A stretch of 59,511 nt of DNA, taken from Acidobacteriaceae bacterium. GTDB lineage: Bacteria > Acidobacteriota > Terriglobia > Terriglobales > Acidobacteriaceae. Numbering within the stretch: position 1 is the first letter of the stretch; every line of letters begins with the position of its first letter. The notes beneath the pieces are model-generated. The model was not told where the DNA came from, searched no databases, and saw only the letters and a program-made list of their open reading frames with translations. This document shows, one piece after another, positions 1-59,511 of this stretch. The DNA is taken from contig PKUV01000128.1 of NCBI GenBank assembly GCA_003131315.1, forward strand, positions 1-59,511, in the 5' to 3' direction. Made by a program: the position numbers and the translations under genes.

Positions 1-31
1 TCAGCCGAGGGGTCCAGTCCAACCTCTTCAA

Positions 32-52
32 TCTGACCTCTGACCTCTAACC
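32..52. repeat. Heptamer tandem repeat upstream of yqeY
   Basis: Three 7-nt units (TCTGACC, TCTGACC, TCTAACC) stand in tandem just upstream of the yqeY promoter. Similar heptamer runs with other unit sequences occur near 7370-7415 and 53855-53890, and inside nrdJ near 45365. Confidence 0.6.
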
Positions 53-64
53 TTTCCAGCGTTC

Positions 65-76
65 TATAATCCTCCC
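65..76 (+). promoter_or_regulatory. -10 element placed for a leaderless yqeY transcript
   Basis: A perfect TATAAT lies at 65-70, followed by six bases (CCTCCC) and the ATG at 77. The expected start of transcription, about 7 nt after the hexamer, falls on the start codon, and there is no Shine-Dalgarno sequence. The -35 region is weak. Leaderless transcription is inferred. Confidence 0.55.
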
Positions 77-538
77 ATGCCCCTCATCGACCAGATCCAG
101 AAAGACATAGTCGCGGCCATGAAGGCCCGCGAAGAGCACCGACTCTCCACCCTGCGCATGGTCAAGACTGCGCTCAAGAACCGAGAGATTGACAAAATGG
201 CGCCGCTCGACGACAAGGAATCGCAGCAAGTGCTCTCCACACTGATCAAGCAGCGCAAGGACTCGGTCGAGCAGTTCACCAAAGGCGGACGCCAGGAGAT
301 GGCCGACAAAGAAGCCGCCGAAATCAAGCTGATTGAAACCTATCTGCCCAAGGCCGCCGGCGAAGAAGAAATCGTGGCCGGAGTCCGCGCGGCCATTGCC
401 GAGATGACGCCCGCTCCGGCCATGAAAGACATGGGAACAGTGATGAAAGCCGCAATGGCCCACTTCGCCGCCGCCGGGATGCGGGTGGATGGGAAGGTGG
501 TCAGCGAGGCGGTGAAGAAAGAGTTGGCGGGGAAGTAG
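77..538 (+). CDS. yqeY: YqeY/GatB-like domain protein
   Basis: This 153-residue protein matches the stand-alone YqeY family, which resembles the tRNA-binding tail domain of the GatB amidotransferase subunit. It is the usual family length, starts MPLIDQIQKDIVAAMK and contains the family-like stretch EAAEIKLIETYLPKAAGEEE. Its helical, charged make-up fits the family. It is thought to assist tRNA-dependent amidation or tRNA binding, but no reaction is established. It ends 3 bp before the convergent rsmI gene, so the two share a terminator region. Expression probably comes from the TATAAT just upstream without a leader. Assignment to the family is firm; the role is not. Confidence 0.93.
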   Translation: MPLIDQIQKDIVAAMKAREEHRLSTLRMVKTALKNREIDKMAPLDDKESQQVLSTLIKQRKDSVEQFTKGGRQEMADKEAAEIKLIETYLPKAAGEEEIVAGVRAAIAEMTPAPAMKDMGTVMKAAMAHFAAAGMRVDGKVVSEAVKKELAGK

Positions 539-541
539 GGA

Positions 542-1435
542 TCACTTCCCCCGCTGCCACTCCCGGTACGCTTTGCTCTTCCCGATCCCGCGCTCTTTGG
601 CTACTTTCTTCAGCGCGGCTTTTTCGTCAACCTTCTCTTCGGCCATGATTTCGCGCACGCGTTGGGCGACGCTTACGGTCTCGGATGCGGACGGAGTTGC
701 TCCCTCTTCGCCTTTCGCGATCAGGAGAGTGATTTCACCTTTGACGTCTCCTCGGGCTTTGAGTTGTTCGAGAATTTCTCTCGCCCGTCCGCGCAGGAAT
801 TCTTCGTGGATCTTCGTGACCTCGCGGGCTACGACTACGTGCCGGGCTTCTCCTAGCACGTCGGAGACATCGGAAAGCGTCTCCAGCAGTCGGTGTGGCG
901 CTTCGTAGAACACTTGCGTGCGCGGAGAGTCTTTTATGCTCTCCAGCAGCTTGCGGCGTTGTCCTGACTTCGCTGGGAGGAAGCCGCTGAAGCGGAAGGA
1001 ATCGGTGGGCAGGCCGCTGGCCACCAGCGCCGCCAGGAATGCCGACGCTCCAGGAATCGGCACCACTGGCACATGATGCCGGATGGCTAGCGCGATCAGG
1101 TGGAATCCAGGATCGGAGATGCCGGGCATGCCCGCGTCGGTGACGAGAGCGATCTTGGCGCCGCCTTCGAGGTCGACGACGAGTTCGGCGGCTTTCGTCA
1201 TCTCGTTGTGCTCGTGATAGCTGACGGTGCGCGTATGGATGCCGTAATGGCTGAGGAGTTTCAGGGTCTGGCGCGTGTCCTCGCAGGCGATCAGATCGAC
1301 TTCTTTGAGCACGCGCAGCGCCCGCAGGGTGATGTCTTCGAGGTTGCCGATGGGCGTGGCGACTAGGTAGAGGGCTGATCCTGGATCCAGGTTATCGCGG
1401 CCGTTGGTGGTTTCGGGTTGGGCTACCGCTTGCAT
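542..1435 (-). CDS. rsmI: 16S rRNA (cytidine1402-2'-O)-methyltransferase RsmI
   Basis: RsmI transfers a methyl group from S-adenosylmethionine to the 2'-OH of C1402 in 16S rRNA, tuning decoding in the P site. The 297-residue protein has the tetrapyrrole-methylase fold: YLVATPIGNLEDITLRAL near the N-terminus, then CEDTR, then TDAGMPGISDPG in the cofactor pocket, followed by IPGASAFLAAL. The C-terminal tail (EKAALKKVAKERGIGKSKAYREW) is the small RsmI helix-turn-helix. Length is normal. It is convergent with yqeY and has no obvious operon partners. A slightly later start is possible because the first 15-20 residues are not conserved. Confidence 0.96.
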   Translation of the reverse strand: MQAVAQPETTNGRDNLDPGSALYLVATPIGNLEDITLRALRVLKEVDLIACEDTRQTLKLLSHYGIHTRTVSYHEHNEMTKAAELVVDLEGGAKIALVTDAGMPGISDPGFHLIALAIRHHVPVVPIPGASAFLAALVASGLPTDSFRFSGFLPAKSGQRRKLLESIKDSPRTQVFYEAPHRLLETLSDVSDVLGEARHVVVAREVTKIHEEFLRGRAREILEQLKARGDVKGEITLLIAKGEEGATPSASETVSVAQRVREIMAEEKVDEKAALKKVAKERGIGKSKAYREWQRGK

Positions 1436-1498
1436 AAGGAAAGTCTAGCAAGAAGCGGGGAGACGTGGTGTGGCGGCGGAGCCTGGGGCTCTCCCGTT

Positions 1499-1513
1499 GT
1501 TCGACCTTTGTTC
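1499..1513 (+). promoter_or_regulatory. Candidate LexA box upstream of recA (GTTC-N7-GTTC)
   Basis: The direct repeat GTTC-GACCTTT-GTTC has the spacing known for alphaproteobacterial LexA sites and lies about 220 bp before recA, a classic SOS gene. A near copy with the same 7-nt spacer (GTTC-GACCTTT-CTTC) occurs at 3014-3028 before coaD, which is not an SOS gene, so the motif could be something else. Confidence 0.4.
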
Positions 1514-1732
1514 GGCCTTGAGCATACAGTCTGAAAGGCCTAACCACAGAGGACACAGGGGACAGCTTGCCCGAACCAGCGCGATCACCTGCACACTTCG
1601 CCTTTTATTCGCTTCGTGCTAAACTGACCAAAACTGATGTGACAGCCAACACTTCACGCTCCAGCCCGCGGGTGTAGGCTACGGGGGATTCGTACCCCCG
1701 GATTCCAGATTCAGAAATCAGGAGCAGCCACT

Positions 1733-2863
1733 ATGGCCGACGAGCGTAGCCGAGCAGACGAACGCAGCAAGGCAATTGATCTTGCATTCGCACAGATTGA
1801 AAAGCAGTTTGGCAAAGGTTCCATTATGCGGCTGGGGTCGAAAGAAGCCATCGTCCCGATCGCGGTGATTTCGACGGGCGCGATTTCGTTCGATGCCGCG
1901 CTGGGCGTGGGTGGCGTGCCGCGCGGACGGGTCGTGGAAATCTTCGGCCCGGAGTCTTCCGGCAAAACTACCATTGCCTTGCAGGTGATTGCCGAGGCGC
2001 AAAAGGCTGGCGGCATGGCGGCGTTCGTCGATGCCGAGCATGCGCTCGATCCGGGCTATGCCAAGAAGCTGGGTGTGGACGTCGACAACCTGCTGGTCTC
2101 GCAACCCGACTATGGCGAGCAGGCGCTGGAAATTGTTGAAGCACTGGTGCGCTCGAACGCCATTGACGTGCTGGTGGTGGACTCGGTGGCGGCGCTCGTC
2201 CCCAAGGCCGAACTCGACGGCGAAATGGGCGACAGCCACATGGGCCTGCAGGCACGCCTGATGTCGCAAGCGCTGCGCAAACTGACCGGAACGGTTGCCA
2301 AGTCGCGCACCTGCCTGATCTTCATCAACCAGATTCGGGAAAAGATTGGCGTGATGTTCGGCAACCCGGAAACCACGACTGGCGGGCGTGCGCTGAAGTT
2401 CTATTCGTCGGTGCGCATTGACATCCGCCGCATCGCGGCCATTAAAGAAGGGGACGTGGTCACCGGCTCGCGCACCCGAGTCAAGATCGTGAAGAACAAA
2501 GTGGCGGCGCCGTTCCGCGAGTCGGAGTTCGACATTCTCTATGGCGAAGGCATCTCGCGCGAAGGCGACCTGATCGACATGGCGGTGGCCCAAAATATTC
2601 TGGAGAAATCGGGCTCGTGGTTCAGCTACAAAGGCGAGCGCATCGGGCAGGGACGCGAGAACGCCCGCACCTTCCTGAAAGAAAACAAAGATACGATGGC
2701 GAAGCTGGATGCCGAAGTGCGCAAAGCGCTCGGACTGGTCCCGGCAGCGGCGGCTCCGGCTCCGACTGCAGTTCCGGCGCAAGCTACCGGTACGCAGGGA
2801 CGCGTCACGACGATGCCGACGGCGGCTCCGGAAGCGGCGAAAGTGCCGGCGGCGAGACGGTAG
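1733..2863 (+). CDS. recA: Recombinase RecA
   Basis: RecA forms ATP-dependent filaments on single-stranded DNA, drives strand exchange in recombinational repair and stimulates LexA self-cleavage. The 376-residue protein shows the Walker A motif GPESSGKT at about residues 72-79, the [13 protein letters not shown] stretch, the Walker B region [12 protein letters not shown], the DNA-binding L2 stretch [18 protein letters not shown], and the C-terminal lid. The tail is alanine/proline-rich and longer than in E. coli, ending VPAARR. The start MADERSR is preceded by GGAG. A possible LexA site lies upstream and a strong cruciform repeat follows the stop. Confidence 0.98.
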
Positions 2864-2891
2864 CTGCCGCGAGCGCAGCTAGTTAATCAAT

Positions 2892-2941
2892 GGAGAGACG
2901 GGCGTCTCGCCCGTCTGCCGGGCGGGGACGCCCGGCTCTCC
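2892..2941. repeat. Three-way-junction palindromic repeat after recA
   Basis: An outer stem GGAGAG/CTCTCC encloses two hairpins, ACGGGCG-TCT-CGCCCGT and GCCGGGCG-GGGA-CGCCCGGC. An inverted copy of the same design lies at 37318-37374 after the BON gene. Position after a stop codon suggests a role as transcription or mRNA 3'-end structure, though no T-run follows. Confidence 0.75.
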
Positions 2942-3041
2942 ATTATTTCACCTCTATCACCCTTCGATTGCCATCCCTGCTTTCCCCCGCATACAATCCT
3001 TGTTTCCTTCATAGTTCGACCTTTCTTCGACCGAGGGCCTC

Positions 3042-3608
3042 GTGAAGCGTATTAAAGCCATTTATCCCGGATCGTTCGATCCCCCTACCAACGGGCATCT
3101 TGACCTGATCGAGCGCGGCAGCAAGATCTTCGACGAACTGGTGGTCGCCATGCTTCGGAATCCCGAGAAAGACCCGCTGTTCAGCCTCGCCGACCGTCGC
3201 AAGATGTTGGAGGCGATGACCTCGGGCTTTGACAACGTCTCGGTGGACACTTTCGACGGCCTCACGGTGGACTACGCGTTGCGGGTCGAGGCGAGGGTCA
3301 TCCTGCGCGGCATTCGCGCGATCAGCGACTACGAGTACGAACTCCAGATGGCGCTGATGAATCGCAAACTCCGGCCCGGTGTGGAGACGGTGTTCATGAT
3401 GCCCGCCGAAAAGTATTCGTACCTGAGTTCGCGTCTGGTGCGCGAAGTCGCGCAGCTGGGCGGATCCATTGAATGCCTGGTGCCTGAACTCGTCGAGCAG
3501 AAGCTTCGTGAGAAAATGGACGTGGCTCACAAATTCGAGAACGGCGAGCAGCCCGCGGGTAACACGCATTCCGAAGCCAAGAGCAAGTTTAGGAAAAAGA
3601 AATTATGA
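3042..3608 (+). CDS. coaD: Pantetheine-phosphate adenylyltransferase
   Basis: CoaD makes dephospho-CoA from 4'-phosphopantetheine and ATP, the penultimate step of coenzyme A synthesis. The 188-residue protein begins (GTG) MKRIKAIYPGSFDPPTNGH, containing the TxGH-type nucleotidyl-transferase site, and has RGIRAISDYEYELQMALMNR and the YSYLSSRLVREVAQLGG signature. It carries a lysine-rich C-terminal extension of about 25 residues beyond the usual length. The stop overlaps the start of the following aminotransferase by 4 bp (ATGA), so the two are translationally coupled. Confidence 0.96.
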   Translation: MKRIKAIYPGSFDPPTNGHLDLIERGSKIFDELVVAMLRNPEKDPLFSLADRRKMLEAMTSGFDNVSVDTFDGLTVDYALRVEARVILRGIRAISDYEYELQMALMNRKLRPGVETVFMMPAEKYSYLSSRLVREVAQLGGSIECLVPELVEQKLREKMDVAHKFENGEQPAGNTHSEAKSKFRKKKL

Positions 3609-4810
3609 GTACAGTCGTGTCGCCCGTCACTCACCCCGTCCGCCTGACGGAACGCATCAATCGCATTGAGCCCTCCGCTACCATGGCGGTGGTGGCCGAG
3701 GCTGACAAGCTGCGCCAGCAGGGTATTGATGTCGTGGATTTCGGCGCCGGCGAGCCCCACTTCTCCACGCCGCAGCACATCAAGGATGCTGCCATCGCCG
3801 CGATCCAGGCGAATTTTTCGAAGTACACCCCCGTCGGCGGCACCGCCGAACTGAAGGACGCCATCGTGCACCGTCATGCCGTGGACTTCGACTCCGATTA
3901 CCGGCGCGAAGAAACCGCGGCTTCGGTGGGCGGTAAGCACGCGCTGTTCAATGTCATTTCCGTGCTCGTGGACCATGGCGACGAGGTCATTCTTCCCGTC
4001 CCCTACTGGGTCTCGTTCAAGGACATGGTGCGCTACGCCGGCGGCAACTGCGTGCTCCTCCAGAGTGACGAATCGCAGGGGTTTCGTGTCACCGCCGACA
4101 TGGTGGCGCACCTGGTAACGCCGAAGACCAGGCTCATCATCCTGAATTCACCCTCCAATCCTTCCGGAGCCGTGATGAGCGCGGAAGACATGACCGAAGT
4201 CGTCCGCCTGGCCCACCAGCGCGGCATCTGGGTAATTTCCGATGAGTGCTATGTCTATCTGAATTACACGAGCAAGCGCTTCTCGGTTGGTTCGTTGCGC
4301 GAGTACCGCGACCGCTTTCTGGTCGTCGGTTCGCTTTCCAAGACTTATGCCATGACCGGATGGCGTCTCGGTTTCACGCTCGGCCCGGCGCCCATCATCA
4401 CTGCCGTTCAGAAGCTGCAGAGCCAGTCCACTTCGAATCCGACATCGATCGTGCAGAAAGCGGCGGTCGCAGCGCTCAAAGGTCCACAACAATGCGTGGA
4501 AGACATGCGCGCGGAGTACATCAAGCTGCGCGATCACGTGGTGAAGGGACTGCGCTCCATACCCGGCGTGAAATGCACGCTGCCGGAAGGCGCGTTCTAT
4601 GCTTACCCCAATGTTTCGGCATTTTTCGGGCGTAGCGGGATCAATTCGGCCTCCGAGATCGCCGGCAAACTCCTGCGCGAGGTGCACGTCGCCACGGTTC
4701 CCGGAGAAGGCTTTGGCACGAAGGAACACATCCGCGTTTCCTACGCCACCTCGATGGCCGAACTTGACCGTGGCCTGGAGCGCATGGGGAAGTTCTTCGG
4801 CGGGCTGTAG
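3605..4810 (+). CDS. Aspartate aminotransferase (class I/II PLP enzyme)
   Basis: A 401-residue pyridoxal-phosphate aminotransferase of the prokaryotic type I-gamma aspartate aminotransferase group, interconverting aspartate and oxaloacetate with 2-oxoglutarate. Seen motifs: FGAGEPHFSTPQHI, the substrate-binding loop TPVGGTAELKDAI, LNSPSNPSGAVMS, DECYVYL, and the PLP lysine in GSLSKTYAMTGWRLGF; the conserved arginine near the C-terminus is in EHIRVSYATS. The start overlaps coaD by 4 bp. Substrate could extend to prephenate or aromatic amino acids, which sequence alone cannot settle. Confidence 0.94.
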   Translation: MSTVVSPVTHPVRLTERINRIEPSATMAVVAEADKLRQQGIDVVDFGAGEPHFSTPQHIKDAAIAAIQANFSKYTPVGGTAELKDAIVHRHAVDFDSDYRREETAASVGGKHALFNVISVLVDHGDEVILPVPYWVSFKDMVRYAGGNCVLLQSDESQGFRVTADMVAHLVTPKTRLIILNSPSNPSGAVMSAEDMTEVVRLAHQRGIWVISDECYVYLNYTSKRFSVGSLREYRDRFLVVGSLSKTYAMTGWRLGFTLGPAPIITAVQKLQSQSTSNPTSIVQKAAVAALKGPQQCVEDMRAEYIKLRDHVVKGLRSIPGVKCTLPEGAFYAYPNVSAFFGRSGINSASEIAGKLLREVHVATVPGEGFGTKEHIRVSYATSMAELDRGLERMGKFFGGL

Positions 4811-4977
4811 GTATCGTGTCCCGTAAATTCGCGACGTAAATTTGGGTTGTCGCCCTAACCTTGTGCTTGTCATCCTGAGCGAAGCGAAGGACCTATGGAT
4901 TCGATAGCGCGATGCAGAGGTTCTTCGCTTCGCTCAGGATGACAATATGGATTAATGCTAAGAACTTACGGGACACG
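4811..4977. repeat. MITE-like palindromic element, full copy
   Basis: Begins one base after the aminotransferase stop with GTATCGTGTCCCGTAA and ends TTACGGGACACG, so the ends are inverted repeats. Inside are the arms TGTCATCCTGAGCGAAGCG and its complement CGCTTCGCTCAGGATGACA. A left-truncated copy is at 38575-38689, whose right end GACAACCCAAACTTATGTCG matches the complement of this copy's left end. No coding capacity. Confidence 0.8.
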
Positions 4978-5002
4978 CCACTGTTTTTCACAGTTTGATC
5001 CC

Positions 5003-6004
5003 ATGACCCAACTCTACCCATTCCTGATGTCGCCTGCCTTCGACCCGCGGCCCTGGGGCACGCTCGATCTTTCTGCGATCTATCCAAACCACAAATTCAA
5101 CGAAAGAATCGGGGAAGCCTGGCTCACCGGCGACAACTGCGTCGTCTCGAATGGCCCGCTGTCGAAACGATCGCTCGCAGACCTGAGCAAAGAATTCGCT
5201 TCCGAACTCGTGGGCACGGCCGCGCGTGACCCACAACGCTTCCCGTTGCTGCTGAAGTTTCTGTTTCCCGAGGAAAAACTCTCTGTCCAGGTGCACCCCG
5301 ACGACGAAACCGCTAAGCGCTTCGGCGAGCCCTGGGGCAAAACCGAATGCTGGTACGTGGCCCATGCCAAGCCCGGATCGCAGATTGCCCTGGGCTTGAA
5401 GCCTGGCGTTACTGTTGCTCAACTCGAGCAAGCCATCCACGAAAAGCGCGCGGAAGAACTGCTCAACTGGATCAATGTCTATCAGGGCGAAATGATTTAC
5501 GTTGCCGGCGGCACGGTGCATACGCTGGGACCAGGGGCCGTCATCGTGGAGACGCAGCAGCAGTCCGATACCACGTATCGTCTCTATGACTACGGACGCC
5601 CGCGCCCGCTGCATCTGGAGCGCGGCCTCGCCTCGATCAAGGAGCGCACTGCCTCCGGCAAAGTGATCCGTCCCGCGCCCGTCAGCAGTCACGGCGGCAA
5701 AAGCCGTCAATCTTCCATGATCGCCGCACCCTACTTCACGGTCGACTTGTTTGAATTGAAGGAACCGCATGTGTTCTCAACGGCCGACGATGCAGGCAAA
5801 ACGTCCGTGCAGATTCTGGTCGCAGTTGAAGGCTGCGGAGTTGTCGCGGCGCAGGGCCGCGACCCGGTGACACTGGCCAAAGGCGACGCGGTCGTGATCC
5901 CGGCCGCCGTGCAAGGCTTCACAGTGCGTCCGCAGTGGGCGGTCGAGTTCTTGAAAGCCTACGTACCGGGCGCGGCGGTGCCTGATCCCGCGATACGGCT
6001 TTAG
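5003..6004 (+). CDS. manA: Mannose-6-phosphate isomerase, class I
   Basis: This zinc enzyme interconverts fructose-6-phosphate and mannose-6-phosphate, feeding GDP-mannose synthesis for surface polysaccharide. The 333-residue protein shows the metal-site motif SVQVHPDD (Gln and His ligands), GKTECWYV (Glu ligand) and GGTVHTLGPGAVIVETQQQS with the later His, plus TYRLYDYGR. A second cupin half follows. I chose the ATG at 5003 because the sequence upstream is the tail of a repeat element. It heads a set with manC (6153) and a phosphohexomutase (7431), all on the same strand. Confidence 0.93.
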   Translation: MTQLYPFLMSPAFDPRPWGTLDLSAIYPNHKFNERIGEAWLTGDNCVVSNGPLSKRSLADLSKEFASELVGTAARDPQRFPLLLKFLFPEEKLSVQVHPDDETAKRFGEPWGKTECWYVAHAKPGSQIALGLKPGVTVAQLEQAIHEKRAEELLNWINVYQGEMIYVAGGTVHTLGPGAVIVETQQQSDTTYRLYDYGRPRPLHLERGLASIKERTASGKVIRPAPVSSHGGKSRQSSMIAAPYFTVDLFELKEPHVFSTADDAGKTSVQILVAVEGCGVVAAQGRDPVTLAKGDAVVIPAAVQGFTVRPQWAVEFLKAYVPGAAVPDPAIRL

Positions 6005-6013
6005 ACCAAACCG

Positions 6014-6108
6014 TTCACCACAGGGGACACAGAGGTACACGGAGGAAGACAAGATTCTCTTGTGTGTCACGGATTTCCCCTGTGGCCCCCTGTGTCCCCT
6101 GTGGTGAA
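6014..6108. repeat. Inverted repeat between manA and manC
   Basis: A perfect 19-bp inverted repeat, TTCACCACAGGGGACACAG at 6014-6032 and its complement at 6090-6108, separated by 57 bp. Related CCACAG-GGACACAG sequences occur near 1542, 37440, 40010 and 51158-51238. Confidence 0.8.
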
Positions 6109-6152
6109 AGGTTTTTCTACTCCGGAGCGTAAGTGTTAGGCTTTCTACGACC

Positions 6153-7277
6153 GTGAGAGCGAACCCGCATTTCTATCCCATCATCCTGGCTGGCGGCCGA
6201 GGCACGCGCTTCTGGCCGCTGAGCCGCAAGCGCCGCGCCAAGCAACTGCTCGCGCTCGACGGCAAGCAGACCATGATCCAGCAGACCGTCGCGCGCCTCG
6301 CACCCATGACCGCGCCGAGCCGCTTCTGGATCGTCACGAATGACGACCTGCGCCCCGCCATCCTTCGCCAGCTTCCGAAGCTTCCTCCGAAGCAGATCGT
6401 CGCCGAGCCCGCCGGACGCAACACGGCGCCCGCGATTGGTTTAGCGGCATTCCTTTTGCTTCGTCACGATCCCGATGCGGTGCTCGGTCTGTTTCCCTCC
6501 GACCACGTCATCGCCAACCCTGCTCAATACCGCGCTACTCTCGGCACGGGAATCGAGATCGCCGCCGCGGGAGACAGCATCGTTGTGCTCGGCATCCGCC
6601 CGACTCGCCCGGAAACCGGCTACGGCTATATCGAGGCTGGGTCGCCCGAAGCTGACGCGCCCGATCACCAGGGCTTCCTGCGCGTGCGCCGCTTCACCGA
6701 AAAGCCGGATCTCGCCACGGCCCGGCAGTTTCTCGACGCGGGCAACTACTTCTGGAACAGCGGCATGTTTCTCTGGCGCGCCGACACGCTCGCGAACGCG
6801 CTGCGCGAGCATCTTCCGAACACCGCTCCGCTCCTCGAAAAGATTGCCGCCGCTTATGGCACGCGCAAGTTCGCGGACACTTTTCGAAAGCTCTACCCGA
6901 AGTGCGAAAACATCAGCATCGACTATGCGGTCCTCGAACCACGCTCGGCCAAGGGAGAAGCCCAGTCGCGCATCTTCTGTCTGCCCTCCGACTTCGGATG
7001 GAACGACCTAGGCTCCTGGACCGCGCTGCATGAGCACCACGTGGCAAAGGCGAAACCCGCCGACGGAAGCCCGGTCTCAGCGTCCGGAAGTTTTTCCCTG
7101 AATGCGAAGAATAATTACGTTCACGCGCCCGGAAAATTCGTCGCCCTGGTAGGCGTAAGCAACCTGGTGATCGTCGAAACCGAAGACGCCCTGCTAGTCA
7201 CCACGCTCGACCAGTCGCAGGATGTGAGCAAAGTGGTGAAGCATCTGGATGAAAAGAAGCTGAAGAAACTGGTGTGA
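6153..7277 (+). CDS. manC: Mannose-1-phosphate guanylyltransferase
   Basis: Makes GDP-mannose from mannose-1-phosphate and GTP. The 374-residue protein starts (GTG) MRANPHFYPIILAGGRGTRF, with the pyrophosphorylase signature GGRGTRFWPLSRKRRAKQ at about residues 14-31, then LFPSDHVI, the sugar-binding FTEKPD, and NSGMFLWRAD. It lacks the extra isomerase domain of bifunctional AlgA/ManC forms, which agrees with a separate manA just upstream. Together manA, manC and the following phosphohexomutase give a full fructose-6-phosphate to GDP-mannose route. Confidence 0.94.
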   Translation: MRANPHFYPIILAGGRGTRFWPLSRKRRAKQLLALDGKQTMIQQTVARLAPMTAPSRFWIVTNDDLRPAILRQLPKLPPKQIVAEPAGRNTAPAIGLAAFLLLRHDPDAVLGLFPSDHVIANPAQYRATLGTGIEIAAAGDSIVVLGIRPTRPETGYGYIEAGSPEADAPDHQGFLRVRRFTEKPDLATARQFLDAGNYFWNSGMFLWRADTLANALREHLPNTAPLLEKIAAAYGTRKFADTFRKLYPKCENISIDYAVLEPRSAKGEAQSRIFCLPSDFGWNDLGSWTALHEHHVAKAKPADGSPVSASGSFSLNAKNNYVHAPGKFVALVGVSNLVIVETEDALLVTTLDQSQDVSKVVKHLDEKKLKKLV

Positions 7278-7366
7278 GAAGGCAGTCGTTGGTCGTTAGT
7301 CGTCGTTGGCTGTTCGCGACACCCTTTTGGATGGTCATCCCAAGTGGAGCGAGGGATCTGCATTTG

Positions 7367-7425
7367 CGAACAGCGAACAGCGAACGGCGAACAGCGTAGA
7401 GCGAACGACGAACTGCAAACGACGG
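7367..7425. repeat. Heptamer tandem repeat (GAACAGC-type)
   Basis: Units GAACAGC, GAACAGC, GAACGGC, GAACAGC and degenerate neighbours run in tandem just before the phosphohexomutase start. They lie in the spacer, not in the gene, although an open frame runs through them. Confidence 0.65.
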
Positions 7426-7430
7426 ACCCC

Positions 7431-8846
7431 ATGACCCAAATCAAATTCGGTACCGACGGCTGGCGCGGCCTTATTGCCGAGGATTTTACTTTTGACAACG
7501 TGCGACAGGTGGCCGGCGCCATTGCGTCCTACGTCCTCAAGCATGAAGATCCCACTCGCGGTGTCATCATCGGCTATGACACGCGTTTTCTGTCCGACCG
7601 CGCCGCTCGTGCCGTCGCCCAAGTCATCGCCGCCGCAGGGATTCCCGTGCTGCTAGCCAACGACTACGTGCCCACACCCACGGTTTCCTACAACGTCAAA
7701 AAGCTGGGCGCAGCGGGCGGCGTCATGGTCACCTCGAGCCACAATCCGTGGAACTGGAATGGCGTGAAGTTCAAGGCCAAGTTTGGAGGCTCGGCCACGC
7801 CCGCGATCATGAAGTTCATCGAAGACGAACTGGGCTCCGGCGCCATGCCCAGCGGCCGCGCGGCGAAAATCGAAGAGGTGGATCTGAAGCCCGCCTATGT
7901 CGAAGCCGTTTCCCAGTTCGCGGATCTCGATCTCATCCGCCGCGCGAATTTCAAGTTTGCCGTCGACTCCATGTACGGCTCCGGTCGCGGAGTTCTTTCG
8001 AAAATATTTGACACCCACGGCATCCGCTACGTGGCGATCCGTCAGGAAGTGAACCCACTATTCCCGGGCATTAATCCCGAGCCGATCCTGCCGCACGTCG
8101 CGCTGTTGCAGGAAACCGTGGTGAAACAAAAATGCCACGCCGGCTTAGTAACGGACGGCGATGCCGATCGCATCGGTGCTGTGGCTGAAGACGGGAGCTT
8201 TGTCGATTCGCACAAGTGCTTTGCCGTTCTGCTGAACTGGTTGCTGGTGCGCAAGAAGTGGCCCGGCGATGTGGTGCGCGCCTTCAACACCACCGGCATG
8301 ATCGACCGCATCGCCGCCAAGTATGGGCGCAAACTGCGCGAGACCTCCATCGGCTTCAAGTACATTGCCGACCTCATGATGGATCACGAAATTCTGATCG
8401 GCGGAGAAGAATCGGGCGGCATCGGATACGGCCGCTTTCTCCCGGAACGCGATGGCATTCTCAACGCGCTCCTGCTGGCGAATGTGATGGCGGAAGAAAA
8501 GAAGCCGCTCGGCCAGCTGGTCGCCAGCCTGCAGCGTGAATTCGGCGCGCACTACTATGGCCGGCGCGATCTGCACATTTCCGATGAACTCAAGGGCAGC
8601 GCCATCCGCCGCGCCGCCGATCCGCAGACTACGAAGCTCGGCGCTTATTCCATCCTGCGCAAGGAGAATCGCGACGGGGTGAAGTTCTTCCTCGACGCTC
8701 CCAAGCATGGCAACGGCGCCGACGCCTGGGTATTGTTTCGGGCCTCCGGTACCGAACGTATGCTGCGGTGCTATGTTGAAGCAGCAACGCCCGAACTGGT
8801 CGAAGAAATTCTGGAAACCGGCGAGCGATTCGTGCGGCAGGGCTAA
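7431..8846 (+). CDS. Phosphoglucomutase/phosphomannomutase family protein
   Basis: Alpha-D-phosphohexomutase of 471 residues that moves phosphate between C1 and C6 of glucose or mannose. It opens MTQIKFGTDGWRGLIAEDF, has the phosphoserine loop VMVTSSHNPWNWNGVKFK (catalytic Ser in SSHNP), the Mg-binding loop TDGDADRIGAV, the sugar-specificity loop GGEESGGIGYG and the C-terminal phosphate-binding loop FRASGTERMLRCY. The open frame continues 87 bp upstream through a heptamer repeat, so I start at the ATG of MTQIKFG. The GEESGG loop fits a glucose/mannose enzyme. Its place after manA-manC supports supply of mannose-1-phosphate; the exact sugar is not decided. Confidence 0.94.
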   Translation: MTQIKFGTDGWRGLIAEDFTFDNVRQVAGAIASYVLKHEDPTRGVIIGYDTRFLSDRAARAVAQVIAAAGIPVLLANDYVPTPTVSYNVKKLGAAGGVMVTSSHNPWNWNGVKFKAKFGGSATPAIMKFIEDELGSGAMPSGRAAKIEEVDLKPAYVEAVSQFADLDLIRRANFKFAVDSMYGSGRGVLSKIFDTHGIRYVAIRQEVNPLFPGINPEPILPHVALLQETVVKQKCHAGLVTDGDADRIGAVAEDGSFVDSHKCFAVLLNWLLVRKKWPGDVVRAFNTTGMIDRIAAKYGRKLRETSIGFKYIADLMMDHEILIGGEESGGIGYGRFLPERDGILNALLLANVMAEEKKPLGQLVASLQREFGAHYYGRRDLHISDELKGSAIRRAADPQTTKLGAYSILRKENRDGVKFFLDAPKHGNGADAWVLFRASGTERMLRCYVEAATPELVEEILETGERFVRQG

Positions 8847-8986
8847 CGGCGGATCGTTTTCAGTCCATCATTCTAATCCAAGGACCCGAAGCGGAAAGCT
8901 AAGGGCCAAAAACTAAGGGCTTGGGTTTTCGTCACTTTCGCGTTCAAGCCAGCCTCGGAACGCGATAGGATAGTGACAATCTCACG

Positions 8987-10129
8987 ATGATGGCCGCCAA
9001 GGAAACCACACCGGTTCTCGCCGATTCCCCGGAATCGCGTCGCTACAACTGCACCAAGCGGTGGCTGGGCGTCGCCGATTTCGCGATCGGCTTCGGCCTG
9101 CTCGTCGTGCTCCTGGCCAGCGGCTGGACCGGAACGCTCCGCGATCTGGCGGAGCGTGGCGCTTCGCAGAATTACTCTTTCGCCGTTTTCCTCTACGTCC
9201 TGATGCTGATGCTGATCGGCAAAGTGATAGGAACTCCGCTCGAATACTACGGCTTCCGGCTTGAGCACCGCTATAACCTTTCCAACCAGAGACTCCGCTC
9301 CTGGCTCTGGGACGAATTCAAAAGTCTGCTGATTGGCCTCGTCATAGCCACGATCATGGTCGAACTGCTCTACATGCTCATACGCCAGACCCCGCAGCAC
9401 TGGTGGGTGGTGGCATGGGTTGTTTTCCTCGGACTCGGTGTACTGCTCGCGCAACTCGCGCCGGTTGTGCTCTTTCCGATTTTTTACAAATTCGAGCCGC
9501 TCGAAAACGAGGAACTCAAGCGCCGCTTGATCGTTCTGAGCGAACGCGCCGGTACGCGTGTGCGCGGCGTCTACAAGTGGCATCTTTCCGAGAAAAGCAA
9601 GAAGGCCAACGCCGCGCTGACCGGACTCGGCGCAACCCGGCGCATCATTCTCGCCGACACCTTACTGGACAACTATTCTGACGACGAAATCGAAGCCGTG
9701 CTCGCGCACGAACTCGGGCATCACGTGCACCGGCACATTCTGAAGAGTATTTTCGTGCAGGCGGGAATCACGCTGTTCGGCTTCTGGCTGGCCAACGAAG
9801 TTCTGCGCTACGCCGTAGAGCGCCGCAACATGTTCGAGACCATGTCCGATTTCGCCAATCTGCCGCTGCTGATTCTGGTCTCGACCGTACTCTCGTTCTT
9901 GCTGATGCCCGCGCTCAACGCCTACTCGCGCTTCAACGAGCGCCAAGCCGACCGCTATTGCTTCCAGTCGGTGGCCAGCGTCGAACCCTTCATTTCGTCG
10001 ATGAATAAGTTGGCCGAGCAGAATCTCGCCGAAAAAACGCCTTCCCGCTGGGTCGAGTGGCTTCTCCACTCGCATCCTGCGATCGTAAAAAGAGTAGCCG
10101 CCGCCGAAGCTTGGGCGAAGTCACAGTGA
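8987..10129 (+). CDS. M48 family metalloprotease (CAAX-protease/Ste24 type)
   Basis: A 380-residue integral-membrane zinc protease. It has several hydrophobic segments (about residues 25-43, 63-82, 105-125, 137-160, 260-280 and 300-320), and the zinc site HELGHHVHRH in VLAHELGHH, with the downstream Glu ligand in NERQADRYCF. The SHPAIVKRVAAAEAW tail is typical of Ste24/HtpX relatives. Probably degrades misfolded or processed membrane proteins at the inner membrane; bacterial Ste24-type enzymes have no known prenylated substrate. The stop TGA is directly followed by a small palindromic repeat. Confidence 0.92.
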   Translation: MMAAKETTPVLADSPESRRYNCTKRWLGVADFAIGFGLLVVLLASGWTGTLRDLAERGASQNYSFAVFLYVLMLMLIGKVIGTPLEYYGFRLEHRYNLSNQRLRSWLWDEFKSLLIGLVIATIMVELLYMLIRQTPQHWWVVAWVVFLGLGVLLAQLAPVVLFPIFYKFEPLENEELKRRLIVLSERAGTRVRGVYKWHLSEKSKKANAALTGLGATRRIILADTLLDNYSDDEIEAVLAHELGHHVHRHILKSIFVQAGITLFGFWLANEVLRYAVERRNMFETMSDFANLPLLILVSTVLSFLLMPALNAYSRFNERQADRYCFQSVASVEPFISSMNKLAEQNLAEKTPSRWVEWLLHSHPAIVKRVAAAEAWAKSQ

Positions 10130-10157
10130 CCGTGTGGCGCGGACACTCCTGTCCGCG
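10130..10157. repeat. Stop-adjacent hairpin repeat (GTGGCGCGG family)
   Basis: The sequence CCGTGTGGCGCGGACACTCC with a completing GTCCGCG starts immediately after the M48 stop codon; GCGGACA-CTCC-TGTCCGC forms the stem. Other copies are at 38533-38558, 39958-39983 and 45534-45562, the last also directly after a TGA. Confidence 0.75.
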
Positions 10158-10178
10158 TCCCGACAGTCTTATCCGAAG

Positions 10179-10910
10179 CTAGTGCTGTCCGAGCCCTCTC
10201 CCCATAATCTCTTCCACCCGCCGCACATCATCTTCCGTATCGACCCCCACGGTGTCGAACGGCGTTTCCGCGACGTAGATCGGAACCCCGTTCTCGAGAA
10301 AGCGCAACTGCTCCAGCCGCTCGCTGCGCTCGAGCGACGACTCCGGCCAGCGGACGAACTTGTCGAGCGCGTCCTTGCGATAGCCATAGAACCCAAGGTG
10401 TTTGTAGTATCGCGGACGCACGCCATCGCGATCATAAGGGATGGTTGCCCTCGAAAAATACAGCGCCCGTCCGGTCGCGTCCGTCACCACTTTCACCGCG
10501 CTCGGATTGTCGACGTCAACCTCCGCGGCCGGCGTCTTGAGCGTCCCGACCTCAACGCCCGCGCCCTGCATTACCGCGATCAAGCTCTCGATATGCTCCG
10601 GCCGAGTCATCGGCTCATCGCCCTGAACATTTAAATAAACATCTGCCGGAATCGCGGTCGAGATTTCATGTACCCGCTCAGTGCCCGACCGATGCGCCGC
10701 CGAAGTCATACGCGCGACAAAGCCTTGCCGCTCGCAGAACCGCATGATTTCATCCGAATCGGTCGCGACGACGACCTGGTCCAGTGACGAACACCGCCGC
10801 ACGCCTTGATACACCCAAGACAGCAACGGGACGCCAGCGATCTCGTGCAGTATCTTGCGCGGCAGGCGCGTCGAAGCCAGCCGCGCCGGAATCACAGCGA
10901 TGACTTTCAT
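10179..10910 (-). CDS. kdsB: 3-deoxy-manno-octulosonate cytidylyltransferase
   Basis: KdsB activates Kdo with CTP to CMP-Kdo, needed for lipopolysaccharide core synthesis, so the cell has a Gram-negative outer membrane. The 243-residue protein starts MKVIAVIPARLASTRLPRK (nucleotide-binding loop), followed by DQVVVATDSDEI, VYLNVQGDEPM, and HLGFYGYRKDALDKFV. The open frame extends 78 bp upstream but the conserved start is the ATG at 10910. It stands alone on the minus strand between the M48 protease and tRNA-Met. Confidence 0.96.
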   Translation of the reverse strand: MKVIAVIPARLASTRLPRKILHEIAGVPLLSWVYQGVRRCSSLDQVVVATDSDEIMRFCERQGFVARMTSAAHRSGTERVHEISTAIPADVYLNVQGDEPMTRPEHIESLIAVMQGAGVEVGTLKTPAAEVDVDNPSAVKVVTDATGRALYFSRATIPYDRDGVRPRYYKHLGFYGYRKDALDKFVRWPESSLERSERLEQLRFLENGVPIYVAETPFDTVGVDTEDDVRRVEEIMGRGLGQH

Positions 10911-11055
10911 GCGCCCAGTTTCGCATGGAGCCATGCGGTTTGACACTCCATTCCATGCACTTTTAGAATGAGTCAGGGACGCGTCCACCCGCGTCTGCGG
11001 GATTCTGTGCCCATTTCCGGGCTGTCCCTGTTTCCCTTCCGCGTATTTCCGGATT

Positions 11056-11132
11056 GGCGGTGTAGCTCAGGTGGTTAGAGCGACGGTCTCATAATCCGTA
11101 GGTCGTAGGTTCGAGTCCTACCGCCGCCACCA
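11056..11132 (+). tRNA. tRNA-Met (anticodon CAT)
   Basis: A complete cloverleaf with acceptor stem GGCGGTG paired with CGCCGCC, a D-arm GCTCAGGTGGTTAGAGC, anticodon loop CTCATAA (anticodon CAT), T-arm GTAGG-TTCGAGT-CCTAC, discriminator A and an encoded CCA end. The first acceptor pair is G-C, unlike the mismatch typical of initiator tRNA, so this is an elongator Met tRNA, or the Ile form whose C is modified to lysidine. Those two cannot be separated by eye. Confidence 0.97.
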
Positions 11133-11143
11133 GTATTAACCCG

Positions 11144-13870
11144 CTACTGCACTTTTCCGTCGGTGTCCATTAGGCGGAACTCGCCGAGTCCCAGCTCGCG
11201 CACACCGGGTTCGATCTTTGCGCGATCGCCCACAACGATCCAGATCAGGTTATCCGGACGCACCACTTCTTTTGCGGCCTCGTTTACATCACTCGTCTTG
11301 AGGGCGCGGACTTTTCCTGCGTATGTGTCGTAGTAATCGTCGGGGAGGCCGAATTGCACCAGGTCCACGATTGACAGTCCCAGCGCGTCCAGCGTCTCTC
11401 GCGACCCTGGGAGTTTCAGCGTTTCGTTCGCCTGAATTTTCGCGAGCTCGTCGGCGCCGATCGGATGGTCGCCTACGATTCCGCGGAACTCCTTGTTCAT
11501 CTCCACCAGCGATTCTTTCGTCTTGTCGGTTTGCACGGGCGCGACCGCGTAGAACGGCCGCTGCGCCCGGGCGTCGCGAAGAACCGTGCGCGCTCCGTAC
11601 GACCAGTGCTTGTCTTCCCGCAGATTCATATTCAGCCGCGCGCCAAACATGCCGCCCAGACTGTTGTTCATCGCTTCGATCGCGATTTCCCGCGGATTCG
11701 CCCTCGGCGGCGCCACCACTCCCGCAATGATCACCGATTGCAGCGCCCCAGGTTTGTCGATCAGGTACACGGCGGACTTCGCTGCAACGGAAACGGTCTT
11801 GACGTTCTTGGCCGGAGCGCTTCCGTTCTTCCACCCCGCAAAAAGTTTCTCCAGCTTCGGCGTCACTTCCTTCAGCGTCGTGTCGCCCACCACGATTAGC
11901 GTCGAGTTGTTGGGACCGAGCCATGTGTCATGAAACTTCACGAGGTCTTCCCGCGTCAGTTTGGCCACGCTTTCCTTTGTCCCAGAGCCCGTCAGCGGAT
12001 TCCCGTACGGGTGCCCCGCTCCGTACAACAGCGCAGGCAATACTCGCAAAGCCAGCGTCGCGGGAGTGTTTTGTTCGCGCTCGATTCCGGCGAACACCAG
12101 TTTCTGCTCGCGCTTGACTTCGGTCTCCGGAAACGACGGATTCAAAACCACGTCCGCAAACAGGTCGAGCGACGGGTCGAGTTTCGAGGTCAACGCGGAA
12201 AGGGAAATGAACGATAGATCGAGGTTTGAAGATCCGCGCAATGTGGCTCCGAGCGCTTCCAGTTCGTCGCTGATTTCGAGCGCGTTGCGCGTGCGCGTCC
12301 CGTCGGTCAGCACCTGCATCGCCAGGTTGGCAGTCCCCGGCGTCGTCGATGCGTCAGCGGCGAATCCGGCGTCGGTGGCCAACGTGAAATTCACCAGCGG
12401 AACTTCGTGACGCTCCGCCAGGATTACTTTCAATCCATTCGACAGCGTCGCCCGCTGCAGTTTCGGCAGCTTCAACTCAGGCGGCGTGCCGGTATCCGGC
12501 GTTTTGCTGCGATCCGCGCCTGCGGACGCGGTCTTATAGTCGGGGAAAGGATCCACTTCGAGGATGTACACGCCGTCCGAAAGCCACTTCTGCGCCGCCG
12601 CCCTCAGATCCTCCGCTGTCGCCTCTTGTACGCGTTTGAGCGAGATTTTGTAGGCGTCGGGGCTTCCGCGAAACACCTGGCTCTGCGCCAGCCGGTCCGA
12701 TTTTCCGCCGAACCCTCCAATCCGCTCGATTCCGCGGATGAAGTTCGCGTTGTACTGCGTTTTGACGCGCTGCATCTCCTCGACCGTCGGTCCATTTTTC
12801 ACGAAGCGCGCCAGTTCTTCGTCCAGTTCCTTTTCCACCTGTGCAATACTCTGTCCCGGCCGCGCTGTCGCCCGCACGTAAAACTGCCCGCCAATTTCCC
12901 GCGAGTCGGTGAAGGCCAAAGCATCGGTCGCGATCTGGTCTTCATACACCAGACGCTTGTAGAAGCGCGACGACTTCCCCGAACTCAGGCAATCGCTCAC
13001 CAGGTCCAGATAGTCGGCTTCCGCGCTGCCATATTCCGGAATGTTCCACACCTTGTAGATTCGCGCTTGCGGCACGCGGTCCTGCACCACCTGGCGGTGC
13101 GTGCCTGTCATCTTTGCAACCCACACTTGCTGGTGCGCCACCGGCGGCCCCGACGGGATGTCGCCAAAATACTTCGTGACTTTTTCTCGCGCGGTCTTCG
13201 CGTCGATGTCGCCCGCCAATACCAACACCACATTCGACGGCCCGTAATACGTCTTGAACCACTCCTGCACGTCCTTCATCGACGCCGCATCCAGGTCCGC
13301 CATGTCTCCAATCGTCGTCCACGAATACGGGTGCCCCGCCGGATACGTATTTTGCGTGAGCAGTTGCCGTGTCACCCCGTACGGCTGGTTCTCGCCTTGG
13401 CGTTTTTCGTTCTGCACCACGCCCCGCTGCAAATCGAGCGTCTTCTGGTCCAGCGCACCCAGCAGGTGCCCCATGCGATCGGACTCCATCCACAGCGTAA
13501 AATCCACCGCTGAAGTGGGCACATTCTGAAAATAATTTGTGCGGTCGGGATTGGTGGTGCCATTCAAATCCGTCGCGCCAATTCTTTCCATGCCGTCGAT
13601 GTACCGCCCCGGAGCGTGCTCGCTGCCTCCAAACATCAGGTGCTCGAACAGATGCGCGAACCCTGTCTTCCCCGGCTTTTCGTTCTTCGACCCCACGTGG
13701 TACCAGATGTTGATGGCCACGATCGGCGCCTTGTGGTCCTCATGCACGATCACGGTCAGGCCGTTGTCCAGCACGAAGCGCTCATACGGAATGTCAATTT
13801 CTTTTGTCTGCGCCGAACCGCTCGCCGCGAGTGCGAGCACAAGGAACAAAACCGCAAATTCCGTCCGCAT
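11144..13870 (-). CDS. M16 family zinc metallopeptidase, secreted, two-lobed
   Basis: A 908-residue periplasmic or outer-membrane-associated peptidase. An N-terminal signal peptide (MRTEFAVLFLVLALAASGSA) precedes the first M16 domain with the inverted zinc motif HLFEH at about residues 71-75 in GFAHLFEHLMFGG, and the third ligand in the VVQNEKRQ region. A second M16 repeat starts near residue 470 (LSNGLKVILAERHEVPLVNF) but has NLAMQ where HxxEH should be, so it is a non-catalytic partner lobe, as usual for the fused type. Likely clears short peptides in the periplasm. No operon partner. Confidence 0.95.
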   Translation of the reverse strand: MRTEFAVLFLVLALAASGSAQTKEIDIPYERFVLDNGLTVIVHEDHKAPIVAINIWYHVGSKNEKPGKTGFAHLFEHLMFGGSEHAPGRYIDGMERIGATDLNGTTNPDRTNYFQNVPTSAVDFTLWMESDRMGHLLGALDQKTLDLQRGVVQNEKRQGENQPYGVTRQLLTQNTYPAGHPYSWTTIGDMADLDAASMKDVQEWFKTYYGPSNVVLVLAGDIDAKTAREKVTKYFGDIPSGPPVAHQQVWVAKMTGTHRQVVQDRVPQARIYKVWNIPEYGSAEADYLDLVSDCLSSGKSSRFYKRLVYEDQIATDALAFTDSREIGGQFYVRATARPGQSIAQVEKELDEELARFVKNGPTVEEMQRVKTQYNANFIRGIERIGGFGGKSDRLAQSQVFRGSPDAYKISLKRVQEATAEDLRAAAQKWLSDGVYILEVDPFPDYKTASAGADRSKTPDTGTPPELKLPKLQRATLSNGLKVILAERHEVPLVNFTLATDAGFAADASTTPGTANLAMQVLTDGTRTRNALEISDELEALGATLRGSSNLDLSFISLSALTSKLDPSLDLFADVVLNPSFPETEVKREQKLVFAGIEREQNTPATLALRVLPALLYGAGHPYGNPLTGSGTKESVAKLTREDLVKFHDTWLGPNNSTLIVVGDTTLKEVTPKLEKLFAGWKNGSAPAKNVKTVSVAAKSAVYLIDKPGALQSVIIAGVVAPPRANPREIAIEAMNNSLGGMFGARLNMNLREDKHWSYGARTVLRDARAQRPFYAVAPVQTDKTKESLVEMNKEFRGIVGDHPIGADELAKIQANETLKLPGSRETLDALGLSIVDLVQFGLPDDYYDTYAGKVRALKTSDVNEAAKEVVRPDNLIWIVVGDRAKIEPGVRELGLGEFRLMDTDGKVQ

Positions 13871-14267
13871 CCTTAAAACCTCCGAAACAAATTTCCTTGG
13901 AACCTAGCGTGCTTCGACGATGTTCAGCCGCGGGCTGACATCGTATGAACTCTTTGATTTTGAAAACGAAAAATAGTTTACACCCTGGTTTGAACAACAA
14001 ACTCCGAAGACGGTGGCATCGACGTGCTCTTTCGGCCGCGCTCGAGAATCCAGCCCCGGAAGGGCGATCCAGCTTAGCCCAGCGCTTCAGCGCTGGGAAA
14101 AGTGGAACAAATGATTCAAGTCCCGGAGGGACGACCCAGTTCTCGCGTGCACTCGCTTCTCCCTCTCCACGAACTCACTCGCAAATCCCTCACCGTCCCC
14201 ACCACCGGACCAGCCCTCGGCGATGTTATCCTAATCCGGGATCACGCCGCAGGGCTTTAACCTCCTC
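13871..14267. other. Intergenic region with a palindromic repeat
   Basis: No gene is visible between the divergent M16 protease and ribosomal protein S1 genes. The right half is occupied by the repeat at 14046-14156. The rest should contain the promoters of both genes, but I cannot place them with confidence. Confidence 0.6.
14046..14156. repeat. Multi-hairpin repeat (CCCAGCGCTTCAGCGCTGGG family)
   Basis: Contains CCCCGGAAGGGC, the hairpin CCCAGCGCTTCAGCGCTGGG, and GTCCCGGAGGGAC, ending in CCCAGTTCTCGCGTGCA. A very similar copy lies at 31757-31861 inside a larger element with terminal inverted repeats. Confidence 0.8.
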
Positions 14268-16028
14268 ATGACCAATCCAGACACGTCCAATCCAAATCCG
14301 CCCGACCCGAACACGTCCAACCCAGCCACCCCGGAACGCACGCCAGCCAACGAGCCTACGGAATCATTCAAAGACATTTTTTCCGAGTACGAGCAAAGCC
14401 ATTCCCGCAAGAGGGAACCAGGCGCTCAGGGCCGCGAAGGGACGGTGATTACCGTGACCGCCGACTCCATCGTTCTCGATATCGGATTCAAGACGGAAGG
14501 CGTTCTGCCGCTCTCCGCGTTCCCGGCGGACAAGCCGCCGAAGCCCGGCGACAAAGTGCAGGTCACCATCAAGGGGCGCGATCCGGAAGGCTACTACGAA
14601 CTGACCCGCGGCAAGGTCGAGCGTCCCACCGACTGGGCGTCGCTGGAAAAGGCCTTCGCAGAGAAATCGACGATCATGGGCACAGTGACGGGCGTGGTTA
14701 AGGGCGGGTTGAGCGTGGACGTGGGAGTGCGAGCTTTCATGCCCGCTTCGCGCAGCGGAACCCGCGACGCGTCCGAACTGGAGAAGCTGGTCGAGCAGGA
14801 AATCCGCTGCCGCATCATCAAGCTCGATGTAGCCGAGGAAGATGTGGTGGTCGATCGCCGCGCCGTTGCGGAGGACGAAGAACGCGCCGGCAAGGAGCGC
14901 CGCTACTCGGAACTCAAAGAAGGCGATACCGTGCACGGCGAGGTTCGCAGCCTGACCGATTACGGCGCGTTCGTCGATATCGGTGGCGCAGACGCGCTGC
15001 TTCATGTCGGCGAAATTTCATGGCGTCGCGTCAACAAGCCGTCCGACGTGCTTTCTACGGGCCAACAGATCGAAGCCATGATCATCAAGATCGACTCGGA
15101 CAAGCGGCGCATTGCGATCAGCATGAAGCAACTTCAGCCGCATCCGTGGGACGCCGTCGCCGAAAAATACAAGGCAGGCGAACGGGTGCGCGGCACCGTT
15201 ACTCGCATCGCCGATTTCGGCGCGTTTGTGGAACTCGAGCCCGGCATTGAAGGCCTGATTCATATTTCCGAAATGTCGTGGGCCAAGCGAGTGAGAACTC
15301 CGGGTGACGTAGTAAAGCCGGGCGAGACCGTGGAAGCCGTGATTCTCGGAGTGAATGCGGGAGAACGCCGCATTTCCCTAGGCCTGAAGCAGGCGCTGGG
15401 CGATCCCTGGGCCGGGGTTGCACAAAAATTTGCGCCGGGCACGGTGATCGAAGGGCCGGTCACGAGCCTGACGAAGTTCGGCGCCTTCGTGCAGCTTACC
15501 GAGGGCGTTGAGGGCATGATTCACGTCAGCGAAATCAGCGCGGAAAAGCGCATCAATCACCCACAAGAAGTGCTGAGAGCCGGGCAAGTGGTCAAGGCGC
15601 AGGTGCTCGCGCTCGACACGGAAAAGCGGCTGATACGCCTGAGCATGAAACAACTGCTTCCAACCGGCCTCGATGAATACCTCGCCGAACACAAGGAAGG
15701 CGATATCGTTACCGGCCGTATGATTGAGGCTTTTGAAGGACACGCACGCGTGGAGCTAGGCGAAGGCGTGGTGGCAACGTGCCGGATCCCCGAGGAGCGT
15801 TCGGCGAAGGAAGACAAGCCCACTGAACCGGATTCGCCGGCATCTTCATCTTCATCTTCATCAAAGCCCGATCTGTCGTCGCTCGGTTCCATGCTGCAGG
15901 CACGCTGGAAGAGCGGTGCTGCCGCCAGCGAGGCTAAGCCGGAAGCCGCGCGGGCAGGGCAGATCCGCAAGTTTCGGATCGCAAAGCTCGATTCGGCAAC
16001 AAAGAAAATTGAATTGGAGTTGGAGTAA
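14268..16028 (+). CDS. rpsA: Ribosomal protein S1 (30S)
   Basis: S1 binds mRNA and guides it onto the 30S subunit. The 586-residue protein has six S1 (OB-fold) units at about residues 55-120, 130-215, 217-300, 302-385, 387-470 and 475-586. Repeats 3-5 are the best conserved, with the DYGAFVDIGG, DFGAFVELEPG and KFGAFVQLTEG cores. The sixth is interrupted by a serine run (SSSSSSSK) in a linker. The acidic, proline/asparagine-rich N-terminus is poorly conserved. No Shine-Dalgarno precedes the ATG, which is not unusual for S1. Confidence 0.93.
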   Translation: MTNPDTSNPNPPDPNTSNPATPERTPANEPTESFKDIFSEYEQSHSRKREPGAQGREGTVITVTADSIVLDIGFKTEGVLPLSAFPADKPPKPGDKVQVTIKGRDPEGYYELTRGKVERPTDWASLEKAFAEKSTIMGTVTGVVKGGLSVDVGVRAFMPASRSGTRDASELEKLVEQEIRCRIIKLDVAEEDVVVDRRAVAEDEERAGKERRYSELKEGDTVHGEVRSLTDYGAFVDIGGADALLHVGEISWRRVNKPSDVLSTGQQIEAMIIKIDSDKRRIAISMKQLQPHPWDAVAEKYKAGERVRGTVTRIADFGAFVELEPGIEGLIHISEMSWAKRVRTPGDVVKPGETVEAVILGVNAGERRISLGLKQALGDPWAGVAQKFAPGTVIEGPVTSLTKFGAFVQLTEGVEGMIHVSEISAEKRINHPQEVLRAGQVVKAQVLALDTEKRLIRLSMKQLLPTGLDEYLAEHKEGDIVTGRMIEAFEGHARVELGEGVVATCRIPEERSAKEDKPTEPDSPASSSSSSSKPDLSSLGSMLQARWKSGAAASEAKPEAARAGQIRKFRIAKLDSATKKIELELE

Positions 16029-16042
16029 ATCCGGGACGGGTT

Positions 16043-16110
16043 TCGTATCAGGGCATCGCTTTAGCGATGCCGTAAGTTCGTCGAAACCAAACGCCCCTTT
16101 AGGGGCTGGG
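16043..16110. repeat. Two-hairpin repeat (TTCGTATCAGGGC family)
   Basis: TTCGTATCAGGGCATCGC begins the element; hairpins GGCATCGC-TTTA-GCGATGCC and GCCCC-TTTA-GGGGC follow. Similar copies are at 20012-20080, 33151-33226, 42252-42318 and, inverted, 53720-53793. Confidence 0.8.
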
Positions 16111-16180
16111 ACTTTCCCGCGGAAGCTCGCACACGGCTAACAGCCGACAAACACACGCGACCCCGCCTTGTTACTGACCA

Positions 16181-17092
16181 CTAACTCCCCGAGTTAGCCA
16201 TCATCAGCGCGAACAGCGCGGGCAGATAGATGATCGTAGCCCGCAGCAAGCGCCGAGCCGACGGTTTGGATGCCGCCGCCGTTGCCGGCAGTTGCGGAGA
16301 CGCCATTCCCATCGACACACGGAACAGCGCCGCGCCCATCACGATGGCCCCAACCAAATACACGCGTCCCGCCATTCCCATCGCAACCGGCAAAATACTT
16401 ACGGGAATCAACGCGCCGGAATAGGCCAAAATCCGCCACACCGTGGACTTCCCATCGGAATCCACCACCGGCAACATGCGAATTTCGCCTTGCGCATAGT
16501 CCTCGCGATAGAGCCATGCGATCGAGAGAAAATGCGGAAACTGCCAGACGAACATGATGGCAAAAAGAATCAGAGTCTCCACTTCCAGCTTTCCGCGAAC
16601 CGCCGTCCAACCCAGCACCACCGGCATCGCTCCGGGAAACGCGCCCACAAATGTGCACACCGGAGAAACTTTCTTCAGTGGAGTGTAGGCCGCCAGATAC
16701 ACCAGTGCGGTCAAAAACACCAATAACCCAGTTAGTAAGTTGGCATAGATCGCCAGATAAGCCGAACCACCTAGAGTTAGCGCCAATCCGACGGTCGCCG
16801 CGTGTGCCTTGGTCATGCGTCCCGAAGGCAAGGGGCGCAGCGCAGTCCGCCGCATCCGCGCATCCACGCTCGATTCGAGCACTTCGTTCAGCGCCGCCGT
16901 TCCGCTCGAAACCAGCGCCACACCCAACAGGGCATGGAGCAGGCCCAAAGACCACGACGACACGCCCAACCGGTGCGCGCCAAAGAAGTAGCCGCACCAC
17001 GCCGTAAGGACGATCAGAGTCGTAATGCGCGCCTTAGTCAGTTCGGCGTAATCGCGCAGCAGAGAAACAAATTGTTGCAACATGGACCCCAC
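16181..17092 (-). CDS. ctaB: Protoheme IX farnesyltransferase (heme O synthase)
   Basis: Attaches a farnesyl group to heme b to form heme O, precursor of heme A for cytochrome oxidase. The 303-residue membrane protein of the UbiA family has about nine hydrophobic helices. It starts MGSMLQQFVSLLRDYAELTKARITTL, has the polyprenyl-diphosphate site NEVLESSVDARMRRTALRPL with its Asp and Arg residues, and a second acidic/basic loop FLSIAWLYREDYAQGEIRM. It probably serves the cox operon that starts 3.3 kb away on the other strand. No heme A synthase (ctaA) is seen in the window. A start at the second Met (17083) is equally possible. Confidence 0.95.
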   Translation of the reverse strand: MGSMLQQFVSLLRDYAELTKARITTLIVLTAWCGYFFGAHRLGVSSWSLGLLHALLGVALVSSGTAALNEVLESSVDARMRRTALRPLPSGRMTKAHAATVGLALTLGGSAYLAIYANLLTGLLVFLTALVYLAAYTPLKKVSPVCTFVGAFPGAMPVVLGWTAVRGKLEVETLILFAIMFVWQFPHFLSIAWLYREDYAQGEIRMLPVVDSDGKSTVWRILAYSGALIPVSILPVAMGMAGRVYLVGAIVMGAALFRVSMGMASPQLPATAAASKPSARRLLRATIIYLPALFALMMANSGS

Positions 17093-17299
17093 ACTCGCCC
17101 GTTTGCCCCTTCCGCCCTCATCCGGCGGTTTCGCTCAAACCGGCAGTCATCGAACAAATCCCCACGGAACAGACCAACGCCAAATGACTGCATTGGTATC
17201 GCGCCATCTGTTCAATGTCAAGCCAAAACTTAAAGCGACAGCGTGTCTCGCCATCGGATGCTCGCATCAAACACAGTCGTTGGGAACTAGCGACGGCAA

Positions 17300-18700
17300 C
17301 TAGTGACTGCCTGCAGGGCTGGAAACATTGAATGTCTCGGGTGGATCAAAATAACACTGATGCCAAAGAGCGGCGTCGGACAACGTGCCCGCCTTCCATT
17401 GCTGCACGGTCGGGAGCGTTGCGGCGATCATGCCGCCATCGACCGAATCGAAGATCAACACGACTCCGGCTAGCTCCTGCGATTTTGCCGCCAGTTCTGC
17501 GTAATTTTTGTCGAGCAAAGATTTGGCGAATTCTAGCTTCGCTTGCGCGCCGCTGTTCTTCTCGTTTTCCTGGATCTTTTGCACCGAGATGATTTCCACG
17601 TTCTTGCCCCGAAGTGGCTCCCAATCTCCCGGGAACGGCGCAGTTTCTTCGCGCGTCACCTGAAACAGATCGGCCGCAACCGGTGTGGCACTCGCGCCGG
17701 CCGGCGGAATATCCGAAATGCCCTCCGGCATCTCCAGGCTCGTGCGCCAGATCCATCCCCGCGACAAGCCGGAAATCCGCACGTGAACCCAGTCCGCATT
17801 GAAATCCAGCATCTCAAACTCATCGTGCGCGCTCGCCAGAAACAAGGTCTTGCCATTCAAACTGGGAGACGCAACCAGCGGAGTTCCCGATTTTTTTATC
17901 GCCACCAGATTCTTCGGATGCGCCTGGTTTTTGAGCACTTCCTCCAAACTCGCGGCCTCGGCCTGCAAGCCGGATGGTGTTTGATCGGAAGATTTCTTCT
18001 GCGGATTTTTCGCATCCGCCAGTTGCTGAGCCGACAAACCTCGACCCGACAAACCCTGCTCCAATGAAGACGAGAACGTGCGCCCGGTTTCCGGCAACCT
18101 GGGCATCGGCGCCGAGATGGTCGGTTCCGCAGTGCCCTTGTCCGATATTCCTGGCCGCTTAGCCGATGCTGTCGGCGCAGCGGTTACCGGAAAACTTTGG
18201 CTAGAACTCTCGCTGGAACTTCCGCCCGAACTCGTCGCACTGGGGCTGCTCGCTAGCAGATCGGTCAACTGGTCCAGAAGGTCGGATTCGAGCCGGCCAT
18301 TCGAAGTCAGCAGTTGATATCCGGAGCGAGATGGAACTGAATCCGCGTACCATGCCGTCAGCTTCGTGCTCACCCGCACCACCGATCCGCCCGACGCAGT
18401 CGAGCTCACCTGCACGGCAGATTGGTAATATGCCCGCTGGTAGCGGTTCAAGGGATGGTCGCCACGCAAAGCGAATCCTTCCAGCACGGGCAGCCGTCCG
18501 CTCATGGACGGTTGCAACTCCTGCAATGCTTTTTCCACCGCGCTTTTCGACTGACGGTAGTTACGCTCGTATGGGCTTTCTTGCGCACTACCGCTCTGCG
18601 CCGCGGCCATCAGCAGCACGACTAGCAGAAACGCAGCCCACAGCGTGGCGCGAAGGAATCTTGTAGAGCTGGTTTCATAGATCGGTTTTGGGTAGGGCAC
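17300..18700 (-). CDS. Secreted protein with a bacterial SH3-like domain
   Basis: Unrecognised at family level. From a GTG at 18700 the product is 466 residues: MPYPKPIYETSSTRF, a hydrophobic signal segment (FLRATLWAAFLLVVLLMAAA), then a conserved region, a Ser/Pro-rich low-complexity stretch (SSPSATSSGGSSSESSSQ), and an SH3-like fold near residues 270-330 (VAIKKSGTPLVASPSLNG ... WVHVRISGLSRGWIWRTSLE). The open frame reaches 18856 but its first part is a palindromic repeat, and the GTG I chose lies inside that repeat. It lies just downstream of another SH3 protein, so the two probably form a unit. Envelope or peptidoglycan binding is an inference. Confidence 0.75.
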   Translation of the reverse strand: MPYPKPIYETSSTRFLRATLWAAFLLVVLLMAAAQSGSAQESPYERNYRQSKSAVEKALQELQPSMSGRLPVLEGFALRGDHPLNRYQRAYYQSAVQVSSTASGGSVVRVSTKLTAWYADSVPSRSGYQLLTSNGRLESDLLDQLTDLLASSPSATSSGGSSSESSSQSFPVTAAPTASAKRPGISDKGTAEPTISAPMPRLPETGRTFSSSLEQGLSGRGLSAQQLADAKNPQKKSSDQTPSGLQAEAASLEEVLKNQAHPKNLVAIKKSGTPLVASPSLNGKTLFLASAHDEFEMLDFNADWVHVRISGLSRGWIWRTSLEMPEGISDIPPAGASATPVAADLFQVTREETAPFPGDWEPLRGKNVEIISVQKIQENEKNSGAQAKLEFAKSLLDKNYAELAAKSQELAGVVLIFDSVDGGMIAATLPTVQQWKAGTLSDAALWHQCYFDPPETFNVSSPAGSH

Positions 18701-18770
18701 GGCTTTAGCCGTGCCGTTCAGGGCATGGAAGAATGCGGGCTTTAGCCCCTGAGGGACGTGCCTTCCGAGC
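18690..18770. repeat. Palindromic repeat at the 5' end of the SH3 gene
   Basis: Two hairpins: GGCACGGCTTTAGCCGTGCC and GCGGGCTTTAGCCC, in the spacer between two minus-strand genes. A matching GGCACGGCTTCAGCCGTGCC is at 45640-45659. Confidence 0.7.
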
Positions 18771-18819
18771 GGAAAAGAATTTATGAAAACACCTCGAGTG
18801 TCGCGGAAACTCCGCCCGG

Positions 18820-19845
18820 TCATGGCACCTGCTCCAGTTGGTCTCGTCGAATCCATCCGTGCTGCCCGTCGTGCGTCTCGACCCCGTACCAGTAAGGCGT
18901 TGAAATCAGAATCAGAACTTCGACGCCAGGCTCCAGTGATTTCAGCGTGCTCGCCGTGTGGAACGGAGCGGACTTGAGCGGAGCCCCGGGCTGCTTGACC
19001 AGTCGCTCTACCTGCCGGCGCAACTCCGCAACGTGTTGTTCCAGCGATTCAGCGGGCTGCTCGAACGCCGCCGATGGTTGGGGCGTCGCGGATGTTGGTG
19101 ACGCAGGGAATGATTGTGGCGCCGAGGTCGGCGCCGCTTGACCATTCGTGCTCTCTCCAGTCGTACTCTCGCCATTCGTGCCTTCGAGGGACTTCGCCGT
19201 TGCGGGCGGAGTGCTCAGCACAACTGTGTCACTGCCCAGGCCGAAGTTTTGCTTCGCTAATCGTTCCTGTTTCGCTTGTAAGGCCTCGGCGGTTTCCTTT
19301 TTCACCAGCTCAGCTGCTTCGAGGCGGTCTTGGATGTCCTTGTACTCGGCGCTTTCCACCGAGCCGTTCGATGGGTGCACGCCGTGCCGAAAATCTTCCA
19401 CAAACAGAGCGTCAATTCGCAGGACTGTATTTTTGTCTCCCTGTGGCTGCACCACGTACCGCACGGCCAGCGTTCCAACATCGCCGCTGTCTTTGAAATT
19501 TCGCGGATCCAGTGCCTGCTTCCGCACCTTGTAGAAGACCTTGCCTCCCTCCGTCCATGCCGGAAACACCGGCGTAGACGTGGCCGCGACCGCTCCCGTG
19601 ATGTACTCGTCTTTGTTGTATTCCTTGCTTCCCCGGATAATCGTGTTCTGCGCCACGTCTTCCACAACCTGCGCGACTTCGGGCTCCGGCAGCGGAACGT
19701 TGACGATCAGGCCCGCGCCGTACTGAAGAACATCTTTTTTTTCGCGGCCCTGCGCGGGGATCGCCGCCGCAGTGAGCAGAAGAAGCAGAAGAAATGCTGC
19801 CGCTACCCGGAGATAACATGGGAGATAAAGTTCAATTCGATGCAA
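18820..19845 (-). CDS. Secreted protein with C-terminal SH3-like domain
   Basis: Not assigned to a named family. I start at TTG 19845, giving 341 residues: MHRIELYLPCYLRV plus a hydrophobic signal segment AAAFLLLLLLTAAAIPAQG. A conserved globular part follows (GAGLIVNVPLPEPEVAQVVEDVAQNT is its opening region; GTLAVRYVVQPQGDKNT and IDALFVEDFRHGVHPSNG are in it), then a coiled-coil-like stretch DIQDRLEAAELVKKETAEAL, a Ser/Thr/Pro-rich linker, a second short coil, and an SH3 fold ending HGWIRRDQLEQVP. The open frame runs on to 20040, but that part overlaps a palindromic repeat and has no conserved look. Likely periplasmic. It is followed on the same strand by another SH3 protein. Confidence 0.75.
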   Translation of the reverse strand: MHRIELYLPCYLRVAAAFLLLLLLTAAAIPAQGREKKDVLQYGAGLIVNVPLPEPEVAQVVEDVAQNTIIRGSKEYNKDEYITGAVAATSTPVFPAWTEGGKVFYKVRKQALDPRNFKDSGDVGTLAVRYVVQPQGDKNTVLRIDALFVEDFRHGVHPSNGSVESAEYKDIQDRLEAAELVKKETAEALQAKQERLAKQNFGLGSDTVVLSTPPATAKSLEGTNGESTTGESTNGQAAPTSAPQSFPASPTSATPQPSAAFEQPAESLEQHVAELRRQVERLVKQPGAPLKSAPFHTASTLKSLEPGVEVLILISTPYWYGVETHDGQHGWIRRDQLEQVP

Positions 19846-20011
19846 CGCAAACCAACCATTCGACCCCTTACCCCGAAAATTCTTCTCCCAGATCACGACC
19901 GGCTCCGGTATTCCTGTTGCAAGAGTCTCATACGCTGGGTTGATCGCTGTCAACTCGCGCAGCGCGCACCCCGAGTGCCATTCCTTAGCAGCCCGTGGTG
20001 CAAGTACGGTT

Positions 20012-20080
20012 CGTATCAGGGCATGCCTTCCTTCAGGCATGCCGTAAGTGCTGCACTTATGAGGGCGTCTTCAGGCGCCG
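20012..20080. repeat. Two-hairpin repeat (TTCGTATCAGGGC family)
   Basis: TTCGTATCAGGGCATGCC is followed by a GGCATGCC-TTCCTTCA-GGCATGCC palindrome and a GGCG-TCTTCA-GGCGCC hairpin. Lies in the spacer before the respiratory operon. Confidence 0.75.
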
Positions 20081-20143
20081 AGGACGGAGATTGGAGTTTC
20101 ACCACGGGCTGTTAGGTGCCTCTCGGGACACTATGTAAAACAT

Positions 20144-20163
20144 TTGTAAAAAAAATCTTACAA
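20144..20163 (+). promoter_or_regulatory. Candidate operator TTGTAA-N8-TTACAA before the respiratory operon
   Basis: A perfect 6-bp inverted repeat with an A-rich 8-bp centre lies about 210 bp before the first gene of the operon, in an AT-rich pocket of an otherwise GC-rich region. The remaining spacer (20080-20370) holds no gene. The regulator is unknown. Confidence 0.35.
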
Positions 20164-20370
20164 CCCTATTGCACTTCGTCAAACATGGGAGTAGTATCCA
20201 CGGCCAAGTGGGGTGGTCGTCCTTTCGTGTAAAAAGTTTTGGGGTTTCTGCTGAACGCAGGAGCCAGGCACTGGTCGTTACGCTTGACCTCTGCATGGCT
20301 GCCGTCGTTTGCGCGATGCGCGGAATTTCGTTTTTGCAAAATCTAAATGGACTTGTCTGAGGAGTGCAGC

Positions 20371-21834
20371 ATGCGTATGTGGGCGCAGTCTCATCTCTGT
20401 CAGAAGCCGCAGCGGGTGACTTCCGTCCTCGCCGCTGCTTTCGCGCTGATTTTTCTGATCTTGGGCGCTAGCCAGTCCGCCAGCGCGTTACCTGCCTTCG
20501 CCAGGAAGTATGGCCTGCGTTGCTCAGCCTGTCATGAAAGTTGGCCCATGCTAAATTACTTCGGCCAAAAGTTCAAAGACAACGGCTACCAACTCATGAA
20601 CGATCGCGATGCTCCGATCTGGCAGAATCCGGGGTACTGGCCAGTCACGTTTCGCATCGTTCCGATCTGGCATCGGGTCAGCACCGGCAAAGTTGCCGTC
20701 GACGGCGGCGATGGCCAAGTCGAGCAGCGGATCACCTCGTCGGGTTTCGATCTCAGCGGTCTCGACTTCCACACCGGCGGCACGCTGGGAAAGAACATTT
20801 CCTTCTATGTGCTCCCTTCCTCCGATGCCACCGCCTCTTTCCACTTTGAAACCGTCATGGCGCGGCTCGACAACGTCTTAGGCAGTACGTGGCTGAACGT
20901 AAAGCTGGGCAAGTTCGAGCTCGACAACCTGCTCTCTGAGAAGCGCATTCTGACGCTTACTGCAAATGGGGGCATCTACCAGCTCTATCACTTCATGCCG
21001 CAAGGCGACGGCAACATCTTTGGGCAAATGGGAGCCAACCAGCTCGGCGTCGAGGTAATGGGGCACTCGTACAACGATCGGACGCGCTACTCCGCTTCGC
21101 TGCTCAGCTCAAACAATGGCAGTGTAGGCTTGCCCTACGGCGCCAACTCCTATAGCGGATTCTTTGCCGCCAGCCAGGCATTCGATGCCGGCAAGTTGGG
21201 TGTGCAACGCCTCGGCTTCTACGCCATGCTCGGCGAAGCCCCAACCACCTGGCTCACCAATGGCGGGGCTCCGATTGGCGGTTCAGGTACCGGAAACAAG
21301 GGTTTCAGCCGCGAAGGCTTCGTCGGACAGTTCTACTTCGGGCAGCACTTCGATGTCCAGGTTGTCACTCAACACGGATCGGACAGCGCATGGTTCGGCC
21401 AAGGCTACGGCGACTATATCGATGGCTATGCGTCTAACCCCACCGCCACTTGCGCCAGCGCCACCGGACCGCATGTCTGCAACAACACGCCAGATACGGT
21501 GCTCGCCGCAGGTTCGCGCGCGCCGACCTGGAATGGCGTTCTCATTGAACCTCACTACGTCTACAGCCCGCAGCTCATCTTCCTCGCGAGATATGAAACG
21601 ATCAAGATGTCACAGCAGTCGAACGGGCCACAATCGGCCAATCCTTCTAGATCGGACCTCGGCAATATCACCACCTACACGGTTGGCTATCGCTACAACC
21701 CGTTCATGACGAGCCGGGCGGGTTTTGCCTGGCATAACGAGTTCAACCTGTTTCATCAAGTAGGGACATCGTCGCTGAGCAATACGAATATCAACACGAG
21801 TGAGATATTGACCGGATTTGATTTCGACTTCTAA
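20371..21834 (+). CDS. Outer-membrane fused c-type cytochrome-porin (Cyc2-like)
   Basis: A 487-residue precursor: signal peptide (residues 1-39, ending SASA), then LPAFARKYGLRCSACHESWP with one heme-c site CSACH at 51-55, then about 430 residues of alternating polar/aromatic beta-strand-like sequence ending ILTGFDFDF. The terminal Phe is the usual outer-membrane barrel signal. One N-terminal heme followed by a barrel is the layout of Cyc2, which passes electrons from extracellular Fe(II) across the outer membrane. Start at ATG 20371 is preceded by GAGGAG. It heads an operon with a diheme cytochrome, a cupredoxin and an oxidase. Iron as donor is inference; other soluble or solid donors are possible. 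Confidence 0.8.
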   Translation: MRMWAQSHLCQKPQRVTSVLAAAFALIFLILGASQSASALPAFARKYGLRCSACHESWPMLNYFGQKFKDNGYQLMNDRDAPIWQNPGYWPVTFRIVPIWHRVSTGKVAVDGGDGQVEQRITSSGFDLSGLDFHTGGTLGKNISFYVLPSSDATASFHFETVMARLDNVLGSTWLNVKLGKFELDNLLSEKRILTLTANGGIYQLYHFMPQGDGNIFGQMGANQLGVEVMGHSYNDRTRYSASLLSSNNGSVGLPYGANSYSGFFAASQAFDAGKLGVQRLGFYAMLGEAPTTWLTNGGAPIGGSGTGNKGFSREGFVGQFYFGQHFDVQVVTQHGSDSAWFGQGYGDYIDGYASNPTATCASATGPHVCNNTPDTVLAAGSRAPTWNGVLIEPHYVYSPQLIFLARYETIKMSQQSNGPQSANPSRSDLGNITTYTVGYRYNPFMTSRAGFAWHNEFNLFHQVGTSSLSNTNINTSEILTGFDFDF

Positions 21835-21893
21835 CTATCATCCGCCGGCGAACTCGATTCGCCAGCGCTGACTTCGGTGCAAGGGTGCTGACT

Positions 21894-22844
21894 ATGAACA
21901 GCTTGAGGCCAATGCGTTTTACCGGCGCGATTCTTTTCACTGCGATCTTGGGACTAGTCCTCGCCCCCGGGTTCGCTGCTCGGGCCCCCGCCCAGGATGC
22001 GCCCGACGTAGGGCCGACGCCACGTCTCGTGATGAAGCCCATGGAGAGCCACATCGGGAACATCACCGGGCATGCCGCAGCCGCGAAGTCCGACTACCGC
22101 CGCTATTGCGCCGGCTGTCACGGGGATCTGGGCGATGCCAATGGTGAGAACGCGGTTTGGCTTGATCCGAAGCCACGCGACTTCACCATCGCGAGTTTCA
22201 AGTGCCGCTCCACTCTGACCGGCACCCTGCCCACCGATGAAGATCTCTACAACACCATCGGACGCGGCCTCACCAACTCCAACATGCCAATCTGGAATAC
22301 TTTCACCCGGCAGCAGCGCGCCGACCTCGTGGCCTATATCAAGATCTTCTCACCTCGTTGGGACAAGGAAAAAGCCGGCGACCCGATCAAGGTTCCCGCC
22401 GAGCCCCCGGTCTCCATCGAGAGCATCGCCCACGGCAAAGCGCTCTTCACAAAGCTGGAATGCTGGAAGTGTCATGGCCCGGCGGGGAAGGGCGATGGTC
22501 CGTCCGCCGGGACCCTCACCGACAGCAAAGACAATCCGATTCGTCCCTACAACTTCGCCTTGGGCAAAGACGACTCGCGCTTCAAGTGCGGCAACACCAA
22601 CCAGGATATCTACAAGATCTTCATGACCGGCGTGGACGGCACGCCCATGCCTTCCTTCGCTGACGTGATTCAGCCGAACGACGCCTGGGATCTCGTCCAT
22701 TTCCTGCGTACGTTGCAGATCAACCGTCACGGCAAGGAGAACGAAGTTCTGTCGGCTGCGCACGGAGTTATACCCCCGTACGTGGATAAAAACCCGGCGC
22801 CAGCTGCCCCGGCCGATAACAAGTCGCCCGGTGGCGGCCACTAA
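21894..22844 (+). CDS. Diheme c-type cytochrome, periplasmic
   Basis: A 316-residue precursor with a signal segment (TGAILFTAILGLVLAPGFAA) and two heme-c sites: CAGCH at about residues 72-76 and CWKCH at about 190-194. Likely axial Met ligands lie in LTNSNMPIWNTF and GVDGTPMPSFADV, one per lobe, so this is a two-domain cytochrome of the c4/class I kind. The C-terminal tail is Pro/Ala-rich. Start at ATG 21894 has AAGGG 8 nt upstream. Position 60 bp after the cytochrome-porin and before the cupredoxin and oxidase suggests it carries electrons between the outer membrane and the oxidase. Confidence 0.9.
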   Translation: MNSLRPMRFTGAILFTAILGLVLAPGFAARAPAQDAPDVGPTPRLVMKPMESHIGNITGHAAAAKSDYRRYCAGCHGDLGDANGENAVWLDPKPRDFTIASFKCRSTLTGTLPTDEDLYNTIGRGLTNSNMPIWNTFTRQQRADLVAYIKIFSPRWDKEKAGDPIKVPAEPPVSIESIAHGKALFTKLECWKCHGPAGKGDGPSAGTLTDSKDNPIRPYNFALGKDDSRFKCGNTNQDIYKIFMTGVDGTPMPSFADVIQPNDAWDLVHFLRTLQINRHGKENEVLSAAHGVIPPYVDKNPAPAAPADNKSPGGGH

Positions 22845-22878
22845 GTGAATACCAAGACCCGAGGAGGGAGTTACTCGA

Positions 22879-23580
22879 ATGCGCACTAAGCAAATGCTGC
22901 TAGCTCTTTTGACGCTGCTCGTCTGTTCGTCCCTGATGTTCGCTGGAACGGTTAGCGGCAAGGTGACCTACACGGGCACGCCCGCCAAACAAAAACCCAT
23001 CGATATGTCCAAAGAACCCAGCTGCGCCAAGCAGCATGCCACGCCCGTAACTGTCGAAACGGTTGTGACCGGGCCCAACAATGCATTGGAAAACGTGGTG
23101 GTGTACGTTTCGTCCGGGGCTCCCGATGATGGTCAGGTTCCGTCGCAGGCCGTCACCTTCGAGCAGAAAGGCTGCCAGTATCTTCCGCACGTTCTGGCCA
23201 TGCACGTCAACCAGGAACTCAAGATCGTCAACAGCGACCAGACTTCGCACAACATTCACCCGCTGGCCAAAGTGAATCGCGAATGGAACAAATCCCAGCC
23301 GCCCGGCACGCCGCCGATTTCCGAGAAATACGACAAGCCCGAATTCATCTCGGTGAAGTGCAATGTCCATCCCTGGATGCACGGCGAATTCGCGGTGCTC
23401 AACACGAATCACTACGACTTAAGCAAGGGTGGAGGCGACTTCAAGCTGCCGAACCTGCCTCCTGGCAAGTACACCATCACCGCCTGGCATGAAGACTACG
23501 GCACCCAGACCGCCGACGTCACCATCACTGGCAACGAAACCAAGGACGTGAACTTTACCTTCAAAGCGAAGGCATACTGA
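22879..23580 (+). CDS. Cupredoxin-like periplasmic protein (plastocyanin/rusticyanin type)
   Basis: A 233-residue precursor with a signal peptide (MRTKQMLLALLTLLVCSSLMFAG). A beta-sandwich follows with an apparent type-1 copper set: His124 in SHNIHPLA, Cys161, His164 and Met167 in SVKCNVHPWMHGEF. The end (LPNLPPGKYTITAWHEDYG) is a carboxypeptidase-regulatory-like module. GGAGG lies before the ATG. It fits a small blue copper electron carrier donating to the CuA of the following CoxB; an alternative is that it only delivers or stores copper. It is followed by a strong hairpin that could set the ratio of upstream to downstream messages. Confidence 0.85.
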   Translation: MRTKQMLLALLTLLVCSSLMFAGTVSGKVTYTGTPAKQKPIDMSKEPSCAKQHATPVTVETVVTGPNNALENVVVYVSSGAPDDGQVPSQAVTFEQKGCQYLPHVLAMHVNQELKIVNSDQTSHNIHPLAKVNREWNKSQPPGTPPISEKYDKPEFISVKCNVHPWMHGEFAVLNTNHYDLSKGGGDFKLPNLPPGKYTITAWHEDYGTQTADVTITGNETKDVNFTFKAKAY

Positions 23581-23590
23581 CGGAACGACG

Positions 23591-23615
23591 GCGGCGGAGT
23601 CTCGTTCTCCGCCGC
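23591..23615 (+). other. Intercistronic hairpin between cupredoxin and coxB
   Basis: GCGGCGGAG pairs with CTCCGCCGC around a 7-nt loop. No T-run follows, so it looks like an mRNA processing or stability structure rather than an intrinsic terminator. Confidence 0.55.
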
Positions 23616-23666
23616 TGCATTCCCAGGGAAGTAAGGTCGGAAGCGGCAACCGGAGGGCGAAGCATC

Positions 23667-24470
23667 ATGGCAAAATTCTTTGCGATCACCATCATCGTAA
23701 TCGCGATTCTTTCCGCGATTCCCATCCTGCGACACACCTGGGTGGCGCCAGAGGACATCTCGACTCATGGCCATCTGATCGATGAGCAGATGTCGGAAAC
23801 CATGGCGGAGGCTGGGATCTCCTTCCTCGCCGCACAATTCATTTTGGCCATTTTCGTCTGGCGCTTCTCAAACCCTGGCCCGGATGCAAAGATCAAAAAG
23901 TTTCCCGGCGGCGCCAAGGGTTTGGTGATTGCTGCCTTGCTGGTCGTTGGCATAGAAGTCATGGCCCTCGGAATCTTCGGAGTGAAGGCCTGGGCGAATG
24001 TATATCTCAGTCCGCCCTCGGCCGACGCCATGCCGATCCAGGTCCAAGCCGGACAGTTCGCTTTCTATTTCCGCTACCCCGGTCCCGATGGAAAGCTCGG
24101 CCCCATTCACCCCGAGCTCATTAACGAGGGATCACAGAATTTCTATGGTCTCGACCCCGAACACGATCCGGATTCCAAAGACGACATCGTGACCGCCGAG
24201 ATGGCTATCCCCGTGAACAAGGAGATCCATCTGCTCATGCATTCGAAGGATGTGGGACATTCCTTTTTTGTACGCGAGTTGCGGGTGCAACAGGATTTTG
24301 TTCCCGGGTTGGACGTTTCTCTGCACTTCACGGCAACTAAGGTCGGCAAGTACGAAATTGTCTGCACCCAGCTTTGTGGCCTGGGACATTACAACATGAA
24401 GGCGTACCTGAGCGTGATGTCTCAGCCGGACTTTGACGACTGGATGAAGAAGGAAGCGGCAATGCAGTAA
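23667..24470 (+). CDS. coxB: Cytochrome c oxidase subunit II
   Basis: Holds the CuA centre that takes electrons from the periplasmic donor. The 267-residue protein has transmembrane helices at about 5-22 and 82-106 and then a cupredoxin domain. CuA ligands: a His in MHSKDVGHSFFV, and C233, C237, H241 and M244 in CTQLCGLGHYNM. A normal DVSLHFTATKVGKYEIV strand precedes them. There is no fused cytochrome c domain, so an independent cytochrome or cupredoxin must be the donor, matching the two genes upstream. GGAGG lies before the ATG. Confidence 0.96.
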   Translation: MAKFFAITIIVIAILSAIPILRHTWVAPEDISTHGHLIDEQMSETMAEAGISFLAAQFILAIFVWRFSNPGPDAKIKKFPGGAKGLVIAALLVVGIEVMALGIFGVKAWANVYLSPPSADAMPIQVQAGQFAFYFRYPGPDGKLGPIHPELINEGSQNFYGLDPEHDPDSKDDIVTAEMAIPVNKEIHLLMHSKDVGHSFFVRELRVQQDFVPGLDVSLHFTATKVGKYEIVCTQLCGLGHYNMKAYLSVMSQPDFDDWMKKEAAMQ

Positions 24471-24529
24471 TCTCTTCCCGCCCGCGTTCACGCGCGAGTG
24501 GATCGAGACAACTCTTTTGAGGTGAGGAT

Positions 24530-26311
24530 ATGCACGACGTAGCAGCGCACGCGGCGCACCACGCTCCTCCGACAAGTTTCATTCGGAAGCACGTCTTCAG
24601 TCTGGACCATAAGGTGATCGGCAAGCAGTATTACGCGCTGGCCTTGGTCGCCGCTCTTGTCGGAATGGTGCTTTCCTGGTTCATGCGGATCCACCTTGCG
24701 TGGACCAACGCCGCGATCCCCGGCCTGCAATTGCTTTCGCCGAACGGTGCTCCTGGCGGGGTGATGACGCCGGAGTACTACCTGCAATTGATGACCATGC
24801 ATGGCACGATCATGGTCTTTTTTGTGCTCACGACCGCGCCTTTCGCGGCATTCGGTAATTTCTTCCTGCCGATCCAGGTCGGCGCGGAGGACATGCCCTT
24901 CCCGCACTTCAACATGATGTCGTTCTGGGTCACATTCGTGGCCTTCCTGGTCCTGATGTCCTCATTCTTCGTGGGCGATGGACCAACCCTGGGTGGCTGG
25001 ACCCAATACGCGCCGCTCAATGCCGTCGGTTCGGTTGCGGGTCCTGGACAAGGGGCAGGTGTGGTCCTTTGGGCAATTTCCATTGCTCTGTTTTGTGTTG
25101 GCCAGTTGTTGGGTGCACTGAACTTCATCCCCACCACGCTCGATCTCCGGGTCAAAGGGATGAGCCTCATGCGTCTGCCACTCAGCGCTTGGGCATGGTT
25201 CATTACCTCGTGCATGGGACTTACAGCATTTGCCGTGTTAATGCCGGCATGTATCCTGGTCATTCTGGATCACGTGGCCGGTACCAGCTTCTTTGTCGCA
25301 TCGAACCTGGTGATGAATGACCAAATGCTGCCGCACTCCGGAGGATCGACACTCTTATGGCAGCACCTGTTCTGGTTCTTCGGACATCCTGAGGTCTACA
25401 TCGCGATCATCCCCGGTATCGGCATCGTTTCCCATATCCTGATCACTAACATGCGCAAGCCGATGCTTAGCCAAAGAGTACTCATCTATTCCATGGGAGC
25501 CCTTGCCGTCCTCAGCTACATGGTCTATGGGCATCACATGTTTGTCAGCGGGATGAATCCGTTCTCCTCGCTGGCATTCTCTTTCCCTACCCTGGTCATA
25601 ACCATCCCGTCCTCCATCGTGGTACTGATCTGGACCTTCAGTCTGTATGGTTCCAAGCTGCGTATCAACTCGGCTTCCCTGTTTGCCTTGGGCTTTATTT
25701 CGATGTTCGTCAGCGGTGGCGTGAGCGGCTTCTTCCTGGCTCAGCCCTCCATCGATATCATGCTCCATGCGACTTACTTCGTGGTGGGCCATTTCCACCT
25801 GGTGATGGGCGTCGCGGCCATGTTCGGCATTTTCGCGGGAACTTACTTCTGGTTCCCCAAGATGGCCGGACGAATGATGAACGAGACTTTGGGGAAAATT
25901 CACTTCTGGCTCAGCTTCGTGGGCGCGTATTGCATCTTTATGCCATTCCATTACCTGGGAATGGCCGGGAATGTGCGCCGCTACTCGACCTTCGTGGATG
26001 ACTTCCTGCAGCCTCTGATCCCGGTGCATCGCTTCATCACCATCGCGGCCCTCATCACAGGTGCTGCCCAGTTGATTTTTCTCTACAACCTGATTCACAG
26101 CCGGTTCTGGGGCGCGCCCGCGCCAGATAATCCGTGGGAGGCCACTTCGCTGGAGTGGAGCACGGCTACGCCGCCACCTTGGGACAATTTTGGCGGTAAG
26201 CATCCGGTGGTTTACCACGATCCCTATCAATACGGCGTGCAAAGTTCGGTTGGTGACTACGTCATGCAGACTTCGCCGGAGCAAGTTAAGACGGAACACG
26301 AAGAGAAGTAA
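24530..26311 (+). CDS. coxA: Cytochrome c oxidase subunit I
   Basis: Catalytic subunit that reduces O2 to water at the heme-CuB centre and pumps protons. The 593-residue protein has about 12-13 membrane helices. Visible ligands: His in YLQLMTMHGTIMVFF (low-spin heme), the cross-linked His-Tyr pair in FFGHPEVYIAIIPG, the CuB histidines in YGHHMFVSGM, and the heme histidines in HATYFVVGHFHLVMG. HPEVY and the Tyr of the A-type K-channel indicate an A-family oxidase. A typical NPWEATSLEW stretch lies near the end. ctaB at 16.2 kb can supply heme O, though no ctaA is in view. Confidence 0.97.
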   Translation: MHDVAAHAAHHAPPTSFIRKHVFSLDHKVIGKQYYALALVAALVGMVLSWFMRIHLAWTNAAIPGLQLLSPNGAPGGVMTPEYYLQLMTMHGTIMVFFVLTTAPFAAFGNFFLPIQVGAEDMPFPHFNMMSFWVTFVAFLVLMSSFFVGDGPTLGGWTQYAPLNAVGSVAGPGQGAGVVLWAISIALFCVGQLLGALNFIPTTLDLRVKGMSLMRLPLSAWAWFITSCMGLTAFAVLMPACILVILDHVAGTSFFVASNLVMNDQMLPHSGGSTLLWQHLFWFFGHPEVYIAIIPGIGIVSHILITNMRKPMLSQRVLIYSMGALAVLSYMVYGHHMFVSGMNPFSSLAFSFPTLVITIPSSIVVLIWTFSLYGSKLRINSASLFALGFISMFVSGGVSGFFLAQPSIDIMLHATYFVVGHFHLVMGVAAMFGIFAGTYFWFPKMAGRMMNETLGKIHFWLSFVGAYCIFMPFHYLGMAGNVRRYSTFVDDFLQPLIPVHRFITIAALITGAAQLIFLYNLIHSRFWGAPAPDNPWEATSLEWSTATPPPWDNFGGKHPVVYHDPYQYGVQSSVGDYVMQTSPEQVKTEHEEK

Positions 26312-26354
26312 CTCGCGAAACACTGGCATCTGCGGGAGGGGAGTTTAGTGCGTT

Positions 26355-27032
26355 ATGGCAACTACGGTACATGAACCGCCGCAAATCGATCCGCACCGCT
26401 TGCCGGATCAAGGGCACTCGGGGAACTTTGGTTGGCGGAACTTGGTTCCGGCGGATGGTGACCTGCGTGTGGCGCTCGACTACTCGCCGCCGCCGTCCTC
26501 GACTGGCATCTGGGTAGTGCTTTTCGCCATTACGATGATGTTTGCCGCGTTCACCAGCGCCCTGATCGTTCGCAAAGGATCATCGCTGGACTGGCAGACC
26601 TTCACGTTGCCGTCGATCCTCTACTTCAACACCCTGCTGCTCCTCGCCAGCAGCGTTACCCTGGAAGTCTCGCGCCGCCGCGTCGCTACTTTCATGGGCG
26701 GTCTGAAAAGTCAGGTTGAGAGCCCGGCACGCTGGCTGTACATAACCTTATTTCTCGGCCTGCTTTTTGTGGCTGGTCAGTACGTCGCGTGGTCGCAGTT
26801 GAGCGCCCAGGGGCTCTATCTGGCCACGAATCCAAGCAGTTCTTTTTTCTATGTGCTGACAGCCACACACGCACTACACGTACTCGGGGGTCTGGGCGGG
26901 TTGATCTATGTGATTCGCAAGCTGAGTAAGTCGTCCCTGCGACGGAGCACGCTGGATGCGACCGCGCGTTACTGGCATTTCATGGACGTTCTTTGGCTGT
27001 ACCTGATTTTGCTGCTTTGGATCAAACTTTAA
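26355..27032 (+). CDS. coxC: Cytochrome c oxidase subunit III
   Basis: A 225-residue membrane subunit with about five helices, belonging to the heme-copper oxidase subunit III family that stabilises subunit I and feeds protons. It shows the features YYSPPPSST-like helix start (STGIWVVLFAITMMFAAFTS), QYVAWSQLSAQGLYL, FYVLTATHALHVLGG and the final RYWHFMDVLWLYLILLLW. It sits 43 bp after coxA and 24 bp before a second subunit III gene, both in the same operon. The start ATG is the natural one; the Shine-Dalgarno (GGAGGGGAG) is some 14 nt away. Confidence 0.93.
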   Translation: MATTVHEPPQIDPHRLPDQGHSGNFGWRNLVPADGDLRVALDYSPPPSSTGIWVVLFAITMMFAAFTSALIVRKGSSLDWQTFTLPSILYFNTLLLLASSVTLEVSRRRVATFMGGLKSQVESPARWLYITLFLGLLFVAGQYVAWSQLSAQGLYLATNPSSSFFYVLTATHALHVLGGLGGLIYVIRKLSKSSLRRSTLDATARYWHFMDVLWLYLILLLWIKL

Positions 27033-27056
27033 CCGACTCAATAATTAGGAGGCGCT

Positions 27057-27677
27057 GTGAGCCAAGCGGATTTGACCATGGAAGTACACACGACAGGCCT
27101 GACGGTAGGACCGGCATTTTCGATTCCTACAAAAAAGCTGGCGATGTGGCTGTTCATTATCGCCGACACCATGACTTTTGCCGCGTGCCTGGTGGCCTAT
27201 GGATTCCTGCGCAATGGGACTCCCGATTGGCCAAGACCGTTCCACAGCATCACCAACGTCGCGATCATGACCTTCATTCTTCTGACCAGCAGTTTGACCA
27301 TGCTGCTCGGACTGCGGTCAGCGAGGGCGGGGGACAAAGCCGGAGCCTTTCGTTGGACCATGATTACGGCGGCTGCGGGTATTGTTTTCGCCCTCCTGCA
27401 TATTCGTGAATGGATGGGCCTCATCAATGAAGGCATGACCCTCTTTAAGAACCCCTGGGGAACCGGATTGTTCGGGGCGTCATTTTTCAGCATCACAGGC
27501 TTGCACCTCACGCACGTTACGGGCGGCGTAATCGCTCTGCTCGTTGTGGGTGTGCGCTACAAGGGCGGCCGCTACAATGCGGATGATATCGAGATACTGG
27601 GGCTTTACTGGCACTTCGTGGATCTGGTTTGGATGTTCGTCGTACCGTTAGTCTACCTTTTGAATCTCACCCACTAG
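27057..27677 (+). CDS. Second cytochrome c oxidase subunit III-like protein
   Basis: A 206-residue membrane protein starting at GTG 27057 behind AGGAGG. It has five predicted helices and subunit III hallmarks: KKLAMWLFIIADTMTFAACL, ALLHIREWMGLINEGMTL, SITGLHLTHVTGGVIALLV and GLYWHFVDLVWMFVVPLVYLL. It is clearly related to the preceding gene but not a recent copy. Many oxidases split or duplicate this family, so both may be assembled into one enzyme, or one may be an assembly-specific variant. It is followed after 26 bp by the small subunit IV gene. Confidence 0.9.
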   Translation: MSQADLTMEVHTTGLTVGPAFSIPTKKLAMWLFIIADTMTFAACLVAYGFLRNGTPDWPRPFHSITNVAIMTFILLTSSLTMLLGLRSARAGDKAGAFRWTMITAAAGIVFALLHIREWMGLINEGMTLFKNPWGTGLFGASFFSITGLHLTHVTGGVIALLVVGVRYKGGRYNADDIEILGLYWHFVDLVWMFVVPLVYLLNLTH

Positions 27678-27703
27678 ATCAAGCAGCTAGGGAGCAGAAT
27701 GCT

Positions 27704-28018
27704 ATGACAACAGCGGAAGAGCACAAGAGTAACGGAATCGGGAAAGATTTGGTCGTCTATGTTTGCCTGCTCGCTCTCGCAGGCTTGCAATTCGTCATTG
27801 CCTATCAGAATATTGACATATCGCAAATGTTCTCGCGCATGCTGGCGGTCGCCTGCGTCGAGGCGGGGCTGGCAGCACTGTTCTTCATGCATCTTTGGAC
27901 GGAAAAGCGGGGCTTTCTGCTGTTTGTCGCCATCTTTACGATTTCTGTCCTGCTGATGATGCAATATGGGTGGACCGACAGCTTCCGGATGGTTTCCGGC
28001 GCGCCATTTTCAAAATAA
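27704..28018 (+). CDS. coxD: Cytochrome c oxidase subunit IV (small membrane subunit)
   Basis: A 104-residue protein with three hydrophobic helices (about 18-36, 43-62 and 68-88), in the CoxD/caa3-type subunit IV family. AALFFMHLWTEKRGFLLFVAIF is the characteristic middle to third helix (FFMHL motif). I start at ATG 27704 because GGGAGCAG lies upstream and the longer frame runs back into the previous gene. Its role is assembly and stability of the oxidase. It is the last recognisable oxidase subunit of the operon. Confidence 0.92.
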   Translation: MTTAEEHKSNGIGKDLVVYVCLLALAGLQFVIAYQNIDISQMFSRMLAVACVEAGLAALFFMHLWTEKRGFLLFVAIFTISVLLMMQYGWTDSFRMVSGAPFSK

Positions 28019-28053
28019 CTCATCCAAGGGAAAGGCGCGAGTTGAGAGGACAG

Positions 28054-28344
28054 ATGTTAAGAGGAAAGATGAGGGTCGAGAGACCGTTCCTGCTTATTGG
28101 TATTGCGCTGGTTGGACTGGCCATGCTCGCCGCCCCTCTCCCGGCCTTCTCCCAGAGTTGCGCCCTCTGCTATACCCAGGCGGCCTCCGCCGGCGCTCGA
28201 ATGATTCAGGCCTTGCGCAGCGGGATTCTGATTCTTATCGTCCCTCCCACGTTCATGTCGGTGGGCATGATTTTCATTGTTTATCGCAAACGCAATCAGT
28301 TCAGACAGGCCGATGACGCGCCTGACTCTGACCGCAAGTGGTAG
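28054..28344 (+). CDS. Small membrane protein with CALC motif, copy 1
   Basis: Unrecognised. A 96-residue product with a signal or membrane segment (FLLIGIALVGLAMLAAPLPA), then FSQSCALCYTQAASAGARM, then a second membrane helix (GILILIVPPTFMSVGMIFIVY) and a basic tail (RKRNQF). The pair of cysteines in CALC directly after the likely signal cleavage would face the periplasm. It lies 35 bp after coxD on the same strand. A paralogue is at 29722-29985, beyond an inverted lipase gene. The CxxC and position suggest copper handling or oxidase assembly, which is only inference. An alternative ATG is at 28069 behind GAGG. Confidence 0.75.
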   Translation: MLRGKMRVERPFLLIGIALVGLAMLAAPLPAFSQSCALCYTQAASAGARMIQALRSGILILIVPPTFMSVGMIFIVYRKRNQFRQADDAPDSDRKW

Positions 28345-28428
28345 CCGGAGAGAATGACGACCACGTCCCCGTGAATTCTTCAGGCAGGTTGTCCTGTGGA
28401 AGTTTTCAGGCGGGCGATTTGCAATTGC

Positions 28429-29652
28429 TCAAGGGCAGTTGCTGGGGGTAGCATAGCCGGCAAACCGGGCCTTGATCCAACTGAGCTGGTCTGCGGCCGA
28501 CGCTCCCATCACGCCGCTGGCATCGAGATCCGGATACTTCAAAAAAAGGATTCGGCTTCCTTGCTTGCACATGCGGGCCACGGTTTTCCCCGACATTTCC
28601 GCCGGTATGGCAAGGTCCGCCTCGCCACTGATCACGAGGAGCGGGCCGTGGGCCGGTTTTTGGCCGGGAGTGTTCCCGCTGAAAAACTCCTTTACGAACC
28701 GATTGTTCTCCCAACCCGGTTTGAGCATTGCGTTGCTGAACTCCGGCTCGGTTTCTCCTCCACAGCTCTGCGCGACGCGCTGGTACGCAGGAAGCGCCTT
28801 GTCTTTCAGCATGTCGCTCACCTGGAACTCCGGATACAGCTTTTTGACGGTGGATGCCAGGACTAGCAGCATGCGATTGGAAGAACCCTGCGCGAAGTGC
28901 TGGTAGACCTGCTGCACATCCGCCACACCCGAAGTGGCGACGCTGCCCAGATAGTTGGGATCGCGTACTTCGCTCTCCGCCACTGCCACGGCGGCCAGAC
29001 CTCCCTGGAAAGGTCCCAAAGCGATCCACTTAGGTCCGATCTGTGCCACAGCCGCGCGCGCCGCCGAAACCGAATAGATGACGTCAAACGCGTTCGACTG
29101 CATGTCCAGCACCGGCGTGCCGGAATCGGCCCCCAACCCGGAATAGTCGGTCGCAACCACCGCATAGCCGAGATTGGCGTACATCGCGAGGCGCGGCCCA
29201 ACGCCGAGATTTTTCATCAGTGAGGGAGCGCACTGCCGCGCCACTCCCCTGAACTCGTGCGCATAAGCAATCACCGGCCATCCGCTTGCCGGAGGCTTGC
29301 CATCCGGAACCAGCACCACCGCCGAGACGGGCACGTCTTCTCCGTTCGCGGTCCGGGAGTGATAAAGAATCCGCAATGCGGACACTTCAAACGGAAGGTT
29401 GTATTCGTCGATCGGTTCCGAGCGTATCAGTTCTCCAGGCTTGCCCGGGCGCAGCGGATGTGGCGTGTCATAAAAGCTCGTCAGCGGAAGTGTATGGGGT
29501 GGCCGGAATTCTTTGGCTGGCGTTGCGGTCTGAGCTTGGGCAAATTCTGGATTTCCAGGCAGCCCGGTCAAAATCAGAGAAACGGCGGTGACCGCCGTAA
29601 GAAACATTCGCGCATCGCGACTTGATGACCGGAACAAGCGAGGCTTTGTCAT
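28429..29652 (-). CDS. Secreted lipase-like alpha/beta hydrolase, nucleophile Ser replaced
   Basis: A 407-residue protein starting MTKPRLF with a signal segment (FLTAVTAVSLILTGLPG). It resembles the secretory lipase/esterase group: VSAVVLVPDG, WPVIAYAHEFRGVAR, GYAVVATDYSGLGADSG, and PLLVISGEADLAIP for the acid residue region. The nucleophile elbow normally reading G-H-S-Q-G-G reads G213-P-F-Q-G-G here: Phe215 stands where Ser is expected, one base change from TCC. Unless another residue acts, it may be inactive or a binding protein. It lies inverted between the two copies of the small CALC protein. The frame extends to 30012, but that part is the shadow of copy 2. Confidence 0.82.
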   Translation of the reverse strand: MTKPRLFRSSSRDARMFLTAVTAVSLILTGLPGNPEFAQAQTATPAKEFRPPHTLPLTSFYDTPHPLRPGKPGELIRSEPIDEYNLPFEVSALRILYHSRTANGEDVPVSAVVLVPDGKPPASGWPVIAYAHEFRGVARQCAPSLMKNLGVGPRLAMYANLGYAVVATDYSGLGADSGTPVLDMQSNAFDVIYSVSAARAAVAQIGPKWIALGPFQGGLAAVAVAESEVRDPNYLGSVATSGVADVQQVYQHFAQGSSNRMLLVLASTVKKLYPEFQVSDMLKDKALPAYQRVAQSCGGETEPEFSNAMLKPGWENNRFVKEFFSGNTPGQKPAHGPLLVISGEADLAIPAEMSGKTVARMCKQGSRILFLKYPDLDASGVMGASAADQLSWIKARFAGYATPSNCP

Positions 29653-29721
29653 GTTGTCAGTAGGAGATCGTAGCACCTTACGATTCCGAGAGGCCACAAC
29701 AGCCGCGCAGCGGCCGCTCTT

Positions 29722-29985
29722 TTGCTGCTTGTCCTTGCGTGCCTCTCGCTGCCCGCCTGGAGCCAGAGCTGTGCGCTCTGCTACACCCAGGCCGCCGGCG
29801 CCGGCCCTGCCGGCGCCGGCCCTCGCATGATTCAAGCCCTTAAAAGCGGGATACTGGTCCTCATTTTCCCACCCATGGGTATCTGCATCGGCCTGATGCT
29901 GATGTCCTATAAGAAGCGCAACCGGTTCGGCGAGCAAAGTAACTCCGAACGCAAGTCTGACCGCAGGTCCGACCTGGGCTGGTAA
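29722..29985 (+). CDS. Small membrane protein with CALC motif, copy 2 (start damaged?)
   Basis: From TTG 29722 an 87-residue product: LVLACLSLPAWSQSCALCYT, then an AGAGPAGAGPR insert, helix GILVLIFPPMGICIGLMLMSY and a basic tail. It is clearly paralogous to 28054-28344 (PAFSQSCALCYTQAASAGAR). The insert is an exact 15-bp tandem duplication at 29794-29808 and 29809-29823. Upstream in frame there is residual N-terminus-like sequence (IPRGHNSRAAALL) but no ATG before a stop, only ATT at 29683. So the original start seems lost or non-canonical, and the gene may be decaying. Confidence 0.6.
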   Translation: MLLVLACLSLPAWSQSCALCYTQAAGAGPAGAGPRMIQALKSGILVLIFPPMGICIGLMLMSYKKRNRFGEQSNSERKSDRRSDLGW

Positions 29986-30126
29986 CGGCTTTTCACCGAT
30001 CTCTGTCCACATAGTCCCGTCGCATTGTAAGGTGCGCGACTTCGGCTCGATTTCCTTGCCCAGAGCGGGATTTCATCCAAAAACGGGAATTTTGTCCCAG
30101 TTAACAGCCCCTCCTGCAGAACGGCT

Positions 30127-30154
30127 TTGATGTCCAACTTACAAGTGATAAAAT
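30127..30154 (+). promoter_or_regulatory. Promoter giving a leaderless mRNA for the next gene
   Basis: TTGATG (30127-30132), a 16-bp spacer and TAAAAT (30149-30154), then CCCTGT and the ATG at 30161. The predicted transcription start coincides with the start codon; no Shine-Dalgarno is present. Confidence 0.6.
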
Positions 30155-30160
30155 CCCTGT

Positions 30161-30400
30161 ATGGCAAAAACACTAATTCAGTCCGTAGTCAAACAGCTCC
30201 AGCAGGAACGTGCGCGACTTGAGGATGAACTCCACCGCGTAACGGCTGCACTAACCACCTTCGGGAAAGTCTACCTGCAGGGGACCAAGCCTGGACCTGC
30301 CGCAACTCACAAAAAACGAACGATTTCGCTCGCAGGACGCAAGAGAATCGCAGCAGCGCAGAGGGCACGATGGGCAAAGGTTAGGGCAGGCAAGAAATAA
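30161..30400 (+). CDS. Small basic protein with AAAQRARWAK tail
   Basis: A 79-residue protein: an N-terminal coiled-coil-like helix (SVVKQLQQERARLEDELHRV) and a strongly basic C-terminus (GRKRIAAAQRARWAKVRAG). I know this tail as a recurrent pattern in small acidobacterial proteins, but not with a proven function. The basic tail and helix suggest DNA or RNA binding as a small chromatin-like or regulatory protein. It stands alone behind its own promoter and is probably translated from a leaderless message. Confidence 0.8.
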   Translation: MAKTLIQSVVKQLQQERARLEDELHRVTAALTTFGKVYLQGTKPGPAATHKKRTISLAGRKRIAAAQRARWAKVRAGKK

Positions 30401-30470
30401 GTACGCCGATCTTCCGCCCACAAGGCGGGAAATCGGATCGTGCCCCATAGACGCGCCCAGTGTGGGGGCT

Positions 30471-31514
30471 TCAGTTCGGGAAGTCCCTCACCACTGTCCC
30501 CACAAACTCCGTAAACTCCCGGACGTCCTCTTCGGTCGTGTCGAACGAGCACATCCAACGCACCACCGACTCCTCTTCGCTCCACACATAGAAGAAGTAC
30601 CGCTCCTGTATCTTCTTAATCGCCTCCCGAGGAATTTGCGCAAACACGCCGTTCGCCTCCACTGGATACACAATCTTGACTCGCGGAATCTTCTTCACTT
30701 CCTGTTCCAGCAGTCGCGCCATCCGGTTCGCATGCTCCGCATTCCGCCGCCAAAGATCGTCCGTCAGCAGCGCCTCCATCTGCACCGACATGTAGCGCAT
30801 CTTCGATGCCAGCTGCATCCCCTGCTTGCGCACAAACAAAAAATCCTCCACCAGTTCCGGACGAAAGAACACCACCGCTTCCACGCCCATCAACCCGTTC
30901 TTCGTCCCGCCAAACGAAAGTACATCCACTCCCAAATCGCGCGTCGCCTGCCGCAGGCTAAGTCGTTGCGCTGCCACGGCGTTTGAAATCCGCGCCCCAT
31001 CCATGTGTAAAAACATTTTCCGCTCGTGGGCAAACCGCGCCAGCGCCTCGATTTCTGCCGGCTTATACACGGTCCCCATCTCGGTCGATTGCGTAATCGA
31101 AATCACCCGTGGCTGCACGTGATGCTGGTCCCCAATTCCGTGATACGCATGCGCCACTGTTTCCACCGTCAGCTTCCCGCCCGGCGCTGCCAGAGGCACC
31201 AGCTTGCAGCCCGTAAACTTTTCCGGCGCCCCACATTCGTCGGTATAAATATGAGACAGCTCCGGACACAGCACCGCATGAAACGGCCGCGTCAGCGCCT
31301 GCAAACTGAGCACATTCGCCGCCGTCCCATTGAACACAAAGAAGACCCCCACATCGGCTCCAAACTGCTCCCGGAATTTTCCCACCGCCGATTCCGTGTG
31401 CGGATCGTCCCCATACCCCACCACATGCCCCTGGTTAGCGCGCCGGATCGCCTCCAGCACCTCGGGATGCACCACCGCATTGTTGTCGCTCGCAAAACTT
31501 CGGCTCGGTTTCAT
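30471..31514 (-). CDS. Low-specificity threonine aldolase (PLP beta-eliminating lyase family)
   Basis: Cleaves threonine or allo-threonine to glycine and acetaldehyde with pyridoxal phosphate. The 347-residue protein begins MKPSRSFASDNNAVVHPEVL and shows GTAANVLSLQAL, ELSHIYTDECGAPE, HMDGARISNAV with the cofactor Asp, and the Schiff-base lysine in VLSFGGTKNGLMG. An ATG 24 bp further upstream is possible but adds an unconserved extension. A single gene with no partner. Substrate stereochemistry is not decided by sequence. Confidence 0.93.
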   Translation of the reverse strand: MKPSRSFASDNNAVVHPEVLEAIRRANQGHVVGYGDDPHTESAVGKFREQFGADVGVFFVFNGTAANVLSLQALTRPFHAVLCPELSHIYTDECGAPEKFTGCKLVPLAAPGGKLTVETVAHAYHGIGDQHHVQPRVISITQSTEMGTVYKPAEIEALARFAHERKMFLHMDGARISNAVAAQRLSLRQATRDLGVDVLSFGGTKNGLMGVEAVVFFRPELVEDFLFVRKQGMQLASKMRYMSVQMEALLTDDLWRRNAEHANRMARLLEQEVKKIPRVKIVYPVEANGVFAQIPREAIKKIQERYFFYVWSEEESVVRWMCSFDTTEEDVREFTEFVGTVVRDFPN

Positions 31515-31972
31515 AACAAAACAATTTAGCAGAACCAAAAATTCTTCGGAGCTTCCTGCCCTTAGCAGGAATCTATATCTTTGATCTAATATTGCTGTGG
31601 CCGAGCCGCCGTTGATGACTCATACCGTGGAGGGACGGGCGTCTCGCGAGCCTGCCCTGAGCGAAGTCAAAGAGCATTGGATTTTGGGTGGCGCAGCGCT
31701 TCAGTGTGTGCGTGAGAACTCGTTTTCGGGTAACCCGGTGGAACGAAACACAGGGGAATCCAGCCCCGGAGGGGCGAACCAGCTTAGCCCAGCGCTTCAG
31801 CGCTGGGTAAGGTGGAAGGAAATGAGTCAAGTCCCGGAGGGACGACCCAGTTCTCACGCACACTCTTCAGTGCTGCGATAACTGGCTTGTTTGCAGAAGC
31901 GGCTTTAGCCGCTGAGGTCACACTTCGTGCTCGGGAACTAGTTTTTCCGCAGCCTGAGGAATTTCGTTAAAA
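31515..31972. other. Intergenic region filled by repeats
   Basis: No gene. Contains GGACGGGCG-TCT-CGC-type palindrome remnants at 31628-31650 and the 158-bp element described at 31706-31863. The remaining 31864-31972 has a short GCGGCTTTAGCCGC hairpin and must include the promoter for the efflux genes. An open frame here is composed of repeat sequence. Confidence 0.6.
31706..31863. repeat. MITE-like element with 15-bp terminal inverted repeats
   Basis: GTGTGCGTGAGAACT at 31706-31720 and its exact complement AGTTCTCACGCACAC at 31849-31863 bound a segment with three hairpins (CCCCGGAGGGGC; CCCAGCGCTTCAGCGCTGGG; GTCCCGGAGGGAC). The right two-thirds recurs at 14046-14156. Confidence 0.8.
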
Positions 31973-33094
31973 GTGCCGATTATGTCTCGATTCTTCGCAA
32001 AAACGCCATTTCTGATTCTGCCCGGCGCCCTTCTGGCCGTGCTTCTTTTCACTACCGCCTGCGGCAACAGCAAAGAAGCCAAGGCTGCCGCCCCGCAGGC
32101 CATGCCGGTCAAAGTCCAAGCGGCGAAGGCCCAAAAAGTCGACGACACCACCGACTACGTCGCCACCTTGAAGTCCCGCGACTCCGCCGTGGTCATGCCG
32201 CAGGTCGAAGGCATCATTACGCAGATCTTCGTCCACTCGGGCGAACGCGTTGCGTCCGGGGCTCCGATGATGCAGATCGATCCCGCCAAGCAACAGGCCA
32301 CGGTCAGAAGCCAGGATGACGCCCGCGCCGCCCAGGTTGCCCAGGTCAAGTTGGCGCAGCAGAGTTTCGACCGCGTCAGCAGCCTTGCCAATGCCGGCGT
32401 AGTCAGTAAGCAGGATCTCGACCAGGCGCGCGCCGCCATCGATGCTGCCCAGGCGCAACTGCACTCGCTCGAAGCTCAGGTCCGCGAGCAGCAGGTCCAG
32501 TTGCACTACTACCATGTGGTCGCTCCGCGGGCCGGCATTGTCGGTGATGTTCCCGTCCGCGTTGGCGACCGCGTCCTCACCACCACCACGCTCACCACCG
32601 TTGATCGTCCCGGCAGCCTCGAAGCGTACATCTATGTTCCCATCGAGAAATCCGCCCAGCTGAAGATGAATCTTCCCGTCCTGATCGTCGACGCCTCAGG
32701 AAGCTCGCTCGCCACCAGCCGCATCGCGTTCATCTCGCCACAGGTGGACACCGCGACGCAAAGCGTGCTCGTCAAAGCGACGATCGCAAACTCGAACGAC
32801 AGCCTGCGCACCGCCCAGTTCATCCGCGCTCGTGTGGTCTGGGGCAGCCAGGAAAAGCCCGTTGTTCCGGTCGTGGCCGTGTCGCGAATCGGCGGCCTCT
32901 ATTTCGCTTTCGTTGCTGAGTCTGACCAGAAAGGTGGATACGTGGTCCACCAGAAGCCGCTCCAGATCGGCCAAATCGTCGGCAACAACTATGTCGTCCT
33001 CGACGGCGTAAAACCGGGCGACAAGGTAGTCGTCTCCGGCACCCAGTTTCTAATCGATGGTGTACCCGTAATCCCGCAGGAAAGCGGCAGCTAG
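31973..33094 (+). CDS. RND efflux periplasmic adaptor (membrane fusion protein)
   Basis: The adaptor links an inner-membrane RND pump to an outer-membrane channel. About 373 residues from GTG 31973 (GAGGA 12 nt upstream) or 370 from ATG 31982. N-terminal hydrophobic segment ending FTTACGNS could be a lipoprotein site. Then a barrel-sandwich half (VVMPQVEGIITQIFVHSGERV), an alpha-hairpin with coiled coil (residues about 95-165), the second lipoyl half (YHVVAPRAGIVGDVPVRVGDRV), a beta-barrel and a membrane-proximal end (VVSGTQFLIDGVPVIPQ). It lies 180 bp before the pump gene with a repeat in between. No outer-membrane channel gene follows. Confidence 0.93.
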   Translation: MPIMSRFFAKTPFLILPGALLAVLLFTTACGNSKEAKAAAPQAMPVKVQAAKAQKVDDTTDYVATLKSRDSAVVMPQVEGIITQIFVHSGERVASGAPMMQIDPAKQQATVRSQDDARAAQVAQVKLAQQSFDRVSSLANAGVVSKQDLDQARAAIDAAQAQLHSLEAQVREQQVQLHYYHVVAPRAGIVGDVPVRVGDRVLTTTTLTTVDRPGSLEAYIYVPIEKSAQLKMNLPVLIVDASGSSLATSRIAFISPQVDTATQSVLVKATIANSNDSLRTAQFIRARVVWGSQEKPVVPVVAVSRIGGLYFAFVAESDQKGGYVVHQKPLQIGQIVGNNYVVLDGVKPGDKVVVSGTQFLIDGVPVIPQESGS

Positions 33095-33150
33095 CAAAAG
33101 TAAAAGCTCCCAGAAAACTGGACAGCTGAAAGTCCGTTGTGGATGTGAGA

Positions 33151-33226
33151 TTCGTATCAGGGCCTGCCTTCAGGCATGCCGCCAGTGCCTTAGTATCAAC
33201 GCGCCTTCAGGCGCTGGATTTCGAAA
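33151..33226. repeat. Two-hairpin repeat (TTCGTATCAGGGC family)
   Basis: TTCGTATCAGGGC is followed by a GCCTTCAGGC hairpin and GCGCCTTCAGGCGC, in the spacer between the adaptor and the pump genes. Confidence 0.75.
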
Positions 33227-33274
33227 TCTTAGTCGCACCACAGGTTCCTAGACTAAAGCACCGCCCTTTTTCTT

Positions 33275-36200
33275 ATGGTCGACTTTTTTATTCATCGCCC
33301 CGTATTCTCCACCGTCTGCGCCCTGCTCATTATTCTCGCCGGCGCCGTCTGTATCCCAACGCTGCCCATCGCGCAATTTCCGAACCTCGCGCCGCCGCAG
33401 GTCGGTGTTACCGCCGTCTATACCGGAGCCAGCGCCCAGACCGTCGAGTCCGCTGTTACTACGCCTCTCGAACAGCAGATCAACGGCGCCGAGGGCATGA
33501 AGTACATCACCTCCTCCAGCACCAACAACGGGGTCAGTACGGTCACCGCCACTTTCGATCTCAACCGCGACCCCGACCTCGCCTCCGTCGACATTCAGAA
33601 CCGCGTCAACACTGCTCAAGGACGTCTCCCCAACGCGGTCAAGCAAGTCGGAGTTACCGTCGCCAAGACCTCGCAGAATTTCGTCCTCGGCGCCGGCGTC
33701 TTCTCGCCCGACGGCCGCTACTCCACGCTCTTCATGAGCAACTACCTCGATGTCTACGTCCGCGACAACCTGAAGCGTGTTCCCGGCGTGGCCGACGTCT
33801 TCATCTTCGGCGAACGCAAGTACTCCATGCGCCTGTGGCTCGATCCCGTGCGCATGGCCAGCCGCGCCCTTACCGCCGACGACGTTGTCAGCGCTCTCGG
33901 GGAGCAGAACGTTGAAGTCGCTGCCGGACAAGTCGGTTCCCAGCCTTCGATCCCCGGCCAGCAGTTCCAGATCAGCGTGCGCGCCGTCGGCCGTCTTTCC
34001 GAAGCCACTCAGTTCGACAACATCATCCTCAAGAGCAATGCGGATGGCACTCTCGTCCGCCTGCGGGACGTCGGTCACGCCGAGCTCGGCGCCGAAAACT
34101 ACAGTTCCAACCTCGATTACAACGGGCGCGAAGCCGTCGGCCTCGGCATCACCCAGCTCTCTACCGCCAACGCCCTCGACGTGGACCGTCGCTGCCTCGC
34201 CGAACTCGAGCGCCTTTCCAAGCGCTTTCCGCCCGGCATGAAGTATGAGCTCGCCTTCGATACCACCGACGCGGTCGGCGAATCCATCCGCGACGTAGTC
34301 TTTACCCTCGGCCAAGCCATCCTCCTCGTCATTCTTGTCATCTTCGTTTTCCTCGAAGACTGGCGCTCCACCATCATTCCGGCAGTCACGATCCCCGTCT
34401 CGCTCATCGGCACTTTCGCTTTCGTCAAGCTGCTCGGCTTCTCCATCAACACGCTGACGCTGTTCGGCATCACGCTCGCCACCGGCCTGGTCGTCGACGA
34501 CGCCATCGTCGTCATCGAAAACATCGAGCGACATCTGCAGGAAGGCGAGTCCGATCCCGTCAAAGCCTCGTCCGACGCCATGAAGGAAGTCACCGGCGCC
34601 GTCATCGCCACTTCACTGGTGCTGGTTGCCGTCTTCGTGCCTGTTGCCTTCTTTCCCGGCACAACCGGAATTCTGTTCCGCCAGTTCGCCCTGACCATCG
34701 CCTTCTCGATTTCGATCTCGGCCTTCAACGCGCTTACGCTTACGCCCTCGCTCTCCGCGCTCCTGCTCGGTCGCGAGCACGGCGAAAAGAGTTGGTTATT
34801 CAAGCGTGTCGACCGCGTCCTGGCCGCGGTTACCCATGGTTACGTTCGCGCCCTCCGCGCTTTTCTGCGTTTCGAAGTTGTCGCTCTCATCCTGTTTGCC
34901 GCCGGACTTGGTCTCGCTTACGTCGTCTTCCTGCACGTGCCCAAAGGCTTCGTCCCCAACGAAGATCAGGGATATCTCATCGTCGCCATCCAGGCTCCCA
35001 CCGGAGCTTCGCTGGAATACACGCGGAAAATCGGCGAGCAGGTAACCGCCATCAGCAAGAATTTTCCTGAAATCGAGGGTACCTTCTCCGTCGCCGGCTT
35101 CAGCTTCGGAGGCAGCGCGCCCAACGCCGGCATGGTTTTCCTGAGCCTCCGCCCGTACGCGCAGCGCAAAGGCCGCGACCACACCGCCGCCGCAGTCATC
35201 AATCGACTGCGCGGTCCGTTCTTCGGAATTTCCGGCGCCATCGTCATCCCCTTCGAACCGCCCGCCGTGCAAGGTCTCGGCCAGTTCGGCGGATTCCAAT
35301 TCGAAGTCCAGGATCAGGGCAATCACACTCTTCAGGATCTCGACAAAGTCACCCACGACCTCACTCGCGCCGGCGGCGGGCGCAAGGAAAAAGACCTCGC
35401 CGGATTATTCACCACCTACACCGCGAACGATCCGCAGTATGTCGTCACCATCGATCGCGAAAAAGCCAAGAGCCTGCACATCCCGCTCAGCCAGATCACC
35501 GACACCCTCAGCGTCTACATGGGTTCGGCCTACATCAACGATTTCGATTTCAACAACCGTTCCTATCGTGTGTATGTGCAGGCCGACAAGCAATTCCGCT
35601 CGCATCCGCAGGATATCGGCCAGTACTACGTTCGCTCCGATTCCGGCGCCATGGTCCCGCTCGAGAATTTAGTCACCATCACCCAGACCGCCGCGCCCCA
35701 GGTCATCAGTCACTACAACCTTTTCCGTTCGGCGGAAATCAACGGTTCCGCTGCCCCCGGCTTCAGCTCCGGACAGGCCATTGACGCCATGCAGCAGCTC
35801 TCCGCGAAAGTCTTGCCCCAGGGTTACACCTACGAATGGTCGGGAATTTCGCTCGAAGAGTTGGCGTCGGGATCCACCACGCTCATCCTCTTCGGTCTCG
35901 GAACGCTGGTGGTCTATCTGACGCTCTCGGCGCAGTATGAAAGTTTCGTGCTCCCCTTCATTATTCTGCTCGCCGTGCCCATGGCGTTGCTCGGCGCGCT
36001 CTCCGCCCAATGGATCCGCGGCCAGCAGAACGATGTCTACTGCCAGGTGGGACTCGTCATGCTGGTAGGTCTCGCGTCCAAGAACGCCATCCTGATCGTG
36101 GAATTCGCCGAGCAACTGCGCGAACGCGGCATGACCATTCTCGACGCCGCCGTCGAAGCCGCCCGCATCCGCCTGCGCCCGATTCTCATGACGTCCTTCG

Positions 36201-36388
36201 CCTTCATCCTCGGCGTTGTCCCACTGGTCACCGCCAGCGGCGCCGGAGAAAACGGACGCCACTCCGTAGGCACCACCGTTTTCGGCGGCATGATCATGAG
36301 CACGATCCTGAACTTGTTCTTTATCCCTGTTCTCTACCTGTTGATAGAAGGCTTTAGAGAGCGTCGCCGCAAACCCAAAACGGCCTAA
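33275..36388 (+). CDS. RND multidrug efflux pump, AcrB/MexB (HAE1) type
   Basis: A 1037-residue proton-driven inner-membrane transporter. It begins MVDFFIHRPVFSTVCALLII and has twelve predicted helices in two halves, with two large periplasmic loops. The proton-relay Asp pair is in GLVVDDAIVVIENIERH (helix 4), the matching Lys in LVGLASKNAILIVEFAEQLR (helix 10). Length is the family norm. HAE1 pumps expel hydrophobic drugs, dyes and detergents; metal-pump (CusA) methionine pairs are not obvious. It is paired with the adaptor upstream and needs an outer-membrane factor from elsewhere. Confidence 0.96.
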   Translation: MVDFFIHRPVFSTVCALLIILAGAVCIPTLPIAQFPNLAPPQVGVTAVYTGASAQTVESAVTTPLEQQINGAEGMKYITSSSTNNGVSTVTATFDLNRDPDLASVDIQNRVNTAQGRLPNAVKQVGVTVAKTSQNFVLGAGVFSPDGRYSTLFMSNYLDVYVRDNLKRVPGVADVFIFGERKYSMRLWLDPVRMASRALTADDVVSALGEQNVEVAAGQVGSQPSIPGQQFQISVRAVGRLSEATQFDNIILKSNADGTLVRLRDVGHAELGAENYSSNLDYNGREAVGLGITQLSTANALDVDRRCLAELERLSKRFPPGMKYELAFDTTDAVGESIRDVVFTLGQAILLVILVIFVFLEDWRSTIIPAVTIPVSLIGTFAFVKLLGFSINTLTLFGITLATGLVVDDAIVVIENIERHLQEGESDPVKASSDAMKEVTGAVIATSLVLVAVFVPVAFFPGTTGILFRQFALTIAFSISISAFNALTLTPSLSALLLGREHGEKSWLFKRVDRVLAAVTHGYVRALRAFLRFEVVALILFAAGLGLAYVVFLHVPKGFVPNEDQGYLIVAIQAPTGASLEYTRKIGEQVTAISKNFPEIEGTFSVAGFSFGGSAPNAGMVFLSLRPYAQRKGRDHTAAAVINRLRGPFFGISGAIVIPFEPPAVQGLGQFGGFQFEVQDQGNHTLQDLDKVTHDLTRAGGGRKEKDLAGLFTTYTANDPQYVVTIDREKAKSLHIPLSQITDTLSVYMGSAYINDFDFNNRSYRVYVQADKQFRSHPQDIGQYYVRSDSGAMVPLENLVTITQTAAPQVISHYNLFRSAEINGSAAPGFSSGQAIDAMQQLSAKVLPQGYTYEWSGISLEELASGSTTLILFGLGTLVVYLTLSAQYESFVLPFIILLAVPMALLGALSAQWIRGQQNDVYCQVGLVMLVGLASKNAILIVEFAEQLRERGMTILDAAVEAARIRLRPILMTSFAFILGVVPLVTASGAGENGRHSVGTTVFGGMIMSTILNLFFIPVLYLLIEGFRERRRKPKTA

Positions 36389-36714
36389 GCCGGTGGAGAG
36401 ATGGGCGCCCTCGCCCGTCCGCGTAGAGACAGCCGCCCTCGGCTGTCCAGCCGAGCGCAGCAAGAAAGTGGAACACGCTATCGCTCCAGCCGCGAAGCGG
36501 CGACACGTGAAAGCCCGGCACGTCAGTGCCGGGAAACAAAGGTGGAACAAAGTCGAGTCCCGGAGGGACGGCACACGAGTTGCGATACAGACTCGGCCGC
36601 CGATCCCCCGGCGCAAGAAAAAGCATCCTCGCGGCCCTTTCCAGCGTCAGAAAAGTGCGAAGAATTTCACCGGCTCCCACCATGTCGTAAGAAGTCTTGC
36701 GTGAGGTCAAAGAA
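36389..36714. repeat. Repeat cluster between the RND pump and BON genes
   Basis: No gene. Three modules stand in a row: a GGGCG-CCCT-CGCCC palindrome near 36409; GACAGCCG-CCCT-CGGCTGTC followed by GCCGAGC-GCA (36429-36463), the same two-hairpin design found inside tsaC and nrdJ; and the three-hairpin element at 36485-36575 (GCCGCGAAGCGGC, CCGGCACGTCAGTGCCGG, GTCCCGGAGGGAC), also seen at 56350-56440 and 59245-59335. Confidence 0.75.
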
Positions 36715-37302
36715 ATGAAGAAATCACTGCTCGCAGTTCTTGCTCTCCCACTGATTTTCTCGATGGCGGCTCTCGCCAGTCCCGCCATCCAGGACAACCA
36801 ACCAACTGGCGCGCTCAGTCAGAAGAGCATCGATCGCATCTACAAGGAAGTCCGTCATGAACTCGTGATGCTTCCTTACTATGGCGTGTTCGACAACCTC
36901 GCCTACAAGGTCGATCCTGATGGCACCGTGACCCTGCTCGGCCAGGTCTCGCGTCCCACGCTCAAGTCCGACGCCGAAAACGCCGTGAAGCGCATTGAAG
37001 GTGTCGAGAAAGTCGTCAACAATATCGAGGTCCTGCCCACCTCCATGAACGACGACCAGATCCGCCGGGCTGCCTACCGCGCCATCTATGGCAACGACGT
37101 CCTAAGCCAGTACCAGGTGCGTGCCGTTCCCCCCATTCACATCATTGTCAACAACGGACACATCACGCTCGAAGGCGTAGTGGCCCGCCAGATGGAAAAG
37201 CAAATCGCCGGCATGCAGGCGAACGGCGTCCACGGCGCATTCTCAGTGACCAACAACCTTGCGGTCGAAGAACCAAACAAGAAAGACGACAAGAAAAAGT
37301 AA
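36715..37302 (+). CDS. BON-domain periplasmic protein
   Basis: A 195-residue precursor with a signal peptide (MKKSLLAVLALPLIFSMAALA) and two BON-like modules: the first at about residues 35-105 (YYGVFDNLAYKVDPDGTVTLLGQV ... IEGVEKVVNNIEVLP; only part quoted), the second at about 110-180 (PPIHIIVNNGHITLEGVV ... VNGVHGAFSVTNNLAV in degenerate form). BON domains bind phospholipid or other hydrophobic surfaces in the periplasm. Start ATG 36715 has GTGAGG upstream. The lysine-rich tail (KKDDKKK) is unusual for a folded end and may stay disordered. It could aid envelope integrity. Confidence 0.9.
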   Translation: MKKSLLAVLALPLIFSMAALASPAIQDNQPTGALSQKSIDRIYKEVRHELVMLPYYGVFDNLAYKVDPDGTVTLLGQVSRPTLKSDAENAVKRIEGVEKVVNNIEVLPTSMNDDQIRRAAYRAIYGNDVLSQYQVRAVPPIHIIVNNGHITLEGVVARQMEKQIAGMQANGVHGAFSVTNNLAVEEPNKKDDKKK

Positions 37303-37317
37303 TTTCGAAAGCTTGCC

Positions 37318-37374
37318 GGTGGAGAGCCGGGCGTCCCCGCCCGGCTGAACGGGCGAGACACCCGTTACTCCACC
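37318..37374. repeat. Three-way-junction palindromic repeat, inverted copy
   Basis: Outer stem GGTGGAG/CTCCACC with inner hairpins AGCCGGGCG-TCCC-CGCCCGGCT and AACGGGCG-AGA-CACCCGTT. It is the reverse complement design of the element after recA (2892-2941) and likewise follows a stop codon. Confidence 0.75.
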
Positions 37375-37508
37375 GTATGAATTATCACGCGGTCGCAGTA
37401 CCAGTCTTCACTTACCGCGATTCTGCCCGCCCCCGATTTTCTCTGTGTTCCTCTGTGCCCCCTGTAGTTAGGGTCTTTCGGCAATCCGCAAATCTGACGT
37501 CGGCAATC

Positions 37509-37519
37509 TACAATCATCC
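37509..37519 (+). promoter_or_regulatory. -10 element directly before tsaC
   Basis: TACAAT (37509-37514), then CATCC and the ATG at 37520. The start of transcription would fall on the start codon, as for yqeY. No Shine-Dalgarno is visible; the -35 is unclear. Confidence 0.4.
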
Positions 37520-38527
37520 ATGCCTCAAACCGCCGATCCCGGCGAAATCGACCACGCCGCCCGGCTCCTCCGCGCCGGCCGCCTCGTCGCCTTCCCCACC
37601 GAAACTGTTTACGGTCTCGGAGCCAACGCCCTCGACGCCGAAGCTGTGGCCCGCATCTACGCCGTCAAACGCAGACCCGGCACCAGCCCGCTCATCGTCC
37701 ACGTAGCTTCGATCGAAATGGCGCAGTCGCTGGTCGCGCGCTGGCCGGAAATCGCTGACCGCCTGGCCCGCCGATTCTGGCCCGGCCCGCTCACCCTGGT
37801 TCTTCCCACGTCCCACGTAGGGGCGGACGCCCTCGTCCGCCCAGCCGAGCGAAGCTCGGCAGCGTCTTCGTCATGGACCATTCCTCCCATCGTCACCGCC
37901 AACCTTCCCACCGTCGGTCTCCGCATGCCCGCGCATCCGATCGCGCTTGCCCTCATCCGCGCCGCCGGCGTTCCACTCGCCGCACCCAGCGCCAACCGCT
38001 TCACCGAACTCTCCCCCACCACCGCCGACCACGTCCGGCGCAGCCTGGGCAGCGACCTCGACTACATCCTCGACGGCGGCCCCTGCAACGTGGGTATCGA
38101 ATCCACTGTCCTGTCGTTAGCCGGATCGCAACCCATTCTGCTTCGCCCCGGAGGAATTCCGCGCACCGAAATAGAATCCCTGATCGGCCCAATCGCTACC
38201 GCAGCCGATCCGGCCACCGGCCCGCATCCCGCTCCGGGCCTGCACCCGCGGCACTACAGCCCGCGCACCACTTTGTACTTAGCGACGAATGGAAAATTGC
38301 CCGATCAGGGCCAGGGACTTTACCTACAGCACCAGAATCCGCCCGGCCGCACCAACATCGCCACCCACCAGATGCCGCAATCCGCCGCCGACTACGCCGC
38401 CGCGCTATACGAAGTTCTCCACCAGGCGGACGCCGGAAATTACAACTGGATTGCCATAGATCTCCCGCCCAGCACGCCCGACTGGGAAGCCATCCAAGAT
38501 CGCCTCAAACGCGCCGCAGCGAAATAA
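37520..38527 (+). CDS. tsaC: Threonylcarbamoyl-AMP synthase (Sua5/YrdC), with repeat-derived insert
   Basis: Makes threonylcarbamoyl-AMP from threonine, bicarbonate and ATP for the t6A modification of tRNAs. The 335-residue protein has the YrdC domain (LVAFPTETVYGLGANALD, YAVKRRPGTSPLIVHV, FWPGPLTLVLP, GLRMPAHPIALALIRAAGVPL in segments, PSANRFTELSPT) and a C-terminal Sua5 domain (about 230-335) starting near HPAPGLHPRHYSP. Between LVLPTSH and IPPIVTANLP, where the family normally has only a few residues, about 20 residues (VGADALVRPAERSSAASSSW) are encoded by a palindromic element at 37820-37860. The frame stays open, so the enzyme is likely functional. Confidence 0.93.
   Translation: MPQTADPGEIDHAARLLRAGRLVAFPTETVYGLGANALDAEAVARIYAVKRRPGTSPLIVHVASIEMAQSLVARWPEIADRLARRFWPGPLTLVLPTSHVGADALVRPAERSSAASSSWTIPPIVTANLPTVGLRMPAHPIALALIRAAGVPLAAPSANRFTELSPTTADHVRRSLGSDLDYILDGGPCNVGIESTVLSLAGSQPILLRPGGIPRTEIESLIGPIATAADPATGPHPAPGLHPRHYSPRTTLYLATNGKLPDQGQGLYLQHQNPPGRTNIATHQMPQSAADYAAALYEVLHQADAGNYNWIAIDLPPSTPDWEAIQDRLKRAAAK
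37820..37860. repeat. In-frame two-hairpin element inside tsaC
   Basis: GGGCGGACG-CCCT-CGTCCGCCC (37821-37842) followed by A and GCCGAGC-GAA-GCTCGGC (37844-37860). The same module, with compensating stem changes, lies inside nrdJ at 44185-44224. In both genes the second hairpin is read as AERSSAA. Confidence 0.85.
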
Positions 38528-38702
38528 TCCCCTGTGGCGCGGACACTCCTGTCCGCGAAAGCATAAATCCACACTGTCATCCTGAGCGAAGCGAAGGACC
38601 TATGTATTTGAATTCGCTGCGCACGAGATCCTTCGCTTCGCTCAGGATGACAACCCAAACTTATGTCGCGAACTTACGGGACACGATACTGACTTTGCCT
38701 CT
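38528..38702. repeat. Repeats between the convergent tsaC and serA genes
   Basis: A GTGGCGCGGACACTCC hairpin copy (38533-38558) is joined to a left-truncated copy of the 4811-4977 element (38575-38689), with arms TGTCATCCTGAGCGAAGCG and its complement, and the full right end TTACGGGACACGATAC. The left terminal repeat is missing, as if the hairpin repeat had replaced it. Confidence 0.8.
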
Positions 38703-39923
38703 CTAACCCCGAGCCTCTCCCGGCATCCGCACCCGAATCGTATGCGGAACGGCGCGCAGTTTTGCCAGCAACGGCTCATCGCAATCCCGATTGATGTCGT
38801 AAATCGCATAGCCAAGCGCCCCGCGAGTGTCCAGCACTTGCCGCTCAATATTGATCTCCCGATCCGCCAGAATGTCGTTAATCGCCCGCAAGATTCCCGG
38901 CACGTTGTGGTGGATATGCATCAGCCGGTGCGATCCCGGATCATAGTCCAGATGACAATGAGGCAGGTTCACGCTCAGCAGCGAATTCCCGCTCTTGAAA
39001 TAATCGATCATCCGCGCCGAAACAAACTGGCCGATATTCTGCTGTGCCTCCTCCGTGCTGCCGCCGACATGGGGCGTCAAAATCACATTCGGCAGCCCTT
39101 TTAGCGGGCTGGAAAACGCGCCGCCACTCTCCGGTTCCTGCGGAAACACATCCACCGCCGCTCCTGCCAGCTTCCCGCTCTTCAAATGCCGGGCCAGCGC
39201 CTCATGATCCACCACAAACCCGCGGCTCAAATTGATCAGGCACGCTCCGTCTTTCATTCCGCGGAGCTCGTCTTCCCCAAACAAATCCTGGTTCTGCACC
39301 TTCCCATCCACATGCAGAGTGATCACGTCGGAAGTTTCCAGCAATTCGCGAAAGCTCACCGCCCGAGCATTCCCGCGCGCCAGCACATGCGTCAGATCAT
39401 GGAACACCACCCGCATGCCCATCGCCTCGGCCAGATCCGATACCTGCGACCCGATCTTCCCGTAGCCCACAATCCCCAGCGTCAGCCCGCGCACCTCATG
39501 CGATCCCGCCGACGATTTATTCCACACCCCGCCATGCAGTTGCGTGCTCGCCTCAAACGTCCGCCGCATCAGCAGGATGATCTCCCCCATCGCCAACTCC
39601 GCCACTGACCGGCTGTTCGAGTGCGGATCGTTAAACACCCCAATCCCCCGATCGCTCGAGGCCGCGCGATCGATCTTATCCACGCCAATACAGAAAGCCC
39701 CCACCGACACCAGCTCCGGCGCCGCATCCAGCACTGCCGCCGTGATGCGCGTCTTCGAACGCACTCCCAGAATCGAAGTCCCGCGCACCTTCTCGACCAG
39801 TTCGCGCTCGTCGAGCGCTCCCTTCAGTGACTCCACCTCGAACCCCGCTTCTTCAAACTGCGAAGCCGCCACCCCGCTGATGCTCTCCAGCAATAGAACC
39901 TTCAAAGACCCTCCTGAACCCAT
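38703..39923 (-). CDS. serA: D-3-phosphoglycerate dehydrogenase with ACT domain
   Basis: Oxidises 3-phosphoglycerate to 3-phosphohydroxypyruvate, first step of serine synthesis. 406 residues from ATG 39923, or 400 from TTG 39905, which has AGGAGG just upstream and gives the typical start MKVLLLESISG. A TATAAT lies on this strand at 39944-39939, so the TTG would have an ordinary short leader. The NAD domain shows LGIVGYGKIGSQVSDLAEAM; catalytic residues are Arg in LINLSRGFVVD, Glu in VFPQEPESGGAF and His in NVILTPHVGGST. A C-terminal ACT domain (NVPGILRAINDILADREINI) is the serine-feedback site. This is the short E. coli-like form without the extra ASB domain. Confidence 0.94.
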   Translation of the reverse strand: MGSGGSLKVLLLESISGVAASQFEEAGFEVESLKGALDERELVEKVRGTSILGVRSKTRITAAVLDAAPELVSVGAFCIGVDKIDRAASSDRGIGVFNDPHSNSRSVAELAMGEIILLMRRTFEASTQLHGGVWNKSSAGSHEVRGLTLGIVGYGKIGSQVSDLAEAMGMRVVFHDLTHVLARGNARAVSFRELLETSDVITLHVDGKVQNQDLFGEDELRGMKDGACLINLSRGFVVDHEALARHLKSGKLAGAAVDVFPQEPESGGAFSSPLKGLPNVILTPHVGGSTEEAQQNIGQFVSARMIDYFKSGNSLLSVNLPHCHLDYDPGSHRLMHIHHNVPGILRAINDILADREINIERQVLDTRGALGYAIYDINRDCDEPLLAKLRAVPHTIRVRMPGEARG

Positions 39924-39957
39924 TAAAAGTGAGATTGAATTATAAAGACAATCCGTC

Positions 39958-40040
39958 CGTGGCGCGGGCACTCCAGCCCGCGAACCGCAGATTCCACTAG
40001 AATTCCCCTGTGTTCCTCTGCGTCCTCTGTGGTAAAGATT
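39958..40040. repeat. Hairpin repeats before superoxide dismutase
   Basis: GTGGCGCGGGCACTCC-AGCCCGCG (39959-39983) and a CCCTGTGTTCCTCTGCGTCC stretch belonging to the CCACAG-GGACACAG family. The spacer 39924-40180 holds no gene; it should contain the promoters of serA and sod. Confidence 0.65.
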
Positions 40041-40180
40041 TCTCCCGGCAGCGGTCCACCCAGTTTTCGGCGCGCCCGGGTTCCCCTTAGCGGTAAAACT
40101 ATTAAAGACGCGCGCACGTGCCTGAGCGTTGAATCTTTCTGCCCCACCCCGTCATCTTTAATGCTTTGGAGGAAATGAAA

Positions 40181-40798
40181 ATGGCGCATGAACTGCCCCC
40201 CCTGCCGTATGACTACACGGCGCTCGAACCCACCATCGACGAAAAGACGATGCATCTACATCACGACATGCATCACGCCGCTTACGTCAAGAACCTCAAC
40301 ACCGCACTCGACAAGCATCCTGAGCTGCACAAGAAAAGTGCGGAAGACCTGATCCGCGACCTGAACGCCATCCCCGAAGACATCCGAGGCGCCGTCCGCA
40401 ACAACGGCGGCGGCCACGTCAACCACACCATGTTCTGGAACATCATGAAGCCCAAAGGCGGAGGCGATCCCACCGGCCCCATAGCCGGCGCGATCAAGAA
40501 AACTTTCGGCGACTTCAAAACCTTCCAGGAAAAATTCAACGCCGCCGGTGTAGGCCAGTTCGGCAGCGGATGGGTGTGGCTGGCAGGCGACTCCAAAGGT
40601 GAAGTGAAAATCCTCTCCACCCCCAACCAGGACAGCCCGCTCTCGCAAGGCCTCTATCCCATCTTCGGCAACGACGTCTGGGAGCACGCCTACTATCTCA
40701 AATACAACAACCGCCGTCCCGAATACCTGCAAGCCTGGTGGAACGTGGTCAACTGGGAAGAAATCAACAAGCGCTACCACTCGTCTCTGAAGAAGTAA
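40181..40798 (+). CDS. Superoxide dismutase (Fe/Mn type)
   Basis: Converts superoxide to hydrogen peroxide and oxygen. The 205-residue protein starts [22 protein letters not shown] is 8 nt upstream. Metal ligands are visible as His in [17 protein letters not shown], His in [11 protein letters not shown], and Asp and His in [29 protein letters not shown] and [11 protein letters not shown] (a Gly-Gln/His type position is not clear) do not settle Fe against Mn; the overall pattern is closer to the Mn/cambialistic group. No signal peptide, so cytoplasmic. It stands alone with its own spacer upstream. Confidence 0.95.
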
Positions 40799-41283
40799 TG
40801 CTCGCTCGTGTAGGGACTCTCGTGTGGCCATTACCGAGCAAGGTTTCAGAGTTTCAAAGTTGCAAGGTTTCAAGGTAGCAACAAAACCTTGGGCGATCCG
40901 AACCGCAACGAATCTTTGAAACTCTGAAACCTTAAAACTCTGAAACCTTTCTGTTCTTAACCTGTGCACCCCTTGTGCAAATTTCGGTCGCCGAGCGCAG
41001 CCGCGTCCAGCGCAATTTTCCGCCCACCGCTCAAACCCCGCCGCTCGTGCGCCAACCGCAGTTACCCTCGACCCATGCTTGATCCGGATTCATCCCATCC
41101 AATCCGCGAGCGAAAATTCCACCGTTGCACAATTCTTGTGTAATTGACCCGCCCTCTTTCTGCGCGTACAGTCGCTCCACTTGAAACAAGCATTCCGCCG
41201 AGCGGCGGCCGTGCTCGGTCAAAACCTGAAACCTGAAAGCCAGAAACGAACACCGGCCCTACCGAGGGGTGAAAGAAAGCGCT
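40799..41283. repeat. Gap with TTTCAA-arm element, copy A
   Basis: No gene seen. 40841-40948 is a hairpin-forming element: the left arm is built of 7-8 nt units such as GTTTCAGA, GTTTCAAAG, GGTTTCAAGG and the right arm of their complements (TTTGAAACTCTGAAACC). The rest, 40950-41283, shows nothing recognisable apart from the likely promoter region of the next small gene. Confidence 0.7.
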
Positions 41284-41568
41284 ATGAATCTTGAAAGCCA
41301 ATGGACCGTCTACCGCACCCGTTTTCTGGTGCGCGCTCGTCAACTCACCGAACCACTCGTCTTTACCGATGCCCTCGGCCGCGAACAATCCGGCCGGCCT
41401 GGCGACTATCTCGTCGAGTCCTCCGGCGGCATAAGACGGATCACCACCCAAGCCCTCTTCGAAGACATCTACGTGCCTCTCGCACCCACGCAGCATGGAG
41501 CGCCGGCCGTCCTCGCCCGGCCCGTGGCCCGCGCCTCGCCAGAAGATCGCACCCGTGCCACCGCATAA
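41284..41568 (+). CDS. Small hypothetical protein with repeat-derived tail
   Basis: Unrecognised family. A 94-residue protein (ATG 41284) beginning MNLESQWTVYRTRFLVRARQ, with a compact beta-rich core (RPGDYLVESSGGIRRITTQA). The last 25 residues (QHGAPAVLARPVARASPED) coincide with a degenerate GCCGG-CCGTCCTCG-CCCGGC palindrome, so the C-terminus may have been altered by a repeat. No membrane segments. It precedes the nrdJ regulatory region on the same strand but is separated from it by a TTTCAA-arm element. Confidence 0.65.
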   Translation: MNLESQWTVYRTRFLVRARQLTEPLVFTDALGREQSGRPGDYLVESSGGIRRITTQALFEDIYVPLAPTQHGAPAVLARPVARASPEDRTRATA

Positions 41569-41571
41569 GGC

Positions 41572-41662
41572 CAGGTTTCAAGGGTTCAAAGTTTCAACGT
41601 TCCAAAAGCGCCCTATATGTTCAGACTTTGAAACCATGAAACCTTGAAACTTTGAAACCTGG
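41572..41662. repeat. TTTCAA-arm element, copy B
   Basis: Arms CAGGTTTCAAGGGTTCAAAG and AACCTTGAAACTTTGAAACC around a centre with TATGTTCAGAC. The centre resembles that of copy D (53101-53174, GGTGTTCAGAC). It directly follows the stop of the small gene. Confidence 0.8.
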
Positions 41663-41705
41663 CTTCACCCCAATTTCCCAACTCGATACCCTTACCACTT
41701 TCGGG

Positions 41706-41751
41706 CTACAAGATATGGTGTTTCCCTCTTGACAGGCACCATATACGGGAG
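41706..41751 (+). promoter_or_regulatory. Two candidate NrdR boxes before nrdJ
   Basis: Box 1, CTACAAGATATGGTGT (41706-41721), matches 12 of 16 positions of the NrdR consensus ACACWATATATWGTGT. Box 2, GCACCATATACGGGAG (41736-41751), matches about 10. Their starts are 30 bp apart, close to three helical turns, as is usual for paired NrdR sites. NrdR is the ATP/dATP-sensing repressor of ribonucleotide reductase genes. Confidence 0.65.
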
Positions 41752-41757
41752 TACGTT
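41729..41757 (+). promoter_or_regulatory. Probable nrdJ promoter
   Basis: TTGACA (41729-41734), a 17-bp spacer and TACGTT (41752-41757). NrdR box 2 fills the spacer, so a bound repressor would block RNA polymerase. The predicted start is near 41764, leaving a 720-nt leader before nrdJ. Confidence 0.5.
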
Positions 41758-42020
41758 AAGCATCCCAGAGCACTTTTGCAGACCTCCTTATAAAGGGGGC
41801 TATGACCGTAAACACAGGGGCGAGACTCAAAGTTGAGGTGACTTCGCGTCTCCCCTTAACGGGAAACCATCCCTCCTGAGTGGATGGAAATTAGCGGTGA
41901 CTTCCCCCGGTTTGGCCCCGCCAGGCATCCCCTCGGGGGGATTCATCGACAGAATTAGAATTTCGCGGCTGAAGCTGCTCCCCGACCGGCCCAGCTTCCT
42001 TCGCGCCATTAGGAGCCCCG

Positions 42021-42242
42021 ATGGAAGGTTTAATCGAACTCGTTGCCGCCTCTTTTGCCCGCCATGGCATCGAATGCCCAGCCGCCGATCTTCAGTTGGC
42101 CCAACCAGTCCAAACAAGTTCAGCCCAACCGAGACTTGTCGAGACGAAGTCAGCCCACGCGGTCTCCGCTGAGCCAACCCGTACCACCGCGCTCCCAGAG
42201 CACAATTACAGAAAAAGCTCGCAGGCCGATCCAGCTCCGTAA
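42021..42242 (+). CDS. Small hypothetical protein in the nrdJ leader
   Basis: A possible 73-residue product starting MEGLIELVAASFARHGIECP, with AGGAG 6 nt before the ATG, which is the best Shine-Dalgarno in this stretch. The first 30 residues look helical and protein-like (AASFARHGIECPAADLQLAQ); the rest is low-complexity and polar (AVSAEPTRTTALPEHN). No family is recognised. It might be a real small protein, or an upstream frame that is translated to control nrdJ. Confidence 0.45.
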   Translation: MEGLIELVAASFARHGIECPAADLQLAQPVQTSSAQPRLVETKSAHAVSAEPTRTTALPEHNYRKSSQADPAP

Positions 42243-42251
42243 CGAGTTTGG

Positions 42252-42318
42252 GTCGTATCAGGGTATCGCTTTAGCGACACCGAAGCCTTCGAAATCAAAC
42301 GCCTCTTTAGGGGCTGGG
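42252..42318. repeat. Two-hairpin repeat (TCGTATCAGGG family)
   Basis: TCGTATCAGGGTATCGC with a loop TTTA, then GCCTC-TTTA-GGGGC. Slightly degenerate relative to the copy at 16043-16110. Confidence 0.7.
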
Positions 42319-42485
42319 CGCCGGGAAGCTGAAGCAATCTGTTTCGCCGCGCCGCCGTATGCATTTGAGACAATGAGCGCCATGCGCAATCTGGTCGAAT
42401 CGGCTTCTGGGAAGGGTTGGTTTCAACTTTGAAACCTGTTATTTAGATCAACTGATTTTTGGCATCATCTAATGAGGAGAAGGAA

Positions 42486-45400
42486 ATGCCCGAAGTGCGC
42501 GACCAAATCAAAACTCAAACCGCTGCCAGCAATACTAAGAAGAAGGCTCCCGGCCTTACCTTCCGCCGTTTTTTCACCAAGCCCGGTGTCTCCCCCTACA
42601 ACGAGGTCGAGTGGGAACTCCGCGACGCTCAGATCACCGACTCCCAGGGAGGCATGATCTTCGAGCAGAAAAACGTCGAGGTCCCCAAAGACTGGTCCAT
42701 GACCGCGACCAACATTGTCGCCTCGAAATATCTTCACGGACAGATCGGCACCGATGAGCGCGAAACCGGCGTGCGTCAACTGGTCGTCCGCGTCGCCGAA
42801 ACCATTCGCGACTGGGGCATGAAGGACGGATACTTCCGCTCCTCCGAAGACGCCGCCACCTTCCACGACGAACTCGTCCACCTGCTCATCCGCCAGCACG
42901 TGGCCTTCAACTCGCCCGTCTGGTTCAACGTAGGCTGCGAACGCGTCGAGCCTAAATCCGACGCGACCAACTGGCACTGGAACTTCACCACTCAGCAAGT
43001 GGAATTCGGCGTCACCGGATACACGCGCCCGCAGTGCTCCGCTTGCTTCATCAATTCAGTGAAAGATTCGCTCGATTCCATCCTCACGCTCGCCAAGACC
43101 GAAGGCATGCTTTTCAAGTGGGGATCCGGCACCGGCACCAATCTTTCTACGCTGCGTTCCTCCACCGAAGTTCTCAGCGGCGGCGGCACCGCCAGTGGCC
43201 CGCTCAGCTTCATGAAAGGCTTCGACGCCTTCGCCGGCGTCATCAAGTCCGGAGGCAAGACGCGCCGCGCCGCCAAGATGGTCATCCTCAACATCGACCA
43301 TCCCGATATCGTCGACTTCATCGAGTGCAAGTCCAAAGAAGAAGCCAAAGCGCACGCGCTGGTATTGCAGGGTTACGACGGATCGCATCCCGACTCCGAC
43401 GCCTACAGCTCCATCTTCTTCCAGAACGCCAACAACTCCGTTCGCGTTACCGACGACTTCATGGTTGCCGTCATGCGCGACACCGACTTCTCCACCCGCT
43501 CCATCGTCGATGGCCGGGTAGTCAACACTTACAAAGCCAAAGACCTGCTCCAGAAGATTTCCGAAGCCACCTGGCAATGCGGCGATCCCGGCATGCAGTA
43601 CGATTCCACCGTCAACCGCTGGCACACTTCGAAAAACACCTCGCGCATCAACGCCTCGAATCCCTGCAGCGAGTACATGTTCCTCGATGACTCCGCCTGC
43701 AACCTAGCCAGCCTGAACCTGCTGAAGTTCGCGCCCAACGGCACGTTCGATGTGGAAGCCTACAGGCACGCCGTGGACGTGGTAATCACCGCCCAGGAAA
43801 TTCTGGTGGACAACGCCGGATATCCCACCGAACTTATCGGCAAGAACTCGCACGACTATCGCCCGCTAGGTCTAGGCTACGCGAACTTAGGCGCGCTCTT
43901 GATGGCCGCCGGACTTCCCTACGATTCCGATGCCGGACGCGACTACGCCGCCTGCGTAACCGCCATAATGTGCGGCGAAGCGTATCTGCAGTCGTCACGC
44001 ATAGCCGAACAATGCGAGCCGCTGGGCCCCATTACCGACACAGTCCAAACGCGCCTGGGAATAACCACCGCGGAAAATATGTCCGGAGCAGCCTGCCCCG
44101 GCTGGTACATCAATCGCGAGCCCTTCCTGGACGTAATAAGGATGCACCGAGCCAGCGTAAACAACATAGGCAGCGCTCGTGGAGGGACGGGCGTCTCGCC
44201 CGTCCAAGCGGAGCGCAGCTCCGCAGCCAATCAACTGTCCGAGCTGATAGAAGCCTCGAAGCAATGCTGGGACGAAGCGCTCGCCCACGGCGAAAAACAC
44301 GGCTACCGCAACTCCCAAGTAACAGTTCTAGCTCCAACAGGAACGATCGGCTTCATGATGGACTGCGACACGACCGGCATCGAGCCCGACTTGGCGCTAA
44401 TCAAATACAAGAAACTGGTCGGCGGCGGGATGATCAAGATCGTGAACAACACTGTCCCCGGGGCGCTGTTCAAGCTGGGTTACACGCATGAGCAGACCGA
44501 CGCGATCGTTTCTTACGTGGACGCTACCGGCACGATCGAAGGCGCGCCGCACGTTAAAGACGAGCATCTGGCGGTGTTTGATTGCTCGTTCAAGCCGGCG
44601 AAGGGCACGCGTTCCATCCAATACATGGGACATCTGAAGATGATGGCCGCTGCCCAGCCCTTCATTTCGGGAGCGATCTCGAAGACCGTGAACCTGCCGA
44701 ACGCAGCGTCGGTAGACGATATTTCGGAGGCTTACATCCAGGCCTGGAAGTTGGGCCTGAAGTCGGTGGCGGTTTATCGCGATGGATGCAAGCAGTCGCA
44801 GCCGCTTTCGGCGGCCGGAACCAAGACGGCCCAGAGTGGCTCCGGTGGAGCGACGGGCGTCTCGCCCGTCCCCGTCCATGTTGAAGACGACAACCTCGAC
44901 GCTCCACCGCGCGCCGTGCGTCACCGTTTGAAAGAAGAACGCATGTCGGTGACGCACAAGTTCAACATTGGAGGCCACGAAGGTTACGTCATCGTCGGCC
45001 TGTATCCCAACGGCGAGCCGGGCGAGATCTTCATCAAGATGGCCAAGGAAGGCTCAACCGTTTCCGGCCTGATGGACAGCTTCTCCCTAACCACATCCAT
45101 CGCGCTGCAGCACGGCGTTCCGCTGAGCCTGCTCTGCGAGAAGTTCGCGCACACCCGCTTTGAGCCCAGCGGCTGGTCGAGCCATCCCGAGATCGGCTAT
45201 GCCAAGTCAATCGTGGACTACATCTTCCGCTGGCTGCACCTGCGCTTCCTGACTGGACAGCAGCAGATGCTGTTTGACAACCTGCGTCCTAAGTCTTGGC
45301 CCGCTCCGGAAGGTGTCGGCGATCTGAACGGCTCCATTGGTTCCGGTTCAGGGGGTTCGCTGACACCTGAGACCCGAGACCTGAGACCTGGTTCCGTCCA

Positions 45401-45533
45401 TGCCGCCGATGCCTTAGCCAGCATGATCGACATGGGCGACGCTCCCAGTTGCCACGTCTGCGGCTCCATCATGGTCCGCAACGGCAGCTGCTACAAGTGC
45501 ATGAGCTGCGGCAGCACCAGCGGATGCAGCTGA
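42486..45533 (+). CDS. nrdJ: Vitamin B12-dependent (class II) ribonucleotide reductase, with repeat-derived inserts
   Basis: Reduces ribonucleotides to deoxyribonucleotides using adenosylcobalamin as radical source. 1015 residues from ATG 42486 behind GAGGAGAAGG. Seen: PQCSACFINSV (first redox Cys), GTGTNLSTLRSS, NPCSEYMFLDDSACNLASL with the thiyl-radical Cys and the catalytic Asn and Glu, APTGTIGFMMDCDTTGIEPD for phosphate binding, and a Cys-rich tail (CHVCGSIMVRNGSCYKCMSC) that re-reduces the site. Three stretches are repeat-encoded: about 563-582 (RGGTGVSPVQAERSSAA), about 787-794 (TGVSPV), and about 959-969 (LTPETRDLRPGS, from a heptamer run). All keep the frame and fall outside the motifs. 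Probably under NrdR. Confidence 0.95.
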   Translation: MPEVRDQIKTQTAASNTKKKAPGLTFRRFFTKPGVSPYNEVEWELRDAQITDSQGGMIFEQKNVEVPKDWSMTATNIVASKYLHGQIGTDERETGVRQLVVRVAETIRDWGMKDGYFRSSEDAATFHDELVHLLIRQHVAFNSPVWFNVGCERVEPKSDATNWHWNFTTQQVEFGVTGYTRPQCSACFINSVKDSLDSILTLAKTEGMLFKWGSGTGTNLSTLRSSTEVLSGGGTASGPLSFMKGFDAFAGVIKSGGKTRRAAKMVILNIDHPDIVDFIECKSKEEAKAHALVLQGYDGSHPDSDAYSSIFFQNANNSVRVTDDFMVAVMRDTDFSTRSIVDGRVVNTYKAKDLLQKISEATWQCGDPGMQYDSTVNRWHTSKNTSRINASNPCSEYMFLDDSACNLASLNLLKFAPNGTFDVEAYRHAVDVVITAQEILVDNAGYPTELIGKNSHDYRPLGLGYANLGALLMAAGLPYDSDAGRDYAACVTAIMCGEAYLQSSRIAEQCEPLGPITDTVQTRLGITTAENMSGAACPGWYINREPFLDVIRMHRASVNNIGSARGGTGVSPVQAERSSAANQLSELIEASKQCWDEALAHGEKHGYRNSQVTVLAPTGTIGFMMDCDTTGIEPDLALIKYKKLVGGGMIKIVNNTVPGALFKLGYTHEQTDAIVSYVDATGTIEGAPHVKDEHLAVFDCSFKPAKGTRSIQYMGHLKMMAAAQPFISGAISKTVNLPNAASVDDISEAYIQAWKLGLKSVAVYRDGCKQSQPLSAAGTKTAQSGSGGATGVSPVPVHVEDDNLDAPPRAVRHRLKEERMSVTHKFNIGGHEGYVIVGLYPNGEPGEIFIKMAKEGSTVSGLMDSFSLTTSIALQHGVPLSLLCEKFAHTRFEPSGWSSHPEIGYAKSIVDYIFRWLHLRFLTGQQQMLFDNLRPKSWPAPEGVGDLNGSIGSGSGGSLTPETRDLRPGSVHAADALASMIDMGDAPSCHVCGSIMVRNGSCYKCMSCGSTSGCS
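44181..44224. repeat. In-frame two-hairpin element inside nrdJ, insert 1
   Basis: GGACGGGCG-TCT-CGCCCGTCC (44185-44205), AA, then GCGGAGC-GCA-GCTCCGC (44208-44224). Read as GGTGVSPVQAERSSAA. Same module as 37820-37860 in tsaC. Confidence 0.85.
44847..44870. repeat. In-frame single-hairpin element inside nrdJ, insert 2
   Basis: GACGGGCG-TCT-CGCCCGTC (44852-44870) preceded by GGAGC. It is read in the same frame as insert 1, again giving TGVSPV. Confidence 0.8.
45361..45395. repeat. Heptamer tandem repeat inside nrdJ
   Basis: Units CCTGAGA, CCCGAGA, CCTGAGA, CCTGGTT in tandem, read as TPETRDLRPGS in a linker just before the Cys-rich tail of NrdJ. Confidence 0.7.
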
Positions 45534-45562
45534 CCGTGTGGCGCGGGCACTCTTGCCCGCGG
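45534..45562. repeat. Stop-adjacent hairpin repeat (GTGGCGCGG family)
   Basis: CCGTGTGGCGCGGGCACTC with TTGCCCGCG follows the nrdJ TGA with no gap, exactly as the copy after the M48 gene (10130). Spacer to the next gene also contains GGCACGGCTTCAGCCGTGCC at 45640-45659. Confidence 0.75.
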
Positions 45563-45728
45563 CTTTTGACTTTGATCTTGCTTGTGGATTGGAAACCAGC
45601 CAGTCCCAGCGGAGCGGAACCGCAGAGATTCAGGGAAAGGCACGGCTTCAGCCGTGCCACAACAAGAACCGAACTTTGACGGCTTTAGCCGCCGAGGGCG
45701 ATCACAAAACTTGAGACGTACTGTGAGA

Positions 45729-45756
45729 GGACACGGCACGCCGTGTCCTTTTTTCT
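45729..45756 (+). terminator. Predicted intrinsic terminator
   Basis: GGACACGG-CACG-CCGTGTCC followed by TTTTTTCTT. It lies only 10 bp before the SIR2 gene start, so it probably ends nrdJ transcripts and separates the accessory gene from them. Confidence 0.65.
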
Positions 45757-45765
45757 TGGATACTA

Positions 45766-47892
45766 ATGCTGAATGCTGTGAATTCCGAAAGTGCCCTCGC
45801 CTTGCGTTTATTGGCGAAGACAGCTGCGACCGGTATTAGGCCCATTGTCTTCTGGATAGGCGCCGGGGCGAGTCGGTGGCTTGGTTATCCCTCATGGAAG
45901 GACATTTCCCTCCAACTACGAGGAGCGTTCCATCGGCAACTCCCAAATTTTGACAACCAACGCGCATTGGATCTCATTGATAAAGAGAACTTCCCGGCAC
46001 TCTTTCAGTTATGTCGGGACCTCGACTCAGCCACTTACTGCCGATTCATCGTCGACGCTTTTCTACCTAAGGAACAGACAGAGGTCTACAAGACCTTTGT
46101 ACGGCTCCTTGGGAAGATCAGCCCGCCGTTCGTCTTGACCACTAATGTAGACGAGGTACTGGAGGCCAGTCTGCCGATGTGTCAGACGGTTCAGAGAACC
46201 GACATCAGCAGGTGCGTAGATCTGCTGCAGCGGCGGATTCCGTTTGTCGCCAAACTGCACGGGTCGGTTAGTTCTGTGCAAAGTACCGTATTCGCCACGT
46301 CCGACTATGAAACATTAGTCGCGGACGCGGTCTACATGAATTCGCTGAAGTACATCTTCACTGGCTGCACTGTGGTTTTCTTGGGATATGGGGTTCGCGA
46401 CTCCTACGTATTGCGTTTGCTGAAGGAGAACCGGCAGGAAATGGATCTGTTCGGACCGGGTCCGCATTTTGCGGTTACGAATTACGAGGTACCCATCAGC
46501 TCCCTCAAGAGGATCAAGTACTCGCAAAGAGTCCGGCCAGACCACAGTTCTGCTCTTAGCGTGTTGGACTACATTCATCAGGCTGTTGCCGTTACTGCAT
46601 CCGCGAGCACCGCGGTCCCGGCAAATGTGGCGAGCGAGGAGAATGAACCGCCAGTATTTGGGATCGTCGAAGCGGGCAAGACCGCCTACTACATCTCCGA
46701 TCTCCTGGCGCCGGGGACGTGGCGTACCTCCGAGGAGATTACGGCCCAACACGAAAGTGGGGAGAACATAGAGGCCTCCTTTGGGCTCGGGTTTACTAAC
46801 GACGAAGTTTCTTTCAGGGTTTCTACCGCCCTCCATGATCTAGCGGTGGCGCTCATTTGCTTCGATTACATCTATCTGCCGTTGACAGCCGCGTCCCGTG
46901 CGTTTTTGGCGCTCGGGGAAGGAATTTTCAGTGAGCTTCTCCGCCAGGAGGCGATTCGGTTTATTCACGATACCGCGCAAGTTGGGGTGTTTTTCCGTTC
47001 GGATGAACCCGTGGGAGGGATTGCGAATGCCATCGCGCGGGAAAAAGGAGGGACCGGTCCACAGCAGGTCTCGGTAATTCTCCGACGGTGGTTCAACGCT
47101 GTACCCGGTAAGGAAATTGGGGCGCAATCCCTCTTCGATTTAATGGAACGGCAAACCGTGATCTACCGCCGATCAGTTGAGATCGACTTGCCTGCGCTCG
47201 TCTGCGGTGCGCTGGTGATGCCGATGGTCACAAAATTACTCGGCATTGGCGACGCCATTTTGCCGACACAAGCGCCGCGGTGGCTTCGATATCCTTACCT
47301 TCGCTTGGCACATTTGGTCCAGACGGCTGCATTATGCACCGAGTACGGGATTCAGGCCGCTAAGGTGCCGTTCGGCGGAGTCCATTTAACCAACGCAGCA
47401 TTTGGAGTTCAGGCTACGGATCTTCGCGCGGAACATCTGGCGAGCTACGTCTTGGCCGGTCCCTACAACTCCGACCTAGGCGGATTTCTACAACAGGATA
47501 TGTCGATACTGCGAAACATTCTTCGTTTTAGGGCTTTGCCAGAGGGCGTGTCTTTCCGGCAAGAGGTCGGCCAGGCTTTGTGTGGGGAGGGCGGGCGAGC
47601 ATTCAGTGCATCGGTCAATGCCGGGTTGTCCCGCATGATTCCAACAGAGGTCCTTCGCCGAGCTAAAGATAGACTTGTAACCCTGATGACCGAGAGCGCG
47701 CGCATCACTCCAGTTCCAGCCGTTTGGGGCAGCGCCCTTCAGTCGGATTCAAGCACTCGGCTTTGGCGGGCAAAAAGTCAGAAAATCCTTCTTGAGATGT
47801 GCAACGCTCGCGGAATTGGTAAGAACGACCCGTGCATTTGCGGCTCGGGAGAAGTGCTGCGCCTCTGCTGCCTTCCTCCTCTGAGGGGGTAG
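45766..47892 (+). CDS. SIR2-like NADase-type protein with C-terminal SEC-C motif
   Basis: A 708-residue protein. Residues about 25-260 are a SIR2-like Rossmann domain: FWIGAGASRWLGYPSWKD (GAGAS 32-36), VLTTNVDEVLE (Asn127), AKLHGSVSSV (His165), TVVFLGYGVRDSYV (GYG 207-209). In bacterial defense SIR2 domains the TTN Asn and LHG His are the NAD-cleaving pair. Residues about 290-680 match nothing I recognise. The end, GKNDPCICGSGEVLRLCC, is a SEC-C zinc motif. No signal or membrane segment. Codon use looks less GC-biased than neighbours, suggesting transfer. SIR2 plus a large sensor-like region fits an NAD-depleting anti-phage effector (inference); a housekeeping deacylase is unlikely. Confidence 0.85.
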   Translation: MLNAVNSESALALRLLAKTAATGIRPIVFWIGAGASRWLGYPSWKDISLQLRGAFHRQLPNFDNQRALDLIDKENFPALFQLCRDLDSATYCRFIVDAFLPKEQTEVYKTFVRLLGKISPPFVLTTNVDEVLEASLPMCQTVQRTDISRCVDLLQRRIPFVAKLHGSVSSVQSTVFATSDYETLVADAVYMNSLKYIFTGCTVVFLGYGVRDSYVLRLLKENRQEMDLFGPGPHFAVTNYEVPISSLKRIKYSQRVRPDHSSALSVLDYIHQAVAVTASASTAVPANVASEENEPPVFGIVEAGKTAYYISDLLAPGTWRTSEEITAQHESGENIEASFGLGFTNDEVSFRVSTALHDLAVALICFDYIYLPLTAASRAFLALGEGIFSELLRQEAIRFIHDTAQVGVFFRSDEPVGGIANAIAREKGGTGPQQVSVILRRWFNAVPGKEIGAQSLFDLMERQTVIYRRSVEIDLPALVCGALVMPMVTKLLGIGDAILPTQAPRWLRYPYLRLAHLVQTAALCTEYGIQAAKVPFGGVHLTNAAFGVQATDLRAEHLASYVLAGPYNSDLGGFLQQDMSILRNILRFRALPEGVSFRQEVGQALCGEGGRAFSASVNAGLSRMIPTEVLRRAKDRLVTLMTESARITPVPAVWGSALQSDSSTRLWRAKSQKILLEMCNARGIGKNDPCICGSGEVLRLCCLPPLRG

Positions 47893-47906
47893 GGTCGCCC
47901 GCCGAC

Positions 47907-47999
47907 TGCCCCGCCTTTCGGCCTTTCGAAAGCCGGGATTCCACGGCGTCGTCCACCTGGGGATTTGCCCACGCCTCATCCCTCTTTCGCGACGCCGTC
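47907..47999. repeat. CCTTTCGAAAGG repeat, copy 1
   Basis: TGCCCCGCCTTTCGGCC with CTTTCGAAAG at its centre and GGGATTCCACGG after it, extending to CTCTTTCGCG. It is in direct orientation with copy 2 at 48205; the zinc-ribbon gene lies between them. Confidence 0.7.
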
Positions 48000-48197
48000 G
48001 TCTTCCCATTGGTGGCCGCACGAATCGCAGATCCATTTGTATTTTTGGGAAGAGTCATCCGTTGCAACTACCAGCGTAGAGGTCCCACCCTCAAAGACGA
48101 CTTCCGTGGAATGGCATTTGGGACAGCGGACCGTAAGCTCGTCGAGCTCTGCATTCTCTTTTGGAGTCGGATCGTCCTCAGGCTCGTAGTGCCGCAT
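47976..48197 (-). CDS. Small zinc-ribbon protein
   Basis: A 73-residue protein from ATG 48197 (MRHYEPEDDPTPKENAELDE). A two-CxxC zinc ribbon follows: VRCPKCHSTEVVFEGG and KWICDSCGHQWEDDG. No DNA-binding or enzyme domain is attached. The family is not recognised; such ribbons often bind nucleic acid or a partner protein. It lies on the opposite strand to the SIR2 gene, convergent with it, and is bracketed by two direct copies of a repeat. An upstream in-frame ATG at 48212 falls in the repeat and is less likely. Confidence 0.7.
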   Translation of the reverse strand: MRHYEPEDDPTPKENAELDELTVRCPKCHSTEVVFEGGTSTLVVATDDSSQKYKWICDSCGHQWEDDGVAKEG

Positions 48198-48204
48198 TGC
48201 CGGG

Positions 48205-48282
48205 TGCCCCACCTTTCGCGCCTTTCGAAAGGTGGGATTCCACGGTCCCGTCCCGCTTGGGCTTTTCCGGTCTCTTTCGCGT
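48205..48282. repeat. CCTTTCGAAAGG repeat, copy 2
   Basis: TGCCCCACCTTTCGCGCC, CTTTCGAAAGGTGGGATTCC and CTCTTTCGCG at the end. A third copy, inverted, is at 53041-53100. Confidence 0.7.
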
Positions 48283-48322
48283 TGAAGACATAGGGCGATC
48301 CGACCACTACTCGTTCATGTTC

Positions 48323-48335
48323 TATAATAGTAGAT
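48323..48335 (+). promoter_or_regulatory. -10 element of a leaderless transcript
   Basis: TATAAT at 48323-48328, then AGTAGAT and the ATG at 48336. Transcription is expected to start at or next to the ATG. No clear -35 or Shine-Dalgarno. Confidence 0.5.
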
Positions 48336-48614
48336 ATGGCACAAGCGATCAGAGTAGACAGCCGCTTCGCCACGGCGCATGACACTGCCAGGATTCTCGG
48401 CGTATCCAAGTCTCGAACGGAAGCGCTAATCAAGATCGCGAGGCGATACACAGACCGAATTCTTGGTCTTCGAGACTCCAAGACTGATCAGACCGTGGAC
48501 AAGGGCCATCGCAAGATAAAATCCGCTACTACTATCGTACGAAAGAGCAGTGGCCGTGATGCCGGCACGAAAAATCCCGCCACCAAATCGAAGAAGGCCA
48601 AAGCCAAGCGTTGA
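48336..48614 (+). CDS. Small helix-turn-helix-like basic protein
   Basis: A 92-residue protein: residues about 10-40 (FATAHDTARILGVSKSRTEA) look like a helix-turn-helix of the excisionase/MerR kind, followed by a lysine-rich tail (TKSKKAKAKR). Probably a DNA-binding regulator. Its 3' end overlaps by 56 bp the start of the next frame, in a different phase, so the two are probably co-transcribed and coupled. It resembles the gene at 30161 in size, basic tail and leaderless promoter, but not in sequence. Confidence 0.7.
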   Translation: MAQAIRVDSRFATAHDTARILGVSKSRTEALIKIARRYTDRILGLRDSKTDQTVDKGHRKIKSATTIVRKSSGRDAGTKNPATKSKKAKAKR

Positions 48615-49199
48615 GAAGGTTGCTGTCTTTTTGAACATCCCGTACGACGGTCGATTTGAGAATTTGCTCTTGGCCTACATTGCGGGCGTCAGCGCTTTCG
48701 GATTCGCCCCCCGGCTACGCTTGAAATTCCCTTCAGTCAAAGGCGTTTAGAGCGCATCATTGCGCTGATCGCTTCCTCTCAATACTCTGTTCATGACTTG
48801 TCGCGAGTCGAATTGGACAGGAACGCTCCGCGCACGCCGCGATTCAATATGCCATTTGAACTCGGGTTGACCGTGGGCCTTGGCAATTCCAAACATTCCT
48901 GGATCGTCTGCGAAACCGTGCGACGCCGCATCAACAAATCGCTCAGCGACCTTGATGGTACCGATGTTTATATCCACGGCGGGACGGTGCGCGGCGTTTT
49001 TCGCGAACTGTGCAACGCCTTCGTCCGGAATCGGCGCCAGCCTAGTGTGGTACAGATGATGCAAATCTACCGGATACTCAGGTCGAATTTTACGGGTATT
49101 CTGCAAAAGGCTGGAGCCAGAGACCCTTTCAATGCACGCGTCTTTCTGGACCTATGCGTTCTTGCGAGCGCTGCCGCCGACAAACTGGTGAGCCCATGA
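48559..49199 (+). pseudogene. Gene broken by a -1 frameshift (VFLNIPYD ... FNMPFELG protein)
   Basis: Two overlapping pieces make one protein of about 213 residues. Piece 1 (from ATG 48559) reads VAVFLNIPYDGRFENLLLAY, IAGVSAFGFAPR; piece 2, in another frame, continues ATLEIPFSQRRLERIIALIA, SSQYSVHDLSRVELD, PRFNMPFELGLTVGLG and runs to TGA 49197-49199. The break is at about 48706-48714, in a C6-G2 run, where one base is missing. FNMPFELG recalls the catalytic-Glu segment of nucleoside deoxyribosyltransferase/TIR-like folds, and such proteins are seen as effectors; that is inference. It may be a real mutation, an assembly error in a homopolymer, or programmed slippage. Confidence 0.7.
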
Positions 49200-49223
49200 T
49201 GCGGCGGTGTGCACCACCTTGCT

Positions 49224-49664
49224 TTAGTGCGGCCAGACGGCCAGGATCGCTCCCATGGCGAGGTAGCAGACCAGTTGGTATCCGGTGTTGATCAGGTAGA
49301 GCTTGGTGGGCTGCTTGCCAAATAACGCGCCGGTTAGTTGGACGGTAGTTACGAACCCCAGCCAGACGGCGAAGCCGATTTTCATTCCGTAGAGAATGGT
49401 GTTGACGCTGGTGAGGTCGATGATCTTGGCGAGCACTACGGCGGACGCGATGCTGGCGACGAAGGCGAGGCCGTAGATTTTGCGTGCGTTTTTTTGCATC
49501 TCGGCGATCTTGGCTTTGTCAGCGGGGTCGAATCCCATCAGGCGCATCCAGGGAGTAGCGAAAAGGAAAGGGGAATACCAGAGAAATCCGATCGCCATGG
49601 TCGCGATGGCGGATACCAGCACGGCCCAGGGATTGATTCCAACAAATGAGTGAGCTCCGATCAT
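49224..49664 (-). CDS. DUF1761 family membrane protein
   Basis: A 146-residue protein with four hydrophobic helices. It starts MIGAHSFVGINPWAVLVSAI behind a strong AGGAGGAC and has the family-like stretch MAIGFLWYSPFLFATPWMR and later GFVTTVQLTGALFGKQPTKL. DUF1761 proteins are small inner-membrane proteins of unknown function. It is on the minus strand, convergent with the frameshifted gene, and a TTTCAA-arm element begins upstream of it. A longer frame from 49697 adds no conserved sequence. Confidence 0.88.
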   Translation of the reverse strand: MIGAHSFVGINPWAVLVSAIATMAIGFLWYSPFLFATPWMRLMGFDPADKAKIAEMQKNARKIYGLAFVASIASAVVLAKIIDLTSVNTILYGMKIGFAVWLGFVTTVQLTGALFGKQPTKLYLINTGYQLVCYLAMGAILAVWPH

Positions 49665-49687
49665 CGTGTCGTCCTCCTGTGGGAAGG

Positions 49688-49784
49688 CAGGTTTCAAGGT
49701 TCCAAAGTTTCAAGGTCGTGCTGAACAGCATGGGTATACGCTGTACTTTGAAACTTTGCAACCTTGAAACTGTGAAACTTGGCT
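49688..49784. repeat. TTTCAA-arm element, copy C
   Basis: Arms AGGTTTCAAGGTTCCAAAG and AACTTTGCAACCTTGAAAC around a centre GCTGAACAGCATGGGTAT, which is the inverted form of the centre in copies B and D. Confidence 0.8.
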
Positions 49785-50243
49785 TTATCGCCCTCTATCC
49801 ATAGCCTGATTCGCCAGCCGATCGGCAATCTGGTTGTGTTCGCGGAGGGCGTGGCGGATTTCGAAGTGATCGAGCCGGTGCACCAGTTGCTGCGCCTGGT
49901 CGTACAGCTTGCGGAGTTCGGGATGACGCACCTTGTAGATGCCTTTCATCTGCCGCACCATCAGTTCGGAATCGCTAATCACCTTGAGCGCTTTGATTTG
50001 GTTTTCGGTGGCGTAGCGGAGGGCGGCGAGGAGTCCCTGATACTCGGCGTAGTTGTTGGTGTGGTGGCCGAGGTATTCGCTGAGCTCGGCGACCGGGTGG
50101 CCGGAGGCGTCGTTGATGGCGACACCATAACCGGCGGGGCCGGGATTGCCGCGGGCTCCGCCATCGACGTGGGCGGTGTGGGCGGCGGGCGCGGATTTCG
50201 GCGCGGAAAAAAGATTGCTGGAGCCGGGAGAGCGCGAAGGCAT
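49785..50243 (-). CDS. Ribonuclease HI family protein
   Basis: Cuts the RNA strand of RNA-DNA hybrids. The 152-residue protein has an Ala/Pro-rich lead and then the RNase H fold: AHVDGGARGNPGPAGYG (first Asp), NNYAEYQGLLAALRYA (Glu), LKVISDSELMVRQMKG (second Asp) and EHNQIADRLANQAMD (last Asp region). This is the short RnhA-like type without a basic protrusion, close to the archaeal/actinobacterial single-domain form. The helical REIRHALREHN part suggests normal activity. It stands alone, 88 bp from the next gene. Confidence 0.93.
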   Translation of the reverse strand: MPSRSPGSSNLFSAPKSAPAAHTAHVDGGARGNPGPAGYGVAINDASGHPVAELSEYLGHHTNNYAEYQGLLAALRYATENQIKALKVISDSELMVRQMKGIYKVRHPELRKLYDQAQQLVHRLDHFEIRHALREHNQIADRLANQAMDRGR

Positions 50244-50330
50244 AGAGGGAGTTTACAACGTGGGCGGGAACCCGTCGCTCCGCCCCCGTCACTCCAGCGA
50301 GCGATTTTTTTCGTTCTATCTTCTTTTATT

Positions 50331-51086
50331 TTATCTTCCCGTGGCTAGTCTTGTGGCCAAGCGCTGCGGCAGGTTGGCGGCCAGGATTTTTTCCTGGGCC
50401 ACGCGCAGGTTGTAGGGCACGCGATAGAAAGTCACAATCCACGCCTCGGAGTCGAACATGGCGAAGGCGGCGCGCCAGTCGCCATCGCGGGGCTGTCCGA
50501 CGGAGCCGGGGTTGATGAGATAGCGGCGAGCTTTGCGGAGGGGTAAGTCGGACGACTCGGGCTGACCCACGGTGCGATATCCGGGACGGTAGGCTTCGCT
50601 GATCTCGCCCGTGAGCACGAAGCCGCCCTGGAGGTGAGTGTGTCCGAAGAACGTGACGGGGACGGGAATGGTGATGAGCGGTTCGATGGCGTCGCGGGCG
50701 CTGACCATGTATTCATCTTCGTCGAGGGGAGAGCCATGGACGAACTGGATGCCGGGGAGTTCGTCGAGGTGGATGGGACCCTGGGGGAGCGAGCGGAGCC
50801 ATTCGAGATTTTTGGGGGTGAGCTGGTCGCGGGTCCAGAGAGTGGCGAGGCCGGCGACGGGGTTGAATTCGTTGAGGTTCATGAGGCCGCTGACGGCTTT
50901 GTCGTGATTGCCGCGGACGAAGACGTGTCCGAGAGCTTGCGCGCGGGCAATGACTTCGTTGGGATTGCCGCCGTAGCCGACGGTGTCTCCGAGATTGACA
51001 ACGAGGTCGTGGGCGGGAGCGGCGGCTAGACAGGAGTCCAGCGCTTCGAGGTTGCTGTGAATGTCGCTGAGAAGAAGGATACGCAC
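50331..51086 (-). CDS. Metallophosphoesterase (YfcE/MJ0936-like)
   Basis: A 251-residue calcineurin-like phosphoesterase. From GTG 51086 it begins MRILLLSDIHSNLEALD with the first metal Asp and His, then VVNLGDTVGYGGNPNE, VRGNHDKAVSG, and FFGHTHLQGGFV, ending in a beta strand-rich cap with INPGSVGQPRDGD. All metal ligands are present. The subfamily includes phosphodiesterases of unclear substrate. The frame continues upstream to 51182 but is not conserved; a TATAAT on this strand lies 12 nt before the GTG, so the leader would be very short. Confidence 0.92.
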   Translation of the reverse strand: MRILLLSDIHSNLEALDSCLAAAPAHDLVVNLGDTVGYGGNPNEVIARAQALGHVFVRGNHDKAVSGLMNLNEFNPVAGLATLWTRDQLTPKNLEWLRSLPQGPIHLDELPGIQFVHGSPLDEDEYMVSARDAIEPLITIPVPVTFFGHTHLQGGFVLTGEISEAYRPGYRTVGQPESSDLPLRKARRYLINPGSVGQPRDGDWRAAFAMFDSEAWIVTFYRVPYNLRVAQEKILAANLPQRLATRLATGR

Positions 51087-51157
51087 GGCAAAGGGAGGAT
51101 TATAGCTTTTATGGGGGGGGGACGACGAGGCGGGAGGCGGAGAAAGGCAAAATCGGC

Positions 51158-51238
51158 AACCACCAAGGACACGAAGGAGCACAATGGAAAACTTTGGGGA
51201 TTCGCGCCTTTGTGTAACTTCGTGTCTTCTGTGGTTGA
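51158..51238. repeat. Inverted repeat (CCACAG-GGACACAG family)
   Basis: AACCACCAAGGACACGAAGG at 51158-51177 pairs imperfectly with CTTCGTGTCTTCTGTGGTTG at 51218-51237. It lies in the spacer between two minus-strand genes. Confidence 0.7.
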
Positions 51239-51268
51239 TGGATTTAGGGCACTACCGGCTTGTTGATA

Positions 51269-52411
51269 TCAGATTCTTGGCGGATTCACGACCGGGCAGC
51301 GGGCCCAGTGTTCGGGACGGACTTCGATGAGCGGGGGGAGTTGGACGGCGCAGGCGGCGATGCGGTGCGGGCAGCGGGGTTCGAAGGGGCATCCGGGGGG
51401 AAGTTGAGCGATGGGCGGGACGGTGCCTTCGATGGTCGAGAGGGGAAGCGCGCGGTCGGTCTCTAGAGTCGGAATGGCGCGCAGCAGGCCTTGAGTGTAG
51501 GGATGAGCGGGCGCGTGGAAAATATCGGCCTTGGCGCCGAGTTCGACCAGGTTACCGGCGTACATGACGGCGACGCGATCGGCGACGTGCGAGACGACGG
51601 CGAGATCGTGCGAGATGAAGAGCATCGCTAATCCGAATTTGTGGCGGAGGTCGTTGAGCAGGTCGAGGATTTGCTGCTGGATGGTGACATCGAGCGCGGT
51701 GGTGGGCTCGTCGGCAATGAGCAGTTGCGGGCGGTTGACGATGGCCATGGCGATCATGACGCGTTGGCGCATGCCTCCGGAGAGCTGGTGCGGATAGCTG
51801 CGGGCGCGCTGCTCGGGGTCGGGGATGGCAACGTTGCGCATGCCTTCGACCGCTTGACGCCATGCTTCCGATTTGGAGACGCGGTGATGAGCGAGCACGG
51901 CCTCGGCGATCTGGTCGCCGACACGCATGACTGGGTTGAGGGCGGTCATGGGCTCCTGGAAGATCATGGCGATGCGCGAGCCGCGAAACTGGCGCAGTTG
52001 ATCGGGGGGCAGGGTGGTGAGATGCGTGGGGAGTCCTTCGCCGTTCTGGAAAGTGATTTTGCCCGTGACGATGGCGGCGGGCGGAAGCAGGCCCATGATG
52101 GCGAGCGAGGTGATGGATTTTCCCGATCCGGATTCGCCGACCAGGCCGAGGACTTCGCCGGCTGCGATAGAGAATGAGAGGCTGCTCACGGCAGCCACGG
52201 GTGCGGCGGCCTTCGGCTGCTCGGAGCCACGGGACTGCGGGAACTGGATGGTCAGGTCGCGGACGTCGAGCAGCGGGCGCACGAGGGGTATGGTATCAGC
52301 GGGGACGACCTCCCGCACCAACTCCGGGACTAATCCCGCCCGGTCTTTTCTGCTATGTTCTCTGCTATGTTCCGGATGAAACGGCTGGCTTCGCTCCTCT
52401 GGGCTGGGCAC
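51269..52411 (-). CDS. Dipeptide/oligopeptide ABC transporter ATP-binding protein (DppD/OppD type)
   Basis: A 380-residue ATPase that powers peptide import (or export of related solutes). Walker A GLVGESGSGKSITSLA, Q-loop MIFQEPMTALNPV, signature YPHQLSGGMRQRVMIA, Walker B LLIADEPTTALDVT, H-loop LFISHDLAVVSHVADR, then the oligopeptide-type C-terminal extension with Cys-rich GCPFEPRCPHRIAAC. The conserved start is near PLLDVRDLTIQF; the first 45 residues are poorly conserved and the true start may be later than 52411. No permease or binding-protein gene is adjacent, so it is an orphan here. Confidence 0.9.
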   Translation of the reverse strand: MPSPEERSQPFHPEHSREHSRKDRAGLVPELVREVVPADTIPLVRPLLDVRDLTIQFPQSRGSEQPKAAAPVAAVSSLSFSIAAGEVLGLVGESGSGKSITSLAIMGLLPPAAIVTGKITFQNGEGLPTHLTTLPPDQLRQFRGSRIAMIFQEPMTALNPVMRVGDQIAEAVLAHHRVSKSEAWRQAVEGMRNVAIPDPEQRARSYPHQLSGGMRQRVMIAMAIVNRPQLLIADEPTTALDVTIQQQILDLLNDLRHKFGLAMLFISHDLAVVSHVADRVAVMYAGNLVELGAKADIFHAPAHPYTQGLLRAIPTLETDRALPLSTIEGTVPPIAQLPPGCPFEPRCPHRIAACAVQLPPLIEVRPEHWARCPVVNPPRI

Positions 52412-52503
52412 ATTCGTCCGCGCAAATGAATCGCGCGCGACACCGCCGGCTCCTTAAAGTCAAGAGGACTAACCACCGATCAACCGCCTACGGAGGCTCG
52501 CAA

Positions 52504-52974
52504 ATGAAATGGATTGGCTGTTGGATCGTAGCTCTTTCGATCCTGGCTCTGATGTGCGCATCCGCCGTGCTCGTCTCCGCGCAAGACGACGAGGCCGCCG
52601 CCCGCGCCCAGGTCGTAGCCCTCGAAAAAGCCTGGAACCAGGCCTATAAGGCCGGCGACATCAAAGCCCTCGATGCCATTCTCGATAATTCGCTCGTCCT
52701 GGTCGAAGACGACGGCTCGCTCAAAACCAAATCCGAGTTCCTCGGGAGCATCAAAGCGTCCAGCGTCAACCAGGAGCAGGTCGCTCCCGAATCGCTTACC
52801 GTACGCGTCTTTGGAAAAACTGCCATCGCGATCGGAGTGATCGCCGTCAAGGGAACCCAGGGAGGCAAGTCCGTAATTCACCGCGAACGCTTCATTGATA
52901 CCTGGATCAACAAAAACGGCACCTGGATCTGCATCGCCACCGACGCCCCGCCGATCACGCACGCGGGCTCATAG
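52504..52974 (+). CDS. Secreted NTF2-like (DUF4440/SnoaL-type) protein
   Basis: A 156-residue precursor with a signal peptide (MKWIGCWIVALSILALMCAS). The rest is a cone-shaped NTF2 fold: ALEKAWNQAYKAGDIKALDA, ILDNSLVLVEDDGSLKTKSE, FGKTAIAIGVIAVKG and RFIDTWINKNGTWICIATD. Family members are enzymes or binding proteins of many kinds, so no activity can be given. The ATG follows GGAGG. A related but distinct NTF2 protein is on the other strand at 53177. Confidence 0.87.
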   Translation: MKWIGCWIVALSILALMCASAVLVSAQDDEAAARAQVVALEKAWNQAYKAGDIKALDAILDNSLVLVEDDGSLKTKSEFLGSIKASSVNQEQVAPESLTVRVFGKTAIAIGVIAVKGTQGGKSVIHRERFIDTWINKNGTWICIATDAPPITHAGS

Positions 52975-53040
52975 AAAGAACGGGCAAGTCGCGCGAATCT
53001 CGGTTTTCAAACCATCGCTTCCGAGTTCGCAAAATCCCAA

Positions 53041-53100
53041 GAGCAACAGGGATGTGGAATCCCATCTTTCGAAAGGCGCGAAAGGTGGAGCACCCGGCAA
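53041..53100. repeat. CCTTTCGAAAGG repeat, copy 3 (inverted)
   Basis: GTGGAATCCCATCTTTCGAA with AGGCGCGAAAGGTGG, the reverse complement of copies 1 and 2. It abuts the TTTCAA-arm element copy D. Confidence 0.75.
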
Positions 53101-53174
53101 TGTTTCAAAGTTTCAAGGTCCCAAGCATGCCTCATGGTGTTCAGACCCTGAAACCTTGAAACCTTGAAACCTGG
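53101..53174. repeat. TTTCAA-arm element, copy D
   Basis: Arms TGTTTCAAAGTTTCAAGG and CCTTGAAACCTTGAAACC around the centre GCATGCCTCATGGTGTTCAG. The reverse complement of copy E's centre (GAATGCCTCGTGGCGTTCAT) matches it closely. Confidence 0.85.
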
Positions 53175-53176
53175 CC

Positions 53177-53623
53177 TTATTCTGCCGAGTGATCGTGCAC
53201 CACCTTCCATCCCTCGGGAAACTTGCGGAAGATGAGCGTGAACAACCCGTGCGGTGCCTTCCCATCCAACATCGTCAGATGAAACTCCCCCCGCACAAAT
53301 GCCGCCTCCGGCCCCAGCATCTCGATCCGCAGGTCCCGGAATTCGAGCTTCCCCATTTCGTGCCCCGCGCCCTGATAGTTTTTCTTATATCGATCGAGCG
53401 CCGCCTGCCAGCCCTTCGATTCCTGCGCTCCCGAAAAAAACGTCAGCTCCGCGGAATTCCAATATCCCGCCATGAAGCCTTCCAGATCCTGCCGGTTCCA
53501 GGCCGCCTGCTGATCGTCAATTACTTTCCGAATCGCCACCCGCCCAAGCTCCCCAGCGTCCTGCCCAATGCCAGAGATCGCTAACGCAGCAATCACCCCC
53601 ACCAGCAAAACCAAATCGCGCAT
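53177..53623 (-). CDS. Secreted NTF2-like (DUF4440-type) protein, second
   Basis: A 148-residue precursor with a signal segment (MRDLVLLVGVIAALAISGIG). The fold is visible in IRKVIDDQQAAWNRQDLEGF, MAGYWNSAELTFFSGAQESK, FVRGEFHLTMLDGKAPHGL and FRKFPEGWKVVHDHSAE. It is similar in size and likely fold to 52504-52974 but not close in sequence. Activity cannot be assigned; the terminal HDHS is common in the family and may be structural. The stop lies 3 bp from a TTTCAA-arm element. Confidence 0.88.
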   Translation of the reverse strand: MRDLVLLVGVIAALAISGIGQDAGELGRVAIRKVIDDQQAAWNRQDLEGFMAGYWNSAELTFFSGAQESKGWQAALDRYKKNYQGAGHEMGKLEFRDLRIEMLGPEAAFVRGEFHLTMLDGKAPHGLFTLIFRKFPEGWKVVHDHSAE

Positions 53624-53719
53624 AAGCCCTCCGTGAGCGTCAGGTACGCATCATACCGTTTTAGATTTCCTGAAGCGGAGAGAAAAGAGGAAGGAAGAGC
53701 AGAATCGATTTGCGATGTC

Positions 53720-53793
53720 CAGCCCCTAAAGGGGCATCTGACTTCGAGGATTTACGGCATCGCTAGAGCGATGCCCTGATACGAAGCCCAAGT
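53720..53793. repeat. Two-hairpin repeat (inverted copy of the TATCAGGGC family)
   Basis: CAGCCCCTAAAGGGGC, then GGCATCGCTAGAGCGATGCC and CTGATACGAA. Reverse complement of 16043-16110. Followed at 53855-53890 by heptamer-like GCTGACG-GCTGACG-GCTGAGA units. The gap 53624-53903 has no gene. Confidence 0.8.
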
Positions 53794-53903
53794 TTTCCGC
53801 AGCCTGCTAACAGCTAAAAGCGAGAGGCGCTGGTTACCGGAAGCCAAAAGCTAAAAGCCGAGAACTGATAGCTGACGGCTGACGGCTGAGAGCGCAGGCG
53901 CTC

Positions 53904-54386
53904 TTACGCTCGGCCTTTTTTCGTCGCCGCGGCTGCCTTCACCTTCACCGTTTCCCACGGCCGCTTTGGACGCTCCACCTCGGGCTGGTCGCGGTCCTTG
54001 ATGCGATCGTACTGGTACGACTCGCTCACCGTGCCGAGCGACTCGTTGTAGAGGCTCGGCGTTCCCAGCGCTTCTTTCATTTCTTGGGAGAACTGCTGCA
54101 GCGCTTTCAGGTGGTCGGCCGTCGCCGGCACTTCGGTCTTTGTCGTCTTCAGAAATTGTTGGTAGCCGCGATTGACCAGCTTCGAAATCTCGCTGCCGAT
54201 CATGTATCCCGGATACGCGAAAATTTTCGCGCCGCCGTCGTCCGTCTTCTGGATCGCCGCCGAGCAGTTGTACTTCTTCAGGAACACGCGCGTTTGCGTG
54301 CCCGGAGCTTCAATCAGGTCAAAGCCATGATCGCGCAGCCAGCTGACTGCGTCTTCGTAGGTTTGCTGTTCGACTTTCGCTGCCAT
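53904..54386 (-). CDS. Conserved hypothetical protein
   Basis: Unrecognised. A 160-residue protein starting MAAKVEQQTYEDAVSWLRDH. The first 80 residues look like a compact alpha/beta domain (TRVFLKKYNCSAAIQKTDDG, AKIFAYPGYMIGSEISKLVN), then a helical part (LKALQQFSQEMKEALG) and a charged, disordered tail (VKVKAAAATKKGRA). The repeated FLKKYN/FLKTTK segments are notable. No signal peptide or membrane segment, so cytoplasmic. It stands alone on the minus strand, divergent from the damaged cysM gene. Confidence 0.8.
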   Translation of the reverse strand: MAAKVEQQTYEDAVSWLRDHGFDLIEAPGTQTRVFLKKYNCSAAIQKTDDGGAKIFAYPGYMIGSEISKLVNRGYQQFLKTTKTEVPATADHLKALQQFSQEMKEALGTPSLYNESLGTVSESYQYDRIKDRDQPEVERPKRPWETVKVKAAAATKKGRA

Positions 54387-54556
54387 TTTATAAACTCAAT
54401 TCTCGTCGCGTCAGGTTAGATGCAGCTTTCACGGTTTCGATGGAACCAAAACTGCCCATGGCGAATCTAATGACGTTGGAATCCAGTAACGTTAGTATAG
54501 ATACACCTTTTTAAGATTGCGGGCACATTACTCTAGTCATAAGGGCAAACCACTCA

Positions 54557-54880
54557 ATGACACCAGCAGCTTCCGGCTCCGCGCCACGGCAGTCGCCTTC
54601 CCAGGCTAAAGCCGCGCCTGGCCCAGGAGGAGAAGCTCTCGTCGCGCGCATCGGCAACATGCCCCTGCTGCCGATCAATGCCTTTACCGTCGATCTTCCC
54701 CACGTAAAACTTTTGGGTAAGGCCGAATGGCACAACCCCGGCGAGTCCGTCAAAGATCGCGCCGCCGCTCCCGGATTCCCCGTCACGCTCTGCGGGCCGG
54801 AGAACGTTTCTCGCGAGCGAAACGAATTCTACAGGCATACGGCGCAAATATCATCTACGGAGGAACTAGGTTTCAAAGTT
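54557..54880 (+). pseudogene. Remnant of cysteine synthase (cysM-like)
   Basis: The first part, PLLPINAFTVDLPHVKLLGK, AEWHNPGESVKDRAA, is the N-terminus of O-acetylserine/phosphoserine sulfhydrylase, with the PLP lysine in SVKDR. Then about 35-45 codons are missing in frame (the SGNTG region) and the sequence resumes FPVTLCGPENVSRER. A lost A in an A-run shifts the frame; in the shifted frame it continues RILQAYGANIIYGG. After that a TTTCAA-arm element (from 54868) begins and all the rest is absent. Three lesions mean it cannot work. It lies upstream of the JAMM, CysO-like and MoeZ-like genes, its normal pathway partners. Confidence 0.85.
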
Positions 54881-54960
54881 TCAAGGTATGAACGCCACGA
54901 GGCATTCTTCGTAACATTGAAACTCTGAAACTTTGAAACCTTGAAACTCTGAAACTTTGC
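54868..54960. repeat. TTTCAA-arm element, copy E, at the cysM break
   Basis: Arms AGGTTTCAAAGTTTCAAGG and CTTTGAAACCTTGAAACTC, centre GAACGCCACGAGGCATTC. It replaces the missing 3' part of cysM and ends 3 bp before the JAMM gene start. Confidence 0.8.
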
Positions 54961-54963
54961 CTT

Positions 54964-55398
54964 ATGCTCAAGCTCTCTCAATCCGCCTACGTCTCCCTTC
55001 GTCAGCACGGAGAGGAAACTTATCCTCACGAGTGCTGCGGCGTGCTGCTCGGGCACTTCGACGACAACGGCTCGAGGACCGTATCGCGCATCGCCCGCTG
55101 CGGCAACACGCGCGAAGACTCGCCACACAACCGCTACCATATCGACCCGAAGGAGCTGATCCGCATCCAGCGCGAAGGCCGCGAGCGCGGCGAGGACATC
55201 GTCGGCTTCTACCACTCCCACCCCGACCATCCCGCGCAATGGTCGCCAACCGACCTAGCGGAAGCCCACTGGTTCGGCTGTTCCTACGTGATCACGAGCG
55301 TGGAGAAAGGCGTGGCGACGATTACGAATTCGTTCGAACTCGTGGGCAGCGACGAGGCCGACAAGAAATTCGTGGACGAGAAGACCGAAGTGGCATGA
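54964..55398 (+). CDS. JAMM-type zinc peptidase (Mec-like)
   Basis: A 144-residue Mov34/MPN-fold zinc isopeptidase. The JAMM set is complete: Glu23 in YPHECCGVLLGHF, and His84, His86, Ser94, Asp97 in GFYHSHPDHPAQWSPTD, exactly spaced. Mec of Mycobacterium tuberculosis is of this type and frees cysteine from the carrier CysO. It lies after the cysM remnant and within 2 kb of a CysO-like and a MoeZ-like gene, so that role fits well. Here it may also trim the extra Cys from the carrier (56603-56878). The start ATG follows a repeat with no clear Shine-Dalgarno. Confidence 0.92.
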   Translation: MLKLSQSAYVSLRQHGEETYPHECCGVLLGHFDDNGSRTVSRIARCGNTREDSPHNRYHIDPKELIRIQREGRERGEDIVGFYHSHPDHPAQWSPTDLAEAHWFGCSYVITSVEKGVATITNSFELVGSDEADKKFVDEKTEVA

Positions 55399-55405
55399 CC
55401 ATGGG

Positions 55406-56194
55406 CTAGGGCAGCACTTTCAGCACCACCGCAGTAATGTCATCGTGCGGCGGGCTGCCACCGGAGAAGGCCATCTGACGGTCGAAGACGAAATTCACCG
55501 ATTCGGTTGCCGATTTGCATCCGCATTGTGCCCAAACCTTTTCCATTTGGGTGGTGCAGAACTCGACTTCCTCCCCGTTGCGCAATTCATGAAGACCGTC
55601 GGTGGCGAACAGAACGCAGTCTCCCGGGCTGAGTTGCACGACGTGCCGTCCGTAAGTGGCGCCCGCGAACATTCCCGAGGGGAATCCACCCTCGCCGAGC
55701 TGCCGACACGCGGCTCCGGAGACCAGCAGGGGCAGTGGCATCCCGGCATTGGAGAAGATGAGTTCTCGCGTGGCGGAATTGAAAAGAGCGTACAAGGTCG
55801 AGCAAAAGCGGCCCCTGATGGATCGCTGCACCAGGCGCTCGTTCAACAGGGCAAGAACGTGTGCGGTATCCGTCCCGGTCTTGTGAATCCCGCGCAGGGT
55901 TCCCATCACGAGCGCGGCATACATAGCCGCCGGCAACCCCTTCCCGACCACGTCCCCGAGGTAGATGCCGATGAAACCGTCCGGTAAAAGGAAGAAGTCG
56001 GCAAAGTCGCCCCCCACGTAGGAGAAGGGGATGAAGCGGAATGCGATCTCGACGGACTCGTAGCAGAGCCCCGTTGTGGGCAGCAGCGAGGACTGGATGA
56101 GTTTCGCTTCCCGTGCTTGCTCGTCGCAAATGCGTCCGCACGGGAAATTTTCTTTCACGAACGCCGATTCCACCAGGCTAGCCAGTTCAGACAT
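55406..56194 (-). CDS. SpoIIE-type serine phosphatase (PP2C-like)
   Basis: A 262-residue phosphatase of the RsbU/SpoIIE group, which dephosphorylates anti-anti-sigma proteins. It lacks long N-terminal sensor domains. Seen: REAKLIQSSLLPTTGL (helical linker), PFSYVGGDFADFFLLPDG (first metal Asp), GIYLGDVVGKGLPAAMYAAL, VLFATDGLHELRNGEEVE and PPHDDITAVVLKVL with the final Asp pair. All metal-binding residues are present. It lies on the opposite strand inside the CysO/Mec/MoeZ set and is probably unrelated to that pathway. Confidence 0.94.
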   Translation of the reverse strand: MSELASLVESAFVKENFPCGRICDEQAREAKLIQSSLLPTTGLCYESVEIAFRFIPFSYVGGDFADFFLLPDGFIGIYLGDVVGKGLPAAMYAALVMGTLRGIHKTGTDTAHVLALLNERLVQRSIRGRFCSTLYALFNSATRELIFSNAGMPLPLLVSGAACRQLGEGGFPSGMFAGATYGRHVVQLSPGDCVLFATDGLHELRNGEEVEFCTTQMEKVWAQCGCKSATESVNFVFDRQMAFSGGSPPHDDITAVVLKVLP

Positions 56195-56602
56195 GCCCGT
56201 CCACCGTCCTAGTGGTCAGATCGGCAAAACGCCGGTTCTGTATTAGTGCCCAAAGCTGTTGGCATCCGGAAGCCGGGAGCAACCGGGCTGTCCCTTAGCA
56301 GTCTGTGTCATAGCTTGAGGTTGAGCGAAAAAGTGGCAATACTCTACCTCCAGCCGCGAAGCGGCAGAACAGGAAAGTCCGGCACGTGAGTGCCGGGAAG
56401 GCGGAAGTGGGACAGATCAAGTCCCGCAAGGGACGGCACCCGATCTAGGACACAGACTCCTTAGGCGCAGGTCTCTCCGATCGTGGCAAAGCCCCGCGGG
56501 CGTTGATGTTCGTCGGTGCCCAACTTCATTCTTTATCCTTGCTTGTGCGCGAGGTTCGTTTCGACTTGCATCTTTCGCGGGTACCACAGCATCTCCTTGT
56601 GT
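56195..56602. other. Gap with three-hairpin repeat
   Basis: No gene. 56350-56440 holds GCCGCGAAGCGGC, CCGGCACGTGAGTGCCGG and GTCCCGCAAGGGAC hairpins, matching 36485-36575 and 59245-59335. GGTTGAGCGAAAAA at 56311-56324 precedes it, as GTTGAGCGAAAAA does at 59215. The remainder should include the cysO promoter, not identified. Confidence 0.65.
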
Positions 56603-56878
56603 ATGCCCCAGATCCAGATTCCATCGCCACTTCGTCAATACTCGGGGAAGCAGGCCTCGATCGATGTCCCTGCAAAAACCGTGGGCGAAGCCCTTGCTGG
56701 CCTTATCTCGCGGCATCCCGACCTGAAGCGCTACCTCTACACCGACGAGGGCAAGCTGCGCGCATTCGTGAACGTGTATGTCAATGACGAAGACATGCGC
56801 TTCCTGCAGAAAGAAGCCACCGCGCTTAAAGACAGTGGTACCATTTCCATCGTGCCGTCGATTGCTGGCGGTTGCTGA
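56603..56878 (+). CDS. CysO/MoaD-like ubiquitin-fold sulfur carrier ending Gly-Gly-Cys
   Basis: A 91-residue protein starting MPQIQIPSPLRQYSGKQAS. It follows the CysO pattern: SIDVPAKTVGEALAGLISRH, RAFVNVYVNDEDMRFLQ and GTISIVPSIAGGC. CysO carriers normally end Gly-Gly, the site that is adenylated, thiocarboxylated and joined to O-acetylserine-derived Cys. Here one more residue, Cys91, is encoded after Gly-Gly. Carriers made with extra residues (as QbsE) are trimmed by a JAMM peptidase, and one lies 1.2 kb upstream. So it is probably a precursor. The longer upstream frame is not conserved. Confidence 0.88.
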   Translation: MPQIQIPSPLRQYSGKQASIDVPAKTVGEALAGLISRHPDLKRYLYTDEGKLRAFVNVYVNDEDMRFLQKEATALKDSGTISIVPSIAGGC

Positions 56879-56995
56879 GTTATGATTTGCTGAGTATGAC
56901 CTGCGAACCGACACATGGCCGAATGCCCCGCCCCGCGCGCTGTCGCCGCTGTCTGTAGTTCGCCGTCAACCTGATTAAAATTGAAAAAGGACCCT

Positions 56996-58180
56996 ATGGC
57001 CACGCTTTCTGATGTCAAATCCACCGAAGCCAAACCCGAAGCCGTTTTAAGCAACGACGAAATCCTGCGCTACTCGCGCCATCTGATCATGCCCGAGGTG
57101 GGCATGGACGGGCAGCGGAAGCTGAAGGCCGCGAAGGTCCTGTGCATTGGAGCGGGCGGACTTGGCTCGCCGCTGGCACTCTACCTGACGGCCGCGGGCG
57201 TCGGCACGCTCGGCATCGTGGACTTCGACGTCGTGGACTACACCAACCTGCAGCGCCAGATCATCCACACCACCGACGACGTCGGCCGCAAGAAGCTCGA
57301 CTCCGCCGCCGACAAACTGACGGCGCTCAATCCGTTCCTGAACCTGCGGACGTTCGACATGAAACTGACCAGCGCCAATGCGCTGGAGTTGTTTCGCGAG
57401 TTCGACATCGTCGCCGACGGCACCGACAATTTTCCCACGCGCTATCTGGTCAACGATGCCTGCGTGCTCACGGGCAAGCCCAATGTTTACGGGTCGATTT
57501 TTCGTTTTGAGGGGCAAGCCAGTGTGTTCGCGACCGAAGAGGGACCATGCTATCGCTGTCTCTATCCCGAGCCGCCACCGCCGGGCCTGGTTCCTTCGTG
57601 CGCCGAAGGCGGAGTGCTCGGCATTCTGCCTGGGCTGATCGGCGTGATTCAGGCGACCGAGACCATCAAACTGATTCTGGGGCAAGGCGATTCGCTCGCC
57701 GGACGATTGCTGCTGGTCGATGCGCTCGGCATGAAGTTCCGCGAACTGAAGTTGCGCAAGAATCCCGATTGCCCCGTCTGCGGCACCGACCGGACGATCA
57801 CCGAGCTGATTGACTACGATCAGTTTTGCGGAATCCGCGGGCAGGAAGAACCCGCTGGAAATGACATCCCGGCGATTTCGGTGGAAGAGTTAAAAAAGAA
57901 GTTAGACGCGAAGGCTGACGTGTTCATTCTCGACGTACGCGAGCCGCACGAATACCAGATCTGCAACCTGAAGGGATATCTCATTCCGGTGGGCGACCTG
58001 CCGAAGCGCGTGAGCGAACTCGACAGCAGCCGCGAGATCGTGGCCCATTGCAAGATGGGCGGACGCAGCGCGAAAGCGGTGAACTTCCTGCGCCGCGCGG
58101 GATTTACAAAGGTCTATAACCTAACCGGCGGCATCTTAGCGTGGGCGGATCGAATCGATCCGAAGATGCCTAAGTACTGA
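56996..58180 (+). CDS. moeZ: MoeB/ThiF-type adenylyltransferase with rhodanese domain (MoeZ-like)
   Basis: Activates the carrier's C-terminal glycine with ATP and transfers sulfur to it. 394 residues from ATG 56996 (AAAAAGGA upstream). The E1-like part shows RYSRHLIMPEVGMDGQRKL, GAGGLGSPLALYL (nucleotide loop, 52-58), DFDVVDYTNLQRQIIHT, and zinc cysteines CYRC and CPVC. The rhodanese part (about 290-394) has VDVREPHEY-like FILDVREPHEYQICN and active loop HCKMGGRSAK (Cys352). Both domains are intact, as in mycobacterial MoeZ, which serves both CysO and MoaD. It lies 117 bp after the carrier gene. Confidence 0.95.
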   Translation: MATLSDVKSTEAKPEAVLSNDEILRYSRHLIMPEVGMDGQRKLKAAKVLCIGAGGLGSPLALYLTAAGVGTLGIVDFDVVDYTNLQRQIIHTTDDVGRKKLDSAADKLTALNPFLNLRTFDMKLTSANALELFREFDIVADGTDNFPTRYLVNDACVLTGKPNVYGSIFRFEGQASVFATEEGPCYRCLYPEPPPPGLVPSCAEGGVLGILPGLIGVIQATETIKLILGQGDSLAGRLLLVDALGMKFRELKLRKNPDCPVCGTDRTITELIDYDQFCGIRGQEEPAGNDIPAISVEELKKKLDAKADVFILDVREPHEYQICNLKGYLIPVGDLPKRVSELDSSREIVAHCKMGGRSAKAVNFLRRAGFTKVYNLTGGILAWADRIDPKMPKY

Positions 58181-58284
58181 GAGCAGTGGTCAGATTCAGA
58201 TTAGCGTTGACATAGTTTCTGCACCGAAGATAATAGCCAGTTCTCGGGCTTTTGACCGTGAAACAGTAAGACTGGAGGTTTTTC

Positions 58285-59175
58285 GTGCAGAAAAGTTATT
58301 CTCTATTTTTCGTGGTGCTGCTTCTGGCTCACGTAGCAGCGGGCCAGACCGGCGGCGCTCAAGCAACCGCTGCTCCGCCTGAACAGCAGACCGCGCAGCA
58401 GGCGGCTGAGACTTCGAACTTCACATCCGCGAAAGGGTTTGTGCTGGAAGACGCGACGCCGGTAAAGGTGCGATTCAATCGGACTGTTTCTTCCGCCGAT
58501 GCGCACGTGGGAGATACCGTGGATTTCGAAGTCCTGCAAGACATCAGCGTGAACGGGACGCTCGTGATTCCCAAGGGCGGTTTTGCCTTCGGCACAGTTA
58601 CCGAAGCTCAAGCGAAGCGAAGAATGGCGCGGGGAGGCAAACTTGAGATCAACATCGACTATGTAAAGTTACTGAGCAGCGAGAAGGCAGCCTTGCGTGC
58701 GGTGAAGGGAGGCAAGGGCGGGGGCCATACGGGCGCGATGACGGCGGGGATTGTGGCGACTAGCGTCGTGTTCTTCCCCGCAGCACCATTATTTCTGTTC
58801 ATCCACGGCAAGGACATCACCCTTCCGAAGGGAGCGGAGTTCACGGCTTATATCAACGGAGACATGAAGCTCGACATTGCGAAATTTCAGCCGGCAGCGC
58901 CCGCGCTCCAACAAGGTACAAGCGCCAGCAGCCATGATCAGAACGTCAGCACTGCGTCCGCCAAGCTGCAAATCGAATCAAGTCCGCCGGGCGCGGACAT
59001 CGAGGTCGACGGTAGATTCGTCGGCAGTACGCCTTCTGACGTTCAGGTGGCGGAGGGCGATCATATAGTTGTCGTTAGGAAACCAGGATTCAAGAGCTGG
59101 GAGCGCAAACTGAAATCCAGCGCGGGCAGCAGCGTGCACATCGGAGCCGAACTGGAGAAGGTTGATACCCCCTAA
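58285..59175 (+). CDS. Secreted PEGA-domain protein
   Basis: A 296-residue precursor starting at GTG 58285 (GGAGG just upstream): signal peptide (MQKSYSLFFVVLLLAHVAAG), an Ala/Gln-rich stretch, a conserved beta domain (EDATPVKVRFNRTVSSADAH, VGDTVDFEVLQDISVNGTLV, IPKGGFAFGTVTEAQAKRR), a glycine-rich hydrophobic turn (GAMTAGIVATSVVFFPAAPL), and a C-terminal PEGA repeat (LQIESSPPGADIEVDGRFVG, STPSDVQVAEGDHIVVVRKP). PEGA modules are surface or periplasmic beta folds often bound to the envelope. Function unknown. Confidence 0.88.
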   Translation: MQKSYSLFFVVLLLAHVAAGQTGGAQATAAPPEQQTAQQAAETSNFTSAKGFVLEDATPVKVRFNRTVSSADAHVGDTVDFEVLQDISVNGTLVIPKGGFAFGTVTEAQAKRRMARGGKLEINIDYVKLLSSEKAALRAVKGGKGGGHTGAMTAGIVATSVVFFPAAPLFLFIHGKDITLPKGAEFTAYINGDMKLDIAKFQPAAPALQQGTSASSHDQNVSTASAKLQIESSPPGADIEVDGRFVGSTPSDVQVAEGDHIVVVRKPGFKSWERKLKSSAGSSVHIGAELEKVDTP

Positions 59176-59511
59176 ATGCTGAACTCTGCCCCAGAGTCGG
59201 CGTCACAGCTCAAAGTTGAGCGAAAAATTCGCTTTACGACACGGCCAGCCGCGAAGCGGCGAAACAGGAAAGCCCGGCACGTGAGTGCCGGGAAGGCGGG
59301 AGCGGACAAATCGAGTCCCGTCAGGGACGGCACTAGGCTCTCACTGCCGAGCCCTCCCCTCTTTCATCACGAACATCCATGACCGGCATCACAGACTCTC
59401 GACCAGTCCGGTGCGACACTATTCTCCTGATTGGGGCAGTGAAGAGGCGTGTCCGTCAACCAGGACGGCTCTCGAAACTGCCCCAAAACCATTTTCAGCG
59501 CTCTTTGACAA
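59176..59511. other. Terminal gap with three-hairpin repeat
   Basis: 59245-59335 is the third copy of the GCCGCGAAGCGGC / CCGGCACGTGAGTGCCGG / GTCCCGTCAGGGAC element. From 59336 to the end I see nothing recognisable; a gene may begin beyond the window. Confidence 0.7.

Follow-up and report, generated by a model that had tools for sequence, protein, structure and literature searches.

A probable REP-type element with a second hairpin inside core genes of an acidobacterium, with turnover at shared sites

Several core genes of an Acidobacteriaceae bacterium (assembly GCA_003131315.1, 6.0 Mb, Acidobacteriota) carry copies of a dispersed two-hairpin element, and near relatives often have a hairpin with a different stem at the same place. 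Very probably, this is a non-autonomous REP element with an added second hairpin, whose copies in genes occupy loops that are kept as a niche with turnover. One REP family would thereby supply peptide loops to 14 genes in one genome, with hosts spanning tRNA modification (TsaC, DusB, MnmE), MetRS, ribonucleotide reductase (NrdJ), the mismatch-repair-like MutS2 and PcrA. REPs are named as extragenic.

The window, that is, the whole stretch of DNA that was analysed (59,511 nt of contig PKUV01000128.1), holds the following features.

2889..2943, unstranded: first hairpins of the same kind, as an inverted pair
31626..31680, plus strand: hairpin 1 derivative split by a nested CTGCCCTGAGCGAAGTC-type segment
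36392..36419, plus strand: GTGGAG-type hairpin, intergenic
36423..36463, plus strand: truncated two-hairpin element, intergenic, with GTAG foot and half of hairpin 2
37318..37376, unstranded: GTGGAG-type hairpin, then an inverted degenerate partner (seen by eye), intergenic, upstream of tsaC
37520..38527, plus strand: tsaC ORF, Sua5-type threonylcarbamoyl-AMP synthase, contains a two-hairpin element
37814..37863, plus strand: two-hairpin element in tsaC, GTAG foot at 37817-37820, peptide HVGADALVRPAERSSAA
42459..45533, plus strand: nrdJ ORF, B12-dependent ribonucleotide reductase, contains the element
44179..44226, plus strand: two-hairpin element, nrdJ site 1, GTGG foot at 44179-44182, peptide GGTGVSPVQAERSSAA
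44845..44870, plus strand: lone hairpin 1, nrdJ site 2, hairpin at 44852-44870, reads GATGVSPV

An earlier note on this DNA had claimed that tsaC and nrdJ share one module whose second hairpin is read as AERSSAA. Both parts hold: foot, hairpin 1 and hairpin 2 were located in each gene, and AERSSAA is encoded in both proteins. In tsaC (family matches TIGR00057, PF01300 and PF03481), hairpin 1 occupies 37821-37842 (9-bp stem, 4-nt loop) and hairpin 2 occupies 37844-37860; hairpin 1 translates as GADALVRP, in the same stem register as TGVSPV of NrdJ. In nrdJ site 1 (family matches NF005122 and PF02867), the hairpins lie at 44185-44205 (9 bp, 3-nt loop) and 44208-44224. The non-coding relative reported near 36429-36463 corresponds to the truncated intergenic copy at 36423-36463, with a hairpin 1 stem (AGACAGCCG/CGGCTGTCC) containing one mismatch. 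Perfect stems of at least 8 bp number 29 in the window, unrelated palindromes included, against 6-11 in five Markov-generated sequences. An Rfam search of the window left the element itself unmatched at gathering scores.

Comparison with orthologues, the refutation check named in the earlier note, has a mixed outcome and bears out insertion at two of the three places. The TsaC element is present in one of 28 readable orthologues (L152) and absent from the other 27; the alignment took in 31 orthologues, including minus-strand loci, three of which lacked the anchor motif and were left out. The net gain is 51 nt (L152 versus L153, counted by eye), and the sole segment of the TsaC structure model with pLDDT below 50, residues 101-109, falls within the insert. 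At NrdJ site 1, the element is found in 3/80 aligned loci (L042, L043 and L072) and missing from the remaining 77, with a net gain of 51 nt versus L049 (counted by eye); L085 carries a different repeat peptide close to this site. The claim about the lone hairpin at site 2 fared less well. TGVSPV is indeed read twice in NrdJ, but in the near relative L042 this stretch is just as long and differs in sequence (15 residues, by eye in the alignment), so that the hairpin is not established as an insertion. The earlier note's word 'essential' may be too strong: this TsaC is accompanied in the genome by a second TsaC-like ORF, which is shorter (G000:C125:23259-23846, 39% identity), and a full-length orthologue of the element-bearing TsaC occurs in only 2/12 relatives searched.

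Genome-wide pattern counts reveal a dispersed family: 99 GTRG-tagged copies of the GTRGGGAC type against 3 reversed-pattern controls, 34 second hairpins against 0, and 221 GTGGAG-type first hairpins (at most one mismatch) against 6. A GTRG foot lies 23-28 nt upstream in 29/34 copies found through hairpin 2 alone; the footless five comprise three with a nested segment, one interrupted by Ns and one truncated copy. Foot and 8-9 bp stem occur together in 118 of 143 collected elements, partly by construction. Hairpin 1 covaries, as the claim of paired stem changes had it. When copies are picked by hairpin 2 alone and arms are taken by position, with pairing not required, 15 distinct arm pairs give 91.1% paired positions versus 76.3% on shuffling, and 0/5000 shuffles score as high. 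A larger set gives 90.5% versus 65.4%, a figure inflated because only stems with two mismatches or fewer had been admitted to the set. Inverted pairs appear as adjacent plus/minus matches (uncounted) in both the GTGGAG- and GTRGGGAC-type lists. By the analyst's criterion, 8/99 GTRGGGAC copies lie in genes, with two further chance matches in native sequence and the others unannotated individually.

Across 149 genomes of the phylum, this genome (99 copies/3 controls) and G006 (37/8) stand out for the GTRGGGAC type, with a weaker excess in some others, e.g. G138 (16/5), G133 (12/2) and G153 (11/2). High counts are found in near relatives (167/1, 185/2, 166/6 and others). The type is weak in the near relative G121 (15/8) and absent or at control level in G028 (1/3), G093 (3/1), G032 (1/4), G124 (3/3) and G129 (6/5), although the MetH and MetG sites of G028 carry variants.

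Curation of 22 in-gene candidates left 16 copies in 14 genes with family matches in this genome, a small set chosen after the peptides were seen. Besides the hosts already named, these include cofactor enzymes; for PcrA, an MFS protein and an NtrC-like protein, the NCBIfam matches are under the curated whole-protein cut-off. L204 and L218 were dropped as chance pattern matches in native sequence, and L027, L195, L205 and L229 as unsupported or close to an ORF end. L195 is in the favoured register, with peptides at the same site in G120 and G122, so leaving it out lowers the register count. In relatives, copies also lie in UvrC, SelA and RecG, and these, like DusB, were confirmed. Among 30 of the relatives' pattern loci, 11 were flagged as in-gene, two of the 11 at ≤0.06 and several native by eye (e.g. 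L355, L361).

The earlier suggestion of a common frame survives as a preference and not as a rule. One of six registers, with the peptide VGTxALxRPAERSSAA, holds 8/16 copies (9 by peptide); three copies are in another sense register and four are antisense, and a single fixed frame was rejected. The probability of at least eight copies in this register is 0.0021 at an expectation of 1/6 and 0.007 at 1/5 (0.013 and 0.042 after correction for six registers), and the corrected value rises to 0.16 at 1/4.

Seven in-gene sites were compared at the DNA level in up to nine genomes; these are the first of two sets made and not a random choice. In four near relatives, a tagged hairpin sits at the same place in 16/26 loci, often with a different yet paired stem, doubled, or inverted. 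The DusB site is occupied in this genome, G120, G121 and G125, empty in G028, G093 and G128, and filled by other sequence in G122. In MutS2, the second stem GGCGAGC/GCTCGCC is common to this genome, G120, G122 and G125, with one mismatch in G121, and occurs once among 61 perfect second stems collected from this genome; hairpin 1 shows paired differences among this genome, G120 and G122. The NadD copy is antisense here and sense in G120, G122 and G123, and decayed second hairpins in MetG are common to G120 and G122. At the MetH site G128 has another repeat, and at PrmC G121 has a hairpin of the L011 transposase type. Judged by eye, a peptide of this kind is found in 0/4 relatives at the GAF/TonB site and in at most 1/4 at the NtrC-like site. 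Site peptides differ among relatives and decay.

Such variation can be explained in other ways. Recurrent independent insertions into a few tolerant loops, without long-lived occupied sites, would account for loops that carry different elements by lineage (L085 NrdJ, G128 MetH, G121 PrmC), but we find this doubtful, as the unusual MutS2 second stem shared by five genomes and the MetG decay shared by G120 and G122 suggest that those sites go back to a common ancestor. Quasi-palindrome correction, in which replication template switching transfers a change from one arm to its partner, would let stems differ without movement. It suits the MutS2 orthologues, where the second stem is kept and hairpin 1 differs in both arms, and the perfect NadD stem of G123 (GGGCAGGTG/CACCTGCCC), which does not recur in this genome's list of perfect stems. 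On the other hand, many in-gene stems belong to the few types that are frequent in dispersed copies. For example, the GGACAGCCG stem is found at 4/6 scanned G120 sites with a hairpin, and the copies listed for G120 are mostly of that type (by eye). Moreover, site doubling, nesting and inversion exceed what arm correction can do, which makes this explanation unlikely.

The register excess could also mean that the peptide is selected because the favoured register yields a loop that is useful or does no harm, an argument already made for Rickettsia palindromic elements (RPEs). We rate this a little lower still, given the corrected value at 1/4, the copies in another sense register or antisense, the post hoc choice of a small set, and same-site peptides that vary between relatives and decay. 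Finally, the hairpins might never reach the protein, either because ribosomes bypass them, as is known for hairpin-rich inserts in other systems, or because they are removed from the mRNA. An insert that is skipped would be free to lose the frame, so open inserts count against skipping; since our own ORFs were partly chosen for openness, the orthologue result alone counts. There, 27/28 matches (E ≤4e-32) are stop-free in the insert, the one TAG-bearing match extending beyond the end of the joined segment, and skipping is very improbable.

Our preferred explanation is a REP-type module (GT(A/G)G foot, 9-bp covarying hairpin, second hairpin with a GNA-type loop) that would behave as non-autonomous mobile DNA. 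The most likely agent of its spread is a RAYT-type Y1 (HUH) transposase, and a minority of copies fall in genes. In-frame copies in flexible loops would be retained, presumably as nearly neutral peptides, and are most likely translated, adding ~17 residues. An occupied site would then stay a niche, with later copies inserting beside or into it; alternatively, exchange with the dispersed family may swap hairpin 1, both arms changing together and the frame being kept. Whether in-gene REPs form long-lived niches in core enzymes, which current REP variants recolonise or convert in either orientation, across speciation and with the frame kept, we judge to be evenly balanced. If true, a dispersed selfish family would write and rewrite peptide loops in many housekeeping proteins simultaneously. 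The differences between near relatives at shared sites make it possible to measure how fast gain, exchange, inversion and decay proceed in coding DNA, and to test what a selfish peptide costs an enzyme. Length variation of such marker genes may likewise stem from mobile DNA.

The earlier note had likened the inserts to RPEs. The likeness stands as far as in-frame mobile palindromes with a repeated peptide occur in unrelated proteins (16 copies, 14 genes), relatives without the element exist and other genes are hit; in these respects the element behaves as RPEs do. RPE membership was set aside on length (~150 bp in the excerpted text of PMC10969869 versus ~50 nt here) and on the presence of REP features. 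As defined in the excerpt of PMC6006769, a REP has GT[AG]G 0-2 nt 5' of a hairpin with a 7-20 nt stem and a 2-5 nt loop. Here the foot is in register in 29/34 copies, copy number is high and inverted pairs (BIME/REPIN) are present; on the features tested, a GTRG-tagged, RAYT-linked REP is a better match than an RPE. The element resembles REP/REPIN and RAYT (TnpA-REP) systems in its GT(A/G)G foot by a hairpin, copy number, inverted pairs and, in two relatives, a Y1 transposase beside the hairpin. It differs in the extra, unrelated hairpin with a GNA-type loop after the first, in transposase loci of its own genome without the element, and in core-gene sites that persist with turnover.

The idea of in-frame REPs is already published: the excerpted text of PMC3733652 (2013) reports them in genes of several species, RPE-4 and RPE-6 included, and its intragenic GTAG/CGTC REPs are likewise in frame and often in DNA repair and tRNA-related genes. 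That excerpt gives single-genome locations and a single pair of recB genes with REPs at roughly matching positions, whereas we compare seven sites over up to nine genomes, with exchange, doubling and inversion. The literature searched, supplements apart (these may list acidobacterial in-gene REPs), yielded no description of same-site turnover of in-gene REPs. Acidobacterial TIRYT and class 3 TnpA palindromes also flank Y1 transposases, but in the excerpts of PMC3733652 and PMC6006769 they have long terminal inverted repeats or a CnGA foot, not GTRG.

In this genome, 0/11 Y1 transposase loci have the module within the ~1.5 kb fetched on each side, so that these loci offer no candidate driver here. 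Among 30 Y1 transposase loci (Pfam Y1_Tnp) of 15 relatives, two have the hairpin nearby. L327 is flanked on both sides by inverted pairs of hairpin 1, without the GNA-loop second hairpin, and L336 has the complete two-hairpin module upstream as an inverted pair.

The module that the earlier note had described in both tsaC and nrdJ is indeed shared: each gene carries a GT(A/G)G foot and a first hairpin of 9 bp with 3-4 nt in its loop, separated by 1-2 nt from a second hairpin of 7 bp whose loop is 3 nt long. The window lies on contig C88 of a genome of 6,004,649 bases in 194 contigs, and the closest relatives of its NrdJ are, by name, Acidobacteriaceae and Terriglobia MAGs. The module family is dispersed in this genome: exact second hairpins number 34 versus 0 in a reversed-pattern control, GTGGAG-type first hairpins with at most one mismatch 221 versus 6, and GTRGGGAC-type copies 99 versus 3.

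We collected 143 distinct elements from the surroundings of the 34 and 99 matches, plus some of the GTGGAG type. GTRG with an 8-9 bp stem (at most two mismatches) is present in 118, and 80 of these also have hairpin 2, with no more than one mismatch. Hairpin-1 arms in the 118 are 90.5% paired versus 65.4% when shuffled, in a set itself selected for pairing. In a set free of such selection, copies were located by hairpin 2 alone and arms assigned by position; the GTRG foot is in register in 29 of 34 copies, and 15 distinct arm pairs are 91.1% paired versus 76.3% shuffled, a value reached by none of 5000 shuffles. The paired stem changes noted earlier are thus borne out.

Insert-free orthologues exist at both sites. 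The TsaC insert is absent from 27 of the 28 orthologues readable there (31 in all) and present in one, from the near relative G123, with decayed hairpins (LPTTHVGADALVHPAEQSEAARTIPQ); at the same place the G121 protein has LKKQSAIPDIVT. At NrdJ site 1 (44179-44226), 77 of 80 loci lack the insert. The three carriers (L042, L043, L072) include two at 90% identity, L042 and L043, while L044 (89%) and L049 (91%) are empty. Because these distributions differ, the TsaC and NrdJ site 1 inserts must have arisen separately. A more distant relative, L085, has an unlike repeat-like peptide, HNVILSEATEGSAVEGPAAKLRPGS, in the same NrdJ loop, near site 1. Close to the NrdJ C-terminus, the window holds a short CCTGAGACC-type tandem repeat (45361-45391), read as LTPETRDLRPGS.

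Coding signal on both flanks was found for 22 of the 143 elements. Two were dropped as native sequence matching the pattern and four as unsupported or close to an ORF end, leaving 16 copies in 14 genes.

Genes of the window's genome with an in-gene copy
TsaC, NrdJ (two copies), DusB, MnmE, MetRS, MutS2, PcrA/UvrD (two copies)
MetH, NadD, PrmC, MFS protein, NtrC-like regulator, FeS protein, GAF/TonB protein

By the same criterion, 8 of the 99 GTRGGGAC-type copies lie in genes, including one (L195) without a family match; two further are native matches. Relatives carry such inserts in UvrC (L169), SelA (L358), RecG (L373) and DusB (L380). A second, shorter TsaC-like ORF (39% identity; G000:C125:23259-23846) means that the window's TsaC may not be the sole one.

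The in-gene REP is a known kind, since the available text of PMC3733652 describes REPs lying in frame within genes in several species. Many of those genes serve DNA synthesis and repair, some are tRNA genes, and in one instance two recB genes have REPs at roughly matching positions. In the literature searched, neither the two-hairpin form inside core genes of Acidobacteriota nor same-site exchange with paired stems was described.

Of the 6 possible frames, an element leaves a mean of 5.2 open, one being closed by the GTAG foot. The reading frame is biased but not fixed: one sense register is favoured (8 of 16 copies, or 9 if the lone hairpin at NrdJ site 2, 44845-44870, is counted by peptide), but three copies use a second sense register and four are antisense. 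The probability of at least 8 copies in one register is 0.0021, 0.007 or 0.027 at a chance of 1/6, 1/5 or 1/4 (corrected, 0.013, 0.042 and 0.16). The preference is moderate, in a small set of 16.

The regions around 14 sites were searched in the near relatives G120-G123, and seven of these sites also in G028, G093, G125 and G128. At those seven sites in G120-G123, a GTRG hairpin occupies the same place in 16 of 26 readable loci. The other ten, by eye, mostly hold a decayed, shortened or nested version, except DusB of G123, cut by Ns, and DusB of G122, with other sequence. The DusB site is empty in G028, G093 and G128. In MutS2, an unusual second stem is common to the window's genome, G120, G122 and G125, and hairpin 1 differs by paired changes. 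The NadD element is antisense in the window's genome and sense in G120, G122 and G123; antisense elements also occur in MutS2 of G128 and MetH of G125, and G120 has doubled elements in DusB and NadD. The second set of sites is less uniform by eye, with no such peptide at the GAF/TonB site in four relatives and one at most, of four, at the NtrC-like site. A landing-pad role is plausible in light of PMC1525189, whose available text concerns REPs as targets into which other elements insert. Nested segments lie inside the elements in MetH of G123 and MutS2 of G125. This segment, of about 26 nt and GAGCCTGCCCTGAGCGAAGTCGAAGG type, sits at a single place within hairpin 1, also in L016, L017, L028, L171, L212 and window 31626-31680, and occurs within genes with the frame unbroken.

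The structural comparisons fit inserts in flexible loops, where in-gene REPs have been argued to sit (PMC6006769, available text). In the TsaC model (mean pLDDT 90.6), the sole segment of at least three residues below 50 is 101-109, within the insert and between strand 91-97 and helix 123-126. When TsaC is aligned with 6f89, a solved Sua5, a gap stands opposite the insert; 7b9q, the nearest solved NrdJ sequence, has a segment of comparable length at site 1.

The window's genome has 11 Y1 transposase loci, none with the module within roughly 1.5 kb on either side; eight carry an identical palindrome on both gene flanks, of its own kind at each locus. One, L011, has inverted pairs of GTAG-GGCGGACA-CTCC-TGTCCGCC, which resemble the TsaC hairpin, and the PrmC hairpin of G121 is of this type. 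L011-like proteins are encoded at 30 loci examined in 15 further genomes; among these, L336 (G130) has the full two-hairpin module as an inverted pair upstream of its transposase, and L327 (G126) has hairpin 1 in inverted pairs on both sides; both proteins are Y1_Tnp.

The L011 locus itself is REPtron-like, its transposase lying between inverted pairs at 816-929 and 1493-1606 (gene-oriented). L011-like hairpins (TGTGGCGCGGACA) occur in the window at 10138-10157, 38538-38557 and 45542-45561. Palindromes akin to those of the other Y1 transposase loci L004/L008/L009, L006 and L010 (CCCACTCATTCGC, GGCATCGCT and CGCAGCGGT types) lie at 48208-48236, 16052-16071, 20020-20043 and 53756-53775. Rfam Acido-Lenti-1 (RF01687, listed as sRNA) stands inverted on both flanks of the Y1 ORFs at two further loci.

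Acido-Lenti-1 matches (Rfam)
L001, 1316-1361 and 1899-1944, inverted
L002, 1320-1365 and 1889-1934, inverted
Window, five: 14052-14097, 31762-31807, 36488-36533, 56352-56397, 59247-59292

Acido-Lenti-1 thus looks like a mobile-element end palindrome rather than an RNA gene.
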